64,000 nucleotides of DNA from Desulfobacula sp. (GTDB lineage: Bacteria > Desulfobacterota > Desulfobacteria > Desulfobacterales > Desulfobacteraceae), in assembly GCA_013792075.1 (NCBI GenBank), contig VMSR01000276.1:1-64000 (forward strand), written 5' to 3'. The notes under the pieces were generated by a model. That model saw nothing but the letters and a program-made list of their open reading frames with translations. It was not told the DNA's origin and made no database searches. A program made the position numbers and the translations under genes. Shown here one piece after another: positions 1 through 64,000 of this stretch; position 1 is the first letter of the stretch, and every line of letters starts with the position of its first letter.

Positions 1-99
1 AAGGGGTTGGAATGGCGTGGCTGGGCGTGGCGTCAGGACGACAAAGGCCGCGGCCAGGTCCGCTTCTTTGGTCCTCAAGGACGAGGACCAAAGATTTAA
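1..99 (+). CDS. Possible 3' end of an unidentified gene (partial)
   Basis: Frame 1 is open from the first base to a TAA at 97-99. The 32-residue tail is rich in Gly, Arg and aromatic residues (contains WRGWAWRQDD and VRFFGPQGRG), a composition that looks more like a protein C-terminus than random sequence. The start lies outside the window, so neither family nor function can be assigned. The 168 bases between this stop and the ABC ATPase start show no gene, no tRNA and no recognisable riboswitch core. Confidence 0.35.
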   Translation, partial: KGLEWRGWAWRQDDKGRGQVRFFGPQGRGPKI

Positions 100-267
100 T
101 GGAATCCCCCTTGCCCGGCCCTGGGCGGGTTGCAGGTATCATGGACAACTATACCTCTATAAATTACATGCGTTGGCCCTGGCAGATCCATAACAGGATT
201 GATTTTTAGGGCATAACCCTGTAAGGGTAAGAGGAAAATTGCCGGTATCACTTCATTGGAGTTGCCC

Positions 268-960
268 ATGCGTCTTGAGTGCAATGGTCTGAAATATACA
301 TATCCTGAATCCGAGGTTGCGGTCATTGATAATCTTTGCTTTTCCATGGCAGGGCCAGGTTTTAACGCGGTCTTCGGGCCGTCCGGGGTGGGCAAGACCT
401 CCCTGGCAAAACTAGTGGTCAGTCAGAAAGACCAACCGGACAGCCGGATACTAGCACCCGGCATGGAGACCATCCTGTATTCCTATAACCAGGAACGACT
501 GCCGGGCTGGTCCAGCACCGGCAGTCATCTGGACAAGGTCTGCCCGGCCGGCAAAGAGGCCCTGAAACAAGAACTCATTAACATTTTCAAGCTGGCTCCG
601 GTTCTGGACGCTCGCTTCGCACAGCTGTCCATGGGGCAGCAGAACCGCATGAACCTTATCCGCTACCTGCTCCAGGAATTTGATTTGCTGATCATGGACG
701 AGAGCCTGGCAAATGTGGACGAAGCCCTGCGGGAAAACATTATTCTGGCCATAAAAGCGCTTTTTCCGAAAAAAATGTTTCTCTATATTTCACACAACCT
801 CATGGAAGTGGCCAAGTTCTGTAAGGATATCCTTGTGTTGAGCGAGCCTGTCAAACAAAAGGGAAGTTTTATGGTGAAAGGCAGGGATTATTGCCAGGGG
901 TATACCCTTGATAAACGGTCCTTTGATGCCACAATGCTGGAGATCATGGATGCTTTTTAG
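268..960 (+). CDS. ABC transporter ATP-binding protein (nitrate/taurine/thiamine-precursor type)
   Basis: This is the cytoplasmic ATPase of an ABC importer. Visible motifs are Walker A (GPSGVGKTS), the signature LSMGQQNRM and Walker B (LLIMDES) in a 230-residue protein, about the usual length for SsuB/TauB/ThiZ-like ATPases, though the first half is rather divergent. I chose the ATG at 268 because a GGAG lies 7 bases upstream; a TTG at 256 is also in frame. The permease gene starts inside its 3' end (950), so the two are translationally coupled. The substrate is not decided by the sequence; the NMT1/THI5-like binding protein downstream suggests a small nitrogen-, sulfur- or pyrimidine-containing compound. 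Confidence 0.85.
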   Translation: MRLECNGLKYTYPESEVAVIDNLCFSMAGPGFNAVFGPSGVGKTSLAKLVVSQKDQPDSRILAPGMETILYSYNQERLPGWSSTGSHLDKVCPAGKEALKQELINIFKLAPVLDARFAQLSMGQQNRMNLIRYLLQEFDLLIMDESLANVDEALRENIILAIKALFPKKMFLYISHNLMEVAKFCKDILVLSEPVKQKGSFMVKGRDYCQGYTLDKRSFDATMLEIMDAF

Positions 961-1717
961 ACGCATATATCAATTTTTGATCGTCTATTGCCTGGGCCTG
1001 GTCGGTCTCTTGGGCATTAAACAGGCCCTGGGTCTTTCCGATTATGTGATTCCCGGCGTTTCCCTGATTCTTTCGACCTTTGGCCGGGTTTCGGGCGGCT
1101 ATTTTTTGGATGTCTTAAATACCCTGTCCGTGACAATTTTCGGCCAGATCATCTCCATTGCCATGGCGTTTACCGTGGGGATTCTGGGCCGCAAATCCTC
1201 CTGGGCCGGGTCCTTCATCAAGGTCATGGCCTATAATATCCAGGCCTACCCCATTGTGGCCCTGGCCCCGATTATTTTTATCCTTCTGGGAGACGGGTTT
1301 CTCTCCCGGCTTCTCATTGCCTCCATGATCTGTTATTTTCCGCTGCTGCTGTCGGTGCTGGGGGTGATGGCCGTGCCGGTAAAGGATATTGAACATTTTT
1401 ATATTGCCACGGGAAGGATGCGGTGGCAATTGGAGGTCAAGATTCGGGCCTTTGAAAATTTAAGCAAACTGACCACGGTTATTGCCGGTAGCGCCACCCT
1501 GGCCATGGCAGGAACCATTGTGGCAGAATTCATTGCCGCCAATGCCGGTATCGGGTATAGTATCCGCATCGCCCTTTACCAGAGCGACCTGGCCGGGATT
1601 CTTACGGCCCTGTTTTATATCGGTATCATTATCTCCGTTTACCAGGGGATGCTTGAAACCCTGGGGGAACTGGTAAAAACAAAGTGGTCTGCCCCAAAGG
1701 GAGGAGAATTGCTATGA
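950..1717 (+). CDS. ABC transporter permease (SsuC/ThiX-like)
   Basis: An integral membrane permease of about 255 residues with five to six hydrophobic segments. It has a BPD_transp_1-type core, including an EAA-like loop near residues 150-190 (GRMRWQLEVKIRAFENL) and the conserved tail region around AGTIVAEFIAANAGIGYSI. I start it at the ATG at 950, inside the 3' end of the ATPase gene, because a start at 908 would add a non-family leader. It ends in an ATGA overlap with the binding-protein gene (1714-1717), so ATPase, permease and binding protein are coupled. It should form a homodimer with two copies of the ATPase. Substrate unknown. Confidence 0.85.
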   Translation: MLFRRIYQFLIVYCLGLVGLLGIKQALGLSDYVIPGVSLILSTFGRVSGGYFLDVLNTLSVTIFGQIISIAMAFTVGILGRKSSWAGSFIKVMAYNIQAYPIVALAPIIFILLGDGFLSRLLIASMICYFPLLLSVLGVMAVPVKDIEHFYIATGRMRWQLEVKIRAFENLSKLTTVIAGSATLAMAGTIVAEFIAANAGIGYSIRIALYQSDLAGILTALFYIGIIISVYQGMLETLGELVKTKWSAPKGGELL

Positions 1718-2715
1718 GCGTCAAACCATGGGTGTATCGGCAATGGTCGGCCGCGATACTGGTTATTTTTGTTCTTTTTTGTGTTTCGCCTGTTCGGGCC
1801 GAGGCCATCAAATTGAATTATCGTCTCAAATGGCTGTTCAACACCAGTGTGGCCGGGGATATCCTGGCTGCAGACCAGGGATATTTTAAGGCAGCCGGGC
1901 TGGATGTGACCGTCAAGGAGGGCAGTCCTGAAAAAAATGCCATCAATGAATTGGAACTGGGATATGCCGATTTTGGGGTGGCCTCGGCAGACCAGGTGAT
2001 CCGGGCCCTGGACAAGGGGGCGGATGTGGTGGTTCTGGCACAGCTCTTCCAGGTCAACCCCATGCAATGGATTTACCGGGCGGACCGGCCTGAAATTAAA
2101 ATGCTTGAGGATTTGAAAGGCCGGCATATCGGCATCACCTTTGGGGGCAATGATGAAACCATCATGCGAACCCTTCTGGCCCGTGCCGGGCTTGGCGAAA
2201 AAGATGTCCGGCTGTCCGGGGTGCGGTTTGATTTTACCCCGTTTTTGAAAAAAAAGGTGGATGTCTGGCCGGTATACAAAAATTCCCAGGGAGTGATCCT
2301 TGCGGATCAATTGAGCAGGGAAGGTGAGGCTGTCTATTTTTTCAACCCGTCCCAGTTTGGGGTGAACTTTGTGGCCAACTCCATTGTGACCTCGGGGAAA
2401 ATGATCCAGACCCACCCCGAACGGGTAAAAATTTTTTTAAAGGCCTTGCTTTCTGCATGGGAAGCGGCCATGGATCCGCTTAATGAGGCACAGGTTTTGG
2501 CATCAGTGAAAAAAAAAGACACCCAGACCCCGGATGATATTCAGCAAAAGCAATTGGCTGCCACAAGACAATTGATCAAACCCGATAAGGGCATCCGAAT
2601 CGGCGTCATTGACGTTGGGGCCTGGAAGCAGACAGAAACCATCATGTTGAATGAACATCAGATTAAGGGACCCGTGGGAATTGCCTCCCGCCTGATCGGC
2701 CCGGAAGGCTTGTAG
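1714..2715 (+). CDS. ABC transporter substrate-binding protein, NMT1/THI5-like
   Basis: A periplasmic solute-binding protein of 333 residues. The N-terminus has a signal peptide (hydrophobic stretch residues 9-26, probably cut near VRAEA), then the typical NMT1/SsuA-like fold: LKWLFNTSVAGDILAADQ, then YADFGVASADQVIRAL, then a lysine- and glycine-rich hinge. The ATG at 1714 has a GGAGG at 1700-1704 and overlaps the permease stop. The family delivers thiamine pyrimidine precursors, alkanesulfonates, nitrate or riboflavin; no residue seen here decides among these. The aminotransferase that follows may process the imported compound (inference). Confidence 0.85.
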   Translation: MSVKPWVYRQWSAAILVIFVLFCVSPVRAEAIKLNYRLKWLFNTSVAGDILAADQGYFKAAGLDVTVKEGSPEKNAINELELGYADFGVASADQVIRALDKGADVVVLAQLFQVNPMQWIYRADRPEIKMLEDLKGRHIGITFGGNDETIMRTLLARAGLGEKDVRLSGVRFDFTPFLKKKVDVWPVYKNSQGVILADQLSREGEAVYFFNPSQFGVNFVANSIVTSGKMIQTHPERVKIFLKALLSAWEAAMDPLNEAQVLASVKKKDTQTPDDIQQKQLAATRQLIKPDKGIRIGVIDVGAWKQTETIMLNEHQIKGPVGIASRLIGPEGL

Positions 2716-2727
2716 AGGGGACGCGTT

Positions 2728-3921
2728 TTGGAAAATTTACAATTGCCCCAGATCCGGCTTGCACCGGATATGATTCATTTGGGGGTGGGCCAGCCCAGCC
2801 CCTCGCTGCTGCCGGTAAAGGAATTGGAAACAGCCGCTGCCCATTGCCTGGGCCGTGGCGAAGGGTCTTTTCTTGCCTATGGGGAAACCAGGGGAAACCA
2901 TAGCTTCAGAGAGTCGCTGGCAGCGTTTCTGAACGGGCAACAATCCCTAAACGGCCCGGATCACAGATCGGTGGGTCCGGATCAGCTGCTCATTACCAAT
3001 GGAAACTCCCAGGCCCTGGACCTGATCTGTACCCTGTTTTCCAAACCCGGAGATACGGTATTGGTGGAGGAACCCAGCTATTTTCTGGCCCTTAAGATCT
3101 TTGCCGATCATCACCTGAACCTGGTCCCTGTCCCTGTGGATGAAAACGGGCTTGTGACAAAGGTATTGGAAGAAATGCTTGAAACCATGGCGCCAGCTTT
3201 TTTGTACACCATTCCCTTTTATCAGAATCCGTCGGGTGTTACCCTTTCCGTCCAAAGAAGACAGGAGCTGGCGCGGATATCTGCCTGCAAAAATTTGCTG
3301 GTGGTGGCAGATGAGGTTTACCATTTCCTCAATTATACCGGCACACCACCGCCTTCCCTGGGGGTGTATGAATCCCAATTCCCCGTGATTGCCCTGGGCT
3401 CCTTTTCAAAAATTCTGGCCCCGGGGTTGCGGCTGGGGTGGATTCACACAAGCGCCGATCGGGTGAAAACCATATCCCGGTCAGGCCTGCTGCAGAGCGG
3501 GGGCGGGCTTAATCCGTTTACCTCCGAGATTGTCAGCCGGGTGATCCAAAAGGGAGATCTTTCGGCACATATCCATCATTTAAAACAGGTTTACGCCCAC
3601 AGGGCAGGGGTTTTATGCCGGCAATTACGGGCGGATCTGCCGGAAACCGTCACGTTTCAGGCTCCCCAAGGCGGTTATTTTATCTGGCTTAAATTTCCCG
3701 ACAAAATCGATACCACTGCCTTGAGGAAAACCGCCCAGACCCGGAACGTGGATTTTTACCCCGGCAGTCTTTTTTCCTGTTCACAAGGATTAAGGTCCCA
3801 TATGCGCCTCTGCTTTGCCTTGTATGGGGATGACCTATTGATTGAAGGGGTCAACCGGCTGGTCCGGGGTGTTGAGCAGTCCCATCCCGAACTTTTTGGG
3901 GGGGGCCAGCCCCGGATCTGA
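2728..3921 (+). CDS. PLP-dependent aminotransferase, fold type I
   Basis: A 397-residue class I/II aminotransferase of the 2-aminoadipate/valine-pyruvate group (related to the catalytic half of MocR proteins). Recognisable parts are the N-terminal HLGVGQPSPSLLP, the NGNSQALDLI helix, the PSYFLA segment, the VADEVYHFL Asp that pairs with the PLP pyridine, and GSFSKILAPGLRLGW, whose Lys is the Schiff-base residue. The start is a TTG with AGAGGGG 7 bases upstream; no better ATG exists in frame. It lies 12 bases after the binding-protein gene and is probably in the same operon. The amino donor and acceptor are unknown. Confidence 0.85.
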   Translation: MENLQLPQIRLAPDMIHLGVGQPSPSLLPVKELETAAAHCLGRGEGSFLAYGETRGNHSFRESLAAFLNGQQSLNGPDHRSVGPDQLLITNGNSQALDLICTLFSKPGDTVLVEEPSYFLALKIFADHHLNLVPVPVDENGLVTKVLEEMLETMAPAFLYTIPFYQNPSGVTLSVQRRQELARISACKNLLVVADEVYHFLNYTGTPPPSLGVYESQFPVIALGSFSKILAPGLRLGWIHTSADRVKTISRSGLLQSGGGLNPFTSEIVSRVIQKGDLSAHIHHLKQVYAHRAGVLCRQLRADLPETVTFQAPQGGYFIWLKFPDKIDTTALRKTAQTRNVDFYPGSLFSCSQGLRSHMRLCFALYGDDLLIEGVNRLVRGVEQSHPELFGGGQPRI

Positions 3922-3954
3922 TTCACAGACTCTTTTTTGGGCCGGCCCCGCCCG

Positions 3955-5088
3955 TTAGGGCCGTTTGGCGGTGAGAAGCCGCTTGTTTTTCTTTTTTTCA
4001 AGGTAATACTGCAACACGGGTTCAAGATACCCGTCAATTTCAGGCAGGGCGATCCCACCTGCTGCTGCTATCCTGCGGGTCCGGGTGTTGATAAAATGCT
4101 GGGGCATTTTAAGATAGGCCAGGAAAAAAGGCAGGGTGTTCAACGACTTTCTTGCCTGTTTGGAAGCCCCCCATTTGATAAGGGCCACACACAGCAGATA
4201 CAAGGGTATGGGTATCCTTTTGCTTTTGGGCAGGATGCGCCCGTTTTTCAGATAAAGTTTACGGACCCGTTCCGAAAGCTGGTTCAGGTCGATGCTTCCT
4301 GCCGGTCCTGCACTAGCATGGAGGACCCGGGGCAGGTCCTGGTCCTGGCAGCTGGCCCAGTAAATCAGATCGGCAACATAATCAGAGGGGACCACATCCA
4401 GATACATCCCTCCCAGGTCCGGAAGAAAGCCCAATGTAGCACTTCCGCTCAAAAATTCACACAGATAGTAAAATACCTGGAAATGGATATTTTTACCAGT
4501 GGTAGAATCTCCCACAACCATGCTGGGCCGATGCACCGTGATGTTCAGTACCTGTTTTATTTTTTCCCGGAGATAAGTTTCTGCACAGGCCTTGGCCGCC
4601 TCATATGAATTGCGGAACACCCGAAGATCATCTGTGATCCATTTTTCGCAGATGCCATTGGGCGTATACCCGGCAACGCCCACGGTGGAGACATATTCCA
4701 TTTTTTTTACATGGCGGCTCCTTTCCATCAGGGAGACGATATTTTTTGTCATTGCCATGGTCTGTTTCCGGGCAATTTCTTCTGGAAGGCCCATGGTCAC
4801 ATTCCCGGCACAATGGAGGATATGGGTCACCCGGCAAAGCAGCATCCGATATTGGTCAGGGGCCAGGGCAAACCCGGGCTGGTATAGGTCTGCCTTTATG
4901 GGGCAAACCCTTGACCTGGGTTGGTCCGGCAGTTCACAATATGCTAGCAGCTCCTTGAATCGCTCTGTTAAATGGGTTTCTGAATCCGCCCGGACCAGAA
5001 GGGTTACCCGCTGGCCGCTTTTTATCAGGCGCCGGAACACGGCACTTCCGACAACACCGGTGGCACCGGTAAGAAGATAATGTTTCAT
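3955..5088 (-). CDS. NAD(P)-dependent thioester/fatty-acyl reductase-like SDR
   Basis: An extended short-chain dehydrogenase of 377 residues resembling the thioester reductase and male-sterility (NAD_binding_4) families. It has the Rossmann motif TGATGVVGSAVF at residues 6-17, HCAGNVTM after strand 4, STVGVAGY, and the catalytic NSYEAAKACAE (YxxxK). Known relatives reduce acyl-CoA or carrier-bound acyl thioesters to aldehydes or alcohols, often after an AMP-ligase, and such a ligase is the gene directly upstream (4-base gap). I use the ATG at 5088, which starts MKHYLLTG; an in-frame ATG at 5145 lies inside the ligase gene. It is last in a four-gene operon and converges with the aminotransferase. 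Reductase versus epimerase/dehydratase chemistry is inferred from context. Confidence 0.75.
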   Translation of the reverse strand: MKHYLLTGATGVVGSAVFRRLIKSGQRVTLLVRADSETHLTERFKELLAYCELPDQPRSRVCPIKADLYQPGFALAPDQYRMLLCRVTHILHCAGNVTMGLPEEIARKQTMAMTKNIVSLMERSRHVKKMEYVSTVGVAGYTPNGICEKWITDDLRVFRNSYEAAKACAETYLREKIKQVLNITVHRPSMVVGDSTTGKNIHFQVFYYLCEFLSGSATLGFLPDLGGMYLDVVPSDYVADLIYWASCQDQDLPRVLHASAGPAGSIDLNQLSERVRKLYLKNGRILPKSKRIPIPLYLLCVALIKWGASKQARKSLNTLPFFLAYLKMPQHFINTRTRRIAAAGGIALPEIDGYLEPVLQYYLEKKKNKRLLTAKRP

Positions 5089-5092
5089 GGGA

Positions 5093-6691
5093 TCATTCTC
5101 CTTTGTGCAGCGCGTTAAATTGGGTGCGATAGGCATCCAGTACATGGTTGCGCCGGACTTTAAAATTTTGCGTCAACTCTCCTGTTTCCACGGAAAAAGG
5201 AGTGTGGATGACACCAAAGGCAACCGGCCTGAAGTGGGCGGGCAGGTTCTGGGTAACCCGGTCAATTTCCTGCCGGATAAAGTGTCTAAGCCTTTTTTCA
5301 GACCCGTGAATGCGGCAAAGTTTCTGCCAGGCGTCAAGGGAAATGGCCAACAGGGCAACGATGTATTTATGGCGGGCCCCTTCAATTACGGCATGGTCCA
5401 CACTTCTGATCCGGGTTAACCTGGATTCAATCACCAGAGGGGATATCCTGCGGCCGGTTGATAGTTTGAATTCATCTGACTTTCTTCCGGTCAGCCGTAA
5501 ATATCCGTTTTCATCAATGGCTCCGGCATCTCCTGTTTTAAGATACCCGTCATGTGTCAGACAAACCCCTTTCCGGGCCACCCCGATCCCTTTTACCAGC
5601 ACCTCTCCGTCCCTGGCTATTTTGACGGTATTCTGGGGCAATGGTTTGCCGACGGTTCCCAATTGATATGCCGTGAGCGTATTCATGCTCATGGGAACGA
5701 TATTCTCACTTACCCCGTAGGATTCCAATATCCGCCAGCCCCCTGCATGGAATTTTTCCAAAAGGCTGCAGGAAAGGGGTGCAGAACCGCTGATGAAAAA
5801 GCGAAGATTCTTTCCAAAAAGCGTCCGGGGTCCCGGGATGGGATGTTCTATGGTTTGACCGGAGAGCGTCTCATAAATTTTTTCATAAAATCTTGGTACG
5901 GCCGCCATGAAATGGGGGGCAATTTCCTGAACATCCGCCATGAGTGTGGCAGAGTCCGGGACCATAAATGTTTGATGGTTCATCAGCAGACCGCAATAAT
6001 TGATCATTCGCTGGAAGGGGCTGGACAACGGAAGCCAGCAGGCTGAATGGGCCTGGTCCGGCAAGTCCTGAATCTGTAAGGAAATGGCCTTGACCGCTTC
6101 TGCCAGTTGATCGTGGTCATAGGGGATTGCTTTGGGAGCACCCGTGGTCCCGGATGTAAACAACAGGGTCGCACACTGGGTTTTTTCAATCCGGGGAAGC
6201 CTTTTGGGGCCTGCCTTAGGGTCTGAAAGCCCTTTCATCCGGCCATGCCGCTTTATGGTTTTTAGGCCGTTTCCGACCAGCACAAGCTTCAGGGAAGTGA
6301 ACAGGGCCGGTGGAATTTTTTCCAGCATTTTCGGGCTCTGAATGGCCAGGACCCTTATCCGGGCCATGTGTATCGTCCGGGCAAGTCGTTCCGGGGGATC
6401 TTTCTGATCCAGGCCGATCACAACGCAACCGGCCATGAACCCCGCGTGCTGTACAATCTCCCAGGCAATGGAGTTGGCCATGAGGATGGCCAGCCCATCG
6501 CCGGGTTTTACCCCTGAAATGACAAATTTACGGGCAAGACGGGTTGCCTTGCCATAAAATTGTTGCCATGAAATCCCCTTCCAGGCATTGGCCTGCTTTT
6601 CCATAAAGGCAATGGCATGGGGGGTCTGTGCGACCCGGTGTGTCAATAACCGGGGGATGGTGTCCAGGTTGTTTGTTATTTTATCAATCAT
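5093..6691 (-). CDS. AMP-dependent acyl-CoA synthetase (long-chain type)
   Basis: An adenylate-forming enzyme of 532 residues that should activate a fatty acid or N-acyl amino acid to an acyl-AMP and then a CoA or carrier thioester. Motifs: the AMP P-loop LLFTSGTTGAPKAIPYDHD, LESYGVSEN, GYLKTGDAGAIDENGYL, the hinge GRKSDEFKLSTGR, and a C-terminal GELTQNFKVRR holding the adenylation lysine. It is slightly shorter than FadD-type enzymes but looks complete. Its start overlaps the end of the ATP-pyrophosphatase gene by 8 bases and its end is 4 bases from the reductase gene, so expression is coupled. Its substrate may be the product of the FeeM-like enzyme (inference). Confidence 0.85.
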   Translation of the reverse strand: MIDKITNNLDTIPRLLTHRVAQTPHAIAFMEKQANAWKGISWQQFYGKATRLARKFVISGVKPGDGLAILMANSIAWEIVQHAGFMAGCVVIGLDQKDPPERLARTIHMARIRVLAIQSPKMLEKIPPALFTSLKLVLVGNGLKTIKRHGRMKGLSDPKAGPKRLPRIEKTQCATLLFTSGTTGAPKAIPYDHDQLAEAVKAISLQIQDLPDQAHSACWLPLSSPFQRMINYCGLLMNHQTFMVPDSATLMADVQEIAPHFMAAVPRFYEKIYETLSGQTIEHPIPGPRTLFGKNLRFFISGSAPLSCSLLEKFHAGGWRILESYGVSENIVPMSMNTLTAYQLGTVGKPLPQNTVKIARDGEVLVKGIGVARKGVCLTHDGYLKTGDAGAIDENGYLRLTGRKSDEFKLSTGRRISPLVIESRLTRIRSVDHAVIEGARHKYIVALLAISLDAWQKLCRIHGSEKRLRHFIRQEIDRVTQNLPAHFRPVAFGVIHTPFSVETGELTQNFKVRRNHVLDAYRTQFNALHKGE

Positions 6692-7838
6692 TATTGCCTC
6701 CTTTTATGCCCAGATCCGTTCTTGTCAAAGACAATCGTTTCAAAACCCCATCAATGGATTTTCCCAGCAAACGGCCGGTTCTTGCCGCATACTCAAGGGT
6801 TTCAAAGGTATACAACCATTCTTTGCGGTTGGTTTTCCCCTCTCGAACCATGCGGGCAAATTCCGGTTCAAAGGACGAATAGCCCAGGCGTATCATGTCC
6901 ACCACCCCCATGAGGGGAACCAGGCTGTTGTTGGTGACAAGGGGGCTTTCATCTCCCCTGGGCATAAGGTTCAGCGTCAGTACCTGGTTTTTTATGAAGG
7001 ACTCCGATAGATTCCAGATGTAAAAGGGAAACAGCATTTGGGGTCTTTTTTCAAGGGGCCATGCGGGGCCGTTCCACCAATGGCGCAGTTCATGGGCATC
7101 AAATATATCCGCCAGGCGTATCCCGGCGACGGTTTCCCGTTTTTTTGCTTCCGCCTGACGGCTCGTTATGAAGGTGTCAAGGCCGAGTACGTGGGCCACC
7201 TGATCCCGGGACAACCCGCACAGGACATAGGGGATATCCATTTGGGCTGCAATATTTCTGGCCACATCACTAAAAAAATCTCCGTCAAACTGATCCACTG
7301 TTCCTGCGCAGCCGTGTTCGTTCAAATGGGTAAAGGCATACCGGAACATTTTTTCCATGGTGCCTGCACAGGGTCGAACAATCGTATGGTCAATGCCCAA
7401 CTTTTTGATAATGGCATTGACATTCTCCATGGCAATGGGGCTCATAAAGGTATTGTCCACGGTCAGGGCAAGTATTCGTATCCCTTTATACCGCTCTGCC
7501 ATGTGATGCAAAAGATAGCTGCTGTCCTTTCCGCCACTGAAAAGAACCAGCACATGATAGCGCCTGTTTCCTGACCCCATGGCCGTCCTTATCAGAAAAT
7601 CGAATTCATCCTGCATCCTGTCCTGTTCTTTATGGGTCAAGGTGTTCCTTTTCGGTTCATGGGTTCGGCAGTGGCCGCAGATCCCATGGATCAGCGGCGA
7701 ATAGGTTTCCGGAAGAAAACATTTTTCGCACCGGGGCGTTAGATATCGGCGAACCAGAACTCTTTGAAAGGGCCAAATCCGTTGTTTATAAAATTCAAAT
7801 AGTTTCATTTCTCGTACCATGGTTTGTTTTGAATTCAT
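6684..7838 (-). CDS. N-type ATP-pyrophosphatase / WbpG-like amidotransferase
   Basis: A 384-residue PP-loop enzyme. Residues 37-60 carry a zinc-ribbon-like pair CEKC and CGHC, followed by the PP-loop LFSGGKDSSYLL near residue 99. This matches the layout of the N-acetyl sugar amidotransferase (WbpG/PseA) family, in which ATP adenylates a carbonyl or amide oxygen that is then replaced by ammonia from a partner glutaminase. No HisF/HisH partner genes lie nearby, so a sugar amidotransferase role is unsupported; the neighbours point to an acyl-amide or amidine product (inference). The start at 7838 has AAGGAG 8 bases upstream. It follows the FeeM-like gene by 24 bases. Confidence 0.7.
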   Translation of the reverse strand: MNSKQTMVREMKLFEFYKQRIWPFQRVLVRRYLTPRCEKCFLPETYSPLIHGICGHCRTHEPKRNTLTHKEQDRMQDEFDFLIRTAMGSGNRRYHVLVLFSGGKDSSYLLHHMAERYKGIRILALTVDNTFMSPIAMENVNAIIKKLGIDHTIVRPCAGTMEKMFRYAFTHLNEHGCAGTVDQFDGDFFSDVARNIAAQMDIPYVLCGLSRDQVAHVLGLDTFITSRQAEAKKRETVAGIRLADIFDAHELRHWWNGPAWPLEKRPQMLFPFYIWNLSESFIKNQVLTLNLMPRGDESPLVTNNSLVPLMGVVDMIRLGYSSFEPEFARMVREGKTNRKEWLYTFETLEYAARTGRLLGKSIDGVLKRLSLTRTDLGIKGGNND

Positions 7839-7862
7839 CTTAGGTCTCCTTGTTGTTTGGGG

Positions 7863-9140
7863 TTAAGAGGCTGCCACTATGGGCGTTTCTTCTTTGGTTG
7901 GGACCAGAAGATGCCGGTATTCCTGGTATTGGATAAAGCCTTCCCAATTGGCGTCCACCCGGTAAAATTTGATCCAATGAAGGGGGCCCCGGGACGAAAG
8001 GCACTCTCCTTTCACCGCAGCCACCCGATGGTGTCCCACCACGATGAAAAAGCGAGGCCTGGTTTTTTGGGGCAAAAGGACATCTGCGTGCATCCGCATT
8101 CCCATTTTTGAGACATTCAGCACGGTCATAAAAACCGGCATGGGGGTATTTTCCGGATAAACAAGCCCGTAACACTTCATGTCATAGCCTGGATCACTTT
8201 CGGGGGTGCCAAAACCCCCTTTGGGCCGGGGCAATACCGTTATGAATTGGGGGTGGGCATAGACAGACGACAGCTGCTGGAGTTGTCTGTCCGAAAGTGA
8301 GGCAAACAGACAGGCAACCCTGTTAAAAAAATAGTCCATCAAATCCGGCGTCATTACCGGGTCTGATATGGAAACGTATTTTCGTTTTGGAAATTCCATG
8401 CAGGCTTTTTCCCTGGTGCTGAATGTCCGGAAAAGAAATTCATACAGATTCCGATGCAGGGGGGTTGCGCCATAAATCTGCTTGAATCGGGCTTCTGCGG
8501 TTTCAAGGTTTTGGGTTGCAATGATGGCAGGTGCATTATTGGCAAATCCATACCCTTTGATCTGTCTTTTGTGCAGGGGGACAAACAAAAAGATGCCTTC
8601 ATACAAGGGGATCCGTTTCGGATGAACCGCGATAATAAATCGGTCGACACCAAAGCATTCCCGGCTGTATTTGATCAGGTATTTTGTAAGGTAGAACATC
8701 ACCCCACTAGACTGCCCCTGCAAATCATTTCGCATCGCCAGTGACGACACTTCGGCCATCCGCTTTCCGGGAACACGGAATCGGGTTAAATCAACAAGAT
8801 CCTGGGCTGGGATGCCGAATATCCCGTCCCGGATAATGGAAATTGTTGCGATAACCTCTTTGTTGCGTTTTGCAACCAGAGTGGTGGTTGACGGGAGACA
8901 ATGGAAAAGGGTAATCCGTCGTTTGGAAGGCATGGGCGCTGTGATGTTTTCCTTTAAATAGGCATCATACAGCAGTGAAAAAGCAGCATCCAGATCCGCC
9001 TTCGTCCGGGCAATTCCAAAGCTTAAATTGTCCGGCAGGTCCGGGATTTTCATCATTCGTCGGAACAATGGGTACCCAAGTGATTTGGGAGCAAATTTCA
9101 TGCAGCGGGGGAAAATTTTTTTTAAAATGGTTTTGGACAT
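7863..9140 (-). CDS. FeeM-like N-acyl amino acid synthase with PilZ-like C-terminal domain
   Basis: A 425-residue two-part protein. Residues about 40-235 resemble the FeeM/GNAT N-acyl amino acid synthases (also found as exosortase-associated acyltransferases): a DAYL segment, STTTLVAKRNKEVIATISI, AEVSSLAMRND, then a helix ending FGVDRFIIAVHPK. Such enzymes move a fatty acyl chain from ACP to an amino acid. Residues about 330-410 look PilZ-like (NVSKMGMRM fits the [DN]xSxxG motif; YRVDANWEGFI fits the last strand), but the c-di-GMP-binding RxxxR is not evident, so ligand binding is doubtful. It is first in the operon with ATP-pyrophosphatase, ligase and reductase. GGAGG lies just before the start. 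Confidence 0.7.
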   Translation of the reverse strand: MSKTILKKIFPRCMKFAPKSLGYPLFRRMMKIPDLPDNLSFGIARTKADLDAAFSLLYDAYLKENITAPMPSKRRITLFHCLPSTTTLVAKRNKEVIATISIIRDGIFGIPAQDLVDLTRFRVPGKRMAEVSSLAMRNDLQGQSSGVMFYLTKYLIKYSRECFGVDRFIIAVHPKRIPLYEGIFLFVPLHKRQIKGYGFANNAPAIIATQNLETAEARFKQIYGATPLHRNLYEFLFRTFSTREKACMEFPKRKYVSISDPVMTPDLMDYFFNRVACLFASLSDRQLQQLSSVYAHPQFITVLPRPKGGFGTPESDPGYDMKCYGLVYPENTPMPVFMTVLNVSKMGMRMHADVLLPQKTRPRFFIVVGHHRVAAVKGECLSSRGPLHWIKFYRVDANWEGFIQYQEYRHLLVPTKEETPIVAAS

Positions 9141-9179
9141 TTGCGACCTCCTTAATACGTGAAAAAGAATAAAAAATAG

Positions 9180-9286
9180 GCCCTTGCCTGACCCAGCAAG
9201 AGTATCCTGGGCACCCTAAAAAAGGTAAGTAAGTATTATTTATCCTTCACCAAGGGCGAATCGAAAAGTAAGATTGAGGCAAGGGC
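9180..9286. repeat. Separated 10-bp inverted repeat upstream of the FeeM operon
   Basis: GCCCTTGCCT at 9180-9189 is matched exactly by its reverse complement AGGCAAGGGC at 9277-9286, with 87 bases between. The pair sits in the leader of the minus-strand FeeM operon, next to a decayed gene. It may be a leader hairpin or the ends of a vanished insertion; it may also be chance. Confidence 0.35.
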
Positions 9287-9359
9287 TCCGGAGCATATAA
9301 TCGGCAACAAAAGAGGTACAAAAAAGGAGAGATATCAAGATCAATGCCCGGACATCGGG

Positions 9360-9600
9360 TTGATCCTGAAGAATATTTCAGTCTATAAGGCCGCCATGTC
9401 GGGCGGATGGTTTCACTCGGGGGATCTGGGCGTTCTGGACCAGGACCGCTATATCACGGTGGTGGACAGAAAAAAGGACAGGATCAAAACCGGCGGTGAG
9501 AATGTGGCTTTACGGGAGGCGGAGGCGGCAGCTTATCCTCATCCGGGTGTGGAAGAGGTGGGGCGCAGGCCTGAAAGAGAGGGCGGCGCCCTATGGTTTT
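9360..9600 (+). pseudogene. Decayed C-terminal fragment of an acyl-CoA synthetase
   Basis: Translation near 9396-9560 gives GGWFHSGDLGVLDQDRYI followed by VVDRKKDRIKTGGENV, the hinge region of fatty-acyl-CoA synthases (ANL superfamily). The P-loop, the adenylate-binding core and the final lysine domain are all absent. After about 9570 the reading loses family resemblance, although the frame stays open to 9842 antisense to the phosphatidyltransferase gene. Expected residues are already changed (ALREAEAAAY where SREVEEAIY is usual). It is on the opposite strand to the intact ligase at 5093-6691, and its hinge sequence is quite different, so it comes from a different lineage. It fills most of the 490-base gap between the FeeM and phosphatidyltransferase genes. 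Confidence 0.75.
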
Positions 9601-9632
9601 TTGTTGGTGTTTTTTCAGGGTCTCAAAGACGG

Positions 9633-10919
9633 TTACTTCTGGGGAATCCATTTCCTGCCTGCAATCATATAGACAAAAACAGAGCCCAGAATCAGATAGC
9701 CAAACATCTGGACATTTTTTGTTTTAAAAATATAGGCAAGGGTTATGATAATGGATGCACTGATCAGAAAAAATACGGGCTTTGGGGTATGCTTCAGGAT
9801 CACCCGTCCAAAGTGGGCAAACCGGATATGACTCACCATTAAGCCGATGGACAAACCGGTCAGTCCCCACAATATGCCCGGTGGTGCAATAAGAGATGCC
9901 CCCAGAACAATCAAGGATCCCGCAGGACTGGGGAGGCCGTTGAATATGCCCTCGGGCAGGTCGGTTCTGCCTTTGTCCATGGCGATAAACCGGATGAGGC
10001 GAAATGCCACACCGAGGATGAAAAAACCACCGAAGATCCATGCCAAGGATCCGCCTTTTTGTACAATCACATAGGCGGGTGCCAGGCCAAAGCTGACAAA
10101 ATCGGCAATATCATCCAGATATGGACCATATTTGGTTCCGCCATGCTTTAGGGCCATGCGCCCATCAAACAGGTCAAACAATTGTCCGATGATGATGATA
10201 CAAATTGCCCAGGCAAAATAATAATGGTAGGTCAGGATAAGGCTGGTCACGCCGCAGCAAAAATTAAGCGCGGAAAGGATATCGGCATAGAGCCGGTTGG
10301 GGATAAATTTAAATACCACAGATGCGCCTGAAAGGATAATGCAGGCCATGAGCACAGCATCGGCAATATTTACCAGTCCTTTGTTTTGATCCATCAATGC
10401 ACATAAAATAACAAGGCCAAAGCAGATAATGGCCTTTATTTTTCCAAAATTATTGGCAGCCCCGGAGAAGTTGATCCAGGCCAGAATCCGCCGGGCAAAA
10501 AACTGGCCCAGAAGTTCAATGACCACAAGTATCCATATAAGTTCCATGGACAGGATTCCGGCATGGGCAAACCCAATCAATGGCGGCAAATAGGTCAATT
10601 TGTCACACATGGGATCAAGCCATTCTCCCAGGCGGGAGCCCAGGTTGCATTCCCTTGCCACAACACCGTCCACACCATCAAGGATTGCGGCAAAGGTGAA
10701 GATAAAGATGGCAATGGATTGATAAGGGCTGAAAAAATAGAGGAAAAATCCCAGGGCAGCCATGGCCGTGCGCCAATAGCAAATTGCATTCGGGTGCAGC
10801 AGCCATTGGTGCGACAGGATGTATTCCTGCAGGGGTTGTTTTTTAACAGCCTTGGAAAACCATAGGAAAAAACCGGTTCCAATGGCAGCGGAAACAATAA
10901 TCACCAAAAATCTTTCCAT
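9633..10919 (-). CDS. Tandem CDP-alcohol phosphatidyltransferase fusion (PgsA-like + PssA-like)
   Basis: A 428-residue membrane protein joining two CDP-alcohol phosphatidyltransferase domains, which move a phosphatidyl group from CDP-diacylglycerol to an alcohol. The first domain (about residues 40-210) has an intact motif: DGVVAR at 84-89, G98, D102 and D106, as in PGP synthases. The second (about 215-400) resembles phosphatidylserine synthase (LFDGRMAL, then GPYLDDIADFVSFGLAPAY, later FNGLPSPAGSLIVLG), but the motif Arg is Leu and the Arg-to-Gly spacing is one residue short. It may be inactive or changed in substrate. Single-domain enzymes are normally about 180-260 residues, so this is a true fusion. 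It lies upstream of the FeeM operon on the same strand but 490 bases away. Confidence 0.8.
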   Translation of the reverse strand: MERFLVIIVSAAIGTGFFLWFSKAVKKQPLQEYILSHQWLLHPNAICYWRTAMAALGFFLYFFSPYQSIAIFIFTFAAILDGVDGVVARECNLGSRLGEWLDPMCDKLTYLPPLIGFAHAGILSMELIWILVVIELLGQFFARRILAWINFSGAANNFGKIKAIICFGLVILCALMDQNKGLVNIADAVLMACIILSGASVVFKFIPNRLYADILSALNFCCGVTSLILTYHYYFAWAICIIIIGQLFDLFDGRMALKHGGTKYGPYLDDIADFVSFGLAPAYVIVQKGGSLAWIFGGFFILGVAFRLIRFIAMDKGRTDLPEGIFNGLPSPAGSLIVLGASLIAPPGILWGLTGLSIGLMVSHIRFAHFGRVILKHTPKPVFFLISASIIITLAYIFKTKNVQMFGYLILGSVFVYMIAGRKWIPQK

Positions 10920-11323
10920 TTTTATGATCTCATATTCATTAAATTAAAAAGTTTATACCGGCATCTTGTTTCAGCAAGTGCCCTTTTTTTTAAATTCAAG
11001 TCTATCTATCATTTTTGCCATCAATAGTCATCATCTGGTTTTTAAAATTATCTTTTTACACTAGATCCCAATTATTGCAATCTTCCAAAAAGCGGTTTCC
11101 AGGATGCCTTGGCGTGACCGGTGCAAAAAAAGAGGGACTGGAGAAACTTTTTTCACGGCAGACGATTAATTTCCTTCTTTTTAAGAGAAAAAATATCTAA
11201 CTTCTTTACTTTTATTTAAAAATCTGAATAGGTGTAGTTTACTGGGGTGAGTGGTGAAACAGATACCAGTTTGCTTTAATGAAGCTTATGGGTCTTGTTT
11301 TTTTATTGAATTGGAGAGCGAAA
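10920..11323. other. AT-rich intergenic region between divergent genes
   Basis: This 404-base stretch between the minus-strand phosphatidyltransferase and the plus-strand PilZ-thioesterase contains no convincing gene. A 61-codon ORF (11015-11200) has no ribosome site and no coding character. The region should carry the promoters of both units; the only motif I can name is a sigma-54-like site at 11110-11125. Confidence 0.6.
11110..11125 (+). promoter_or_regulatory. Candidate sigma-54 promoter (-24/-12)
   Basis: TGGCGTGACCGGTGCA keeps the invariant GG and GC at the correct 10-base spacing and most of the TGGCACR-N4-TTGCW consensus; mismatches are at the AC and the first T of TTGC. It lies about 200 bases before the PilZ-thioesterase start. 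No activator site was identified. Confidence 0.3.
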
Positions 11324-12058
11324 ATGACGACAATGAGAAAAACCAGAGACCAACGCGTTCAAAAAAAAATCAAAGCTGTGCTGGACAACCAAACAGGAAT
11401 CATTGAAAATATTTCCACCTCAGGCGGTTTTCTGAAACTGGAAAGTGAAATTCCCACGGAGCCTTTTCTGCTTGAGTTAAAAATCAGTGAATTCAAGACC
11501 ATCAAAATGGAATGCGAACCCCTTTGGCATAACAGCTCAGGTGTCGGGTTCAGATTCCTTGACATTAAAGACGCCAAGGAAGATCTGTTCACCCAATATG
11601 TTGAAAAGCAGATCCAGGCCTTAAAAATTTATGGCAAAGAACGGGTGTTTAAAACAGAGGTCATGGTCACCCTGAAAAATACCAATGCGTTCGGCAATGT
11701 ATACTTCAGCAATTTTATCGAATACCAGGGAGTTGTCAGGGAAAAATTTTTATTGGCCAATGTGCCCAACCTGCACCAATTAATGGCCAATGGGAGCCTC
11801 CGCCTGGTGACCGTGGATACCTACCACCGGTTCATCAGCAACGCCTATTTCGGAGAAACCCTGGTGGTGGAATTGACCACTTCCGAAATAAAGGCCGCCA
11901 CCTGCAGACTGGAGATACTATTTAAGAACAAGGCCACGGGAAAGATGGTTGGGGAGGGGTATCAAAGAATTTGTCTGGTCAGTGAAAAGGGAAGGGTCAT
12001 GCGCATTCCTGAAAATTTTTTGGGACTCTTAAATTTTTACCATGAAATAAAGGAATAA
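11324..12058 (+). CDS. PilZ domain-hotdog thioesterase fusion
   Basis: A 244-residue cytoplasmic protein. Residues about 5-98 form a PilZ-like domain (NISTSGGF fits [DN]xSxxG at 29-34; the basic stretch RKTRDQR stands where RxxxR is expected but does not fit it exactly). Residues about 108-235 form a 4-hydroxybenzoyl-CoA thioesterase-like hotdog domain (NAFGNVYFSNFIEYQGVVRE). The catalytic Asp of classical 4HBT enzymes is Asn (N119), as in some specialised subfamilies. It probably hydrolyses an acyl thioester under cyclic-di-GMP or protein control (inference). The start at 11324 has GGAGAG 5 bases upstream. It ends 4 bases before the kinase/HD-GYP gene, so the two are co-transcribed. Confidence 0.75.
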   Translation: MTTMRKTRDQRVQKKIKAVLDNQTGIIENISTSGGFLKLESEIPTEPFLLELKISEFKTIKMECEPLWHNSSGVGFRFLDIKDAKEDLFTQYVEKQIQALKIYGKERVFKTEVMVTLKNTNAFGNVYFSNFIEYQGVVREKFLLANVPNLHQLMANGSLRLVTVDTYHRFISNAYFGETLVVELTTSEIKAATCRLEILFKNKATGKMVGEGYQRICLVSEKGRVMRIPENFLGLLNFYHEIKE

Positions 12059-12062
12059 GGGT

Positions 12063-14702
12063 ATGCCCTATCTGAGCGCAGTGCTGCCATTGTTTGCCGC
12101 CATTGTATCCTTGTCTCTGGGGATCGCAGGCTATTATCTGTCCAAGGGAGACGTTCGCAGGCTTTTTTTAAGGCTGTGCTGTATCACCTTTTTCTGGCAG
12201 TTTTCATGGGTGGTTCTGTTCATATCCAACAACAGCGAATATGCAGGCCTGATCTGCAAAATTGGGTATTCGGGTATTATTTTTCTTCCCCTGAGTGGTT
12301 ATGAAACCGTGGCCCATTACCTGAAAATTGGTAAAAAAGATATTTTCATACTCTATTGTGTGTGTTTCGGGTTCCTGGTCAGCCTGTGGACCACGGATCT
12401 TTTCATCCAAGGAGCCCATCTATACTGGTTTGGATATTATCCACGGGCGAATGTTCTCCACGGGGCATATCTTTTGATGGTGGGATATCTCATGGCCCGC
12501 AGCACCTATGTACTGGTCAGTTTTCACAAACAGGAAACAGATTCCGTAAAAAAGACCCAATTGAAATTCTTTTTTCTGTCCACCCTGGTATTTTCCTTTT
12601 CAGGCGTTGATTATCTTTTGAACTACCCGGCTCTGGTTGAACAGCTTCCCCTTCAATTATATCCCTTTGGGGTGTTTTTCATTACCTTCTCGATTTTTAT
12701 TTTTGTCCTTTCCCATTTTCTCACTTTGAACCTGACCCTTGAAAAGCGGGTGGCCCAAAAAACATTTGAACTGAGAAATTTAGTGGATGCCCTGGAAAAG
12801 TCAGCCAATGCCAAAAAAGAGTTTATTGCCAATGTCACCCATGAATTGCGCACCCCGCTCACCCTTATCCGGGGGTGGGCCGATTATGTGCGGGAAGGGG
12901 AGGCAGGGCATATTCCGGAAAGCTTCCTGGGGATCATGGAAAAAATCAGGGTGCAAACCCTTTCATTAACCCATAAAATCAATGAATTGCTCAAGATCTC
13001 TAAATTTGATGCCGGAATGGATACCCTTGCATTGACCCGGATGAATGTGGACACCTATATCTTTCAGATTGTTTCCAGTTTCAGGGGATTGACAGAGGCA
13101 AACCGGATCGATCTGGCCTATTATTCCGACCTGCCGGTTCAAGACCTTTATATGGACAAGGGAAAGCTTACGGATATTTTAAACAATTTGATCCGGAATG
13201 CCTATAAATTCACGGAAATGGGAGAGATCTCCGTAACGCTTTCAACCAGCGAGGAGCATATCAGCATTGAGGTCAAAGATACGGGAGTGGGCATGTCGCC
13301 TGCGGTTATGGAAACCATTTTCAACCGGTTTCAGCAGGGGGACAGTTCTCGAACCCGGCTGTACGAAGGAGCAGGCCTCGGACTTGCCATTGTCAAGGAA
13401 TCTGTTGAAAAGCTGTATGGAAGTATATCGGTATCCAGCATCGAAAACCAGGGCACCTGTTTTACCGTCAGGCTGCCCCGGGACCTTGAAAAAAAAGAAC
13501 CTGCAGCCACCAGAGAGAGACGCAAAACCGAGCGGCGAAAAAAAAATTCAGCCGTCCCCTTTGAGGAGCGCAGGGGAAAAGACCGGCGGGATGAAGACCT
13601 GGCCCGGATTGATGCCAGTGATATCGTCCGGATTGATTTGCACAACAATAACCTGTCAGGCCAGGGATATGTGAAAAAAATCGAGGCGGAAAATCCCAGG
13701 GGCACCATCGTTCTGGCAGAAGACAATGAGGGGATACGGGAGTTTCTGGGACGGGCGCTAAATGGATATACCCTTTACATGGCACCGGACGGCAAGCTGG
13801 CCTGGGACACCATCAAAAAAACAATGCCCGACCTTGTGATCTCGGATATCATGATGCCGGTCATGGACGGTTTTTCACTTTTGAAAAATATCAGGGACCA
13901 TAAACAGACCACCAATATCCCGGTGATCATCATCACCTCCCTTTCAGAGCAGGAGGACCGTATCAAATCTCTGCAGATGGGGGCGGACGATTTTCTCACC
14001 AAGCCCTTCCACCACCTGGAACTCCAGGCAAGGGTCAAAAATGTCATCAGTCTCCACAAGCTGGAGCGGGAAAAGACAAGACGGGAGCAATTGGAGGTGT
14101 TTTTAACGGTGCTTGCTTCGGCCATTGAATCCAAGGACCCCTATACCGGCGGCCATGTAGAACGGGTGGCAAACTATGCCCGGGATATAGCCTGCAAACT
14201 TTCCCTGTCCCGGGACAGGATTCATGATATCTATATGGGGACCATTGTCCATGATGTGGGGAAGATCGGCATCAAGGACGAGGTGCTCAATAAGCCCGGG
14301 AAACTGACGGATGAGGAATTTGAGCATATCAAGGAACATCCGTTGATCGGTAAGCATATTTTGTCCAAACTTAAAATCGCCCCTGTGGCCGTCAATATTG
14401 CTTATTACCACCAGGAAAAATGGGACGGCACAGGCTATCCCAGCAACGCCAGGGGCAAGGCCATTCCCCTCGAAGCCAGGATCGCCACCATTGCCGATGT
14501 CTGGGATGCCATTACCTCGGACCGGCCCTATCGCAAGGCCATCCCCCTTGGCAAGGCCGTCCGGATCATGGAAGAAGAGCGGGGGAAATCCTTTGACCCG
14601 GAATTGCTGGATCTGTTTATGGACAAGGAAGACACGATCTATTTGAATTATATTCCCAAAGAGCGGCTGGGGGAACTGGATATGGAAAAGATGGTTTCCT
14701 AG
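12063..14702 (+). CDS. Membrane histidine kinase-receiver-HD-GYP hybrid
   Basis: An 879-residue sensor. Residues 1-225 form about seven transmembrane segments (histidine-kinase 7TM-like sensor). Then come HisKA with phospho-acceptor H260 in VTHELRTPL, and HATPase (DTGVGMSP, GAGLGLAIVKE). A strongly basic linker rich in RR and KK (about 480-510) precedes a receiver domain with phospho-Asp in VISDIMMPVMDG near residue 594 and Lys in LTKPFH. The C-terminal HD-GYP domain has IVHDVGKIG near 729 and KWDGTGYP. HD-GYP proteins degrade cyclic-di-GMP, so a membrane signal would be turned into a change in that messenger, with the PilZ protein encoded just upstream as a possible effector. All catalytic motifs look intact. 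Ligand unknown. Confidence 0.9.
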   Translation: MPYLSAVLPLFAAIVSLSLGIAGYYLSKGDVRRLFLRLCCITFFWQFSWVVLFISNNSEYAGLICKIGYSGIIFLPLSGYETVAHYLKIGKKDIFILYCVCFGFLVSLWTTDLFIQGAHLYWFGYYPRANVLHGAYLLMVGYLMARSTYVLVSFHKQETDSVKKTQLKFFFLSTLVFSFSGVDYLLNYPALVEQLPLQLYPFGVFFITFSIFIFVLSHFLTLNLTLEKRVAQKTFELRNLVDALEKSANAKKEFIANVTHELRTPLTLIRGWADYVREGEAGHIPESFLGIMEKIRVQTLSLTHKINELLKISKFDAGMDTLALTRMNVDTYIFQIVSSFRGLTEANRIDLAYYSDLPVQDLYMDKGKLTDILNNLIRNAYKFTEMGEISVTLSTSEEHISIEVKDTGVGMSPAVMETIFNRFQQGDSSRTRLYEGAGLGLAIVKESVEKLYGSISVSSIENQGTCFTVRLPRDLEKKEPAATRERRKTERRKKNSAVPFEERRGKDRRDEDLARIDASDIVRIDLHNNNLSGQGYVKKIEAENPRGTIVLAEDNEGIREFLGRALNGYTLYMAPDGKLAWDTIKKTMPDLVISDIMMPVMDGFSLLKNIRDHKQTTNIPVIIITSLSEQEDRIKSLQMGADDFLTKPFHHLELQARVKNVISLHKLEREKTRREQLEVFLTVLASAIESKDPYTGGHVERVANYARDIACKLSLSRDRIHDIYMGTIVHDVGKIGIKDEVLNKPGKLTDEEFEHIKEHPLIGKHILSKLKIAPVAVNIAYYHQEKWDGTGYPSNARGKAIPLEARIATIADVWDAITSDRPYRKAIPLGKAVRIMEEERGKSFDPELLDLFMDKEDTIYLNYIPKERLGELDMEKMVS

Positions 14703-14733
14703 GCCGGGCAAGCCCCCGGGAAAGCGGTTATGA

Positions 14734-16053
14734 TTATTTTTTTGTTTTGACATTGAACCTGAGCATCATCAGGAGAGCCGAGGCTGTCAGGCCGATCAAC
14801 AACCCGTACCAGACCCCATAAATCCCCAAATCAAAGTGGAAGGCCAGAACATACCCCGATGGCAGACCAATGACCCAATAGGCGGTCAGGGTGATGAGGG
14901 TGGGGATTTTCATGTCCGTGATTCCCCGCAATATACCCAGGCCCACGGACTGGGTTCCGTCGGATATCTGGAAAAAAGCCACAATCACCAGCAGGGAGGC
15001 TGCCATTTTTGTCACCTCCATGTCAGACACGTAAAACATGGGCAAAGACTCCCGGAACAGGACAAAGACAAGGCCTGATGTGGCCATGAAACCGGCACAG
15101 AGAAGGACGGCTGAAAATCCGGCGGTTCGAACATCCCGGGCCGAATCCCTGCCCAGGGCATGGCTTACCCGGATGGTGCCTGCGCCTGCGATACCCATGG
15201 CCACCATAAAGGAAATGGAAGCCAGGTTCAGGGCAATCTGGTGGGCAGCCAGGGCCTGGGTGCCCATCCATCCGACAATGACGGCAGAGGCGGTAAAGGC
15301 AGACACTTCAAAAAAGTATTGGCAGGCACCCGGGATGCCGATTTTCAATAGTGTTTTCATCAGGAGGATATCAATTTTCCGGTATCGCAAAGAGGGATCA
15401 AACCGTTTGAGTGAAGGGGCGGTCATGATCACCCACATCAGCGATAGTGCCATGAAGGTCCGGGAGAAAAAAGTGGCGAGACCGGCTCCAATAACCCCCA
15501 GGGCCGGAGCTCCAAGGTTTCCGTAAATAAAGATCCAGTTGACAGCGATATTGACCAGGTTGGCCAAAAGGGTGATGACCATGGCCGGTTTTAAAAAGCT
15601 CACACCTTCGGCAAACTGGCGGAAGGACTGGAAGAGCATCAGGGGCAGCATGGAAAACCCCAGTACCTGCATATAAAGAATGGCCGGTTCCACAATGGTT
15701 TCGGGCTGGTGGAAAAACCGGATGGATTCCGCCCCAACAAGGGTCACAACGCACAGGAGCACTCCGGATAAAAGATTCACAATCAGCCCCTGGCGTAAAA
15801 TCACCCCGCAGTCCGTATCCCTTCTTGCACCCGCGGCCATGGCCGTCAGGGGGGTTATGGCCATGGAAATGCCGAATCCCACCACCATTACCAGCATAAA
15901 CAGGGCATTGCCGATGGCTGCGGCTGCCAAGGCATCTGTTCCCACCCGGCCTACCATGACATTGTCGGCAATTGACATGGACAACTGGCCGATCTGCCCC
16001 ACAATCATGGGCAGGGCCAGGAGGATAGTTTCTTTAAAATGCCGTTTGAACAT
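14734..16053 (-). CDS. MATE family multidrug/Na+ antiporter (NorM-like)
   Basis: A 439-residue protein with about 12 transmembrane segments in two repeats. Typical MATE features are ALPMIVGQIGQLSMSIADNVMVGR at the start (helix 1), GFGISMAITPL, and the matching second-half stretch MAAHQ-like GTQALAAHQIALNLASI. The family exports cationic drugs or metabolites against Na+ or H+. It converges with the HD-GYP kinase gene and is divergent from hcp. Start ATG at 16053. The substrate cannot be read from the sequence. Confidence 0.9.
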   Translation of the reverse strand: MFKRHFKETILLALPMIVGQIGQLSMSIADNVMVGRVGTDALAAAAIGNALFMLVMVVGFGISMAITPLTAMAAGARRDTDCGVILRQGLIVNLLSGVLLCVVTLVGAESIRFFHQPETIVEPAILYMQVLGFSMLPLMLFQSFRQFAEGVSFLKPAMVITLLANLVNIAVNWIFIYGNLGAPALGVIGAGLATFFSRTFMALSLMWVIMTAPSLKRFDPSLRYRKIDILLMKTLLKIGIPGACQYFFEVSAFTASAVIVGWMGTQALAAHQIALNLASISFMVAMGIAGAGTIRVSHALGRDSARDVRTAGFSAVLLCAGFMATSGLVFVLFRESLPMFYVSDMEVTKMAASLLVIVAFFQISDGTQSVGLGILRGITDMKIPTLITLTAYWVIGLPSGYVLAFHFDLGIYGVWYGLLIGLTASALLMMLRFNVKTKK

Positions 16054-16290
16054 GGCGGATCATCTTTATTTATAGGCGTTATCATAAAAATCATATGGGA
16101 ACCGCATATTAGATATGAGAATCCTTTGAAAAGCAAGATGAATATTAATGCCCCCCTGAAAAGGCCAACAGCGGCAGTGTTTTGTCTATACAATTTGGAT
16201 GGAATGTTATATGATTTCAAAATGGTGTTTGTATCTTTTCTCATCCATATCCAACCGCAAATTTAAGTGGGCCGAAACAGCAAAGCGATA

Positions 16291-16309
16291 TTGTCAAAGA
16301 ACTTAACAA
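16291..16309. promoter_or_regulatory. Candidate CRP/FNR-type operator upstream of hcp
   Basis: TTGTCAA at 16291-16297 and TTAACAA at 16303-16309 form an imperfect inverted repeat 16 bases before the hcp start. CRP/FNR-family sites (including those of HcpR) often have TTGT and ACAA ends, but the total length here is one base more than usual. The position would suit control of hcp by nitrosative stress (inference). Confidence 0.3.
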
Positions 16310-16324
16310 TAAAGGGGGACGAAG

Positions 16325-17995
16325 ATGTTTTGCCATCAATGCCAGGAAACAATGAAAAATCAGGGCTGCTCCATGAAGCAGGGGATGTGTGGAAAATCGG
16401 CTGAAGTTGCCGATCTTCAGGATCTGTTTATCTGGGGATTAAAAGGTATTTCCGTTTGGGGGGCCAAGGCGAAAGAAGTGGGGATCTACGATAATGGGGC
16501 AGGTTTTTTTGTTGCAAAGGGGCTTTTTTCAACCATTACCAATGCCAATTTCGACCGGGCGGATTTTATCGGGTTCATCAACAAGGGCATAGGGATCAGG
16601 GAGGGGCTGAAAAAACAGTTTTTAGCCGCATACAAACAAAAAAACGGCAAAGATTTTTCTTTACAGGTTCCCGAGTGTGCTACCTGGGTGCCGGCAGATG
16701 ACCCGGCGATTCTGGTAAAAGCTGCCAGTGGGTCCGGGGGGTGGTTGGAGATAAAAAATGAAGATGAACGCTCTCTCAAGGCCATAGTTTTGTATGGGCT
16801 CAAAGGTATGTCCGCCTATGCGGAACATGCCTATCAGATCACAAAATCCTGTCAGGAGGTTTTTGAATTTTTAATGGAAGCCCTTGCAGCTCTGGTCGAC
16901 GATGCTAAATCCCAGGAGGACTTGCTTGATCTGGTTATCAAGACCGGGCAAATGGGGGTTAAAACAATGGCCCTTCTGGACGAAGCCAATACAAAGGCCT
17001 ATGGAACCCCTGAAATCACCCATGTGAATATCGGGGTGGGGAAAAATCCGGGAATCCTCATTACGGGTCATGATCTTGTGGACCTTGAAGAACTGCTGGA
17101 ACAAACCAAGGGTCAGGGAATTGATGTGTATACCCATAGTGAGATGCTGCCGGCCCATTATTACCCCAAACTTAAAAAATACGCCCATCTTTTCGGCAAT
17201 TACGGCAGCGCCTGGTGGCTCCAAAAAGAAGATATGGCCAAATTCAACGGGCCGGTATTGTTTACCTCCAATTGTCTTGTGCCCCCCAAGGAAGCGTACA
17301 AGGGGAAATTGTTCACCACGGGTGCGGTTGGGTTTGACGGGCTTCCCCATATTCCGGACAGGCCGAAAGGCGGTAAAAAAGATTTTTCAGCCCTCATTGA
17401 GATGGCCAAAACCTGTGATCCTCCCCAGGAACTTGAAAAAGGTGAGATCATCGGCGGGTTTGGCCACAGCCAGGTGATGGCCCTTGCAGATAAAATAATT
17501 GCAGCGGTGAAATCAGGTGCCATCAAACGCTTTATTGTCATGGGCGGCTGTGACGGCCGGCACAAAACAAGGGATTATTATACAGAAGTTGCCAAGGCTT
17601 TGCCCAAAGACACGGTCATCCTGACGGCCGGTTGTGCAAAATACAAATTTATCAAGCTGGATCTTGGCGATATCGGGGGGATTCCACGGGTATTGGATGC
17701 CGGTCAATGCAATGATTCATATTCTTTGGCCGTTGTGGCCATGGAACTTCAAAAGGCCTTTGGACTGGCCGATATCAATGACCTTCCCATTTCATTTGAT
17801 ATTGCCTGGTATGAACAAAAGGCGGTCCTGGTGCTGTTGGCACTTCTGTCACTGGGAGTGAAAGGTATCCGTCTTGGGCCCACCCTGCCGGGATTTTTGT
17901 CACAGGGAGTTGCGACAGCCCTGGTTGAAAAATTTGACATTAAACCCATCACCACCCCAAAAGAAGATGTGGCGGCCATGATGGCCGGCAACTAA
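16325..17995 (+). CDS. hcp: Hybrid cluster protein / hydroxylamine reductase (class I)
   Basis: A 556-residue redox enzyme that handles NO or hydroxylamine in anaerobes. The N-terminal cluster ligands are C3, C6, C15 and C22 ([10 protein letters not shown], then CSMKQGMC), the spacing of the class I proteins of sulfate reducers. Hybrid-cluster ligands are visible downstream: H and E in the [18 protein letters not shown] region, [32 protein letters not shown] and WYEQKAV. Length is normal for class I. The start has GGGGGAC 7 bases upstream. It stands alone, divergent from the MATE gene, and is followed by a strong terminator. No hcr reductase gene is adjacent. Confidence 0.97.
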
Positions 17996-18012
17996 TCTGC
18001 CAATGGGATTCT

Positions 18013-18058
18013 AATAAAGAAAAGGCCTTTTGCATCAGCAAAAGGCCTTTTCTTTATT
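18013..18058 (+). terminator. Strong Rho-independent terminator after hcp
   Basis: A perfect 21-base-pair stem (18013-18033 with 18038-18058) with a 4-base loop ATCA. The AAAAGGCCTTTT core and T/A-rich flanks let it work in both directions. It starts 17 bases after the hcp stop. Confidence 0.95.
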
Positions 18059-18269
18059 ATGGGACACCCCAGGTCGAACAGATATAAATTTAACAAACCG
18101 GGGTTGATCTGTGGTCGTATTCTGATAAAAGCGGGCAGCAGCGATATCAAGACCTTTCGGGTGATTGCAACTGGGCCTGGTGTTTTTATTCCTTGATATT
18201 TGGCCGGGACTCGTATTATACCCAGACAAGGCGATATCATAAACGATACATGGCGTTAAGGGGCATGGA

Positions 18270-18707
18270 ATGGAGATATGGGTGGATGCAGATGCATGTC
18301 CTGCGGTGATCAAAGAGATTTTGTACCGGGCGGCCGACAGAACCCGTACAAAAGTAACACTTGTGGCCAACCAATCCCTTAAAATACCCGCCTCTCCTTT
18401 TATCCGGTTTCTCCGGGTGGGGTCTGGTTTTGATGTGGCAGACCATGAGATCGCAAAACAGGTGAAAGAAGGGGATTTGGTGATCACAAGTGACATTCCT
18501 CTGGCAGCCGAAGTTGTAGGGAAAGGGGCGTTTGCCCTAAATCCCCGGGGAGAGCTTTATTCAAAGGAGAATATTACCTCCCGTTTATATGTAAGGGACT
18601 TAATGGAATCTTTCAGGGCAACCGGAATCGAAACCCAAGGTCCTCCGCCCCTGAATCAAAAGGATCGACAAGTCTTTGCCAATAACCTGCATAAATTATT
18701 ATTATGA
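18270..18707 (+). CDS. YaiI/YqxD family protein (DUF188)
   Basis: A 145-residue protein whose N-terminus [18 protein letters not shown] and internal [15 protein letters not shown] match the YaiI/YqxD family, a small PIN/FLAP-nuclease-like fold of unproven function. The conserved Asp residues (D6, D8, and D in TSDIPLA) are present. Length is typical. It sits between the hcp terminator (210 bases upstream, nothing else recognised there) and the degenerate-GGDEF gene 44 bases downstream. No clear regulatory link. Confidence 0.9.
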
Positions 18708-18751
18708 TCTTGACCCTGATAAAGACCCATGGGTGAAAAAAGGATAATTAC

Positions 18752-19582
18752 ATGATAAAACTGCGTGCGTGGATCTGTGCATTCCTCTTCTGGCTGGTGG
18801 TATTTTTCAATATGGAGCGGCTGGCAGAACAGGTGAATATGGCAAGTTTTGTGTATATTTATATCCCCCTGATCGCTGTTCTGGTTTTGTTTTTGCCCAA
18901 AATTCTTGACCTGATATCGGAAAAATTGTTTATTCTGATCCTGGTGGTATTGTTTTTCATGCAGAAACTGGCATTGGGTTATCTGATTTTCGATCGGAAC
19001 CTGCCCATTACCATCATGGAAATCTGCTGCATTGGCATTACCTATTATTTTGCCAGAACCATCGGCAAAATGGTGGCCGATTTTGAAGAGACCATTGCCA
19101 GCCTGACATTTCAGCAGATAGGCCTGGCGCCGCGACTCTATGATACCACGGATACGGAAGATCTTTACAGGGAGGTTAAACGGTGCCGGCGGTTTCAGCA
19201 TCCTTTGTCCCTGATGATTGTCCGGTCCCGCCCCATTGACCCGGAAAGCCGGACACCCAACAAATTGCTAAAAGAGATGCTGAGCTCTTTTTCAACCCGG
19301 TACGCCCAGGCCAGGCTTGCAAAAATGTACTCGGACAAACTCAGGGATACAGATCTTGTGGTATTAAAGAAAGATGAGCTGGTGGTGGTGCTTCCCGAAA
19401 CCACCAGGGAAAATGCCCAAAAGCTGTTGAACAATCTGCGGAAACGGGCAAAGGAAGAACTGGACCTGGAATTGTCCTGCGGCCTCTCTTCTTTTCCCGA
19501 CCATTCGGTCACCCTGGGCGGCCTGCTTGAATATGCCGGCAGTGACCTTGAACAAGACCTGGCCACGCAAAAAGGAAGATAA
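18752..19582 (+). CDS. Membrane protein with degenerate GGDEF-like domain
   Basis: A 276-residue protein with three to four N-terminal hydrophobic segments (residues 6-22, 30-50, 55-75, 85-105) and a cytoplasmic domain from about 130. The latter resembles GGDEF cyclases (LRDTDLVVLKKDELVVVLPETTRENAQ), but the GG[DE]EF active-site loop reads KKDEL, so diguanylate cyclase activity is not expected. It may bind nucleotide or serve as a scaffold. Its stop is directly followed by the ATG of the receiver-sugar transferase gene, so the two are coupled. The neighbour suggests a role in polysaccharide control (inference). Confidence 0.65.
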   Translation: MIKLRAWICAFLFWLVVFFNMERLAEQVNMASFVYIYIPLIAVLVLFLPKILDLISEKLFILILVVLFFMQKLALGYLIFDRNLPITIMEICCIGITYYFARTIGKMVADFEETIASLTFQQIGLAPRLYDTTDTEDLYREVKRCRRFQHPLSLMIVRSRPIDPESRTPNKLLKEMLSSFSTRYAQARLAKMYSDKLRDTDLVVLKKDELVVVLPETTRENAQKLLNNLRKRAKEELDLELSCGLSSFPDHSVTLGGLLEYAGSDLEQDLATQKGR

Positions 19583-20662
19583 ATGACGGAATCCTCGCCC
19601 CTTAAAACAGGAAGAATCCTGGTGGTTGAAGATGACCGGATTCAGATGGAGCTTATCCAACGGCTGGTCCGGTCCGAAGGTTATAGCGTCAGGGGTGTGG
19701 ACAGCGGTGAAGCTGCCATTGAGATGATTGCCCAGTGGTTTCCCTCCATTGTGCTCCTGGACATCCATTTGCCCGGTCTTAACGGACTTGAGATTCTGCG
19801 GCAGATACGTCAGGTGGATCGGATGCTCTATTTGCCCATTTTGCTGGTAACGGCAGAGTCCTCCATCGCTGAAAAGCGGAAAGGGTTTGAGGCCGGGGCG
19901 GACGACTTTATCGTGAAACCCTATAACAGGGAAGAACTCCTGCTGCGGATCAATGCCCATCTGCGTCGATATCGGCAGTCCTCAGAGGCAGACCGGCATA
20001 TCCCCGACGAAGGGGTCCGGATTCCCCTTGTGATCGGCCGCCCCAAAAGCGGTCTGTTTAAAAAGGGATTTCGTTTGTCCAAGCGCTTGTTTGATTTGAC
20101 CGCCTGTTTTTTAACCCTGCCGCTTACCCTGCCCGTCCTTTTTGCCATTGCCATTGCCATTCGCCTGGACGCAGGGGGTCCTGCCCTGTTCACCCAGGAA
20201 AGAACCGGCAAGAATGGCCGGCGGTTTAAGATGTTCAAATTCAGGACCATGGTGGAAAATGCCGAAGAATTGAAAACAACTTATGCCCATTTGAATGAAC
20301 TGACCTGGCCGGACTTTAAGATAGAGAATGACCCAAGGATAACCCGGGTGGGCCGGTTTCTGCGAAAATCCAGCCTGGACGAACTGCCCCAGCTGTTCAA
20401 TATCATTCTGGGCGATATGAGCCTTGTGGGACCGCGGCCCACATCTTTTACGGCAGACACGTACAAGTTGTGGCAGACCGAGCGACTGGAAGTCCGGCCG
20501 GGACTGACGGGTCTCTGGCAGGTCAGCGGCCGGAGCCATGTGGATTTTGTGGAACGGGTAGAGCTGGATATTGAATATATTGAACGCCAGAGCTGGCATC
20601 TGGACCTTAAAATACTGTGGCAAACCCTTACGGCTGTAGTCCAGGCCAAGGGGGCAAGTTGA
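19583..20662 (+). CDS. Response-regulator receiver fused to a bacterial sugar transferase
   Basis: A 359-residue fusion. Residues 10-130 are a complete receiver domain with acidic pocket D17-D18, phospho-acceptor D60 ([10 protein letters not shown]), T90 and K112. From about 160 comes a polyprenyl-phosphate sugar-1-phosphate transferase (WbaP/PglC family): a hydrophobic re-entrant segment, [21 protein letters not shown], the [12 protein letters not shown] Asp-Glu pair, GPRPT and [13 protein letters not shown]. These enzymes start exopolysaccharide or O-antigen repeats. Here a receiver replaces the usual N-terminal membrane region, which would place chain initiation under phosphorelay control (inference). 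The start directly follows the previous stop, with AAGGAAG upstream. Confidence 0.9.
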
Positions 20663-20901
20663 GCCCGATTTTTTTTGGAACAAAAGCGTATTGAAAGGTC
20701 ATTGAAATCAGCCCGATTCCCATCAGCACCCCGGCAATGCAAAGGGAGAAAAGGCTTCCCAGTGAAGGCCGCTCCAGGTTGGGAGTGATCATACCGGTTG
20801 ACCATTTTAAGGAACTCGTATAGGTTGGATTTTCAGAGGAAAAATTTAATACAGGTGGAAAACAGCTGAAAACAATAAATATATCAAAGGTAAAATCCGG
20901 A

Positions 20902-22110
20902 ATGGTGCTTGGCCGGGAGGTGGTGAACAGGGACGGGCGCCGTTTGTTCGATGCCGGGATTATATTGTCTGAAAAAATGATCAGAGCCTTGAAAATGTGG
21001 GGCATCCTTGAGGTGACGATTCCAAAGGACGGCATTCCGGAAGAACTCACCCCCCAGAACCCTCCTCCGGGTCGCACCCGTTTAGACACTGGGGAAAAAA
21101 AAGCGGTTCTGGCACGCCATTTTCGCCATAACGATTTGGAAAATTCAGTGGTAAAGGATATCTATGCGCTTTCTTTTGAACGGATTGAAACCTGTCCGGA
21201 AGTCTTAAATTTTCTTTTGGAGCCGTCCAAAAAGGGGTCTGAAAAATCGGATGTCCATGACCAGTATCCGGTGAATGGTATCCATTCCCTTTTGGCAGAT
21301 GAGATCAAATTGCCCTCCCTGCCCACCATTTTTTCCGAGATCAATGCAGCCATCAAGAACCCCAGTTTTTCCGGAAAAGATATCGCGGATATTGTCAGCA
21401 AGGATACCAGTCTGAGCGCCACCATTCTGAAGATTGTCAATTCCGCCTATTATGGATTCAATGAGCCGGTAGAATCCCTGGCCTACGCGGCCATGGCCTT
21501 GGGCAGCCGGCAGGTCTGTTCCCTGGCCCTGGGGATTACCGTGATTAATTATTTTAAGGGGCTTCCGGGAAATCGTATCAATATGCAGTCTTTTTGGCGT
21601 CATAGCGTGGCCTGCGGCATTACGGCCCAGATCCTGGCATCCCATGTGGAAAAGGTGAACAAAGAGCGGGTTTTTATTGGCGGACTGCTCCATGATATCG
21701 GGCAATTGGTATTTCTCTGCTATTATCCGCGAACAGCTGGAATTGCATTTGGGCAGGCGGGAAAACTGGATCTTTCCCCCCATCAGGTGGAACCCAGGTA
21801 TTTTGGAGTGACCCATGCCGTTTTTGGCGGTTTAATAGCAGACAAGTGGAATTTTTCGACCCATATTTCGGCTCAGATCCGTCATCACCATGATGATTTT
21901 AAAGAGAAACCGCCCAGGGAAATCGCCATTGTTTATTTTTCAAACTGGCTGGTCAATGCGCTGGGTATCGGGTCATCCGCCAGGTATAACCTTCCCCGGC
22001 TGAACATGAATGCCTGGCAGTCCCTGGGTATTTCCCACCGTGTGCTGGAGCCTGTTATCCGTCAACTGGACCGTCAGCTTGTGGAGGCGATCAAGTTTTT
22101 TTATGAATGA
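20902..22110 (+). CDS. HDOD domain signalling protein
   Basis: A 402-residue protein. The N-terminal region (GMVLGREVVNRDGRRLFDAGIIL) matches the small domain often found before HD-type modules, and residues about 130-340 form an HDOD domain (LPSLPTIFSEINAAI, KDTSLSATILKIVNSAYY, GGLLHDIGQLV). HDOD proteins are non-hydrolytic relatives of HD phosphohydrolases and take part in bacterial signalling. Homology seems to begin just before the ATG at 20902 (the frame is open back to 20869), so an unusual upstream start is possible; AAAGG at 20886 supports 20902. It overlaps the downstream kinase gene by 8 bases. Confidence 0.85.
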   Translation: MVLGREVVNRDGRRLFDAGIILSEKMIRALKMWGILEVTIPKDGIPEELTPQNPPPGRTRLDTGEKKAVLARHFRHNDLENSVVKDIYALSFERIETCPEVLNFLLEPSKKGSEKSDVHDQYPVNGIHSLLADEIKLPSLPTIFSEINAAIKNPSFSGKDIADIVSKDTSLSATILKIVNSAYYGFNEPVESLAYAAMALGSRQVCSLALGITVINYFKGLPGNRINMQSFWRHSVACGITAQILASHVEKVNKERVFIGGLLHDIGQLVFLCYYPRTAGIAFGQAGKLDLSPHQVEPRYFGVTHAVFGGLIADKWNFSTHISAQIRHHHDDFKEKPPREIAIVYFSNWLVNALGIGSSARYNLPRLNMNAWQSLGISHRVLEPVIRQLDRQLVEAIKFFYE

Positions 22111-23842
22111 TTTGCCTGAAATGGATATGAGCCAGCGCCTGGACTATCTGGAACAGGCCAATCGGTTTAAAATGCAGGCCCTTACCCTGATCCGGGAACT
22201 GGGTGATTTTCATTCTAGCATTAATCAATTGGAAACCCCGGATATTATTTTGGAAAAAACCCGGGACCAGGTTTCGAAACTGATTCAATTTAAATCCATG
22301 GCCTTTTTTCTGATCGACGAAACAACATCTGAATTTCACCTTTCCCTCTGCTGCCCTGAAACCGACAGGCATGGTATTGAATCGGAATTGGAGTGTTTTA
22401 TAGAGGATGGTACCTTTTCCAGGGCCGTGGTGGAAAAAATTCCCGTCACGGCCTATGCCAGGGATTTTAAGGACCAGTTCCTGCTCCATGTACTGACAAC
22501 GGTGTCCCGGGTCAGGGGCATGTTTGTGGGTGTTCTGGAAAAAAAAGCAAAACATGTCCCGGAAGCCGCTTTTGAACTTTTTTCCATTGTCATGACCCAT
22601 TGCGCCAATGGACTGGAGAGTTTTGAACTCTACCGGCAACTAAAATCCGTGAACAGGGATCTTGAGCAAAAAGTCACCCAATTGTCCGTTTCCGAGGCCT
22701 GTCTGAAAAAGGAAATAAAAGACCATAAAAAAACAATGATTGCCCTGGGCATAAGTGAAGGACAATATCGGCAGTTGTCTGAAACAGCCCATGAGGTGAT
22801 ACTGACCCTATCCCCCCAGGGGAAGATTCTCTATGTCAATGGGTCCGGGCTGCGGCTCAGTCAGTATTCACAAAAGCAATTTCTCCAAAAGGACCCAGGT
22901 TCTCTTTTCCAGGATTTTGAGAAGATCCGGCACCAGGCGAAAGACGGAAGAACAGAGAACCACTATACCTTTCTGACAGACATGGCGGGTCGGAAAATCC
23001 CATTGGAGATCTCCATTGTCCCCTTAAAAGAGGGTGATGCCAAGACAGGCCTGCTGATTGTAGGGCGGGACATCTCTGAACGGATCCGGGCGGAAAAAGA
23101 GAGGAAAACCCTTGAATCCAAATTGTGGCAGGCCCGGAAAATGGAATCCATCGGCCTGCTGGCCGGCGGCACTGCCCATGATTTTAACAATCTGCTCACC
23201 ATTATCATCAATTATACGGACTTGTCTTTCCATAGCCTGCCCCCGGGGCATGCCATCCTTCCGAATCTTAAAAAAATTGAGACCGCTTCCATGCGGGCAG
23301 TGGACCTTGCCAAAAAGCTATATACCATCGGCCGGGAGGATCGCCATGAGACCCATTTGGTAAACCTTGCCGGCGTGATAGAAGAAACCCTTGGGCTGCT
23401 GAAAAATTCCCTGGGGAAAGGTATCACCCTTAGTGCCTGCATCCGGGAGATGAAATTGATGGTTATGGCGGAAGAAACCCGGATTCAGCAGGTATTAATG
23501 AATTTGATCACCAATGCTGCCCATGCCATGGGAAAAGGGGAAATACGGGTGTGCGGAGAAAAAATTCTTCTGGAAAAAGGCCTGGACCAGGCGGCCCTGG
23601 GGATTGATCCGGGACCCTGTATCCGGATGTCGGTGACAGATACGGGCCCGGGCATAGATCCCGGGATTCTTTCCCAGGTGTTTGATCCCTATTTTTCAAC
23701 CAAAAAAGGGGGGGACAATGCGGGGCTCGGGCTTGCCGTTGTTTTCGGGATTGTGAAAAATTACCAGGGTGCCATTGACCTGAAGTCTGTCAAAGGCCGG
23801 GGCACCACCTTCCATATTTATCTGCCCGAAGCCTTTGGATAA
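22103..23842 (+). CDS. Soluble GAF-PAS sensor histidine kinase
   Basis: A 579-residue kinase with no transmembrane segment. Order: an N-terminal coiled region, a GAF-like domain (about 30-190), a coiled coil, a PAS domain (about 220-335, ILTLSPQGKILYVNGSG), HisKA with the acceptor His in LAGGTAHDFNN, and HATPase (NLITNAAHAMG, DTGPGIDPG, GLGLAVVFGIVK). This kinase type usually pairs with a receiver on another protein; none is fused. The ATG at 22103 overlaps the HDOD stop, so the pair is co-translated and may signal together. Signal unknown; GAF domains commonly bind small ligands or haem. Confidence 0.88.
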   Translation: MNDLPEMDMSQRLDYLEQANRFKMQALTLIRELGDFHSSINQLETPDIILEKTRDQVSKLIQFKSMAFFLIDETTSEFHLSLCCPETDRHGIESELECFIEDGTFSRAVVEKIPVTAYARDFKDQFLLHVLTTVSRVRGMFVGVLEKKAKHVPEAAFELFSIVMTHCANGLESFELYRQLKSVNRDLEQKVTQLSVSEACLKKEIKDHKKTMIALGISEGQYRQLSETAHEVILTLSPQGKILYVNGSGLRLSQYSQKQFLQKDPGSLFQDFEKIRHQAKDGRTENHYTFLTDMAGRKIPLEISIVPLKEGDAKTGLLIVGRDISERIRAEKERKTLESKLWQARKMESIGLLAGGTAHDFNNLLTIIINYTDLSFHSLPPGHAILPNLKKIETASMRAVDLAKKLYTIGREDRHETHLVNLAGVIEETLGLLKNSLGKGITLSACIREMKLMVMAEETRIQQVLMNLITNAAHAMGKGEIRVCGEKILLEKGLDQAALGIDPGPCIRMSVTDTGPGIDPGILSQVFDPYFSTKKGGDNAGLGLAVVFGIVKNYQGAIDLKSVKGRGTTFHIYLPEAFG

Positions 23843-23908
23843 CGTTTTTTGCCAGAAGGATAGGACTCTTTTTATCTGAACAGATCCCAAAGCCATAACC
23901 CTGGGACA

Positions 23909-25027
23909 TTATTTTTTATGCCCTCGTATATTCATTCTGTACAATGGATCTCCGATGAGCACCATTTTCCAGGACAGGAAGGGCAGGCTGACCATATAAG
24001 ACTCTGCCAGGGTCAGATAACCTTCCGTGAGAAAATTGAAAAAAATTTCCGGTACGGGAAAGGCCTGGATATAGGGTTCGCCCACAGGTCCGATGGTAGC
24101 GGCAATGCCCTTGTCCAGCATTCTTTTACACCAGGCCTGGCTGTTTTTATCTTTCAGGGTGCTGGCTTCACTGCTGGCAATATGATACCCCACCGACCCT
24201 TTGACCCATTGAAAGGCGTCAATGTAGTGGCCAAGGCTGTACCAGCCGCAGTACAATGCGGCATTCGGGCAGTCCCCGGGCCGGAACAGGTCCTGGGTAT
24301 CGTTCAGGACAACGGGCAAAATTTTCTTTTTGGAATGAAACCGGGCTGTTCGATGGAGGGACTGATCATAAAAAGCATACCCGGAACTATTTTTTTCCTG
24401 TGTGTCCTTCCACCGGGCGTCAAAATAACCCGTTCCCTGTATCCCTTCTTTTTCCGCTGAAATGCTGTCGTCAATGATCCGCCTGACGATTTTTGCCGAG
24501 GCAGCATCCAGGCGGCTGGTCATCATGACCAGGGTTTTGGAAATCTTGGGCGGCTGGTCCTTGAACCCCAGGTAAAAGGGATTGGGTTGCCAGCCGTTCA
24601 GTTCATAGGGGCCAAGCTTGACAAGGCTAAGCTCCGAGTCAAAGGAAGCGCCCGAATCTGTTTGCCGGGTCGTTTCTTTTATTTCCCCGTCCAAATTGTC
24701 AGCCCCATTAATTTTCAAGGGGACACCCAACAGGGTCACCATGGCCCGTATCTGGGGATTTTTTTCAAGGAATCTGCGGATGGGGGGAACCGCTTTGGTT
24801 TCGTATTCCTGCCTGGTGCAGGTTTCCTTGTCCGTCATCCACACCAGGACCAGATTTTGGAGGGGGATACGGCGCTGTTCCATGTAATATTTTGCCAGCC
24901 CTATGCTTTTTGCCGCGTTCCTATTGGCAATGACCAGAACTTCTTCCGGTGCCAGGGCATGCGTTACCTGGGGAAAAAACAGGCAGACCAGACACAGGAT
25001 CATTATCCGGGCCGGCAGAGGTCTCAT
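23909..25027 (-). CDS. Exported TIGR03790-like protein of unknown function
   Basis: A 372-residue protein with an N-terminal signal peptide (hydrophobic residues 7-20, cleavage probably after VTHALA). The start of the mature part (PEEVLVIANRNAAKSIGLAK, then YYMEQRRIP) and the later VTLLGVPLKI fit the TIGR03790 family, which has no assigned role. It is the last gene of the mqnD-tilS-ftsH-folP-ybbR-coaX series and overlaps coaX by 4 bases. It converges with the GAF-PAS kinase gene. The family call is from memory of its conserved N-terminus. Confidence 0.7.
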   Translation of the reverse strand: MRPLPARIMILCLVCLFFPQVTHALAPEEVLVIANRNAAKSIGLAKYYMEQRRIPLQNLVLVWMTDKETCTRQEYETKAVPPIRRFLEKNPQIRAMVTLLGVPLKINGADNLDGEIKETTRQTDSGASFDSELSLVKLGPYELNGWQPNPFYLGFKDQPPKISKTLVMMTSRLDAASAKIVRRIIDDSISAEKEGIQGTGYFDARWKDTQEKNSSGYAFYDQSLHRTARFHSKKKILPVVLNDTQDLFRPGDCPNAALYCGWYSLGHYIDAFQWVKGSVGYHIASSEASTLKDKNSQAWCKRMLDKGIAATIGPVGEPYIQAFPVPEIFFNFLTEGYLTLAESYMVSLPFLSWKMVLIGDPLYRMNIRGHKK

Positions 25028-25803
25028 GGCAGAAGGGACAGTTCTCTGCTGATGATCCGCAAGCCGTCCAGGGTCAGGGATTGGTCCACGGATTCAATGG
25101 TCATGGAAACACCGGCAATGAGGGGGGCCAGACCGCCGGTGGCAATGATTTTGGGGGTGGCATTCATTTCTGTTTTCATCCGTGCCACCATGCCGTCCAC
25201 CAAGGCGGCATTCCCGTAGATGATGCCGGATTTGATGCTTTCAATGGTATCGTTTCCGATTACGTGTTCCGGGGCTTTGAAGATTTCAACCCGGGGAAGT
25301 CGGGAGGCTCTCTGGAACAGGGCTTCTGATGAAATCATCACACCGGGGCAGATGGCACCTCCCAGGTATTCTCCTTTTTCGGAAATGGCATCAAAGGTGG
25401 TGGCCGTGCCAAAATCAATGATAATCAGAGCGCATTTGTATTTGTCATAGGCGGCCACGGCATTGACAATCCGGTCTGCCCCCACTTCATTGGGATTGGA
25501 GTAGAGGATGGGCATCAGTGTTTTTACCGATGCCGGGTTGATCCACAGGGGGGTCAGCTTCAGGTAGCGCTCGCAGAAATCATTTAAAATACGAACGGAA
25601 GATGGCACCACAGAGGAAATAACGGTTTGGGTGATACTGGCCGTGTCAATGCCCCTGTCTGAAAAAAGCGCATTGGCCAGCACATTAAATTCGTCTGCCG
25701 TATTGTCCCGGACCGTACGGATTCGCCAGTCTTCCTTGAGCATATCCTTTTCATACACACCCAGAACCGTGTTGGTATTTCCCACATCAATAACCAAAAG
25801 CAT
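25024..25803 (-). CDS. coaX: Type III pantothenate kinase
   Basis: Phosphorylates pantothenate in the first step of coenzyme A synthesis. The 259-residue protein starts with the ASKHA phosphate motif LLVIDVGNTNTVLGVY. It also has YSNPNEVGADRIVNAVAAY with the catalytic Asp, IIDFGTATTFDAI and ATGGLAPLIA, all in the expected order for CoaX. Length is typical (about 255-260). It follows the YbbR gene by 14 bases and shares an ATGA overlap with the next gene. Some CoaX genes are fused to or next to birA; that is not the case here. Confidence 0.96.
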   Translation of the reverse strand: MLLVIDVGNTNTVLGVYEKDMLKEDWRIRTVRDNTADEFNVLANALFSDRGIDTASITQTVISSVVPSSVRILNDFCERYLKLTPLWINPASVKTLMPILYSNPNEVGADRIVNAVAAYDKYKCALIIIDFGTATTFDAISEKGEYLGGAICPGVMISSEALFQRASRLPRVEIFKAPEHVIGNDTIESIKSGIIYGNAALVDGMVARMKTEMNATPKIIATGGLAPLIAGVSMTIESVDQSLTLDGLRIISRELSLLP

Positions 25804-25817
25804 TTTTTGTCTCTCCT

Positions 25818-26765
25818 TTATTCAATGGTAACGATAAAAACTTTCGGGGCCGCTCCTGTCATCACCAGGTCTGCGGGTATGTTTACATAGGCGTGCCGGG
25901 CATATACCCCGGTGGTAAGACCCTTAAGGTCAATAAAGGCATACACCTGATCCAGAATGGATTTATTGCCCAGCCTGTCAAAGGCGCCTTTTATTTCTAT
26001 GGTGATCGCAGCAGGTTCGATCTTTATTTTAGAGGTCGTGTTCCAGACCTGGATGGGAATATCGGCCATGGTTTTGGTTACCATTAGCTGCTGGATGGGG
26101 ACGGTTACGGTGAACATGGCATGGCTGGCAGAATAGAGCAAGGGTTGTTCAAGGTCCAGGGGAAGGTTCTTTTTAAAACTTTCCACGGCACCGGTCAGAT
26201 CAACGGGTTTTGTTTTCAGTTCATCAATTGCTAAAATAAGGGATTGGGCACCGGTCAGTTCAACATAGGCCGGTTCACAGGCCGGTTCCAGGGCCAGATT
26301 TCCCTGGGCAGGTTCCCCGATATAGGGCACATTGATTTTAAAGACCCGGGTAAATTTTCTTTCAAGGCTGACGTTCAGAAAAGAGGGGGTGATATCCAGG
26401 ATTTTAATGGCCGGATCCAGGGCGATGCGGGTTTTGTCCACCGGCAGGACATAGGTACCTGGCTCGATAGAGTCCGAATCTCCTGCCGGGTCAAATTCCA
26501 GATCCGTATACAGGTCTGCCGGGTATAGGATGGTCTGCTGGTTGATCCGCTCTAGGAGGCGGGGATCTGCCAGAATTCTGATTTGAATCTTATCGGTTTG
26601 GCGATAGGTTAACACCATGTCTTCGGGGATATTGGAAAAATCAACCGGCAAAAGAAGGTCTGTTTCAACCGGCTCAGTGGTGCATCCAAAAACCAGAAAC
26701 AAAACCATAAAAAAGGCCGGAAAAAGGCCGAAAAGACCGGAACCTGATTTTTTGAAATTACGCAT
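25818..26765 (-). CDS. YbbR-domain protein (CdaR-like)
   Basis: A 315-residue exported protein. A hydrophobic segment (residues about 11-25, ending LVFGC) could be a lipoprotein signal or an anchor. The rest shows YbbR-like repeats: P-V-D-F-S-N-I-P, then VDKTRIALDPAIKILDITPSFLNV, and PAYVELTGAQSLI. In many bacteria YbbR/CdaR binds and regulates the diadenylate cyclase CdaA, encoded next door; no cdaA is present here. I start it at the ATG at 26765, which overlaps the folP stop by 8 bases; an ATG at 26840 would lie inside folP. Part of the folP-coaX operon. Confidence 0.7.
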   Translation of the reverse strand: MRNFKKSGSGLFGLFPAFFMVLFLVFGCTTEPVETDLLLPVDFSNIPEDMVLTYRQTDKIQIRILADPRLLERINQQTILYPADLYTDLEFDPAGDSDSIEPGTYVLPVDKTRIALDPAIKILDITPSFLNVSLERKFTRVFKINVPYIGEPAQGNLALEPACEPAYVELTGAQSLILAIDELKTKPVDLTGAVESFKKNLPLDLEQPLLYSASHAMFTVTVPIQQLMVTKTMADIPIQVWNTTSKIKIEPAAITIEIKGAFDRLGNKSILDQVYAFIDLKGLTTGVYARHAYVNIPADLVMTGAAPKVFIVTIE

Positions 26766-27624
26766 TCCTGATGGCGTCAAGAATACGGGCAAAAGAGAGT
26801 ATATGTTCAACATCATGGACCCTGACAATATGGACACCATTTAGGATGGAAGCGGCAACCGCGGCCAGGGTTCCGTATTCTGTCTTGATATTGTCCGGGC
26901 CAATGGGCTTTTTTTCCGTTTTGCCCAGAATTGCCTGGATAAAGGATTTTCTGGAAGGTCCCATGAGAATTGGAAATCCAAGATCGCATATTTGCTTCAA
27001 ATGACGGATCAGCACCAGGTTGTGTTCAACAGTTTTGCCGAATCCAATGCCCGGATCCAGAATGATCTTTTCCCGGGCAATTCCTTTTTCTATGGCAAAT
27101 CGGGCTCTTTTGTCCAGATAGGCGGTTATCTCATGCATGAGGTCATCATAGTTTGGATTGATCTGCATGGTAGAAGGGGTCCCCTTCATATGCATGAGCA
27201 CGCAGGGCAGGTTTCGTTCGGCCACAAGATCTGCCATGGCCGGGTCTTTTTCAAGGGCGGATATATCATTTATAATGGTGGCCCCGGCATCCAGGGCTGC
27301 CCGTGCCACCTTTGATTTCACCGTGTCAATGGAAATGGGGATTTCAATCTCACGGGCGAGGATCTCAATCACCGGGACAACCCGGTCCATTTCCTCCTGT
27401 TCAGACACGGGGTCTGCAAAAGGACGGGAAGATTCTCCCCCGATGTCCAGAATATGGGCACCGGCCGCAGCCAGGCTGCGGCCCTGGGCTGTGGCCGCTT
27501 CAAGGGTATGGAACCTGCCACCGTCGGAAAAGGAATCCGGGGTGGCATTTAAGATGCCCATTATACAGGTGCAGGATCCCAGTTCCAGGCGAAATCTGTC
27601 AAACGCAAGGGTGTAATCCACCAT
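26758..27624 (-). CDS. folP: Dihydropteroate synthase
   Basis: Makes 7,8-dihydropteroate from p-aminobenzoate and hydroxymethyl-dihydropterin pyrophosphate in folate synthesis. The 288-residue protein has the two signatures MGILNATPDSFSDGGRF and ILDIGGESSRPFADPVSEQEE, followed by ISIDTVKSKVARAALDAG, INDISALE, LMHMKGTPSTMQ and DPGIGFGKTVEHN. All substrate-binding loops appear intact. It lies 11 bases after ftsH (as in many proteobacteria, where ftsH-folP is conserved) and overlaps the YbbR gene. No unusual feature. Confidence 0.97.
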   Translation of the reverse strand: MVDYTLAFDRFRLELGSCTCIMGILNATPDSFSDGGRFHTLEAATAQGRSLAAAGAHILDIGGESSRPFADPVSEQEEMDRVVPVIEILAREIEIPISIDTVKSKVARAALDAGATIINDISALEKDPAMADLVAERNLPCVLMHMKGTPSTMQINPNYDDLMHEITAYLDKRARFAIEKGIAREKIILDPGIGFGKTVEHNLVLIRHLKQICDLGFPILMGPSRKSFIQAILGKTEKKPIGPDNIKTEYGTLAAVAASILNGVHIVRVHDVEHILSFARILDAIRNA

Positions 27625-27635
27625 GGGGGTTTTCC

Positions 27636-29588
27636 CTATTCTTTTTCTTTGTCCGCGTCTTCTTGCTCCGGGGTTTCTCCGGCCGAATCTGTCACAGTCT
27701 CTTCAATGGTTTCATCCACAGCACTTTTTTTCGGATCCTCGGACACAATTTCAGGCGAAATTTTGATGTTTTTTCTGCCGAAAAAATCAAAATCAGGCTT
27801 TATCCGGGCGATGAGATCATCCAGTTCCGACCCCAATACCGTCTCTTTTTCAATGAGCAGCTCCGTGAGGGCATGGAGGAGTTCGATGTTCTCTTCCAGC
27901 ACTTTTTTGGCTTTCTGGTAGGCCCGGTCAATGATCAGGGCAATTTCCGCATCAATTCTCTGGGCAGTGGATTCTGAATAGCTTTTTGCCTGGGTCATCT
28001 CCCGGCCGATGAAAATATTGTCTTCATGGTCTTCATAGGAAAGCAGGGCCAGGTTGTCGCTCATGCCGAAACTTCGCACCATGCGGTTGGCCAGTTTGGT
28101 GGCCTGCTTGATGTCATTGGAAGCACCGGTGCTGATCCGCTTGAAGATAATCTCTTCAGCCACACGGCCCCCAAAGGCAATGGCCAGTTCATTTTCCAGT
28201 TGATCTTTGTATTTGAAATCCCCCTCCTCGGGCAAAAACCAGGTGACACCGGCTGCCCGTCCCCTGGGAATGATGGTGATCTTGTTGACCGTATCCGTAT
28301 TGGGCAGAAATCTTGCCACCAGGGCATGGCCGCCTTCGTGGTAGGCCGTGGTCCTTTTTTCTTCTTCCTTGATCACTTTGGACTTTCTTTCAAGACCCAT
28401 ATAGACCTTGTCCTTGGAATCTTCAAAATCCCGCATGCTCAATTTTTCATGGTTCCGTTTGGCTGCAAGGAGGGCGGCCTCATTGACCAGGTTTTCAAGG
28501 TCTGCACCGGAAAAACCAGGGGTTCCCTTTGCCAGAATTGTCGGATTCACGTCATTGTCCAGGGGTGTCTTTTTCATGTGAACCCGGAGAATACCTTCCC
28601 GGCCTCTGATATCGGGCATATCCACCACCACCTGGCGGTCAAACCGCCCTGGTCTGAGCAGGGCTGGATCCAGAACATCGGCCCGGTTGGTGGCTGCCAT
28701 GAGGATGACCCCTTCATTGGACTCAAATCCGTCCATTTCCACCAAAAGCTGGTTCAAGGTCTGTTCCCGCTCATCATGGCCGCCGCCCATGCCGGCACCC
28801 CTCTGGCGGCCCACGGCATCAATCTCGTCAATGAAGATGATACAGGGAGCGTTTTTTTTGCCCTGGGCAAACAGATCCCTGACCCGGGAGGCACCAACGC
28901 CCACAAACATTTCGACAAAATCAGAGCCTGAAATGGTGAAAAAGGGCACCCCTGCTTCGCCGGCCACTGCCCGGGAGAGGAGGGTTTTCCCGGTACCGGG
29001 ATTTCCCACCAGCAGAACACCCTTGGGAATCCGGCCGCCCAGACGGGTGAACTTGTCCGGGGTTTTTAAAAATTCCACGATTTCTTCCAGTTCTTCCTTG
29101 GCTTCATCAATGCCTTCCACGTTGGCAAAGGTGACTTTTTCTCCCTTGTCGTCCATGAGGCGGGCACGGCTTTTCCCGAAGGACATGGCTTTTCCGCCGC
29201 CGCCGCCACCCTGCATCTGGCGCATGAAGAAGATCCACACACCAATGAGGACAATCATGGGCAGCCAGGAGACCACAATGGACATCAGCCATGAGGATTC
29301 AGCCAGTGGTTTGGCCTTGATTGTAACCCCACTGCTTCTCAGCGTCTGGATCAGATCCCCGTCATCCGGGGCGAAGCTTTTGTATTTGCCGCCGCTGCTG
29401 TCGGTGACATACAGCTCTTTCCCCTGGATCACCACATCCTGGACCCGGCCGTTCTCCACCATTGACAGAAATTCCGAATACCCGACTTCCGCCTGTCCGA
29501 CCTGCTGCTGGTTGAAAATATTATATAGCATGACCATCATGAGGACAATCACCAGCCATAGGGAAATGTTTTTATAGAATTGATTCAA
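27636..29588 (-). CDS. ftsH: ATP-dependent zinc metalloprotease FtsH
   Basis: A membrane-anchored AAA+ protease for misfolded and regulatory membrane proteins. The order is TM1 (residues about 9-25), a periplasmic domain, TM2 (about 110-130), AAA with Walker [14 protein letters not shown], Walker [13 protein letters not shown] and the SRH region ([20 protein letters not shown]), then the zinc site HEGGH. The best start is a TTG at 29588 ([11 protein letters not shown]), with GAGGAAAC upstream; the open frame to 29678 adds an unlikely basic leader. That gives 650 residues, a normal length. An acidic C-terminal tail of about 50 residues is lineage-specific. About 100 bases separate it from tilS. 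Confidence 0.96.
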
Positions 29589-29689
29589 AGTGTTTCCTCT
29601 CTTTTTCCGTTTCTTATTTTTAATTGATGGAATCAATAAAACTTGAAATATATATAAACATAAAATCCGAATATACAAGAAAAAATTTT

Positions 29690-30775
29690 TTAGCTTTTTT
29701 TTGTTGGTTTCTCTGTTTCATCCCGCCTGCCCTGCTTTTGGGTCTTGCCCAGTTCCCTTAACGCCAGTGTTTCTTTTTTGATGCTCAGCCGATTTCGGGT
29801 TTTGTAAATCCGGATTTGCCCCGGCAGATCAAGACTTTTGCCGGATTCCGAAGCGGCCATAAAGGCCAGGATGTCCCGGATATGGGCCAGGGTGATCCGC
29901 CGAAGATCCTGTTTGACCCGGAAAATGGCCTGGCGCAGGACCCGGCTGGCAAGGGCTTTATGGTGTCGGGCAAGTTTCGGGATTGACAGGGCCACCATGG
30001 CCGTGTCCTGTTCGATGATACAAAGGTCAAAGGTCTGGGTTGCCTGGAGTTCCAAAAATTCGTCTTCCTGGCGGAGGATCTGACTTAAGCGGTCCAGGCT
30101 GGATTTTATTTCCGGGTTAAAGTCTTGTTCAAGCCGGGGGATCAGGGAATGGCGGATTTTATTTCGTAAATAGGTTTCATCTGTATTGGAGGCATCCACC
30201 ATAAAGTCCTGGTTTGTTTCCCTTAAAAAAGTTAAAATTTCAGATTTGGGCGTTTGGATCAGGGGGCGGATAAACCGGTTCGCCCGGACCGGGGGAATCC
30301 CGCTTAATCCCCTGGGACCGGCTCCCCGCAAAAGGTTCATGAGCATCAGTTCCGCATTGTCGTCCAAGGTGTGGCCCGTGGCAGTTTTTGAAAATCCCTG
30401 GGCTGCAGCAATTTTATTGAAAAAGGCATACCGGGCCTTGCGGCCGGCTTCCTCGATGGACAGATGTTCTTTCTTGGCCATGGCGCTTATATCCAATGTT
30501 TTGCTGAAAAAGGGGAGGCAGAATTTGTCGGCAAGATCTTTAACAAAGGATTCATCCCTTAGGGACGCATCCCCCCGGAGGCCGTGGTTCAGGTGGGCAA
30601 TGCCAAGGGTCAGGTCAAAGGTCTCTTTCAGGTCCAGGAGTACCTTCACCAGGGTCACAGAGTCGGGGCCGCCCGAGACGCCGACCAGGATTCCGTCTTT
30701 TCGTTGAATCATATTAAAGTGAGCGATTGTTTCAAAAACCGCTTTGACAAAGGGGTCCAAAGAGTTCCTGGTCAT
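29690..30775 (-). CDS. tilS: tRNA(Ile)-lysidine synthetase
   Basis: Modifies C34 of the tRNA(Ile) CAU anticodon to lysidine so that it reads AUA. The 361-residue protein has the PP-loop GVSGGPDSVTLVKVL near residue 32, followed by LNHGLRGDASLRDESFV, ATGHTLDDNAELMLMNLLRGAG and GLSGIPPVR, all family hallmarks. It is on the short side and lacks the extra C-terminal domain of the E. coli enzyme. Its start shares an ATGA overlap with the mqnD stop. The basic C-terminus (residues 335-361) is rich in Lys, Arg and Glu. Confidence 0.95.
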   Translation of the reverse strand: MTRNSLDPFVKAVFETIAHFNMIQRKDGILVGVSGGPDSVTLVKVLLDLKETFDLTLGIAHLNHGLRGDASLRDESFVKDLADKFCLPFFSKTLDISAMAKKEHLSIEEAGRKARYAFFNKIAAAQGFSKTATGHTLDDNAELMLMNLLRGAGPRGLSGIPPVRANRFIRPLIQTPKSEILTFLRETNQDFMVDASNTDETYLRNKIRHSLIPRLEQDFNPEIKSSLDRLSQILRQEDEFLELQATQTFDLCIIEQDTAMVALSIPKLARHHKALASRVLRQAIFRVKQDLRRITLAHIRDILAFMAASESGKSLDLPGQIRIYKTRNRLSIKKETLALRELGKTQKQGRRDETEKPTKKS

Positions 30776-31635
30776 GGGGCACAGGCAAACAGGGGATGGG
30801 AAGATTTGTGCATCAGCCCCGCTTTGCAGGCATACTCGAAAAAAGTGGCCACGGCAGCACTCCCTTTTTCTCCGATATCCCTTGAAAATTCGTTTACATA
30901 GAGCCCTATATGCTGCCGGATCACATGATCTTCCATTTCCTGGGCATATGCTTTAATATAATCATCCCCCATCGAGGGATGCAAAAAGGCATGGTCAATG
31001 GATTGGCCGATCAGGGACTGAATTTTTTTTGCCTGGTCAGGGTCCATGGAGCGTCGGACGGCAATGCAGCCCAGGGGGATGGGAAGCAAGGTCTTGTCCT
31101 CCCACCACTGGCCCAGATCGGCCCTCATTTCAAGATTCATGTCCTGGTATACAAACCGGCCTTCATGGATGATCACCCCAAAGTCTGCCCTTTTTTCCTT
31201 TACCGCCGGCATGACCTGTTCAAAGGGCATGGGCAGGATGATGGTTCTGGTCTCCGGGAACAGATCCTGTATATAAAACATGAACAAATGATAGGCAGTG
31301 GTGCCAAGGCCGGGTACGGCGATCGCCTGCTCCTTCTTATCGGTCATGGTGCGGCGGGGCAGGGAAATGATCAGCGGGCCGCATCCTTTTCCCAATGCAG
31401 CACCGGTCCTCAGCAGGGCATATTTGTCCGGAAGATGCCCCAGGGCGGCAAAGGATAGTTTTGTAATGTCATAGGTGCCTCTGGCAGCCTTCTGGTTCAG
31501 GGTTTCCACATCTTCCAGAACAATGTTGAACGCCATTTTTCCCGTGTCAATGAATCCTCTGGCAATGCCTTTAAAGATAAAGGTGTCGTTGGGGCAGCCG
31601 GAATAGGCCAAATCATATATTTTTTTGGGTTTCAT
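30772..31635 (-). CDS. mqnD: 1,4-dihydroxy-6-naphthoate synthase (futalosine menaquinone pathway)
   Basis: A periplasmic-binding-protein-fold enzyme of 287 residues. LAYSGCPNDTFIFKGI, LEDVETLNQKAARGTYDITKLSF, KYALLRTGAALGKGCGPLII and VPGLGTTAYHLF match MqnD, which opens the cyclic intermediate to 1,4-dihydroxy-6-naphthoate. I chose the ATG at 31635 because homology begins there; the 30-residue extension to 31725 looks non-coding. It is the first gene of a seven-gene operon. Other mqn genes are not in the window. Menaquinone made this way is the expected quinone of a sulfate reducer and would serve the QmoC-like protein at 34360. Confidence 0.88.
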   Translation of the reverse strand: MKPKKIYDLAYSGCPNDTFIFKGIARGFIDTGKMAFNIVLEDVETLNQKAARGTYDITKLSFAALGHLPDKYALLRTGAALGKGCGPLIISLPRRTMTDKKEQAIAVPGLGTTAYHLFMFYIQDLFPETRTIILPMPFEQVMPAVKEKRADFGVIIHEGRFVYQDMNLEMRADLGQWWEDKTLLPIPLGCIAVRRSMDPDQAKKIQSLIGQSIDHAFLHPSMGDDYIKAYAQEMEDHVIRQHIGLYVNEFSRDIGEKGSAAVATFFEYACKAGLMHKSSHPLFACAP

Positions 31636-31815
31636 ACCCGTATTAGTATCAAATCCATCGGCCTTTTGGCAATCTGAATTCTCTAGTGTATTTGTTGGGG
31701 ATAAGATTTTTTGGTTTATTCGCAATGATAAATCAATTAATATGGCCTTACAGCAACGCCTGGGTCCGAAAGTTGAGAAGTTTAACCGATACCATAAATT
31801 TTACCGGGGGGCACC

Positions 31816-33564
31816 ATGCAGGGATTTTATAACCAGATTCTAAACATTGACCTGACAAGAGAAACCCAGGATATCCAGCCTGTGGAGGATGGGATTTATG
31901 AAACCCATCTGGGCGGCAAAGGACTTGCCTCCTGGCTGCTCTTCGGGCAAAATCCCAAAGGGGTCAATTCTCTTTCCCCGGACAACCATTTGATCTTTGC
32001 CACCGGTGCGGTCACGGGGAGCGCAACCTGGGGCAGCTCCCGGTACGGTGTTTTTACCAAGTCTCCCCTGACCGGGTTTTATGCAGAATCCTATTCCGGG
32101 GGCCGGGTGCCGGAGGCCATCAGCGCCACCGGATTTGATGCCATTGTGATCAGGGGGAAAGCCCGTGACCTGTCCGTGCTGGAGATCGGGCCGGAAGGGG
32201 TGGTGTTTCATGATGGGGCCGATCTTGCCGGGAAAGATACCTTTGAGACCGAAAAGATCCTATCCCGGCGAAAGTGCGCCCCGAAGACCAGGGGATGGAA
32301 ATCCGGGGCTGTGGTAATCGGGCCGGCCGCAGAAAATGGGATTCGGTTCTCCATTATCAAAAACGACGGCTGGCGGTGTGCAGGAAGGGCCGGCACCGGA
32401 ACGGTCATGGGATCCAAAAATATCAAAGCCATTGTTTTTTCCGGGAACAGGCGCCGAAGTTTCCATGATCCCCGGGCTCTTTTGCGTCTGTCAAAGGAAA
32501 TGGCCTCCCTTGCCAAGGACAGCCCCGTGGTCCATGCCTATAAATCCATGGGCACTTCCCAGATGGTCAAGGTCATGAACAATGCCGGGGCTTTCCCCAC
32601 TAAATACTGGTCCCGGGGCCGTGCCCCCCATTGGGAAAATATTTCGGCAGACGCCCTGCATAATCAATGCGAGGTTCATCCCCATGCCTGTGCCAAATGC
32701 TTTCTTGCCTGCGGCCGGATGACCAGGGTATTGCAGGGCCCCCATAGTGGCCTTGTGCTGGAAGGACCCGAGTATGAGACGCTGTATTCCTTTGGCGGGC
32801 TTTGCATGGTGGATTGTGTTGAAGAGATCGTCCACCTCAACCATGTGTGCGACAGCCTGGGTATGGATACCATCACAGCCGGAAACCTCTGCGCCTTTGC
32901 CATGGCAGCCTTTGAAAAGGGTAAATCCGATTATGACATCCAATTCGGGGATGCCCGGGCAATCGCTGTCCTGCTGAATCTGATCGCCCGGCGGGAAGGG
33001 ATTGGGAACCTGCTCTCCCAGGGGATTGTCCCCACCGCCCGAGAATGGGGCATGGAAGATTTTGCCGTCCATGTCAAGGGCATGGAGCCGGCCGGTTACG
33101 ACCCGCGGGTGCTCAAGGGCATGGGCCTGGCCTATGCTGCTTCGGACCGGGGGGCCTGCCATCTGAGGGCCACCTTTTACAAACCCGAGCTCAGCGGAAT
33201 GATGGATCGAAATCAGATTGAGGGCAAGGCCAGGCTCTTTATTGATTTTGAAGACCGCCTCACCCTGTTTGACACCATGATTCTGTGCAAGTTTTACCGG
33301 GACCTGTATCCCTGGGAGCTTCTGGGGGAGATGATTACGGCCGCCACCGGTATTGACGGGTCCCGGGAGAACCTGGCGGCCATTGCAGGGAAAATAGCAT
33401 CCACGGTCAGAAAGTTCAATTTAAGGGAAGGCATGACCCCGGCGGATGAATCCCTGCCCAGGGCCTTTTATATGCCTTTGGAAGACAGCCGGGCCGTGAT
33501 TACCCAAGATGAAATGGGGCGGTTGATGGCAGAGTATATCGGATTGAGGGGCTGGGGGAAATAG
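31816..33564 (+). CDS. Aldehyde:ferredoxin oxidoreductase (tungsten enzyme)
   Basis: A 582-residue AOR-family enzyme that oxidises aldehydes to acids with ferredoxin (or reduces acids). N-terminal domain features are LGGKGLASWLLFG, NHLIFATGAVTGSATWGSSRYG and SGGRVPEAISATGFDAIVIRG, which hold the bis-pterin cofactor. C292, C295 and C299 (HACAKCFLACG) and a later Cys ligate the [4Fe-4S] cluster. The acidic/His active-site region is less certain. GGGG lies upstream of the ATG at 31816. It is divergent from mqnD and lies upstream of the TetR/QmoC-like pair. Its length (usual about 600) is slightly short but complete. Substrate unknown. Confidence 0.93.
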   Translation: MQGFYNQILNIDLTRETQDIQPVEDGIYETHLGGKGLASWLLFGQNPKGVNSLSPDNHLIFATGAVTGSATWGSSRYGVFTKSPLTGFYAESYSGGRVPEAISATGFDAIVIRGKARDLSVLEIGPEGVVFHDGADLAGKDTFETEKILSRRKCAPKTRGWKSGAVVIGPAAENGIRFSIIKNDGWRCAGRAGTGTVMGSKNIKAIVFSGNRRRSFHDPRALLRLSKEMASLAKDSPVVHAYKSMGTSQMVKVMNNAGAFPTKYWSRGRAPHWENISADALHNQCEVHPHACAKCFLACGRMTRVLQGPHSGLVLEGPEYETLYSFGGLCMVDCVEEIVHLNHVCDSLGMDTITAGNLCAFAMAAFEKGKSDYDIQFGDARAIAVLLNLIARREGIGNLLSQGIVPTAREWGMEDFAVHVKGMEPAGYDPRVLKGMGLAYAASDRGACHLRATFYKPELSGMMDRNQIEGKARLFIDFEDRLTLFDTMILCKFYRDLYPWELLGEMITAATGIDGSRENLAAIAGKIASTVRKFNLREGMTPADESLPRAFYMPLEDSRAVITQDEMGRLMAEYIGLRGWGK

Positions 33565-33665
33565 CCGGGGGAGGGGGATACGGAAGTTTGAGCAATTGAT
33601 GTAAACACCACCAAAATATTCGACGCCACCCATAATTTATTTTCATGTTCAGGTCTGAAATTTTC

Positions 33666-33694
33666 TTGACAATTGGAATAACACGTTTTATTGA
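33666..33694 (+). promoter_or_regulatory. Sigma-70-type promoter of the TetR gene
   Basis: A consensus -35 TTGACA at 33666-33671 is followed after 17 bases by TATTGA at 33689-33694, a moderate -10. The -10 and the likely transcription start lie inside the 50-bp palindrome, so a bound repressor would block it. Confidence 0.6.
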
Positions 33695-33726
33695 GAGAAC
33701 ATGTTCTCTCAATAAAACGTGTTATT
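33677..33726. repeat. 50-bp perfect palindrome (probable TetR operator)
   Basis: The two 25-base arms are exact reverse complements with no spacer, centred between 33701 and 33702 on GAGAACATGTTCTC; the left arm continues outward through TTTTATT and AACACG. It ends 13 bases before the TetR start and covers the promoter, so it is probably the autoregulatory operator, and it would also fold into a hairpin in the mRNA leader. Confidence 0.9.
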
Positions 33727-33739
33727 AAAAAGGATGGTG

Positions 33740-34345
33740 ATGGAACAACCAAAAGCAAACCGACGAGAAGTGCAGAAGGCTGAGACCCGCATCCTGATTT
33801 TGGAAAGCGCCAGAAAGCTTTTTGAAACCCAGGAATATGATAGAGTGACCATCCGGGGAGTGGCAGCGCTGGCCCGGATCGGCCTTGGGACCATTTACAA
33901 GCATTTTCCCAACAAGCTGTCAATGCTGGCGGCAGCCTTTTCAGATGATTTGAAAAATCTGTACAAGGAAGCCATGGGCACTGTGCCTGATAACCAATCT
34001 TTTCAGGCCCAGTTTATTCATATCTCAAAACGGTTTTTCATTTTTTATACCACCCATTATTCCCTTTCCCGGGCCTATTTGAGTCATTTGTTTTTTTATG
34101 AACGGGAATGGTTGGATGAGATCAATGCCTTTGATGACACCTATGCTCAGAAGCTGGCGGAACTGATTCTGGCAGCTCAGGACAGAGGCGAGATCAACCC
34201 TGAAAAAGACAACCATATCCTGGCCCTTGCCCTGATGTCCCATTATTTTTTTGTTCTGGCCAATTGCTTTTTACGGGACAAAATGACAGATCCCGATCAA
34301 TTGGCCGCTCTGCTTGGAACCCTTGTTGAACAGACCCTTTTATAA
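33740..34345 (+). CDS. TetR/AcrR family transcriptional regulator
   Basis: A 201-residue repressor. The N-terminal helix-turn-helix spans residues about 16-60 (ILILESARKLFETQEYD, VTIRGVAALARIGLGTIYKHF); the C-terminal ligand-binding half is helical and unassigned. Possible ATGs lie at 33734 and 33740; AAAAAGG at 33727-33733 favours 33740. It is preceded by a perfect palindrome over its promoter and followed after 14 bases by the QmoC-like gene, which it probably controls together with itself. Ligand unknown; fatty-acyl or quinone-related compounds are possible given the neighbours. Confidence 0.9.
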   Translation: MEQPKANRREVQKAETRILILESARKLFETQEYDRVTIRGVAALARIGLGTIYKHFPNKLSMLAAAFSDDLKNLYKEAMGTVPDNQSFQAQFIHISKRFFIFYTTHYSLSRAYLSHLFFYEREWLDEINAFDDTYAQKLAELILAAQDRGEINPEKDNHILALALMSHYFFVLANCFLRDKMTDPDQLAALLGTLVEQTLL

Positions 34346-34359
34346 TTAGGAGTGTTGTT

Positions 34360-35496
34360 ATGACGTTATCTTTATTTATTGAACCTGATTTGGATTTTGT
34401 TGCGCAGATTAATTCAGACGCCGGTCTGAATCTTAAAAAATGTTACCAATGCGCCACCTGTTCGGTTGTCTGTAGCATATCTCACGATAATAAGCCTTTT
34501 CCCAGAAAGGAAATGCTCTATGCCTCCTGGGGATTAAAGGACAGGCTCATTGCAAACCCCGATATCTGGCTCTGCTACAATTGCGGGGACTGCTCCACAC
34601 TTTGCCCGCGGGATGCCAGACCGGGTGATGTTTTGAATACCCTGAGAAAGATGTCCATCCAAGAATATTCAAAACCCGCGGCCATGCACCGGTTGCTCAA
34701 TGACCCCTGGAAGCTGCCATGGCTTTTTATCATTCCCGCCCTGATCATCTTTACCATGGGCCTTATTACAGGCTTGATGAATTTATCTCCGGGCGGCGAC
34801 CGCATTGTTTTTGCCCATTTTTTTCCCGTACCCCTGATCGAGATGATTTTCATTCCCCTGTCCCTGGGAGTGACGCTGGTTTTTTTTCTGGGGATCAGGC
34901 GGTTTCTTATGAAGATGCGGAATAGCTATACAGGGTTGGGTAAAGCAGCCCCTGCTCCCTTTGATTTAAAACTGTTCCTGATCACCTTGATCACTCAGCT
35001 GCCCCCCATCATAAAACACGAACGGTTTTCCGAGTGCTCTGAAAACAAGGGTCGGAAGATTTTACACATGATGGTGGCCTTTTCGTTTACCAGTCTTGCC
35101 TTTGTTGCCGGCGCCTTTGTTTTTGCCCTTTATGTTCTGAACAGCCATGGGCCCTATGACCAGATCAATCCGGTGAAAATCCTGGGCAATGTATCAGGTA
35201 TCGCCCTCATTGCCGGCAGTCTGCTTCTGATCCGGGAAAGAAGGGCAAACGCCAGGCAGACCAATGGGTATTTTGACTGGTACCTGCTGGGTCTTGCCCT
35301 TTTCCTAGGAATCACCGGCATGCTCACTCAGATGCTCAGGCTGGCAGATATCGCCTGGGCAGCCTATCCCATGTATTTTATCCATTTGCTCTTTGCATTT
35401 AACCTGGTGGCCTTTCTGCCTTACACCAAGCTGGCTCACCTGGTCTACCGTACCGTGGCAATTGCCTATTACCACTATGCAAAAGAGGAAAAGTGA
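34360..35496 (+). CDS. QmoC-like membrane iron-sulfur/cytochrome b subunit
   Basis: A 378-residue protein fusing an HdrC-like ferredoxin domain to an HdrE-like membrane part. Two [4Fe-4S] motifs are seen: CYQCATCSVVC near residue 28 and CYNCGDCSTLCP near residue 71. From about 120 there are six transmembrane segments with His residues that could bind haem b or quinone. This is the build of QmoC, which links menaquinone to APS reductase through QmoA and QmoB. Here no qmoA, qmoB or aprAB is adjacent, so it is a stand-alone paralogue, perhaps linking another electron carrier to the quinone pool. It lies 14 bases after the TetR gene. Complete. Confidence 0.85.
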   Translation: MTLSLFIEPDLDFVAQINSDAGLNLKKCYQCATCSVVCSISHDNKPFPRKEMLYASWGLKDRLIANPDIWLCYNCGDCSTLCPRDARPGDVLNTLRKMSIQEYSKPAAMHRLLNDPWKLPWLFIIPALIIFTMGLITGLMNLSPGGDRIVFAHFFPVPLIEMIFIPLSLGVTLVFFLGIRRFLMKMRNSYTGLGKAAPAPFDLKLFLITLITQLPPIIKHERFSECSENKGRKILHMMVAFSFTSLAFVAGAFVFALYVLNSHGPYDQINPVKILGNVSGIALIAGSLLLIRERRANARQTNGYFDWYLLGLALFLGITGMLTQMLRLADIAWAAYPMYFIHLLFAFNLVAFLPYTKLAHLVYRTVAIAYYHYAKEEK

Positions 35497-35648
35497 TGGA
35501 TAGCTCTCGATATTAGAATTAAAAAACACGAATCCATTTGTTCCCATTAGAAGTGAGGGAGGTATCGTTGAAAAAATGCAGACCGATACCTGCCGTATCC
35601 GGTAAACGTCAGATTTTTTGAAAGTCGTTACCTATGTCGCCCAGGTAT

Positions 35649-36686
35649 TCAATGGTCTTGGGCAGAATTTTCCAGTCCCTCATCAATGAGCGCCAGAACC
35701 CGGTTTTTTTCCTGGGGGAATTGATATCCCTCATAATCATGGGTGAGCAGGAGCCGGCCCTGGCGGTCTCTCCAATTGTTTCCGGCATGATCGAAGCAGA
35801 CCCGGGAGGTTACGTCAAGGCCTGAGAGGGTCTGTCTGAGTTCCGTCAATTGTTCCCGGCAGGAGAGCAGATGGACCTCGCCTGCCCGGACCCGGTCGTA
35901 GAGGCGGGTCCCGGCAATGGCCCGGAAGGGCCGGGAGCGGATGTAATGGGGGTTGATCTCAGTGAGCACCCGGGCGGTGTTTGTTGCGTGGGCCCGGGTC
36001 ATTTGTCTGCCCCCAAGCCCTGGCATCCAATACTCGGAGACCTGGAATCCCGCTGCCATGGCTTTTTTTCCTCCCTGGATCTGCCCTTCCGGCGTGATTC
36101 CTTTTTTTATTGTTTTTAATAAATCGCCATCCCCGGTTTCAAGTCCCAGGTGGAGCCGGTCAAGGCCTGCCCGCCTGATGGCTCGCAGATCTTTTTCAGA
36201 TTTTTGGACAAGGGTTCTGGCCCGGGCATAGGTGGTAATCCGGGTGATAGAGGGAAACGTGTTTTTCAGGTGGCACAGGGCCGCTATCAGATCGCCTGTT
36301 TTCATGATCAGGCTGTTGCCGTCCTGGAGAAAGGCGGTGTGCCCGCCGGATATGAGCCAGTGGACCAGCATGGAAACGCCCTGGTGATACTTGAGCTCCG
36401 GAAGTGTTTCCAGAACCAGGGAAATGGCCTCCTCCGTGATTGTTCCGCCTTGGCCCGGGGTGAGAGAGGCTGTTTTCAGGTCCTGGGCAAGGGCTGCCAT
36501 GGCGGTGATATCCGCCCGGATATCTGAAAGGGGGCGGAGACTGAATTTTTGGTTTTTGTACATGGTGCAGAAGGTGCAGTGGTTCCAGGGACAGTTCCGG
36601 GTGAAACGGAGCAGAAGAGAAGCACTGCCGCCTTCGCTTGGGGGTCGGTAAATGCCGGTTTCAAAATTATATTTTTTCAGCTTCAT
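35649..36686 (-). CDS. Radical SAM protein
   Basis: A 345-residue radical SAM enzyme. The cluster motif reads RNCPWNHCTFC (CX4CX2C instead of the usual CX3CX2C), a variant I associate with a group of uncharacterised radical SAM proteins. Next come a glycine-rich SAM-binding GGTITEEAI region and HLGLETGDGDLLKTIKKG. I start it at 36686 (MKLKKYNFETG), with AGGA upstream; the frame is open to 36743. No partner gene is seen; 150 and 240 bases of unassigned sequence flank it. The substrate is unknown. Confidence 0.8.
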   Translation of the reverse strand: MKLKKYNFETGIYRPPSEGGSASLLLRFTRNCPWNHCTFCTMYKNQKFSLRPLSDIRADITAMAALAQDLKTASLTPGQGGTITEEAISLVLETLPELKYHQGVSMLVHWLISGGHTAFLQDGNSLIMKTGDLIAALCHLKNTFPSITRITTYARARTLVQKSEKDLRAIRRAGLDRLHLGLETGDGDLLKTIKKGITPEGQIQGGKKAMAAGFQVSEYWMPGLGGRQMTRAHATNTARVLTEINPHYIRSRPFRAIAGTRLYDRVRAGEVHLLSCREQLTELRQTLSGLDVTSRVCFDHAGNNWRDRQGRLLLTHDYEGYQFPQEKNRVLALIDEGLENSAQDH

Positions 36687-36922
36687 GGTCCTATGTTGTT
36701 TCTGTTTTGCCTGGGTTTTGGTCGCAATGCAAAGACCTGCCAATGGTGAACCGCATACAATGATTCTCCTGCTTCATACCATATCCGCCGGCCCGGGACA
36801 AATAAAACCCTTGCAGGGTATCGGTTTGTTCTCTGTCTTTACTTTTGATCTGCCATGCTTATGGTTTTAGCGTTAATGTGTCAGAAAAATCAAAGAACTT
36901 TAGGGAGCCGTTCTTATAAAAT

Positions 36923-39883
36923 ATGAAAAATATCAGTCGTCTATCGGATTTAAAAGCAGGGGTAACGGAGGAAGTTTTTTTGGGTGAGCCTGTACCCGGC
37001 CCCGGGATATCCGCCATTTCCTCCTCCCGGACCAGGGAACTGGACCGGATCATTGTCAAGGGAGCCCGGGAGCATAACCTTAAAAACATTGATGTTGAAA
37101 TCCCCAAAAAAAAATTGGTGGTCTTCACCGGGGTGTCGGGTTCGGGCAAATCCAGCCTGGCCTTTGACACCATATTTGCCGAGGGCCAGCGCCGGTATGT
37201 GGAATCCTTGTCCTCCTATGCCCGGCAGTTCATCGGGCAGATGGAAAAGCCCAAATATGATACGATCCGGGGCCTGTCCCCCACCATTGCCATTGAGCAG
37301 AAGGCGGCCAGCAAAAATCCCAGATCCACCGTGGGCACGATCACGGAAATCTATGATTATCTACGGGTGCTGTTTGCCCGGGTGGGCACTCAATTTTGCT
37401 GTAGCTGCGGTCAAAAAGTGGGCCGGGGCCATGCCCAGTCCATGGTCTCCCAGATCATGGATTTGCCGGAAAGCTCTAAAATTCTTATTCTTGCCCCCAT
37501 TGTGGAAAATAGGAAGGGGGAGCACCGGGAACGGCTGGAGGAATTGAAAAAGGACGGGTATGCCCGGGTCCGGGTGGACGGGGTGGTCCAGGAGATTGAA
37601 AATGTCCAGACCCTTGCCCGAAACAAGAAGCACCATATTGAGGTGGTGGTGGACCGCCTGGTGGTGCGCAATGATACCGGGTTTGAGGAGCGGCTCACGG
37701 ATTCCGTGGAAACGGCACTCAAACTGGGCAAGGGCCAGATCATCGTTCACATGGAGGGAAGGGAAGACCTGAAAATGAGTGAGGCCCGGTCCTGCTGCGG
37801 TATGGCCTATCCGGAGCTTGCCCCCCAGATTTTTTCCTTTAACTCGCCTTTGGGTATGTGCCCGGACTGCAATGGCATCGGCAATCTTCTGGCCATTGAT
37901 CCGGACAAGGTGATACCGGACAAGAATTTAAGCATCCGCCAGGGCGCCGTGGTGCCCTGGAAAAATTATTTTCTTAAAAATCCGAGATACCAGAACGACA
38001 ACTCCTGGGGCATGGGCCAGCTTCTGGCCATGGAAGAACAATGGGGAATCGATTTTGACATTCCCTGGAACCAGTTGCCCAAAAAACAGCAGGACCTGCT
38101 GCTCTACGGCTCCAAGAGCAAGGAAATGCGGGTGAACTGGAATTCGGCCAAGATACAGGCCGAGTTTACACGGACCCATGAAGGATTGATCCATACCCTG
38201 ATGCGGCGGTATCGAAACACCCAGTCCGAGGGACAAAAAAAATACTATACCGAGTTCATGACCTCCAGCACTTGTGCCAGCTGTAAGGGGAAACGCCTCA
38301 AGGACGAGGTCCTCCATGTCCTGATACACGAGAAATCCATCATTGATCTCACCGCCATGACCGTCAGGGATGCCCATGCCTTTGTCGGATCCCTGGATCT
38401 TTCCGGCAACAAACAGCTGATCGCCGAAGAATTGCTCAAGGAGATTTCAGACCGGTTGGGGTTCCTGGTCAATGTGGGCCTGGACTATCTTTCCCTGGAC
38501 CGATCCGGCCCCACCCTGTCCGGGGGGGAATCCCAGCGGATCCGCCTGGCCTCCCAGGTGGGCTCTGAACTGACCGGGGTCCTGTATATCCTGGATGAGC
38601 CTTCCATCGGCCTCCACCAGCGGGATAACATCAAATTGCTGTCCACCCTCCACCATCTGCGGGACATCGGCAATACCCTGATCATTGTGGAGCATGACCA
38701 GGAAACCATGGAAAATTCCGACTGGATCATTGATATTGGTCCGGGGGCAGGCCATTTGGGCGGCCAGATCGTGGCCCAGGGAACTCCAGACCAGATCAGG
38801 AAAAATCCCGCCTCCATCACCGGGAAATTTCTGACGGGCAAGGAACGGATCGAGGTTCCCAAAAAGCGAAGGCGCCATGCCGATAAAGGTAAAAAGTGGA
38901 TTACCATAATCCGGGCATCGGAGAATAATCTCAAAGATGTCACCGCCAAAATCCCCATCGGTCTTCTGGTGGCGGTTACCGGGGTATCAGGGGCGGGCAA
39001 ATCCACCCTGATCAATCAAATTCTCTATCCAGCACTGTCCAAGGCCCTCCACAACTCCCAGTTGAGTGTGGGCGAGCATGAGAAAATTACCGGCCTTGAC
39101 CACATCGACAAGATCATCAATATCGACCAGAAACCCATCGGCCGGACCCCCCGAAGCAATCCCGCCACCTATACCAAGGTGTTTGACCATGTCCGGGATT
39201 TTTTTGCCCTGCTGCCGGAATCCAAGGCCAGGGGATACCAGAAAGGGCGGTATTCCTTTAACGTCAAAGGCGGTCGGTGCGAAGCCTGCAGAGGGGACGG
39301 GTATATCAAGGTGGAGATGCATTTTCTGGCGGATGTGTTTGTGCCCTGCGAGGTTTGTGCCGGCAAGCGGTTTAACCGGTCCACCCTGGAGATCGCCTAT
39401 AAGGACCATTCCATTGCCGATGTTTTGGATCTTTCCGTTGTCCAGGCCAGGCAATTGTTTGAAAACCACCCCAGGATCGCCCATATCCTGGATACGCTCA
39501 TGGATGTGGGCCTTGGGTATATCAAACTTGGCCAGGCTGCCACCACCTTGTCCGGAGGAGAGGCCCAGCGCATCAAGCTGGCCCGGGAACTGGCCAAGCG
39601 GGGTACAGGCGATACCTTGTATATTCTGGACGAACCCACCACAGGACTCCATTTCCAGGATATCCGGATGCTGCTTTCCGTGCTCCAGCGCCTGACAGAT
39701 GCGGGCAACACCGTGCTCATTATCGAACACAACCTGGATGTGATCAAGACGGCTGACTGGGTTATTGATCTTGGGCCGGAAGGGGGCAACAGCGGCGGTG
39801 AAATCATTGCCACGGGCACACCGGAAAAAGTTGCCAAGGTTTTAAAGAGCCATACTGGCCGGTATTTAAAAGCGGTTTTGTAA
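36923..39883 (+). CDS. uvrA: Excinuclease ABC subunit A
   Basis: The damage-recognition ATPase of nucleotide excision repair. Two ABC ATPases are present: Walker A GVSGSGKSSLAFDT near residue 73 and GVSGAGKSTLINQIL near 690, with signatures LSGGESQRIRLA and LSGGEAQRIKLA. The C-terminal zinc module CEACRGDGYI ... CEVCAG has C-X2-C-X19-C-X2-C spacing. The 986-residue length is longer than the usual 940 because of a poorly conserved N-terminal 40 residues. No good ribosome site precedes the ATG at 36923, so a start nearer residue 40 (before ELDRIIVKGAREHNLKNID) is possible. It stands alone. Everything essential is present. Confidence 0.96.
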   Translation: MKNISRLSDLKAGVTEEVFLGEPVPGPGISAISSSRTRELDRIIVKGAREHNLKNIDVEIPKKKLVVFTGVSGSGKSSLAFDTIFAEGQRRYVESLSSYARQFIGQMEKPKYDTIRGLSPTIAIEQKAASKNPRSTVGTITEIYDYLRVLFARVGTQFCCSCGQKVGRGHAQSMVSQIMDLPESSKILILAPIVENRKGEHRERLEELKKDGYARVRVDGVVQEIENVQTLARNKKHHIEVVVDRLVVRNDTGFEERLTDSVETALKLGKGQIIVHMEGREDLKMSEARSCCGMAYPELAPQIFSFNSPLGMCPDCNGIGNLLAIDPDKVIPDKNLSIRQGAVVPWKNYFLKNPRYQNDNSWGMGQLLAMEEQWGIDFDIPWNQLPKKQQDLLLYGSKSKEMRVNWNSAKIQAEFTRTHEGLIHTLMRRYRNTQSEGQKKYYTEFMTSSTCASCKGKRLKDEVLHVLIHEKSIIDLTAMTVRDAHAFVGSLDLSGNKQLIAEELLKEISDRLGFLVNVGLDYLSLDRSGPTLSGGESQRIRLASQVGSELTGVLYILDEPSIGLHQRDNIKLLSTLHHLRDIGNTLIIVEHDQETMENSDWIIDIGPGAGHLGGQIVAQGTPDQIRKNPASITGKFLTGKERIEVPKKRRRHADKGKKWITIIRASENNLKDVTAKIPIGLLVAVTGVSGAGKSTLINQILYPALSKALHNSQLSVGEHEKITGLDHIDKIINIDQKPIGRTPRSNPATYTKVFDHVRDFFALLPESKARGYQKGRYSFNVKGGRCEACRGDGYIKVEMHFLADVFVPCEVCAGKRFNRSTLEIAYKDHSIADVLDLSVVQARQLFENHPRIAHILDTLMDVGLGYIKLGQAATTLSGGEAQRIKLARELAKRGTGDTLYILDEPTTGLHFQDIRMLLSVLQRLTDAGNTVLIIEHNLDVIKTADWVIDLGPEGGNSGGEIIATGTPEKVAKVLKSHTGRYLKAVL

Positions 39884-40008
39884 GGATGAAACTGGCTGAC
39901 GCCTTTTAAAGAGAGCTGCAGCAGGGTTATGCCAAGGACGGCAAACGCAATTGCAGCACCAAGGAAAATAAGGCCCATCCGGAGCCGCAGATGGATTTTT
40001 ACGGCAGT

Positions 40009-40458
40009 TTACCCCGTGACCAGGGAGCGGACAGGGTTCTGGGAAATTGCCCTAAACCGGTTCAAAGATGGCCGGGTCCCAAAGCGGAGAAGGTGTCCCG
40101 GACAGCGGCAGTCCGAAGCACCGAACCTTTTCACCGGGATCTGGCCACCCATGTGCATCAAAATCGATGCCCAGCTGCACTCCAGCCGTTCGGGCCAGGT
40201 GGAAATCCATACCCGTGATACCGGGAGAACGGCTGTAAGGTAATCAATATGCCAGAGGCATGGCTTTTCCGGTTTCAGATGGCGCCCGGCCCGGGCAGCC
40301 AGTCCGCCTGGACCGAAGGCGGATCCCACATAGAAATACCAGCCTTGGGGAAAAACACATCTGCCCAGGCTACCGATTTCAAGGCCGATCCGGGTGTTGT
40401 TCCTGAGCCCGAGGACATAGGTGCCGGGCCTGGCCGGAAGCTTTGGGCAGGATGTCAT
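40009..40458 (-). CDS. GIY-YIG family protein (DUF123 type)
   Basis: A 149-residue protein with the DUF123 branch of the GIY-YIG fold: PGTYVLGL at the start, GWYFYVGSAFGPGGLAARAGRH, LWHIDYLTAVLP and the ending KRFGASDCRCPGHLLRF. The GIY/YIG signature is YVL...YVG. Members are small proteins related to endonucleases, but with unproven activity. The ATG at 40458 with GGAAG 5 bases upstream is the natural start. It follows the DUF2804 gene by 22 bases and converges with uvrA. Confidence 0.88.
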   Translation of the reverse strand: MTSCPKLPARPGTYVLGLRNNTRIGLEIGSLGRCVFPQGWYFYVGSAFGPGGLAARAGRHLKPEKPCLWHIDYLTAVLPVSRVWISTWPERLECSWASILMHMGGQIPVKRFGASDCRCPGHLLRFGTRPSLNRFRAISQNPVRSLVTG

Positions 40459-40480
40459 GTTATCTTCCGTCCATATTGCA

Positions 40481-41524
40481 TTACCACCAATTGAGCACAT
40501 CCTCGGCAAAACCGAAAAAATCTTTTACCTTTAGCACGGTTCCGTCATCCAGGAGTATCCTTCCTGTAAAGTGACCGAATACCTGGTGCTGCACCGATTT
40601 AATCAGTTTGAGGTCCAGGCTGGATTGCCTGTCCAGTAGGGGTACAAAATCCATTTCAAAGCGATTGTCATTACTCGTAATCTTCCACGGCTGCATGTAA
40701 TCATTCGTATTCATATGGAAGATCACTTCATCCAGTTTATGGGCCTTGTTTTTATAAAAGACCATATTTTCACTGGCGACCGAACGATCACTGAATCCGT
40801 ATCCGATATTCCAGCCAAAGGAATCTCCCTCCAATAACCCTGAAGCGGACCCCCAATACCATCGATTCTTATAGGTCCAGTTACCCCTTCCCCAATCAAG
40901 CCCTCCAAAACTGGTTTCCGGAGTGAAATCATATGTTGTATTGCCGATGGTTACGCGTCCTTTGGCCGGCATACAGTTGATTTTCCGGTTGTAGTAAAAG
41001 GCGTTTCGATTCTCTTTCCAGGAGGTGGCAATTACCATGCTGTCCATATTCTGATCCTGGGACAGCACTATTTTTCCTTTGAGTCCCTTGTCTCCTTTGT
41101 CATCAACAAATTTATCTGTTTCAAAGGACAAAAGGCGCACGCCGTTGGAGACATCGAACCGAAGATTCAACTTGCTGCTTTTAAAGTTGCTGCACCCTTC
41201 ATCTGATGTTGCAGGCAGTCCAATACGGCCCATGGGAAGAAAGGAGAGTGTATCGATCTGACAAGACGTTTTTTTCCGGAAGTCCAGCCAGCAGATTGCG
41301 GCCATCCCGATATACCCCAGATCCGCAATTGTAAATGTAATCCCATATCCGCTTTCCGGTGCAATCACCGAATAATAATCCCATTCCTTCACGCGATGCC
41401 AACCCGCCTTAATCTGCTTGCGATCATACCGCCAATAAGGATTGACAGCATATCCGGGATTTATCAATAATCCGTTTTTATCCAATAAATCGCAAGGGTC
41501 GATGACTTGATTCTGCTGCCCCAT
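40481..41524 (-). CDS. DUF2804 family protein
   Basis: A 347-residue protein matching DUF2804 as I know it: an N-terminal DLLDKNGLLINPGYAVNP, an aromatic-rich middle with KEWDYYSVI, SFGGLDWGRGNW, GLLEGDSFGWNIGYGFSD and a final LKVKDFFGFAEDVLN. Function is unknown; the fold resembles lipocalin-like beta barrels of the hydroxyneurosporene-dehydratase group (weak inference). The sequence is richer in A and T than its neighbours, which hints at transfer from another lineage. No signal peptide or TM segment. GIY-YIG is directly downstream. Confidence 0.75.
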   Translation of the reverse strand: MGQQNQVIDPCDLLDKNGLLINPGYAVNPYWRYDRKQIKAGWHRVKEWDYYSVIAPESGYGITFTIADLGYIGMAAICWLDFRKKTSCQIDTLSFLPMGRIGLPATSDEGCSNFKSSKLNLRFDVSNGVRLLSFETDKFVDDKGDKGLKGKIVLSQDQNMDSMVIATSWKENRNAFYYNRKINCMPAKGRVTIGNTTYDFTPETSFGGLDWGRGNWTYKNRWYWGSASGLLEGDSFGWNIGYGFSDRSVASENMVFYKNKAHKLDEVIFHMNTNDYMQPWKITSNDNRFEMDFVPLLDRQSSLDLKLIKSVQHQVFGHFTGRILLDDGTVLKVKDFFGFAEDVLNWW

Positions 41525-41688
41525 AAAATCTCCATCTGCGTTTTTATTTTGCTTTATTCTGGCCGGATTTCTCGAGTGCCAATCTGCTTGATTCCACTCT
41601 TTATACTATTGAATTCTGTCCCAGGCAACTGAATCAGTGAGAAATAGGTTATATAACCGGATAACCCCTGATCTGGGGGGGTGAATAA

Positions 41689-41731
41689 AAAAAGGCTGTG
41701 TTCCTTTGACATCAGGGAACACAGCCTTTTT
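41689..41731 (-). terminator. Rho-independent terminator of the fad operon
   Basis: A 16-base-pair perfect stem (41689-41704 with 41716-41731; core GGCTGTGTTCC) with an 11-base loop, followed on the minus strand by a T-rich run. It lies 26 bases after the thiolase stop. The A-rich 5' side would also let it end transcription from the other strand. Confidence 0.9.
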
Positions 41732-41756
41732 AAACGAACTATGGCGTTAAATCAGA

Positions 41757-42935
41757 CTATAATCTTTCAAAAATAGCAGCCGCACCCATGCCGCCGCCGA
41801 TACACATGGAAACAATTCCATAGCGGCCCTTCACCTCTTTGAGGTTGGCAAGGCAGGTGGCGGTTAGTTTTGCGCCGGTACATCCCAAAGGATGGCCCAG
41901 TGCAATGGCACCGCCATGGATATTGATTCTGTCCATATATTTTTCAAGACCCAGCTCCCGGATTGAATAGATGGCCTGGGAAGCAAAAGCCTCATTGATT
42001 TCATAGATATCAATGTCGTCAATGGTGAGTCCTGCCTGTTCCAGAACCTTGGGGATGGCATACCGGGGACCTACGCCCATTTCATCGGATTTGCAGCCCA
42101 CTGTGGAATAGGAAACCAGTCTTCCGATGGGGGTAAGCCCCAGTTCATCACATTTTTCCTTGGAGGCAATGATGGTGGCGGCAGCGCCATCGGTTGTCTG
42201 GGAGGAATTCGCAGCTGTTACAGAGCCAACGGCCGAGAAAACGGGCCGAAGCTTGGCAAGACCTTCTACGGTTGAGGCACGGATGCCGTCATCGTGTTCC
42301 ACCATGAAGGATTCTTTTTTATAGGTACCGTCTGCCTGTTTTACAAATTTAAAGGCAGGGGTGGGAACGATTTCAGTGAACAAACCCGCATCCCTGGCAG
42401 CGACTGCTTTGGCCTGGGAGGCAGCGGCAAATTTGTCCTGGTCTTCCCGGGTTACATTATACCGAGTGGCTACGTTCTCTGCCGTCACACCCATGGAAAT
42501 GTACATTTCGGGATTGGATTTGGCGTATTCGGGATGGGGGCGGGGAACATTGCCACCCATGGGGACAAAGGTCATGGATTCGCATCCGGCACCGATGCAC
42601 ACTTCCGACCATCCCATCTGTACCCGTGCGGATGCCAGAGCAATGGCTTCAAGGCCCGAGGCGCAGAAGCGATTGACCACGGCACCGGAAACCTTGTCCG
42701 GAAAACCTGCCATTTTTGCGGCAATACGGCCCAGGTTCAGTCCCTGTTCTCCTTCGGGAAAGGCACAGCCCAGCATAACATCATCCAGATCTTCCGGAGA
42801 GAGGTTCGGGGTTTTTTCAACCGCAGCCTTCAGGATAAAGGAAATAAGTTCTTCCGGTCTGGTCTGGTTGAACTGGCCTCTTTTTTGTTTGCAGCCCGGT
42901 GTACGGACCGATTGTACGATATATGCGTCTCTCAT
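41757..42935 (-). CDS. fadA: Acetyl-CoA acyltransferase (thiolase), FadA-like
   Basis: Cleaves 3-ketoacyl-CoA with CoA in the last step of beta-oxidation. The 392-residue enzyme has the active-site Cys in NRFCASGLEAIALA, the GAGCESMTFVPMGG loop, EAFASQAIYSI, HGGAIALGHPLGCTGA with the catalytic His, and the second Cys in VSMCIGGGMGAAA. Everything needed is intact. The start has GGAGG upstream and lies 14 bases after the multifunctional gene; a terminator follows. The strand order and the family of the partner (FadN-like) resemble the Bacillus fadN-fadA pair. Confidence 0.95.
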   Translation of the reverse strand: MRDAYIVQSVRTPGCKQKRGQFNQTRPEELISFILKAAVEKTPNLSPEDLDDVMLGCAFPEGEQGLNLGRIAAKMAGFPDKVSGAVVNRFCASGLEAIALASARVQMGWSEVCIGAGCESMTFVPMGGNVPRPHPEYAKSNPEMYISMGVTAENVATRYNVTREDQDKFAAASQAKAVAARDAGLFTEIVPTPAFKFVKQADGTYKKESFMVEHDDGIRASTVEGLAKLRPVFSAVGSVTAANSSQTTDGAAATIIASKEKCDELGLTPIGRLVSYSTVGCKSDEMGVGPRYAIPKVLEQAGLTIDDIDIYEINEAFASQAIYSIRELGLEKYMDRINIHGGAIALGHPLGCTGAKLTATCLANLKEVKGRYGIVSMCIGGGMGAAAIFERL

Positions 42936-42949
42936 TTGAGGATCCTCCT

Positions 42950-45358
42950 TTAGTTTCTGAGCGGTTTGCCGGTTTTAAGCATGTGGTCGATTCTTGCAAC
43001 GGTCTTTTCTTCTTTACAGAAATCAACAAAGGCATCCCGTTCAAGTTTCAGGATGGTATCTTCATCCACTTCACTGCCGACTTTTACATCACCGCCGCTC
43101 ATAACAAATGCAATCCTATTGGCCAGGAATGCATCGTGTTCGCTCATGAATTTCCCATTGAGCATGTTGAAAAGCTCTGCCGTGACCATACCCTGTCCTG
43201 CATTTCCCATTACCCGCAGGGGCTGTTTGACCGGAGGAACATATCCGTCATCCACCATCTTTAAAACTTCTTTTTTGGCTTCGCCGATGAGGTTGTCACG
43301 GTTAAACACAATCCGGTCGGCGAGCCCCAGGAACCCGTTGCCCTGTGCCTGTGCGGCGGACATGGAAACGGCCGCCATGGCAATTTTCATGAAAGCAGGT
43401 ATGAACAATTTGGCCAGGTCAACTTCCTTGGCTGTCTTTCCGGGAAGGGCGTTGATATATTTTTTCCACAGGTTCATGCAACCGCCGCCCGCAGGTAAAA
43501 GCCCCACGCCGATTTCCACAAGGCCCATGAACAATTCTGAGTGGGCCACCATTTTATCGGCACCCAGGCATGTTTCGCATCCGCCGCCCAGAACCATTCC
43601 GTAGGGGGCAGCCACTACCGGGAAGGCCGAATACTTGGTTGCCTGGATCCCGTCCTGGGCTTTTTTCAAAAAGGCTTCAATCTCTGCGTATTTTTTGTCA
43701 TGGCAGAGTTTGGAGACAAAGGACAGGTCTGCACCGGCTGAGAATGCGCCGGGCATTCCGCCCGCTTCGTTGCCGATCACAAGCCCGGCACCGTTTTTAT
43801 CGACATAGGCCAGGGCTTCCCCGATGGAGTCAACGATTTCGGCATTAATGGCATTCATTTTGGTATGGAATTCAATGCAGAAGACATCATCTCCGATATC
43901 CACCAGGCTTGCCGATGCATTTTTCATGACGGTTTTGCTGTTGCCCTTGGCAGCCGCAATGGAGACCATGGATTTGGAAACCGGTACGGCTTTGTAAGCG
44001 CCTGCTGCAAAATCATAAAAGAATTTTATCCCGTTTTCAAGTTTGTAGAAACTCTTTACGCCCTTGTCCAGCATGGCCATGACATTGGCGGGCACATTCA
44101 GGCCTTCGGATTTCATTCTTTCGGCAGCTTCTGCCACACCATAAGCATCCCAGGCTTCAAAGGGACCCATTTCAAAATTGTATCCCCATTTCATGGAGTT
44201 ATCAATTTCAACAATGGTGCCGGCAATTTCAGGCACCCGGTTGGCAGCATACTGGAAGGCGTTTGCCACGCATTTCCAGGCAAATTTGGCGCCTTTGTCA
44301 TCTCCCTTAAGCACACAGGCAAGTTTTTCAGGCAGGGTGGATTTTTTCTTGGCCTCATCCAGGCAGGGAAAAGTCGGTCTTACAAGGTCTTCATATTCAA
44401 GGGTTTTGATATTGAGAACCTTGCGGATTTTTTTCCATTCAGGAGTCAGCTCTGTCTTGTAAAAACCGCCCTGGGTCTTGTTGCCCAGCATTTTCTTTTC
44501 CACCATTTTGCCGATAAAATCCGGCAAATCCATGGTGTCTCTCTGTTCGTCATCCTGGCAGAGGTCAAAAGAGTTTTTGGCCACATGGGCCATTGTATCC
44601 AAACCCACCAGGTCGGTGGTTTTGAATATGGCTGTTTTGGGGCGGCCCAGGGCCGGACCGAACAGGGCATCCACTTCAGCAACAGACATGTCGTCTTCAA
44701 GCATAAATTTCATGCAGGCGCCGATTCCCTGGATACCAATTCTGTTTCCCACAAAGTTGGGGGTGTCCTTTGCCCAGACAATGCCTTTGCCCAGATTTTT
44801 CTCCCCAAAGGTGGCGATAAATTCGAGAATTTCGGGAAGGGTTTCAGCTCCCGGAATCAGTTCAAGCAGGTGCATGTATCTGACCGGGTTAAAGAAATGG
44901 GTGCCCATGAAATGTTCTTTAAATTCCTGGGCAAAGCCTTCGCAGATATCTTTAAGGGGGATACCGGATGTGTTGGTCGAAACAACGGATCCGGGTTTTC
45001 TGATTTTGGCCACCCGTTCAAAAAGCGTTCTCTTGATCCCAAGGTTTTCAACCACAACCTCAATGATCCAGTCACATTCGGACAATTTTTCAATGTCATC
45101 GTCCAGGTTGCCGATGCTGATCAGTCCGGCATCTTTTTTATTGAAAAACAAAGAGGGTTTTGAAGCAAGGGCTGCATCCAGTCCGGCTTTTACCATCCTG
45201 TTCCTGGCAGCAGGGTCATTTTTTTCTTCATCTTTTAGGTCAAAAGGAACAATGTCCAGGAGCAGTACGTTTACACCGGCGCCGGCAAGAAGGGCGGCAA
45301 TACCGCCTCCCATGATTCCGGACCCGATAACTGCCGCCTTTCTTATTTTTCTTACCAT
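42950..45358 (-). CDS. Multifunctional 3-hydroxyacyl-CoA dehydrogenase/enoyl-CoA hydratase (FadN/FadB-like)
   Basis: An 802-residue enzyme with the dehydrogenase domain first and the hydratase domain last, the FadN order rather than that of E. coli FadB. The NAD motif AAVIGSGIMGGGIAALL is near residue 9, the HADH signature HFFNPVRYMHLLELIPG is near 155, and a second C-terminal HADH region follows (about 290-400). The crotonase domain (about 485-700) shows GNEAGGMPGAFSAGADLSF and GLVEIGVGLLPAGGGC. It would handle hydration and dehydrogenation in beta-oxidation of fatty acids or similar acyl-CoAs. GGAGG precedes the start. It lies behind a FadR-like palindrome and is co-transcribed with the thiolase. 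Confidence 0.92.
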   Translation of the reverse strand: MVRKIRKAAVIGSGIMGGGIAALLAGAGVNVLLLDIVPFDLKDEEKNDPAARNRMVKAGLDAALASKPSLFFNKKDAGLISIGNLDDDIEKLSECDWIIEVVVENLGIKRTLFERVAKIRKPGSVVSTNTSGIPLKDICEGFAQEFKEHFMGTHFFNPVRYMHLLELIPGAETLPEILEFIATFGEKNLGKGIVWAKDTPNFVGNRIGIQGIGACMKFMLEDDMSVAEVDALFGPALGRPKTAIFKTTDLVGLDTMAHVAKNSFDLCQDDEQRDTMDLPDFIGKMVEKKMLGNKTQGGFYKTELTPEWKKIRKVLNIKTLEYEDLVRPTFPCLDEAKKKSTLPEKLACVLKGDDKGAKFAWKCVANAFQYAANRVPEIAGTIVEIDNSMKWGYNFEMGPFEAWDAYGVAEAAERMKSEGLNVPANVMAMLDKGVKSFYKLENGIKFFYDFAAGAYKAVPVSKSMVSIAAAKGNSKTVMKNASASLVDIGDDVFCIEFHTKMNAINAEIVDSIGEALAYVDKNGAGLVIGNEAGGMPGAFSAGADLSFVSKLCHDKKYAEIEAFLKKAQDGIQATKYSAFPVVAAPYGMVLGGGCETCLGADKMVAHSELFMGLVEIGVGLLPAGGGCMNLWKKYINALPGKTAKEVDLAKLFIPAFMKIAMAAVSMSAAQAQGNGFLGLADRIVFNRDNLIGEAKKEVLKMVDDGYVPPVKQPLRVMGNAGQGMVTAELFNMLNGKFMSEHDAFLANRIAFVMSGGDVKVGSEVDEDTILKLERDAFVDFCKEEKTVARIDHMLKTGKPLRN

Positions 45359-45400
45359 GATATCCTCCTAAATTACGAGTATTAAACCACATCATTTATG

Positions 45401-45414
45401 AATGAGTATTCATT
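45401..45414. promoter_or_regulatory. FadR(TetR)-type operator upstream of the fad operon
   Basis: AATGAGTATTCATT fits AATGA-N-TA-N-TCATT, the core of the Bacillus FadR (TetR family) box TGAATGANTANTCATTCA, with a further TG on the left. It lies 43 bases before the fadN-like start, in a good place for repression. No cognate regulator gene is adjacent; the TetR gene at 33740 has a different palindrome. Confidence 0.55.
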
Positions 45415-45542
45415 TTTGATTAACAGAAAAATATAGGGATTGTCAAGGAAAAATATTTTATTAATTCAAGGGGTGTATGGGAAAAAATGGTTCAATTTCA
45501 AAGATTTAGCCTAAGTGCCTAGGCGAGAATCCGCCCGGGGCT

Positions 45543-45562
45543 ATTTTGGGGTGCCCCAAAAT
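45543..45562. repeat. 20-bp inverted repeat ATTTTGGGG-TG-CCCCAAAAT
   Basis: Two perfect 9-base arms with a two-base centre, in the divergent region between the fad operon and the 45679 gene. It could be an operator or a small hairpin. The rest of the 320-base region (45359-45678) shows only the two AATGA/TCATT-type sites and no gene. Confidence 0.6.
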
Positions 45563-45570
45563 ATCTTCTT

Positions 45571-45586
45571 ATGAATTATCATTCAT
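45571..45586. promoter_or_regulatory. Second AATGA/TCAT-type operator upstream of the 45679 gene
   Basis: ATGAATTATCATTCAT has perfect 6-base arms (ATGAAT / ATTCAT). Read on the other strand it contains AATGATAATTCAT, close to the site at 45401. The two would let one regulator control both divergent units (inference). Confidence 0.4.
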
Positions 45587-45678
45587 GAATAAAAACCCTT
45601 GATCCTTGAAAAAAAAATCAAGGTTTGGTAGGGTGGACCTTTAATTTTAAAGGTGATTATTATTTTAGAGAGGCACCA

Positions 45679-46731
45679 ATGCCCCAGATATCAGCAAAAA
45701 TACGCGCGTTTCCTGCTCTGAACATCGACTCAGTCGCTGGCTTTATTGCAGGCCTTCAGCAAAAATCAGGGGATATTCCCTGGCACACGGACGGGAAAAC
45801 AGACCCCTGGGATCTGGTTGAATCGATCATGGGATTGAATGTCGGGGGGTTTTTCGAGGAATCCCGGCTGGCGTTTCAGTGGCTTGCGGCAAACCAAAAT
45901 TCCGATGGATCATGGTTTTCTTCCTACATAAACGGCGTCCCGGAAGATAGAACCTCTGAATCCCATATGGCATGCTATATTGCCGTAGGGCTGTTCCATA
46001 CCTATCTGATTGTCCGGGATCTTTCCCTGCTGGAGTGTTATTGGACATCCATGGAAAAAGGGATTGAATTTGCATTGAGCCTCCAGACAGAGACCGGAGA
46101 AATCTACTGGGCCAAAAGTCCGGAGGGGAAAATAGACCCCATGTCCCTGCTGGCAGGATCCAGTTCCATTTATATGAGTCTCAAGTGCGCCCTGTCCGTT
46201 GCCGCTGTCCTTGGAAAAGTGAAAAAAGACTGGGAACAGGCCTTTGAACGCCTGGGGGCTTCCATCCAGGAAAATATCCACGTCTACAATGTCAGCAAGT
46301 CCCGGTTTTCCATGTATTGGTTTTATCCTATCCTGAGCGGTGCCCTGAGGGGAGAGAAAGCCCAGGCCCGCATTGACAAATACTGGCGCAAATATATGAT
46401 CGAAGGGCAAGGGACACGATGTGTCTCCGACCAGCCCTGGGTAACCATTGCAGAAACCTCGGAGCTGGTGCTTGCCCTGAATGCCATGGGAAATACCCAC
46501 AAAGCCCGGATGGTCTTTTCCTGGATCCAGGACCGGGTCTATGCGGACAAAACATTTTGGTGCGGCTATACCTATCCGGACATGGTCATCTGGCCAGAAG
46601 AAAAAATCTCCTGGACCAATGCGGTGGCCCTCATGGCTGCCGATTCCCTCTATCACCTGACCCCAGCCGCCCGCCTCTTTGATCACAGTGTCTGGCAGGG
46701 CCATCGGTATATGGAGTTGGGCACTTGCTAA
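45679..46731 (+). CDS. Predicted alpha/alpha-toroid (prenyltransferase-like) protein
   Basis: A 350-residue soluble protein with regular Trp- and Gly-rich helical repeats: AGLQQKSGDIPWH, AFQWLAANQNSDGSWFSSY, GIEFALSLQTETGEIYWA and IQDRVYADKTFWCGYTYPD. These resemble the repeats of the terpenoid-cyclase/prenyltransferase (alpha/alpha6 barrel) fold, but the catalytic motifs of squalene-hopene cyclases (DXDD) are not seen. Function is unknown. I use the ATG at 45679, with GAGAGG upstream. It overlaps the following acyltransferase gene by 7 bases and shares a candidate operator with the fad operon. Confidence 0.6.
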   Translation: MPQISAKIRAFPALNIDSVAGFIAGLQQKSGDIPWHTDGKTDPWDLVESIMGLNVGGFFEESRLAFQWLAANQNSDGSWFSSYINGVPEDRTSESHMACYIAVGLFHTYLIVRDLSLLECYWTSMEKGIEFALSLQTETGEIYWAKSPEGKIDPMSLLAGSSSIYMSLKCALSVAAVLGKVKKDWEQAFERLGASIQENIHVYNVSKSRFSMYWFYPILSGALRGEKAQARIDKYWRKYMIEGQGTRCVSDQPWVTIAETSELVLALNAMGNTHKARMVFSWIQDRVYADKTFWCGYTYPDMVIWPEEKISWTNAVALMAADSLYHLTPAARLFDHSVWQGHRYMELGTC

Positions 46732-47450
46732 AAGACAGCCGGCCCTACTATATTAAAAAAGCCTGGTACAGGCTCCAGGACGCCTATGTGCGCCATTACC
46801 TTGTGCCCCAGCTTGCCGGCCTTGGTCCCCATTCTTTTATTGTCAAGCCCTGGCATATAGAGGTGTTTGGCGGGCCGGTGCGCATCGGCAGCCACATTAC
46901 CCTTTTGGGGTGTTCGGACAAGAAAACACGGTTGACGGTCTGGTCGGACAAGCCAGATGTCCAGGGTATTACCATTGGAGACCATGTGCTGATCTCCCCG
47001 GGGGTTCGGATTTCTGCGGCCAATAGTATCACCATTGGCGATTCGTGTATGCTGGCAAGTCATGCCTATATTACCGATTCCGACTGGCATGGCATTTACG
47101 ACCGATCCCTGCCCCCTGATGAAGTGAGCCGGGTCGTGCTGGAGGAAAATGTCTGGATTGGGGACTCTGCCATTGTGTGCAAGGGCGTTACCATCGGAAA
47201 GAACAGCATTATTGGTGCCGGATCCGTGGTCACCTGTGATATCCCCGCCAACGTTGTTGCTGCGGGCAATCCTGCAAGGGTGATCCGAAAACTGGACCCT
47301 GGACAACAGATGATTACCCGCAAGGACCGGTATGCGGATACAAAAAAAATGACCCGGATACTCAACGCATCCGAACAGGAATTCCTTGCGGGCAATACCC
47401 TGTGGGGATGGATCAGGTCCTGTTTGTTTCCCAAGAAAGGGACCCCATAG
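46725..47450 (+). CDS. Hexapeptide-repeat acyltransferase (LbH/WbbJ-like)
   Basis: A 241-residue left-handed beta-helix protein. Repeats such as IGSHITLL, ITIGDHVLISPGVRIS, ITIGDSCMLASHAYI and VWIGDSAIVCKGVTIGKNSIIGAGSVV span residues about 45-185, ending with the AAGNPARVI tail of CoA-dependent O-acetyltransferases. The catalytic His may be in ITDSDWHGI. A TTG at 46725 is the probable start, with GGAG 9 bases upstream and a 7-base overlap with the previous gene. It probably acetylates a sugar or other hydroxyl or amino group; the acceptor is unknown. Converges with the Cache kinase. Confidence 0.85.
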   Translation: MLKDSRPYYIKKAWYRLQDAYVRHYLVPQLAGLGPHSFIVKPWHIEVFGGPVRIGSHITLLGCSDKKTRLTVWSDKPDVQGITIGDHVLISPGVRISAANSITIGDSCMLASHAYITDSDWHGIYDRSLPPDEVSRVVLEENVWIGDSAIVCKGVTIGKNSIIGAGSVVTCDIPANVVAAGNPARVIRKLDPGQQMITRKDRYADTKKMTRILNASEQEFLAGNTLWGWIRSCLFPKKGTP

Positions 47451-47459
47451 GGTCACAGG

Positions 47460-50165
47460 TCAATCCAGGTCATCCGGGCTTTCCATTGCCCTGGAAAGAT
47501 TTTCCATGCAACGGCCGATGTTTTCAATATCAAAGGATTCCGTATACTGAGACAATTCCTTTCCAAAGGTTTGAAGCCCCAGTCGTTGGGAGTGATCACC
47601 TATTTCCAGCAGTCTTTCTGCAATTGTCTGTACTTGGCTTATTTTTATGCCTTCCTGTGGTTTTGGCAGAAGGGGCAGGATCTGAGTTTTCAACAGGGCT
47701 TTCACTTCAGGCGCCAGGTCTTTGTCAAGTTTAATGGGATTTATCGGGTCCAGGAAAGAGGTTTCCAGGGTTTGAACGGCTTTTCCGGGCAGCCATTGGA
47801 ACAATTTTTTAAAGAGGTCTTCAATGATAACGGGTTTGGTCAGCCAGTCGACAGAAGCATTGGGGTTATGGGCGTTATTTTTTAGGTCTTGGACTGCTGT
47901 CGTCATAAGGATCACGGGAATGTTTTGTGTGGGCTCAAGCACCTTTAATCGGGTGCTTGCCTCTATGCCGCCAAGGGTCGGCATGGAGGCATCCATAAGA
48001 ATGAGATCCGGCAGCCATTCCCGGGCCATTGAAATCGCCTGCTCACCATCTTCTGCTTCCCGCACATCAAGGTTTGTTTTTTCCAGGATTTCCCGTAGCA
48101 TGTAGCGGATGGATTCTTGGCCATCGGCCACAAGAATTTTTTCCCTGGAAAAAGAGAGTTTGTTTAGGTCAATGTTCTTAGTGATTTGCCGACAGGCCGC
48201 TTGTTTGCTGATCTCAACATTGGGGATCACAAATTCGAACAGACTCCCCTTTTCAGGTATACTGGTCACGCAAATGCGGCCCCCCATCAGTTCAATCAGC
48301 TGTTTGCAGATGGCAAGCCCAAGGCCTGTGCCCCCGAATTTTCGACTGGTGCCCGCCGATTCCTGCTGAAAGGACTCGAAGATGATCTCTGTCTTGTTTT
48401 CAGGAATACCGATACCTGTGTCCTCGACTTGAACAACAAGGTCAATAAAGTCCTTTGTCTGTTGCCGTGGTGTTTGGGTTTTTGCGGTTAACCGGATGTG
48501 CCCGTTCCGGGTGAATTTGGTTGCGTTGTCCAAAAGATTGATCAGTATTTGCCGGAACCGTATTCCATCCAGAAATAGAAAATCCGGCATGTCTGCATCG
48601 ATTTCCAGGATATAGTCCAAAGATTTTTCCCTGAGCTTGACAGTGAACAGCCCAAGGGTTTCATTGAAAAGGGTTTCAAGGCGAATGGGAATCCGATTGA
48701 GGTTTAGTTTTTTTGCCTCTATTTTGGACAGGTCCAGGATATTGTTGATCAGGTCCAGCAGGTTTTTTCCGGCTGTGGTAATGGCAGCAAGATAACTGGA
48801 TTGTTGTTTTCCGGAGACCATGGTCGATAAAAGTTCGCTGAATCCGATGACTGAATTTAACGGGGTTCTGATTTCATGGCTCACATTGGCCAGAAATTCG
48901 CCTTTTGCCTGGTTTGCCTTTTCCAGTTCGATCTCTTTTTCTTTTCGTATCTGAATTTCCATGTTCAAGGCTTTGTTCAGAATGAGAAGTTCGCTGGTTC
49001 TCTCTTCCACCCGGTTTTCAAGTTCCTGGTGGGAGTGTTTGAGGGCTTGTTCTGCAAATTTGCGTTTGTCAATATTGCGGGAATTGATCACCATACCCCC
49101 GATGGAAGGGTGCTCCAAAAGATTCTTGCTGATGGACTCCAAGGTGCACCAATGCCCTTCCTTATGCCGGAAACGGTGTTCGGCGGCCTGGGCCATCACA
49201 AGGGATTGGATTCTCAAAACATACTGCTGGAACAGAGCGGTTCGATCCTCCGGGTGAACAAAATCAAAGGCATTTATGCCGATGACATCTTCGGGCAGGT
49301 AGCCGAGAATTCTCTGGGTGGAGGGGCTTACATACATAAAGATCCCTTGGGCATCCAATATCCAGATCAAATCATTGGCATTCTCGATCATTGCCCTGAA
49401 GTGTTCCTCACTGTATTTCAGGGCTGCAAGGGTCTCCTGCAGCCGTAAGGCCATTTGGTTGAATCCCTCTGCCAGCCGGCCAAACTCATCCCTGGAGTGG
49501 ATGGGAATCCGGGTGTCCAGAATTCCCGTTCCGATTTTTTCAGCCCCCTGCACCAGTTCTTCCAGGGGGCTTGTCAGACGTCGGGTCAGCATCATCAAGG
49601 CCAGGGAAATGACAACTGCGGCAAAAATGCAAATGGAAATAAGGTAGGGCTTCATTCTATTGGTTGTCCCGTATACCTCTTCCATGGGGTCCACGGCCAA
49701 TATGAACCATTTCCATTCTTTGAAGTACTCAAATTTTGCCAGGCTTTGTTTCCCCGCCATTTCAAGTACCAGATGTCCGGCAGGTGATTTTAATTCCCTA
49801 AACCATTTTTCTGAACTCACATCCACATCAATCATGTATTTGCTGGGGTGAAAGATGATGGTGCCCTCCGGGTCCACTGCAAAAATATACCCCTGGGCTC
49901 CGACCCCGATGGTCGCAATCTCCGTTGCTGCATCCAGTTTTGCTTTTGCGATGCTTGCCGCAATTGTTTCAAGTCCGTATTCATGGAGCATTCGCTCCTG
50001 GGTTCTGGTGATGTCCATGGCTTCTGACAGGCGGGTGGCAAGCCAGGTTTGACCCAGGTCGATCAATGCATTTCTGGAAAAATGGTAGGTGGTCCCCACA
50101 GTTAAAAGCAGAAAGAAAATGACCAAAGGCAGGGTTGTCAGCAGTATTTTTCCATAGGTGTTCAT
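47460..50165 (-). CDS. Hybrid sensor histidine kinase: Cache-HAMP-PAS-HisKA-HATPase-receiver
   Basis: A 901-residue membrane sensor. TM1 (about 8-28) and TM2 (about 175-195) bracket a periplasmic single-Cache-like domain (GAQGYIFAVDPEGTIIFHPS, then WKWFILAVDPMEEV). HAMP, PAS (WILDAQGIFMYVSPSTQRILGY), HisKA with acceptor His in LANVSHEIRTPLNS near residue 430, HATPase (DTGIGIPENKTEI, GGTGLGLAICKQL) and a receiver with LILMDASMPTLGG follow. About 110 helical residues close the protein, possibly a remnant phosphotransfer domain, without a clear His motif. Its start overlaps the stop of the upstream binding-protein gene (ATGA), so the two are co-translated; see findings. Confidence 0.92.
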   Translation of the reverse strand: MNTYGKILLTTLPLVIFFLLLTVGTTYHFSRNALIDLGQTWLATRLSEAMDITRTQERMLHEYGLETIAASIAKAKLDAATEIATIGVGAQGYIFAVDPEGTIIFHPSKYMIDVDVSSEKWFRELKSPAGHLVLEMAGKQSLAKFEYFKEWKWFILAVDPMEEVYGTTNRMKPYLISICIFAAVVISLALMMLTRRLTSPLEELVQGAEKIGTGILDTRIPIHSRDEFGRLAEGFNQMALRLQETLAALKYSEEHFRAMIENANDLIWILDAQGIFMYVSPSTQRILGYLPEDVIGINAFDFVHPEDRTALFQQYVLRIQSLVMAQAAEHRFRHKEGHWCTLESISKNLLEHPSIGGMVINSRNIDKRKFAEQALKHSHQELENRVEERTSELLILNKALNMEIQIRKEKEIELEKANQAKGEFLANVSHEIRTPLNSVIGFSELLSTMVSGKQQSSYLAAITTAGKNLLDLINNILDLSKIEAKKLNLNRIPIRLETLFNETLGLFTVKLREKSLDYILEIDADMPDFLFLDGIRFRQILINLLDNATKFTRNGHIRLTAKTQTPRQQTKDFIDLVVQVEDTGIGIPENKTEIIFESFQQESAGTSRKFGGTGLGLAICKQLIELMGGRICVTSIPEKGSLFEFVIPNVEISKQAACRQITKNIDLNKLSFSREKILVADGQESIRYMLREILEKTNLDVREAEDGEQAISMAREWLPDLILMDASMPTLGGIEASTRLKVLEPTQNIPVILMTTAVQDLKNNAHNPNASVDWLTKPVIIEDLFKKLFQWLPGKAVQTLETSFLDPINPIKLDKDLAPEVKALLKTQILPLLPKPQEGIKISQVQTIAERLLEIGDHSQRLGLQTFGKELSQYTESFDIENIGRCMENLSRAMESPDDLD

Positions 50166-51784
50166 GGGGTAATTTTTTTTGCCTCAAAATAGGTGTTTTC
50201 AGTAAATTGCGGATAAAGGGCCATGGTGGAAACCAGGCTGTGCCCGTATTCCACATAGGTTTTTCTGGCATAGCATTGCCGGGTAAACATGACAGGAAAG
50301 GCCGCCATGTCATCTAAAATCCGTATTTGCGCCTGGACCCACAGGTTTACCTGGGCATCCGGGTCAATGGCCAGCCGGGCATTTTCTATGAGTTTATCAA
50401 TTTTATCATAATGGGAAAAATTGGTGTCTGGTATGGCGCCGGTGACAATGATAGAATCCGAGTGAAAGAATTGGGTCAGGTATGCGTCGGCATTGGGGCG
50501 CCATGCACCGTAAATGACAATGGGTTTTGGCTCTTTTCTGATTTTTTTGTGCATATCGGAGTGGGTTTCAATGGTAATATTACAGGTGATCCCGATTTTG
50601 GCCAATTGCGATTTCATCACAGAATAATAATTTTTATACACCCGCTTTTCCGACGTGACAACATCCAAGGTAAATCCGTCGGGATGCCCGGCATCCTTCA
50701 GCAATTGCCTTGCTCTGTTCAGGTCCTGAAAATAGGCGATGCCCAGTGTGCGGACATCTTCTTTTGATAAGCCGCCTGGCAAAAATTGTGCCGGGACAGG
50801 TGAAAAAACAGGACCGGACAACCGGGGACTTGTGGTTTCCAGAAATGCCTCCCGGCTCAGGGCGTAAGCAATGGCTTTTCGAACCCTTACGTCGTCCAGG
50901 GGTTTTGCCCGGGTGTTCAGATAAATGGTGCCCACTTCCCCCACACCATGGGTATCAATTTTAATGGCCGCATCTTTTTCAACGGCGTCTATCCATCCTT
51001 TTTCCGCAGACCCTGTGATGATATCCAGCCGGTCTTTTTTTAACCCGTCCAGCCGGTCTTCTATTCCGGGTATAAACACAAGTTGCACCCCGGTAAGTTT
51101 GGGGCACCCCCTGAAATAATCTTTATGAGCAATTAAGCTTAGGGTGTCGCCGGGCAGATAACTTTGGAATGCAAAGGGTCCGGTCCCGATGGGGTGGGAT
51201 TTGAAGCGTTCATATCCCATGGTTTCCACGGCCCGTTTGCTGACAATAAAACCGCCGCTGTAATTGGTCAGCTTGGGAAAGAACAGGATAGAGGACATTG
51301 GTTTTTCAAGGATGATTTCAAGGTCATAATCCCCTAGTTTTTTAATGTCCATGCCGGTATATTCCCCGGCATAGGCACTAAATTTTTTTTGGGCTGCTTT
51401 TTTCAGGGAAAAGATGACATCGTCTGCAGTCAGTTCATGGGCCGGGGTGGCAGGACCCTTGTGGAAAAAGATGCCCTTGCGTAATTTGATGGTCCAGATT
51501 TGTTTGCCGCCTTCCATCCGGACCTCCGGCATGTCCACGGCAAGGTCAGGCTCTATCCTGGGGGCATTTCCGGGGATATACCGCAATAGCCCGTTAAATA
51601 CCATATCTGCAAAAGCCCTGTCCTGTGAGCCTTCTGCAAAATGAGGATCCAGGGTTCCCATGGCAGAAACATGGACACCGAATCTGAGCACATCCTGACC
51701 CGCCCCGGAAGGAAGGGTAAACCAAAGGAGACTTAAAAAAAGGGAAAGGACAAACAGACAGATTCGCCGTGGGGGTGTTTTCAT
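50162..51784 (-). CDS. Oligopeptide-type (family 5) extracytoplasmic solute-binding protein
   Basis: A 540-residue protein with a signal peptide (hydrophobic residues 8-23, then SGAGQDV) and the SBP family 5 fold: LRFGVHVSAMGTLDPHF, ADMVFNGLLRYI, WTIKLRKGIFFHKG, SHPIGTGPFAF, DVRVRKAIAYALSRE and ARQLLKDAGHPDGF. No ABC permease or ATPase genes are next to it. It overlaps the Cache histidine kinase by 4 bases, so it probably serves as a ligand-capturing subunit for that sensor (inference). ATG at 51784 has GGAGAC upstream; a TTG at 51802 is possible. Ligand unknown. Confidence 0.9.
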   Translation of the reverse strand: MKTPPRRICLFVLSLFLSLLWFTLPSGAGQDVLRFGVHVSAMGTLDPHFAEGSQDRAFADMVFNGLLRYIPGNAPRIEPDLAVDMPEVRMEGGKQIWTIKLRKGIFFHKGPATPAHELTADDVIFSLKKAAQKKFSAYAGEYTGMDIKKLGDYDLEIILEKPMSSILFFPKLTNYSGGFIVSKRAVETMGYERFKSHPIGTGPFAFQSYLPGDTLSLIAHKDYFRGCPKLTGVQLVFIPGIEDRLDGLKKDRLDIITGSAEKGWIDAVEKDAAIKIDTHGVGEVGTIYLNTRAKPLDDVRVRKAIAYALSREAFLETTSPRLSGPVFSPVPAQFLPGGLSKEDVRTLGIAYFQDLNRARQLLKDAGHPDGFTLDVVTSEKRVYKNYYSVMKSQLAKIGITCNITIETHSDMHKKIRKEPKPIVIYGAWRPNADAYLTQFFHSDSIIVTGAIPDTNFSHYDKIDKLIENARLAIDPDAQVNLWVQAQIRILDDMAAFPVMFTRQCYARKTYVEYGHSLVSTMALYPQFTENTYFEAKKITP

Positions 51785-51906
51785 TCGTTCTTGTCTCCGC
51801 AAGTTTTTTTCTCACAAGCCAATTGCGACCCATACACACTTAATGAAATTTTTTGGAAGAGTATACATCAAAAGCGTGTAAATGCAAAATTTTGGTAACA
51901 GCTTAT

Positions 51907-51936
51907 TTGTCAAACTAGCAATATGTGGTTATATTG
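51907..51936 (+). promoter_or_regulatory. Promoter with overlapping inverted repeat upstream of copA
   Basis: TTGTCA at 51907-51912 and TATATT at 51930-51935 are 17 bases apart, a good sigma-70 promoter. CAATAT-GTGGTT-ATATTG (51919-51936) is a perfect inverted repeat covering the spacer and the -10, a fitting place for a copper-responsive regulator. About 100 bases of untranslated leader would follow. Confidence 0.5.
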
Positions 51937-52038
51937 ACGGAATATGATCCCGATTTGCAGCTGTCGGTGCACTGGATAATTTGAATCTCGTATTTAAGCG
52001 CAGGATAAATACAGGTGGGACACAGAAGGGAGTTTACA

Positions 52039-54498
52039 ATGGAAGAACAGACCGTAACCTTGCCGGTGACCGGAATGAGTTGCGTTAATTGCGCTGCCAA
52101 TATCCATAAAACCCTGGAGCGGCTTGGGGGAATAGCCAGCGTAAATGTGAATTTTGCAGCCGAACAGGCCGTGGTAACCTTTGATCCAGATAAAATTTGT
52201 CTGAACCAGATCCGGGAAAAGATTGCAGATCTTGGGTTTAAGGTGGTGCTGGCGGAACATGAGATGCCGGTGACGGGAATGAGCTGTGCCAATTGCGCCG
52301 CCAGCATTGAAAGAACACTGAACAAGGAAGTATCAGGCGTGGTAACCGCCTCGGTCAATTTTGCAACAGAACGGCTCAGGGTCTCTTACCTGCCGTCTGT
52401 GATCCGCCTGGATGAAATTGTGACCCGGGTGAAGGCCCTGGGCTTTGATCTGATCCTGGCAGAGGATGGCGCAAATGAGGCTGATGTGGAGGAAATTGCG
52501 CGGAACCGGGAAATCCAGGATCAGACACAAAAATTTTGGGTGGGAGCCGCCTTTGCCTTGCCCCTGTTTTTAATGAGCATGTCCAGGGATTTCGGACTGA
52601 CAGGCCACTGGAGCCATGCAGTCTGGGTAAACTGGTTTTTTCTTGTCCTTGCCACGCCGGTGCAATTTTATACGGGCTGGGATTATTACCTGGGTGCCTT
52701 TAAAAGCCTGAAAAACAAATCCGCCAACATGGATGTGCTCATTGCTCTGGGGTCCTCGGTGGCCTATTTCTATTCCCTTGCCATTTTACTGCTTCCCGGG
52801 CTTGAGGGCCATGTGTATTTTGAAACATCCGCCGTGATCATCACCCTGATAAAATTTGGCAAGCTGCTGGAGGCAAGGACCAAGGGAAAGACTGGAGGGG
52901 CCATTAAAAAGCTTATGGGACTTGCTCCCAAAACCGCGACAAAGCTTGTGGACGGATCTGAAATACAGGTATCCATCATCAGTGTCCGGACAGGGGATAT
53001 GATTCTGATTCGTCCGGGCGAGCGGATTCCGGTGGACGGTATGATTATTGAGGGTGAATCCTCCGTGGATGAATCCATGCTCAGCGGCGAGCCCCTTCCT
53101 GTGGATAAAAAACCGGGAGATCCATTAACCGGCGGTACGGTCAACGGGCAGGGCCTGTTAAAATTTGAGGCCACCCGGGTGGGCAAGGACACGGCCCTGG
53201 CCCAGATCATCCGCATGGTCCAGGAAGCCCAGGGGAGCCGTGCACCCATCCAGGCTCTGGCAGATCGGGTGGCAGCGGTTTTTGTGCCAATGGTTATCCT
53301 TATTGCCATCCTTACCTTTGGTATCTGGTGGGGGGTGACCGGCGAGTTTGTACCGTCCATGATCCGAATGGTGGCGGTCCTGGTCATTGCCTGTCCCTGC
53401 GCCCTTGGCCTTGCCACCCCCACGGCCATCATGGCCGGAACCGGCAAGGGGGCTGAAAACGGTATTTTGTTCAAGCGCAGCCAGGCCCTGGAAACGGCTG
53501 CCAAGCTGACCACCATTGTGCTGGACAAGACCGGCACCATCACCCAGGGCCGCCCCACAGTGGTGGATTTGATTCCCATGGAGGCCGGCGGATTGAGCGG
53601 CCAGGACCTGCTGGTACTGGCCGCCTCCCTGGAAAAAGGGTCTGAACACCCCATTGGCAGATCCATTGTGGCATTTGCTTTGGATAAGGGGCTTTCCCTG
53701 GGTGATCCCCAAGGGTTTGAAGCCCATGGTGGGTTCGGCGTTTCAGGACGTGTAAACGGCACAAAATTGCGGCTGGGCAAGCCCGGATGGTTTGACACCC
53801 TGTTGGTGGCCCCTGTGGCCCGGCAGGTCATTGAGCTGCAGAACCAGGGAAAAACCGTGATGGTGCTGGCCGGGGAAGAAGGAGTGCTGGGCATCCTGTC
53901 TGTATCTGATGTGCTCAAACCCGACTCCAGACAGGCCATTGCATCCCTGCACAAAGAAGGCCTGCGGGTGGTCATGCTCACCGGGGACAACCTGGCCACG
54001 GCCCGGGCCATCGGTAGGCAGGTCAATGTGGATGATATTGTGGCCGATGTCAGGCCCGAAGAAAAATCCGGCAAAATAGAACAGCTCCAGGCGGAAAAAG
54101 CCATGGTGGGAATGGTGGGGGACGGGATTAATGATGCACCGGCCCTTGCCCGGGCCGATGTCGGCTTCGCCATTGGCACGGGAACGGATGTGGCCATGGA
54201 AACCGGGGCTGTGATCCTTTCCAGCGGCAGACTTTCGGGTATCCCCCTGGCCATCCATATCAGCCGGCGCACCATCCACACCATTCGTCAGAATTTGTTT
54301 CTGGCATTTGTATACAATATTGTGTTAATCCCGGTGGCAGCCGGGATACTGGCTCCCTTTGACATGTTCCCGGATTTTTTGCGCCAGCTCCATCCCATCC
54401 TGGCCGCCCTTGCTATGGCCGCCTCCAGCATATCCGTGGTCACCAACAGCCTCAGGCTTTACCGGGCGGATTTCAGCAAGTTCACAGATCCGGTATAG
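52039..54498 (+). CDS. copA: Copper-exporting P1B-type ATPase
   Basis: An 819-residue Cu(I) export pump. Two N-terminal heavy-metal domains with [11 protein letters not shown] and [11 protein letters not shown] bind copper. Eight transmembrane segments follow, with the CPC metal site ([14 protein letters not shown]) near residue 452, the phosphorylation loop DKTGTITQG, the nucleotide-binding SEHPIGRS and [16 protein letters not shown], and the P1B-1 pattern in the last two helices ([24 protein letters not shown]). All motifs are intact. ATG at 52039 has AAGGGAG upstream. The promoter region carries an inverted repeat. A YwbE gene follows; no copZ or cueR was seen. Confidence 0.97.
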
Positions 54499-54554
54499 GC
54501 AATGGGTTGTTTCGGGCATTTTTTATTGAAAGTTTTCCCAAGGAAAGAAGACAG

Positions 54555-54758
54555 ATGGATGGACAAAAACGGGCCGATATTCAAAAAGGGATAACGGTGA
54601 AAGTAGTGCAGAAGCAAGACCAGAGAACCGGTCAATTGACCCAGGGAGTGGTGCAAGAGATCCTCACCAATTCAAAGACACACCCCCATGGTATCAAGGT
54701 GCGGCTTGAATCCGGTATCGTGGGACGGGTCAAGGAAATCATCGCCCCAAAGGCCTGA
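54555..54758 (+). CDS. YwbE family protein
   Basis: A 67-residue protein (MDGQKRADIQKGITVKVV, then KTHPHGIKVRLESGIVGRVK) that matches the YwbE family (DUF2196), a small conserved protein with no assigned function. I use the ATG at 54555 (GGAAAG upstream) rather than the open frame from 54507. It lies between copA and a methyltransferase gene, all in the same direction and probably one transcript. Confidence 0.85.
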   Translation: MDGQKRADIQKGITVKVVQKQDQRTGQLTQGVVQEILTNSKTHPHGIKVRLESGIVGRVKEIIAPKA

Positions 54759-54772
54759 GGGGTTTGCAACCA

Positions 54773-55444
54773 ATGGAAAAATCCAGTACAAACCGGCTGA
54801 TGCCCCGGCACGCTGACTTGTTTAAGACCGAAAGCCTTTTTGACAGAATTGCCCGGGCCGTCTGCCGTGCCGGCACCCTGCCCAGAAAGGAACTCTATGA
54901 ATCCTGGGAAACTGCCAGGAGGGTCCGGCGCAGATACCGGGGCGGCCGGGTGGTGGATCTTGCCTGCGGCCATGGTCTTCTGGCCCATATCCTGCTGATC
55001 CTGGACTCAGGATCAGACCATGCCCTGGCCGTTGATGCAAGGATTCCCGACAATGCCGCAGTATTGTCCGAAAGCCTTGTTCAGACTTGGCCCGGCCTTG
55101 AAACCAGGATACATTACAGGCAAATGGACATCCGGGATGTCCTGCTTTTCCCCGATGACCTGGTGGTATCTGCCCATGCCTGCGGCGCCCTGACCGATCT
55201 TGTGATCGATAGGGCCGTTGAAGCCCGTGCCCGGGTGGCAGTCCTGCCATGCTGCCATAATTTAAAAACCTGTGCCACGGGAAACCTGACAAACTGGATG
55301 GATGCCTCTCTTGCCATTGATGCTGTAAGGGCCACAAGCCTTGCCTCCCGGGGATATGAGATCATCACCCAAAGGATTCCGGGCACCATTACCCCCAAGA
55401 ACCGCCTGCTCATGGGACATCCGCCGGCGGTGAAAGACGTCTGA
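54773..55444 (+). CDS. SAM-dependent methyltransferase (METTL25/RRNAD1-like)
   Basis: A 223-residue class I methyltransferase. Motif I is VVDLACGHGLLAHILL near residue 60, then ALAVDARI (motif II), SAHACGALTDLVID, and ALPCCH-like VAVLPCCHNLKT. The HACGA and PCCH segments match a group related to eukaryotic METTL25/RRNAD1 (Methyltransf_32), whose substrates are unclear. GAGGGG lies 11 bases before the ATG. It ends 10 bases from the convergent ModF-like gene. No substrate is evident. Confidence 0.7.
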   Translation: MEKSSTNRLMPRHADLFKTESLFDRIARAVCRAGTLPRKELYESWETARRVRRRYRGGRVVDLACGHGLLAHILLILDSGSDHALAVDARIPDNAAVLSESLVQTWPGLETRIHYRQMDIRDVLLFPDDLVVSAHACGALTDLVIDRAVEARARVAVLPCCHNLKTCATGNLTNWMDASLAIDAVRATSLASRGYEIITQRIPGTITPKNRLLMGHPPAVKDV

Positions 55445-55454
55445 AATTCGGCCA

Positions 55455-56879
55455 TTAGAGCCGGATCCGGCATTTGAAAAAATCCCGATGTTCATCCTGG
55501 CGGTGGCTGACATAGAGCAGGGTGCTAACGCTTTCCTTTGCCACCTGCTCCAGAAAATTCAGCACAGCCATTCGGTTTAATTCATCCAGTCCCTGGGTGG
55601 GTTCATCTAAGATCAGCAGCCGGGGCACCTTGATCAGGGCCCGGGCAATGAGAACCAGTCGCTGGTTGGCGTAACCCAGTTGCCGAAAGGGGGTGTGGGC
55701 TTCCCGGGTCAGCCCGGTTCTGGCCAGCCATTTTTCTGCCGCAAGTTCCTCCTGGCGGGTATACTTCTGGTAGAGGCCAATGGAATCAAAGAGGCCGGAG
55801 ATAATGCACTGAAGGGTATTGCCCGGCACATGATAGTTTCGGTGCAGGTCCGGGCTGACAATGCCCATTTGGGATTTAAGTTCCCAGATGGATTCACCCG
55901 TCCCCCGCTGGATGCCGAATATGCGCAAATCGTTTTGATAGCAGGCTGGGTGGTCTCCGGTGATGAGCTGGAGCAGGGTTGATTTTCCGGAACCATTGGG
56001 CCCGGTCACCAGGGTGTGGTCTCCGGTGCAGATTCTAAGATTCAGGCCTGTGAAAATCAGGGTTCCCCCATACCCGGCAGAACCGTCTTTCAGCTGAACC
56101 AATTCCGTTGTGGCCTTGGAAGTTTCAAGTTTCCCGGCCGCTGACCCGTCCGTTCCATGGGGGGTGTCGGCACGTGTTTTGTCCAGAATCAATTCTGCCA
56201 GGGATGCTGTAAAATCCGGATGTCCCTGGAGGGTTTTTTCTTCCAGGGCCGCCATGATATCCGCCCGGGGCCCCATGAGGTCCAGGATGCCATTGGCAAT
56301 CAAGCCCACATGGGTACACCAGTCCGGGATATCGCAGCAATTGTGCACGGTGATCAAAAGCCCGATGCCGTGTTGGTGCAACAGGGCCATGGCCTTGTCC
56401 AGTTCAGCGCAGCTAGGGGAATCCAGGCCTTCATAGGGGGCCTGGATCGCCAGCCAGGAGACGCCTTTGGTGATCTGGGCCAACAGCAGCAGTTTTCTGG
56501 CCTGGCCGCTACTCAGCTGCCGGTATCCTTTGGCCATGGACCCTTCCATGCCAAAGGCGTTGATCAGGTCAGCATGTTTTCCAGGGTTTTCCAGGAAGGA
56601 ACCGGCCAGGGTGCCGGGGTCCATCCTGTCCAGAAAGTCGGTGTCATCTTTTTTCAATTCTTCTTCAAACAGGGCCTGCTGGCGGCCAAAGGAAACAATT
56701 CCCATGTTTTGGGGCGGGTCGATCAATTGGGCTGCGGTGTCCTGGTTTTCACCGGTGAAGAGGGTGAAAAAATCATCAATTCCCGAGCGGTTCGCTCCCA
56801 CAAGACACCAGGCCTCCCCGGGTTTGGCAATAAATTTGTCAATGAAAAGATTTTGCAATCTGGCGTTTATAATTTCCAT
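55455..56879 (-). CDS. ModF-like duplicated ABC ATPase
   Basis: A 474-residue soluble protein with two ABC ATPase halves and no membrane domain, like E. coli ModF. The C-terminal half is complete (Walker A GPNGSGKSTLLQL, then QLGYANQRLVLIARALIK, Walker B LLILDEPTQGLD). The N-terminal half is worn: Walker A reads GANRSGIDD without the Lys, and Walker B is WLAIQAPYEGLD, although LSSGQARKLLL remains. Thus only one half is likely to hydrolyse ATP. ModF's function is unknown (linked to molybdate in E. coli). A start at 56888 is also possible. Converges with the methyltransferase gene. Confidence 0.8.
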   Translation of the reverse strand: MEIINARLQNLFIDKFIAKPGEAWCLVGANRSGIDDFFTLFTGENQDTAAQLIDPPQNMGIVSFGRQQALFEEELKKDDTDFLDRMDPGTLAGSFLENPGKHADLINAFGMEGSMAKGYRQLSSGQARKLLLLAQITKGVSWLAIQAPYEGLDSPSCAELDKAMALLHQHGIGLLITVHNCCDIPDWCTHVGLIANGILDLMGPRADIMAALEEKTLQGHPDFTASLAELILDKTRADTPHGTDGSAAGKLETSKATTELVQLKDGSAGYGGTLIFTGLNLRICTGDHTLVTGPNGSGKSTLLQLITGDHPACYQNDLRIFGIQRGTGESIWELKSQMGIVSPDLHRNYHVPGNTLQCIISGLFDSIGLYQKYTRQEELAAEKWLARTGLTREAHTPFRQLGYANQRLVLIARALIKVPRLLILDEPTQGLDELNRMAVLNFLEQVAKESVSTLLYVSHRQDEHRDFFKCRIRL

Positions 56880-57114
56880 GGCCTGCATTCAAACAGGTTG
56901 GAATTGATTCTGCAAGAAAAACTTGATTGCGATATCATTCAAATTTTGATAAATAATTGAAATACGAACAAGACAGGATGAATGGGATTGCTGGAATACA
57001 AAACCCACGACAGGGTCGTTGCAAGTTGTCTGGGCTTTATAAAAAAAATATTCGACCCAAAGGACACTGGGGCGGACAAAAAAAGGAAGAAGCCTGAGCC
57101 TACCGTCTTTTAAC

Positions 57115-59362
57115 ATGTTGGGTGCTGCCCGTTCAAACAACCAGGTTCACCGTATTTATTTAAACCATTGCCGGGGCGCATGGGTGAGATCCGGTAGCAG
57201 TATTTTCATGTCCCTGATCGCCCTTGGTGTCTACCATATAGGAATCATAAAACAAAACAACCTGCTGGGCAATTCTGCCGCAGTTCTTTTTTTATGTCTT
57301 ATGAATCCGCCGCTGTTGTTATTGCTCAGATACAGCCGAAGCATGGCCTTTACCCATATTGTTTCTTTTTTTGTGACCGTTTGTGAAGTCATTGGTTACA
57401 CGGCCGTGATTTATTTTTTCGGCGGCGTTAAATCCCTGTGGCTGTGCATGATGTATGCGGTTCTGATCAATTATATCGGCCTTGCCGGACCCTGGTGGCG
57501 GCCTTTTGTGGCAGCCAGCCTGTGCTGGATGGTCCTGGCAGGTGCCGTGGCCTTGGAATATGCCGGTGTGATTCCCGGACAGGATCCCGCCGCCCTGCCC
57601 GTCCTGTCCGGAATATACCAGGCGGCCATTGTGGCGGGTGTGGCAGGTTTGTTGTACGTGGTGGCCTTTGTTTCTTCCTACATGGGCGTTTTGCTCCGGA
57701 ACAGAAAAAGATCCCTTGAAGAAAAATCCGTTGCCCTTGAACAGGCTGAAAAAAAAAATACGCAAATCCCGGGACGAGCTGGAAAAGCGGGTTGAAGAAA
57801 GAACGGCTCAGCTGGCCCTGATAAACGAGAACCTGACCCAGGAGATTTCTGAACGTCAAAAAGCTGAAAATGCCCTCAAGGAAAGCGAAGCCAGATACCG
57901 CACCTTGTTCGAAGACAATCCCATTGAAATCATTGTTGTGGATAAGCAGGCCCGTATCACCGAGTATAACCGGTTTGACAACCGTTCCGCCAAGGACGGG
58001 CCCGCTCTTGGGAAGGTTATGTACAAGGAGTATGCTGCTGGGTATACTATTGATATGCACCAGCGATTGACAGAATGCATCCTTCAAAAAAAAATAAGGA
58101 ATTTTCCCGAACAATTTTTTAACAACCAATACCTGGACATAAGGATGGCGCCCCTTGAAGACGGGGCGATTATCACAATGATTGATCAGACAGACAAACG
58201 CCGCCTGAAAACCCAGCTTGTCCGTGCCCAGAAAATGGAAGCCCTAGGGGTTATGGCAGGGGGCATCGCCCATGATTTGAACAATATCTTGTCGGGCATC
58301 GTCACTTATCCGGATTTGATTTTAGAAGACTTGCCCCAGGACAGCCCCTTGAGAAAACCCATAGAAATCATGCAGGAATCCGGGTTGAGCGCCGCCCGGG
58401 TGGTGGCCGACCTGATGACCATTGCCAAAGGCATCGCCAGCCGCAAAGAGCCGATCAACCTGAATACCGCCGTCCGGGACTATGTGAATTCAATTGAATA
58501 CGCCAGCCTTGGCAAAAAATATCCGGAAATAGTTGTTGACACACAATTGGCCCCTGGGCTGGGCAATATCATCGGGTCCGACATCCATTTGAAAAAAGTG
58601 CTGATGAACCTTGTTTCAAATGCCGCCGAGGCCATTGTGGGAAAAGGTCGTATTGTCATTGCCACCATGGGCCGGCACCTGGACAAACCCCTTAGCGGCT
58701 ACGAGGATCTAAACCAGGGGGAATATGCCGAACTTGAGGTGTCGGACAATGGAACGGGCATCCCTCCGGAAAATCTGGACAGAATATTTGAGCCGTTTTT
58801 TACCAAAAAGGTCATGGGGCGGACCGGCACCGGTCTGGGGTTGTCTGTCGTGTGGAATACCGTTCAGGACCATGATGCATATATCACGGTTGGCAGCAGT
58901 GAAAAAGGAAGCCGGTTCAGGCTTTTTTTTCCGGTTACAGAAGAAGCCGTGGAGATTGAAGGCCCCTCCTTTCTTTTGGACGATTATCTGGGAAAGGGTG
59001 AAACGATTTTGGTGGTGGATGATGAAGAGCGGCAAAGGGAGATCGCCTGCGATCTGTTGACCCGGCTTAAGTATCGTGTCCATGCCGTTTCCGGGGGGCA
59101 GGAAGCCATCGCCCATGTAAAAAAACAATCGGTAGATCTGGTTGTCATGGATATGGTTATGCCCAGGGGGCTGAGCGGGTGTGAGACCTATGAACGGATA
59201 CTTGGGATAATTCCCGGGCAAAAAGCCATCATCGTCAGTGGATTCGCCATGGGACAAGAAGTGGAAAAAGCAATTCAGCTGGGGGCGGGCAGGTATATTA
59301 AAAAACCCTACACCCTTATCAAGCTTGCGGCTGCCGTGAAAGATGAACTTAAAGGAGACTGA
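57115..59362 (+). CDS. Membrane hybrid histidine kinase split by a +1-base frameshift
   Basis: Two overlapping frames make one protein. The first (57115-57757) encodes six transmembrane segments and a start of coiled coil ending ALEQAEKK. The second continues RKSRDELEKRVEER, then a PAS domain, HisKA with His in VMAGGIAHDLNN, HATPase (DNGTGIPPENLD, GTGLGLSVVW) and a C-terminal receiver (TILVVDDEERQ, VVMDMVMPRGLSG, IKKPYTL). The shift falls in a run of ten A residues at 57749-57758: removing one A joins the frames and gives about 748 residues. All catalytic motifs are intact, so it is a recent mutation, a sequencing error or a slippage site. The 225 bases upstream hold no gene. Confidence 0.85.
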
Positions 59363-59366
59363 TTCT

Positions 59367-59462
59367 GTGGTGGAAAACACCCCTGGTAAAAAAATTTATG
59401 TGGACGTGGATGATGTGGTGTCCAAAACCACGGATACCTACCTTCACCTACCTTCACGTTAA
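59367..59462 (+). pseudogene. Truncated 5' end of a HAD-like hydrolase gene
   Basis: A GTG-started ORF of 31 codons with AGGAG 10 bases upstream reads KKIYVDVDDVVSKTTDTYL and then stops after LPSR. The DVDDV motif is the nucleophile loop of small HAD phosphatases, whose genes are normally 150-250 codons. The remainder is missing; after it the sequence changes to an integrase region. It follows the kinase gene by 4 bases, so it was the next gene in that operon. I infer it was cut by the integrated element, with the rest expected beyond the element's right end. Confidence 0.7.
59438..59457. repeat. Tandem 10-bp repeat at the element's left edge
   Basis: CTACCTTCAC is repeated directly (59438-59447, 59448-59457), exactly where the HAD-like reading frame ends. 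It is a candidate for part of the attachment-site core (attL). The other end lies outside the window. Confidence 0.45.
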
Positions 59463-59555
59463 TTCACCGAACCTTTTGTATACAAGCTTTCATGGCGTTT
59501 TTCCTGGCCTTTTTTTGTCAAAAAGAATCACATGGTTTCACTTGACATAACGGTA

Positions 59556-59624
59556 TTTTTGACGGTACTATTGACGGTACCTGGCGGTTTATTGGTAAAA
59601 ACATTAAAAAAGTACCGTCAAAAA
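59556..59624. repeat. 14-bp inverted repeat pair with an extra direct copy upstream of the integrase
   Basis: TTTTTGACGGTACT (59556-59569) is matched by the exact reverse complement AGTACCGTCAAAAA (59611-59624); a third copy of TTGACGGTAC lies at 59571-59580 in direct orientation. The cluster ends 27 bases before the integrase start and could be arm-type integrase sites or an operator. Confidence 0.7.
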
Positions 59625-59651
59625 CTTGAAGATGCTTTATAGGAGGGTGGT

Positions 59652-60914
59652 ATGGGCGGTAGGTTGAGTGTGAATATGATCAAGGCCGTTAAATTTGAAG
59701 GACAGCAAGTTAAACTTGCTGATGGGGCCGGGCTGTACCTGCTTGTTCGAAAAGGTGGAAAATATTGGCGTTACGATTATCGGTATTTTGGAAAACGAAA
59801 AACTTTAAGCTTTGGTGTGTTCCCCGAGGTCCCCTTGAAACAGGCCCGAAAAGATCATGAGAAAGCCAGGGCGCTTTTGGCAGATGGTACTGACCCTACC
59901 CAGGAACGAAAAGATCGCAAGATGGCTAAAGAACTTGCGCAGGGGAACGCTTTTAAGTCAGTGGTCGATGAGTGGAAAAAGAGGAGGGGCAAGGACTGGT
60001 CGGCAGAACATCGGCGAGTGATAGTTTGCAGGCTTGAGAACGATATTATACCATATATAGGACATCGGCCCGTTGCAGAGATCTCCGCCCCAGAAATACT
60101 TGCTGTGTGTCGCAGGGTTGAAGCCCGTGGGGCGGTTTCATCGGCCCATCGTGTAAGGGCCATTGTCGGGCAGGTTCTACGGTACGGTGTCGCCTGCGGC
60201 ATGTTACCATTTGATCCCACGCCGGGTTTGGTTGGGGCCTTGGAAACGCATACGGTTAAACATATGGATGCTATCACGGAGCCTGTGGAAATTGGAGAGT
60301 TGTTAAAAGCCCTTGAATTTTGCAAATGTTCAGAAATAACCCGTCTGGCCCTGCGCCTAACTCCATATGTTTTTTTGCGGCCTGGAGAACTCCGGCAGGC
60401 GGAATGGTGCGAGTTTGACCTTGAGGGTCGTTTGTGGCGGATTCCTGCTGAAAAAATGAAAGGCAGGCAAGAACATTTGATTCCGTTATCACGGCAGGCC
60501 ATGACGATAATTATTAGCCTGCGGCCACTGACCGGGCACCGGAGATACTTGTTCCCTGCGAACCGGGCAGAAAAATCGCTGTCCGGTGGAACCGTTCGTG
60601 GAGTACTTAAGCGGGCAGGGTATGGCCCTGGCATCATGACCGCCCATGGTTTTCGGCATATGGCCAGCACTCGTCTTCATGACGCAGGCGTGCCCAGCTA
60701 CCTTGTGGAAAGACAACTGGCGCATAAAGATTCAAACGTGATCCGAGATTCATACAATGCAGCGGAGTATATTGATGATCGAACAACTATGATGCAATAT
60801 TGGTCCGATTGCATAGATGCATATAAAACGGGCTCAACTCCATTGAAATGGAAAGAATACCTTGACGATTTAAAGGCCGATGGGAACGTGGTTCCTTTAA
60901 GGCGGGTGATTTAA
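59652..60914 (+). CDS. P4-type tyrosine recombinase (integrase)
   Basis: A 420-residue integrase. The N-terminal arm-binding domain (DUF4102-like: VKLADGAGLYLLVRKGGKYW, YRYFGKRKTLSFGVFPEVPL) is followed by a core-binding domain and a catalytic domain. The conserved catalytic residues are in FLRPGELRQAEW (Arg), HGFRHMAST (His and Arg), ERQLAH (His) and SYNAAEYID (Tyr nucleophile), all intact. Members integrate satellites and islands, often at tRNA genes; no tRNA is visible at this edge. The start has AGGAGGGTG upstream. Base composition is more AT-rich than the chromosome to its left. Confidence 0.95.
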   Translation: MGGRLSVNMIKAVKFEGQQVKLADGAGLYLLVRKGGKYWRYDYRYFGKRKTLSFGVFPEVPLKQARKDHEKARALLADGTDPTQERKDRKMAKELAQGNAFKSVVDEWKKRRGKDWSAEHRRVIVCRLENDIIPYIGHRPVAEISAPEILAVCRRVEARGAVSSAHRVRAIVGQVLRYGVACGMLPFDPTPGLVGALETHTVKHMDAITEPVEIGELLKALEFCKCSEITRLALRLTPYVFLRPGELRQAEWCEFDLEGRLWRIPAEKMKGRQEHLIPLSRQAMTIIISLRPLTGHRRYLFPANRAEKSLSGGTVRGVLKRAGYGPGIMTAHGFRHMASTRLHDAGVPSYLVERQLAHKDSNVIRDSYNAAEYIDDRTTMMQYWSDCIDAYKTGSTPLKWKEYLDDLKADGNVVPLRRVI

Positions 60915-61035
60915 AATAGCTTATTTTTCCTGGGATAGATTCGGGGTCGCTCCTTGGGTCGAATCGGCGGTAATCCTGAACCGTCTTTCCCAGGGATTCT
61001 ATAATCAGGCCCTATGATCTTGCAGGATAGGTGAA

Positions 61036-62178
61036 ATGGAAAAATCAGATCGGGATTCAGAGAATTCTTCAAAACATGGGAAAAATGGTGTCGGAGATGG
61101 ATCAGCCGAAGATGTTCTTGTGTATATTGGTGAAATTGAGCGTTATCTCCTACTGAGTGGGAGAGAGATTGATTTTTCAAGTGCTGAAATTAAAGAACCA
61201 GAAAAAATAATCGGCTCCATAGAGAATAGAAATAAGGAGTCAAGTAGAAACTACCCCAAAATCACAGACCCTCAAAAGATCATTTTGAAGTTAGAAGAGA
61301 TAAAAAGAGACAATGAGTCCCTTTTAGGAAAAACACCTTACCTCGGGTGGAAGAATGATCTTGGCCTGTTAATACTGTTCGGGTATGAGATTGAAAGGCC
61401 AGATTATGGCAAAATCAAAAGAGATAATTTGATTAGCTTAAAAGATTGTATCTGCATTTTATTGGGAATATCCGATCTTGGCCTCATTGGAACAAAGCAA
61501 TTCGAATTATGGGAATTATCGAATTATGCCCATCCCTTTGGCTATAAGCACCAGCAGATTGTCAGCTATTTAACCAACGAACCAATGATGGTCAATCAAT
61601 ACCCGGTTAGTCAGTCTGCACTTAGATTTATGGAATGGTGGGAGAAAATTATTCTTTTTGTTTGTAATTTCGTAAAAAAAATAATTAATGAAATTGAGGC
61701 TGGTTTTATTGAAGGGTTCGGTTTTAAAGATAATCGAAGCACATTTTTGTCTGACGAAAAAGATGTAATTATAGCTATTCAGACGGAAGAATTTGGATGT
61801 AATTTTAAAACCCTTGATTTCTTAAAGTGGTCTCAAAAAGCAGGGTATGAAATACCCAAAGAATTGTCCTTCAGTGAGAATATCGATAGTATTCCGCAGG
61901 CTGAAAGTCCAGAAGTGGTGACTGACAAAGAACGTGTCGAGCGGTTAATGGGAAAATATACTCGTATCGCGGAAGACTATTGCAAACAAACTAAAGAACA
62001 AGAGGGTCAAGTACCCAGGCAAGAAGATCTCGGGACTTTTCTTGTCAATCAATTGAAAGATAATGACGAATTTTTAGGACAGAGAAGCCGGTTACCCGAT
62101 AAAAAATTTAGAGAACTCTACCGGAGACTTGACGAACAATATAAGCGTGCTATTGGCGGAAAATCAAGAAAAAGGTAA
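61036..62178 (+). CDS. Unrecognised 380-residue protein of the integrated element
   Basis: I do not recognise this protein. It is AT-rich and has strongly charged N- and C-terminal parts with a more hydrophobic middle (FMEWWEKIILFVCNFVKKIINEI, residues about 200-222), which could be one membrane segment or an amphipathic helix. The tail (about 305-380) is rich in Lys, Arg and Glu. No nuclease, helicase, ATPase or helix-turn-helix motif is seen. It stands alone between the integrase and the AlpA-like gene, a common place for cargo such as defence genes in P4-like elements. Start ATG at 61036 with AGG upstream. Confidence 0.75.
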   Translation: MEKSDRDSENSSKHGKNGVGDGSAEDVLVYIGEIERYLLLSGREIDFSSAEIKEPEKIIGSIENRNKESSRNYPKITDPQKIILKLEEIKRDNESLLGKTPYLGWKNDLGLLILFGYEIERPDYGKIKRDNLISLKDCICILLGISDLGLIGTKQFELWELSNYAHPFGYKHQQIVSYLTNEPMMVNQYPVSQSALRFMEWWEKIILFVCNFVKKIINEIEAGFIEGFGFKDNRSTFLSDEKDVIIAIQTEEFGCNFKTLDFLKWSQKAGYEIPKELSFSENIDSIPQAESPEVVTDKERVERLMGKYTRIAEDYCKQTKEQEGQVPRQEDLGTFLVNQLKDNDEFLGQRSRLPDKKFRELYRRLDEQYKRAIGGKSRKR

Positions 62179-62204
62179 AATCAAATATGGTAAAACTCTA
62201 TCGT

Positions 62205-62291
62205 ATTTAAATTTATTTTAGAAAAAAACATTTAAATTCAGTCGTATACAAATACGGTAATATGGTGTTCTTAAATATCATATTACCGTAT
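62205..62291. repeat. AT-rich region with nested repeats before the AlpA-like gene
   Basis: Two ATTTAAAT palindromes (62205-62212, 62230-62237), two TCGTAT copies (62201-62206, 62242-62247), and a perfect 13-base inverted repeat ATACGGTAATATG (62252-62264) / CATATTACCGTAT (62279-62291) with a 14-base loop lie within 90 bases. The last could be a terminator for the upstream gene, an operator, or part of a replication origin for the primase downstream. Confidence 0.65.
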
Positions 62292-62364
62292 CTTTATTTT
62301 AATAAAATCAGTGTGTTATGCTTTTTGATAGATAATGAATATCTAAACAAAAGGAGTAACGCAT

Positions 62365-62640
62365 ATGAAATCAAAATCTATCAGTATAACCCCTCGAATT
62401 CTTCCAATAGAGGCCGAAGAATCAATCAAAGCTTTATTGGAAAAGCTGAAAAAAGAATATCCTTGCGGTGTTCCCAGAAAATATATTGGGAAAGCCACAG
62501 GGGGGATGTATCATCCTCGGACTCAAGCCAACAGAGATTCGCTTGGCAGTGGTATCCCAGGTCGTTTTAAACACCGGGGACAAACAATTTATCCTGTCAA
62601 AGGGATAATATCTGATGTTCGGGCAAATCTCAGCGCTTAA
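62365..62640 (+). CDS. AlpA/excisionase-like DNA-binding protein
   Basis: A 91-residue basic protein. The middle and C-terminus (YIGKATGGMYHPRTQANRDS, then GRFKHRGQTIYPVKGII) resemble small winged-helix excisionase or AlpA-type proteins that carry HPRT.AN.DS and a YPV-like wing. In P4-like elements such proteins activate the integrase or act as directionality factors. AAAGGAG lies 9 bases before the start. Its 3' end overlaps the primase gene by 26 bases. The family call is from motif resemblance only. Confidence 0.6.
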   Translation: MKSKSISITPRILPIEAEESIKALLEKLKKEYPCGVPRKYIGKATGGMYHPRTQANRDSLGSGIPGRFKHRGQTIYPVKGIISDVRANLSA

Positions 62641-64000
62641 GAGATTGGATGAAAAACATCATGCCATCAAACGTCAGCAAGGTTCTTTGCCAAGTCCCGT
62701 CAAACGGGCCTTGCTGATGCCCTCCCAATCAATACCCTTTCATTTCTACTTCAAAAGATCTCTCATTGAAAAGAAATCTGAATGGCGTTATTTGTCATCG
62801 AAAAAGCTCAAAAGTGAAATTCGAGAAATCGAGAAAAAGCTTTTTGAATCGGGTTTTTATGCGGCATATCTTCACTCCCGGATATATTTTACAAAAGTAG
62901 AATTTACCTACTTTTTCCATTTGGATATTGAATCACCTGAAGCGCCTGGCCATTCTGACATTTCTAAAAATATCCAGGCTGCTCAAGAGTTCTTGATTTT
63001 TTTAATGGAAGAAAACCTAACTGAAGGGTTAACAATTTTCTTAACCGGCAACGGTTTTAGATTTTGCTGGCCTTATATAATCCCTCTCAAATACAAAAAA
63101 GCATTTCTTGCCTGGATACAAAAAAACGAATGTATAGATGCTGGTCCTCAAAAAAATAATTCTTTTTTTCGACTCATTGGATATCGCGGGAACCCACGCC
63201 AAGGTAAAGGCAAAGATTGTCATATTCAAAAACTGGACAGCCCCGATGATTTGATGGGGCTGGATAAAGAAAAATATTTGCAATTGACCAAGGGAAAACC
63301 CGATTACAACGAGTGCATGGAATGGTTGGATGGGGATATACTGCCAGACCGTGAAATCCCTCCTGAATGGGAACAGTTTTTTAGGGGTTGGAAAGAATTT
63401 ACTGATTTACAGGGCACTATTTATGGTGAAGAGTCCCTGTCAGATAGCGCCTTGTATGACGTCAGGGAAAAATGGGATCAGATAAACGCCTATCTTGAAT
63501 CACAGGGTATTTTATACCGTGAAAAAATTTCCAATGAGACAAAAACTCTTATTCTTCTAAAGACCTGCCCGATATGTGGGGGTAAAAAAACCGCTTACAT
63601 AACCGAAAGCGGGCGTTTAAAGTGTTGGCATGCTAACTCATGCCGTGCAGGTGCCAGGCATGAGAAAGGCGTTATTCTCGGGCTCCCACCTGTTGAATGG
63701 GTAAAGGACTTTGAAGAGATTGAGGTTGATCTCCCACCAGCGACAGGTAATTTCAGCACCAAAGAAGAGATCCGAGCAATGATTGAGAAGAAGGTTGTAG
63801 AACCAGGTGATAAATTCCTTGGAATAGATCCTGGCGTTGGTAAAACCCATACAACAATCAAGACAATTCTTCCACGTTGTGTTTTAAGGCCCCACGGCAT
63901 GATGAATGTGCTTTACTCAGGCCCGACGCATGATTTAAACAAAGAAGTCTACGAAAATGCTCTTGAATGGGCCAGTCCTGGGACAAATGTTTATCAGGTA
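62615..64000 (+). CDS. Primase-helicase of the integrated element (partial, runs off the window)
   Basis: An open frame of 462 codons from the ATG at 62615 to the end of the window without a stop. The N-terminal part has FFHLDIESPEAPG and IFLTGNGFRFCWPY, which resemble the DxE and glycine-rich motifs of archaeo-eukaryotic-type primases (weak). Residues about 315-345 have CPICGG, then LKCWH and C, a primase-type zinc ribbon. Near residue 405 a Walker A (GIDPGVGKTHTT) starts a helicase or ATPase domain that continues off the window. This fits the replication protein of a P4-like satellite or integrative element. AAAGGG lies 10 bases upstream of the start, and the start overlaps the AlpA-like gene. 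Confidence 0.75.
   Translation, partial: MFGQISALKRLDEKHHAIKRQQGSLPSPVKRALLMPSQSIPFHFYFKRSLIEKKSEWRYLSSKKLKSEIREIEKKLFESGFYAAYLHSRIYFTKVEFTYFFHLDIESPEAPGHSDISKNIQAAQEFLIFLMEENLTEGLTIFLTGNGFRFCWPYIIPLKYKKAFLAWIQKNECIDAGPQKNNSFFRLIGYRGNPRQGKGKDCHIQKLDSPDDLMGLDKEKYLQLTKGKPDYNECMEWLDGDILPDREIPPEWEQFFRGWKEFTDLQGTIYGEESLSDSALYDVREKWDQINAYLESQGILYREKISNETKTLILLKTCPICGGKKTAYITESGRLKCWHANSCRAGARHEKGVILGLPPVEWVKDFEEIEVDLPPATGNFSTKEEIRAMIEKKVVEPGDKFLGIDPGVGKTHTTIKTILPRCVLRPHGMMNVLYSGPTHDLNKEVYENALEWASPGTNVYQV

Follow-up and report, generated by a model that had tools for sequence, protein, structure and literature searches.

A receiver-fused phosphoglycosyl transferase paired with a degenerate GGDEF membrane protein: a putative split initiating transferase in Desulfobacula

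Competing bacterial pathways draw on the same undecaprenyl phosphate and nucleotide sugars, and how the cell rations these is still an open question. A pair of adjacent genes in the 64,000-nucleotide stretch of Desulfobacula sp. DNA analysed here (the window) raises a specific form of it: can the start of a polysaccharide chain be controlled directly by signals? The pair lies on the forward strand, as do the HDOD and kinase genes downstream of it. The first gene, which we call X (18,752–19,582), encodes a 276-aa membrane protein made up of four helices and a degenerate GGDEF domain. The second, REC-PGT (19,583–20,662), encodes a 359-aa protein that joins a receiver domain (REC) to a phosphoglycosyl transferase (PGT). 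An earlier note on this DNA had placed the start of the receiver-transferase gene directly at the stop of the GGDEF relative. Both reading frames were verified as given there; the TAA of X occupies 19,580–19,582 and the ATG of REC-PGT starts at 19,583, leaving no gap. Scanning for promoters and terminators around it gave scores no better than those of shuffled sequences. The same note described the receiver as replacing a membrane domain. The receiver does precede the transferase but is not simply a substitute for such a domain: the separate upstream gene X encodes the membrane part.

The transferase assignment is secure. Residues 167–353 of REC-PGT (20,081–20,641) match PF02397 (Bac_transf) with an E of 9e-67, together with WbaP and PglC matches, and are separated from the receiver by a linker (19,952–20,080) that spans the interval between the two Pfam matches. 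Loss of the Asp-Glu dyad had been named beforehand as grounds for rejecting the proposed phospho-switched transferase; the dyad is present as D266-E267 (20,378–20,383), aligned to D382-E383 of WbaP. Eight residues (R207, K219, R221, R261, D266, E267, R285, and D329) are invariant across 28 aligned PGTs, and the DX12P re-entrant helix corresponds to D171–P184, with a proline that aligns imperfectly in some relatives. The Bac_transf match, dyad and DX12P helix place the protein in the monotopic phosphoglycosyl transferase superfamily. It does not fit the definition of a large monotopic PGT, as the four-helix bundle is in gene X and not in the PGT chain. The earlier note had labelled it a WbaP/PglC-type transferase; in a phylogenetic tree, the catalytic half groups with X-linked PGTs and not with the classic WbaP proteins.

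Fold prediction and motif alignment bear out the description of X as a degenerate GGDEF membrane protein that contains KKDEL. In the AlphaFold2 model (mean pLDDT 73), residues 1–123 (18,752–19,120) form four membrane-type helices, predicted from secondary structure and hydrophobicity at residues 2–24, 31–54, 57–74, and 84–123, and residues 124–274 (19,121–19,573) adopt a GGDEF fold. The GGDEF domain falls just under the Pfam cut-off (21.8 versus 23.8 bits), and the N-terminus is hydrophobic. Structural comparison of residues 124–274 using VIA-align gave a best Z of 16.6 over 140 residues, to DgcR, and a Foldseek search with the X model likewise returned the GGDEF fold (2.7e-8). Alignment of 27 X homologues indicates that the active site has been lost throughout: none retains GG(D/E)EF, which is replaced by KKDEL in the window protein (19,367–19,381), and the metal-binding aspartic acid of DxDxFK is unconserved. 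These missing motifs rule out an active diguanylate cyclase. Where the RxxD of a c-di-GMP I-site would lie, the window protein has RDTD (residues 198–201; 19,343–19,354). An RxxD is found at this position in 21 of the 27 X proteins, six of the 21 being near-identical copies; it is absent from L001, L002, L148, L170, L171, and L172. Because of these six losses, c-di-GMP binding is not general among X proteins.

Membrane helices combined with a degenerate GGDEF domain resemble the plan of PelD. X may therefore be read as a PelD-type c-di-GMP receptor that gates the PGT, leaving the receiver in a secondary role. The common layout near polysaccharide synthesis, the dead GGDEF domain with an RxxD in most homologues, and the presence of PilZ and HD-GYP genes within the window are consistent with this reading. 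The resemblance is not one of sequence: the PelD_GGDEF model matched one member only (E 0.077, not significant), the GAF domain of PelD was not found in Pfam searches, and X is partnered with a PGT rather than a Pel synthase. We accordingly rejected membership of the PelD family. As the six proteins without RxxD also argue against a general c-di-GMP receptor, we consider a PelD-like role unlikely, although it remains the most serious competitor to the reading that we favour, in which X is the membrane half of the transferase itself.

That reading draws on the distribution of X. PGT matches in the genome collection led to X homologues adjoining a PGT in L001–L004 and L006. With X as the query, homologues turned up in Chloroflexota (16 of 301 genomes) and in Planctomycetota (4 of 294), these phylum names being taken from the seed loci L006 and L003, respectively. 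A PGT adjoins X, or forms one chain with it, in 27 of 28 genomes, which belong to Chloroflexota, Planctomycetota, unplaced MAGs, and the window's order. The fair count is 18 of 18, since some of the 28 were found through their PGT; in each of these non-seed Chloroflexota and Planctomycetota genomes with X, the PGT is a same-strand neighbour or is fused. The sole exception among the 28 is G499, where X lies ∼12 kb from the PGT; a second X in G498, partial at a contig end, was left out of the judgement. A genome has only a handful of PGTs, and the rate at which a random gene would adjoin one of them is far below 1%; chance therefore does not explain the association. In two of the 27 genomes, L148 (561 aa) and L170 (a 599-aa frame), X and the PGT form one polypeptide with X at the N-terminus and the PGT at the C-terminus, a domain order shared with WbaP. 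This conserved pairing and natural fusion strongly support the coupling to a GGDEF-like protein that was proposed from the window alone. The pairs in L001–L004 and G012 sit among Wzx, Wzy, chain-length or OPX genes. Weaker matches that might have suggested many more X proteins in Desulfobacterota mostly cover the GGDEF stretch only and look like generic GGDEF proteins; they were rejected.

Phylogenetic analysis unites the X-linked, X-fused, and REC-fused PGTs in one clade (98/97), which also takes in L005, L007, and L010, PGTs that lack an adjacent full X. A survey of 86 genomes from the family and of 389 sampled across the order identified only two full-length REC-PGTs, in the window genome and in G012; a sample of 395 genomes from the phylum added none. 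A candidate at L070 was discarded because its PGT and its OmpR-type regulator are encoded by separate genes. Within the X-linked clade, the two REC-PGTs group as sisters (100/93). The partnership with X thus seems to predate the fusion of the receiver, which appears to be a late, rare addition. Another genome of the window's order, G1100, encodes an X-PGT pair without a receiver.

What, then, does the receiver contribute? In the window protein, it spans residues 12–123 (19,616–19,951; PF00072, Response_reg, E 2.4e-28). D60 (19,760–19,762) is the phospho-acceptor position, and D60, T90, and K112 were all correctly identified in the earlier note; the Mg-binding acidic pair E16/D17 completes the set. 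REC-PGT contains no DNA-binding domain. The AlphaFold model is good for the PGT, but pLDDT is <50 for the receiver, for which the input alignment held no well-aligned rows; MAFFT misaligned the alignments that mixed receiver and PGT rows. The window and G012 proteins, from two genera, are 61% identical overall, with 50% identity in the receiver, 72% in the PGT and 38% in the linker (residues 131–164). In the G012 receiver, I15/A16 replace the acidic pair and P89 replaces the threonine, while the aspartic acid and lysine are kept. Phosphorylation is thus not a conserved property of the two proteins: judged by these residues, it is possible in the window receiver and unlikely in that of G012. 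Both proteins nonetheless retain positions K98-E118 and D108-R122, which we take to be the salt-bridge positions of a PhoB-type dimer interface.

These observations bear on a second alternative, in which the receiver serves for docking or dimerisation independently of phosphorylation and any regulation passes through X. The substitutions in G012, set beside its retained salt-bridge positions, fit such a role, as do the lower conservation of the receiver relative to the PGT and the greater apparent age of the partnership with X. Drift should nevertheless have eroded the phosphorylation residues of a purely structural domain, and the window receiver retains all of them; we regard this alternative as rather improbable. 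Ordinary genes that are neighbours by chance, with a receiver fusion devoid of regulatory meaning, would suit the isolation of the window pair from polysaccharide genes and a fusion seen in just two of the 389 genomes sampled from the order, but this explanation is very improbable given that X-PGT pairing persists across several phyla, with two fusions, and that the receiver fusion is kept in two genera.

We favour, with some confidence, a model in which X and REC-PGT constitute one split sugar-1-phosphate transferase complex, with phosphorylation of the receiver as the likely control and X as a possible second input. X would be the membrane and regulatory half and the second protein the catalytic half; together they would amount to a large monotopic PGT resembling WbaP and EpsZ, in which a dead GGDEF domain stands where the cytoplasmic domain normally does. 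We infer this split from the conserved adjacency, the natural fusions, and the shared layout. The complex would start an exported polysaccharide. In the window lineage, the PGT would have gained an N-terminal receiver, and phosphorylation of D60 would most probably cause receivers to pair through their alpha4-beta5-alpha5 faces, promoting an active dimeric assembly. The second input might come through X, for example as c-di-GMP bound at RDTD, and the G012 receiver seems to be retained as a structural pairing domain only. Several points count against the model: only two REC-PGTs are known from the survey, one of them has a receiver unlikely to be phosphorylated, and the window pair lies outside any polysaccharide cluster. 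Chain initiation probably has built-in signal control, because across several phyla X recurs as a conserved half of this enzyme, in some cases fused to the other half. More tentatively, split and re-fused initiating transferases with a dead-GGDEF allosteric half, possibly a c-di-GMP sensor, may occur across phyla, with one lineage having added a phospho-receiver. If so, two signalling systems would converge on the first committed step of polysaccharide export.

A strong precedent for receiver control comes from Myxococcus xanthus, in which the phosphorylated single-domain receiver EpsW activates the PGT EpsZ, apparently by favouring an active dimer (PMC12802240). This case of a receiver controlling an initiating PGT post-translationally dates only from 2025 (PMC12802240). 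A fused receiver pairing upon phosphorylation would have the equivalent effect within a single molecule, while X would provide the membrane bundle and cytoplasmic domain that are built into EpsZ. In both EpsW/EpsZ and the proposed window system, a receiver acts post-translationally on an initiating monotopic PGT with a shared catalytic domain. However, EpsW is a separate protein and EpsZ carries four helices, a cytoplasmic domain, and the PGT catalytic domain in one chain (PMC12802240), whereas in the window the receiver is fused to the PGT and the GGDEF-like membrane protein is separate. The proposal that phosphorylation switches chain initiation without transcription is plausible for the window protein, since its receiver is intact, it lacks a DNA-binding domain, and the Myxococcus receiver activates a PGT; it does not extend readily to G012, which has lost the acidic pair and threonine. 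The window PGT also matches the catalytic domain of WbaP-type large monotopic PGTs (PDB 8t53, 30us; E 6e-45), whose plan of membrane bundle, cytoplasmic domain, and PGT is that of X and the PGT taken together. Unlike WbaP, the window system is divided between two genes, has a GGDEF fold replacing the usual cytoplasmic domain, and bears an additional receiver. According to PMC12802240, O'Toole et al. 2021 had earlier noted receiver domains on small monoPGTs; as far as that account goes, these resemble the window protein in joining REC to a PGT that has no membrane bundle of its own, and the fusion as such is therefore not new. The REC-PGT observation is real and partly anticipated by published work. 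Literature searches pairing GGDEF with PGT returned nothing relevant, X is unreported in the literature searched, and the split X-PGT module appears undescribed there. With the fusion and its linked dead-GGDEF subunit, control of chain initiation by phosphorylation and by second messengers can be put to a direct test in compact systems.

The HDOD and GAF-PAS kinase genes, suggested earlier as a source of the signal, are present downstream. The HDOD gene (20,902–22,110) begins after a gap of 239 bases and is a possible same-transcript neighbour. The GAF-PAS histidine kinase gene (22,104–23,842) overlaps the HDOD stop at 22,104–22,110 (ATGAATGA), suggesting translational coupling of these two genes. 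By its proximity, the kinase is a candidate partner of the receiver. No full-length homologue of it was found in 46 relatives, and neither kinase nor HDOD genes occur beside the G012 pair; this distribution fits, but does not show, that the kinase and an intact receiver go together. In G012, the pair is part of a cluster that also encodes OPX, chain-length, polymerase, flippase, and glycosyltransferase proteins. Five further PGTs are encoded in the window genome, and on its contig C305 a cluster homologous to that of G012 (OPX 45% and GT 43% identical) includes a divergent PGT; the X/REC-PGT pair may serve this cluster. The C305 PGT (L155, 3361–4470), in a Wzx/Wzy-like cluster, has a C-terminal extension of ∼150 residues without a significant Pfam match.

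Several other genes were encountered in the survey. In a Chloroflexota MAG (L004, 8226–9353), the X-PGT pair is followed directly by a gene for a Wzz-type chain-length protein to which a degenerate GGDEF domain is fused. OmpR-type response regulators are encoded beside PGT genes in Chloroflexota at L007 (6947–8618) and L070 (8007–9527). Within the window, the gene at 11,279–12,058 encodes a protein in which PilZ is followed by a thioesterase-like (4HBT_2) domain, which is an unusual pairing, and adjoins a 7TM kinase-receiver-HD-GYP hybrid at 12,063–14,702.
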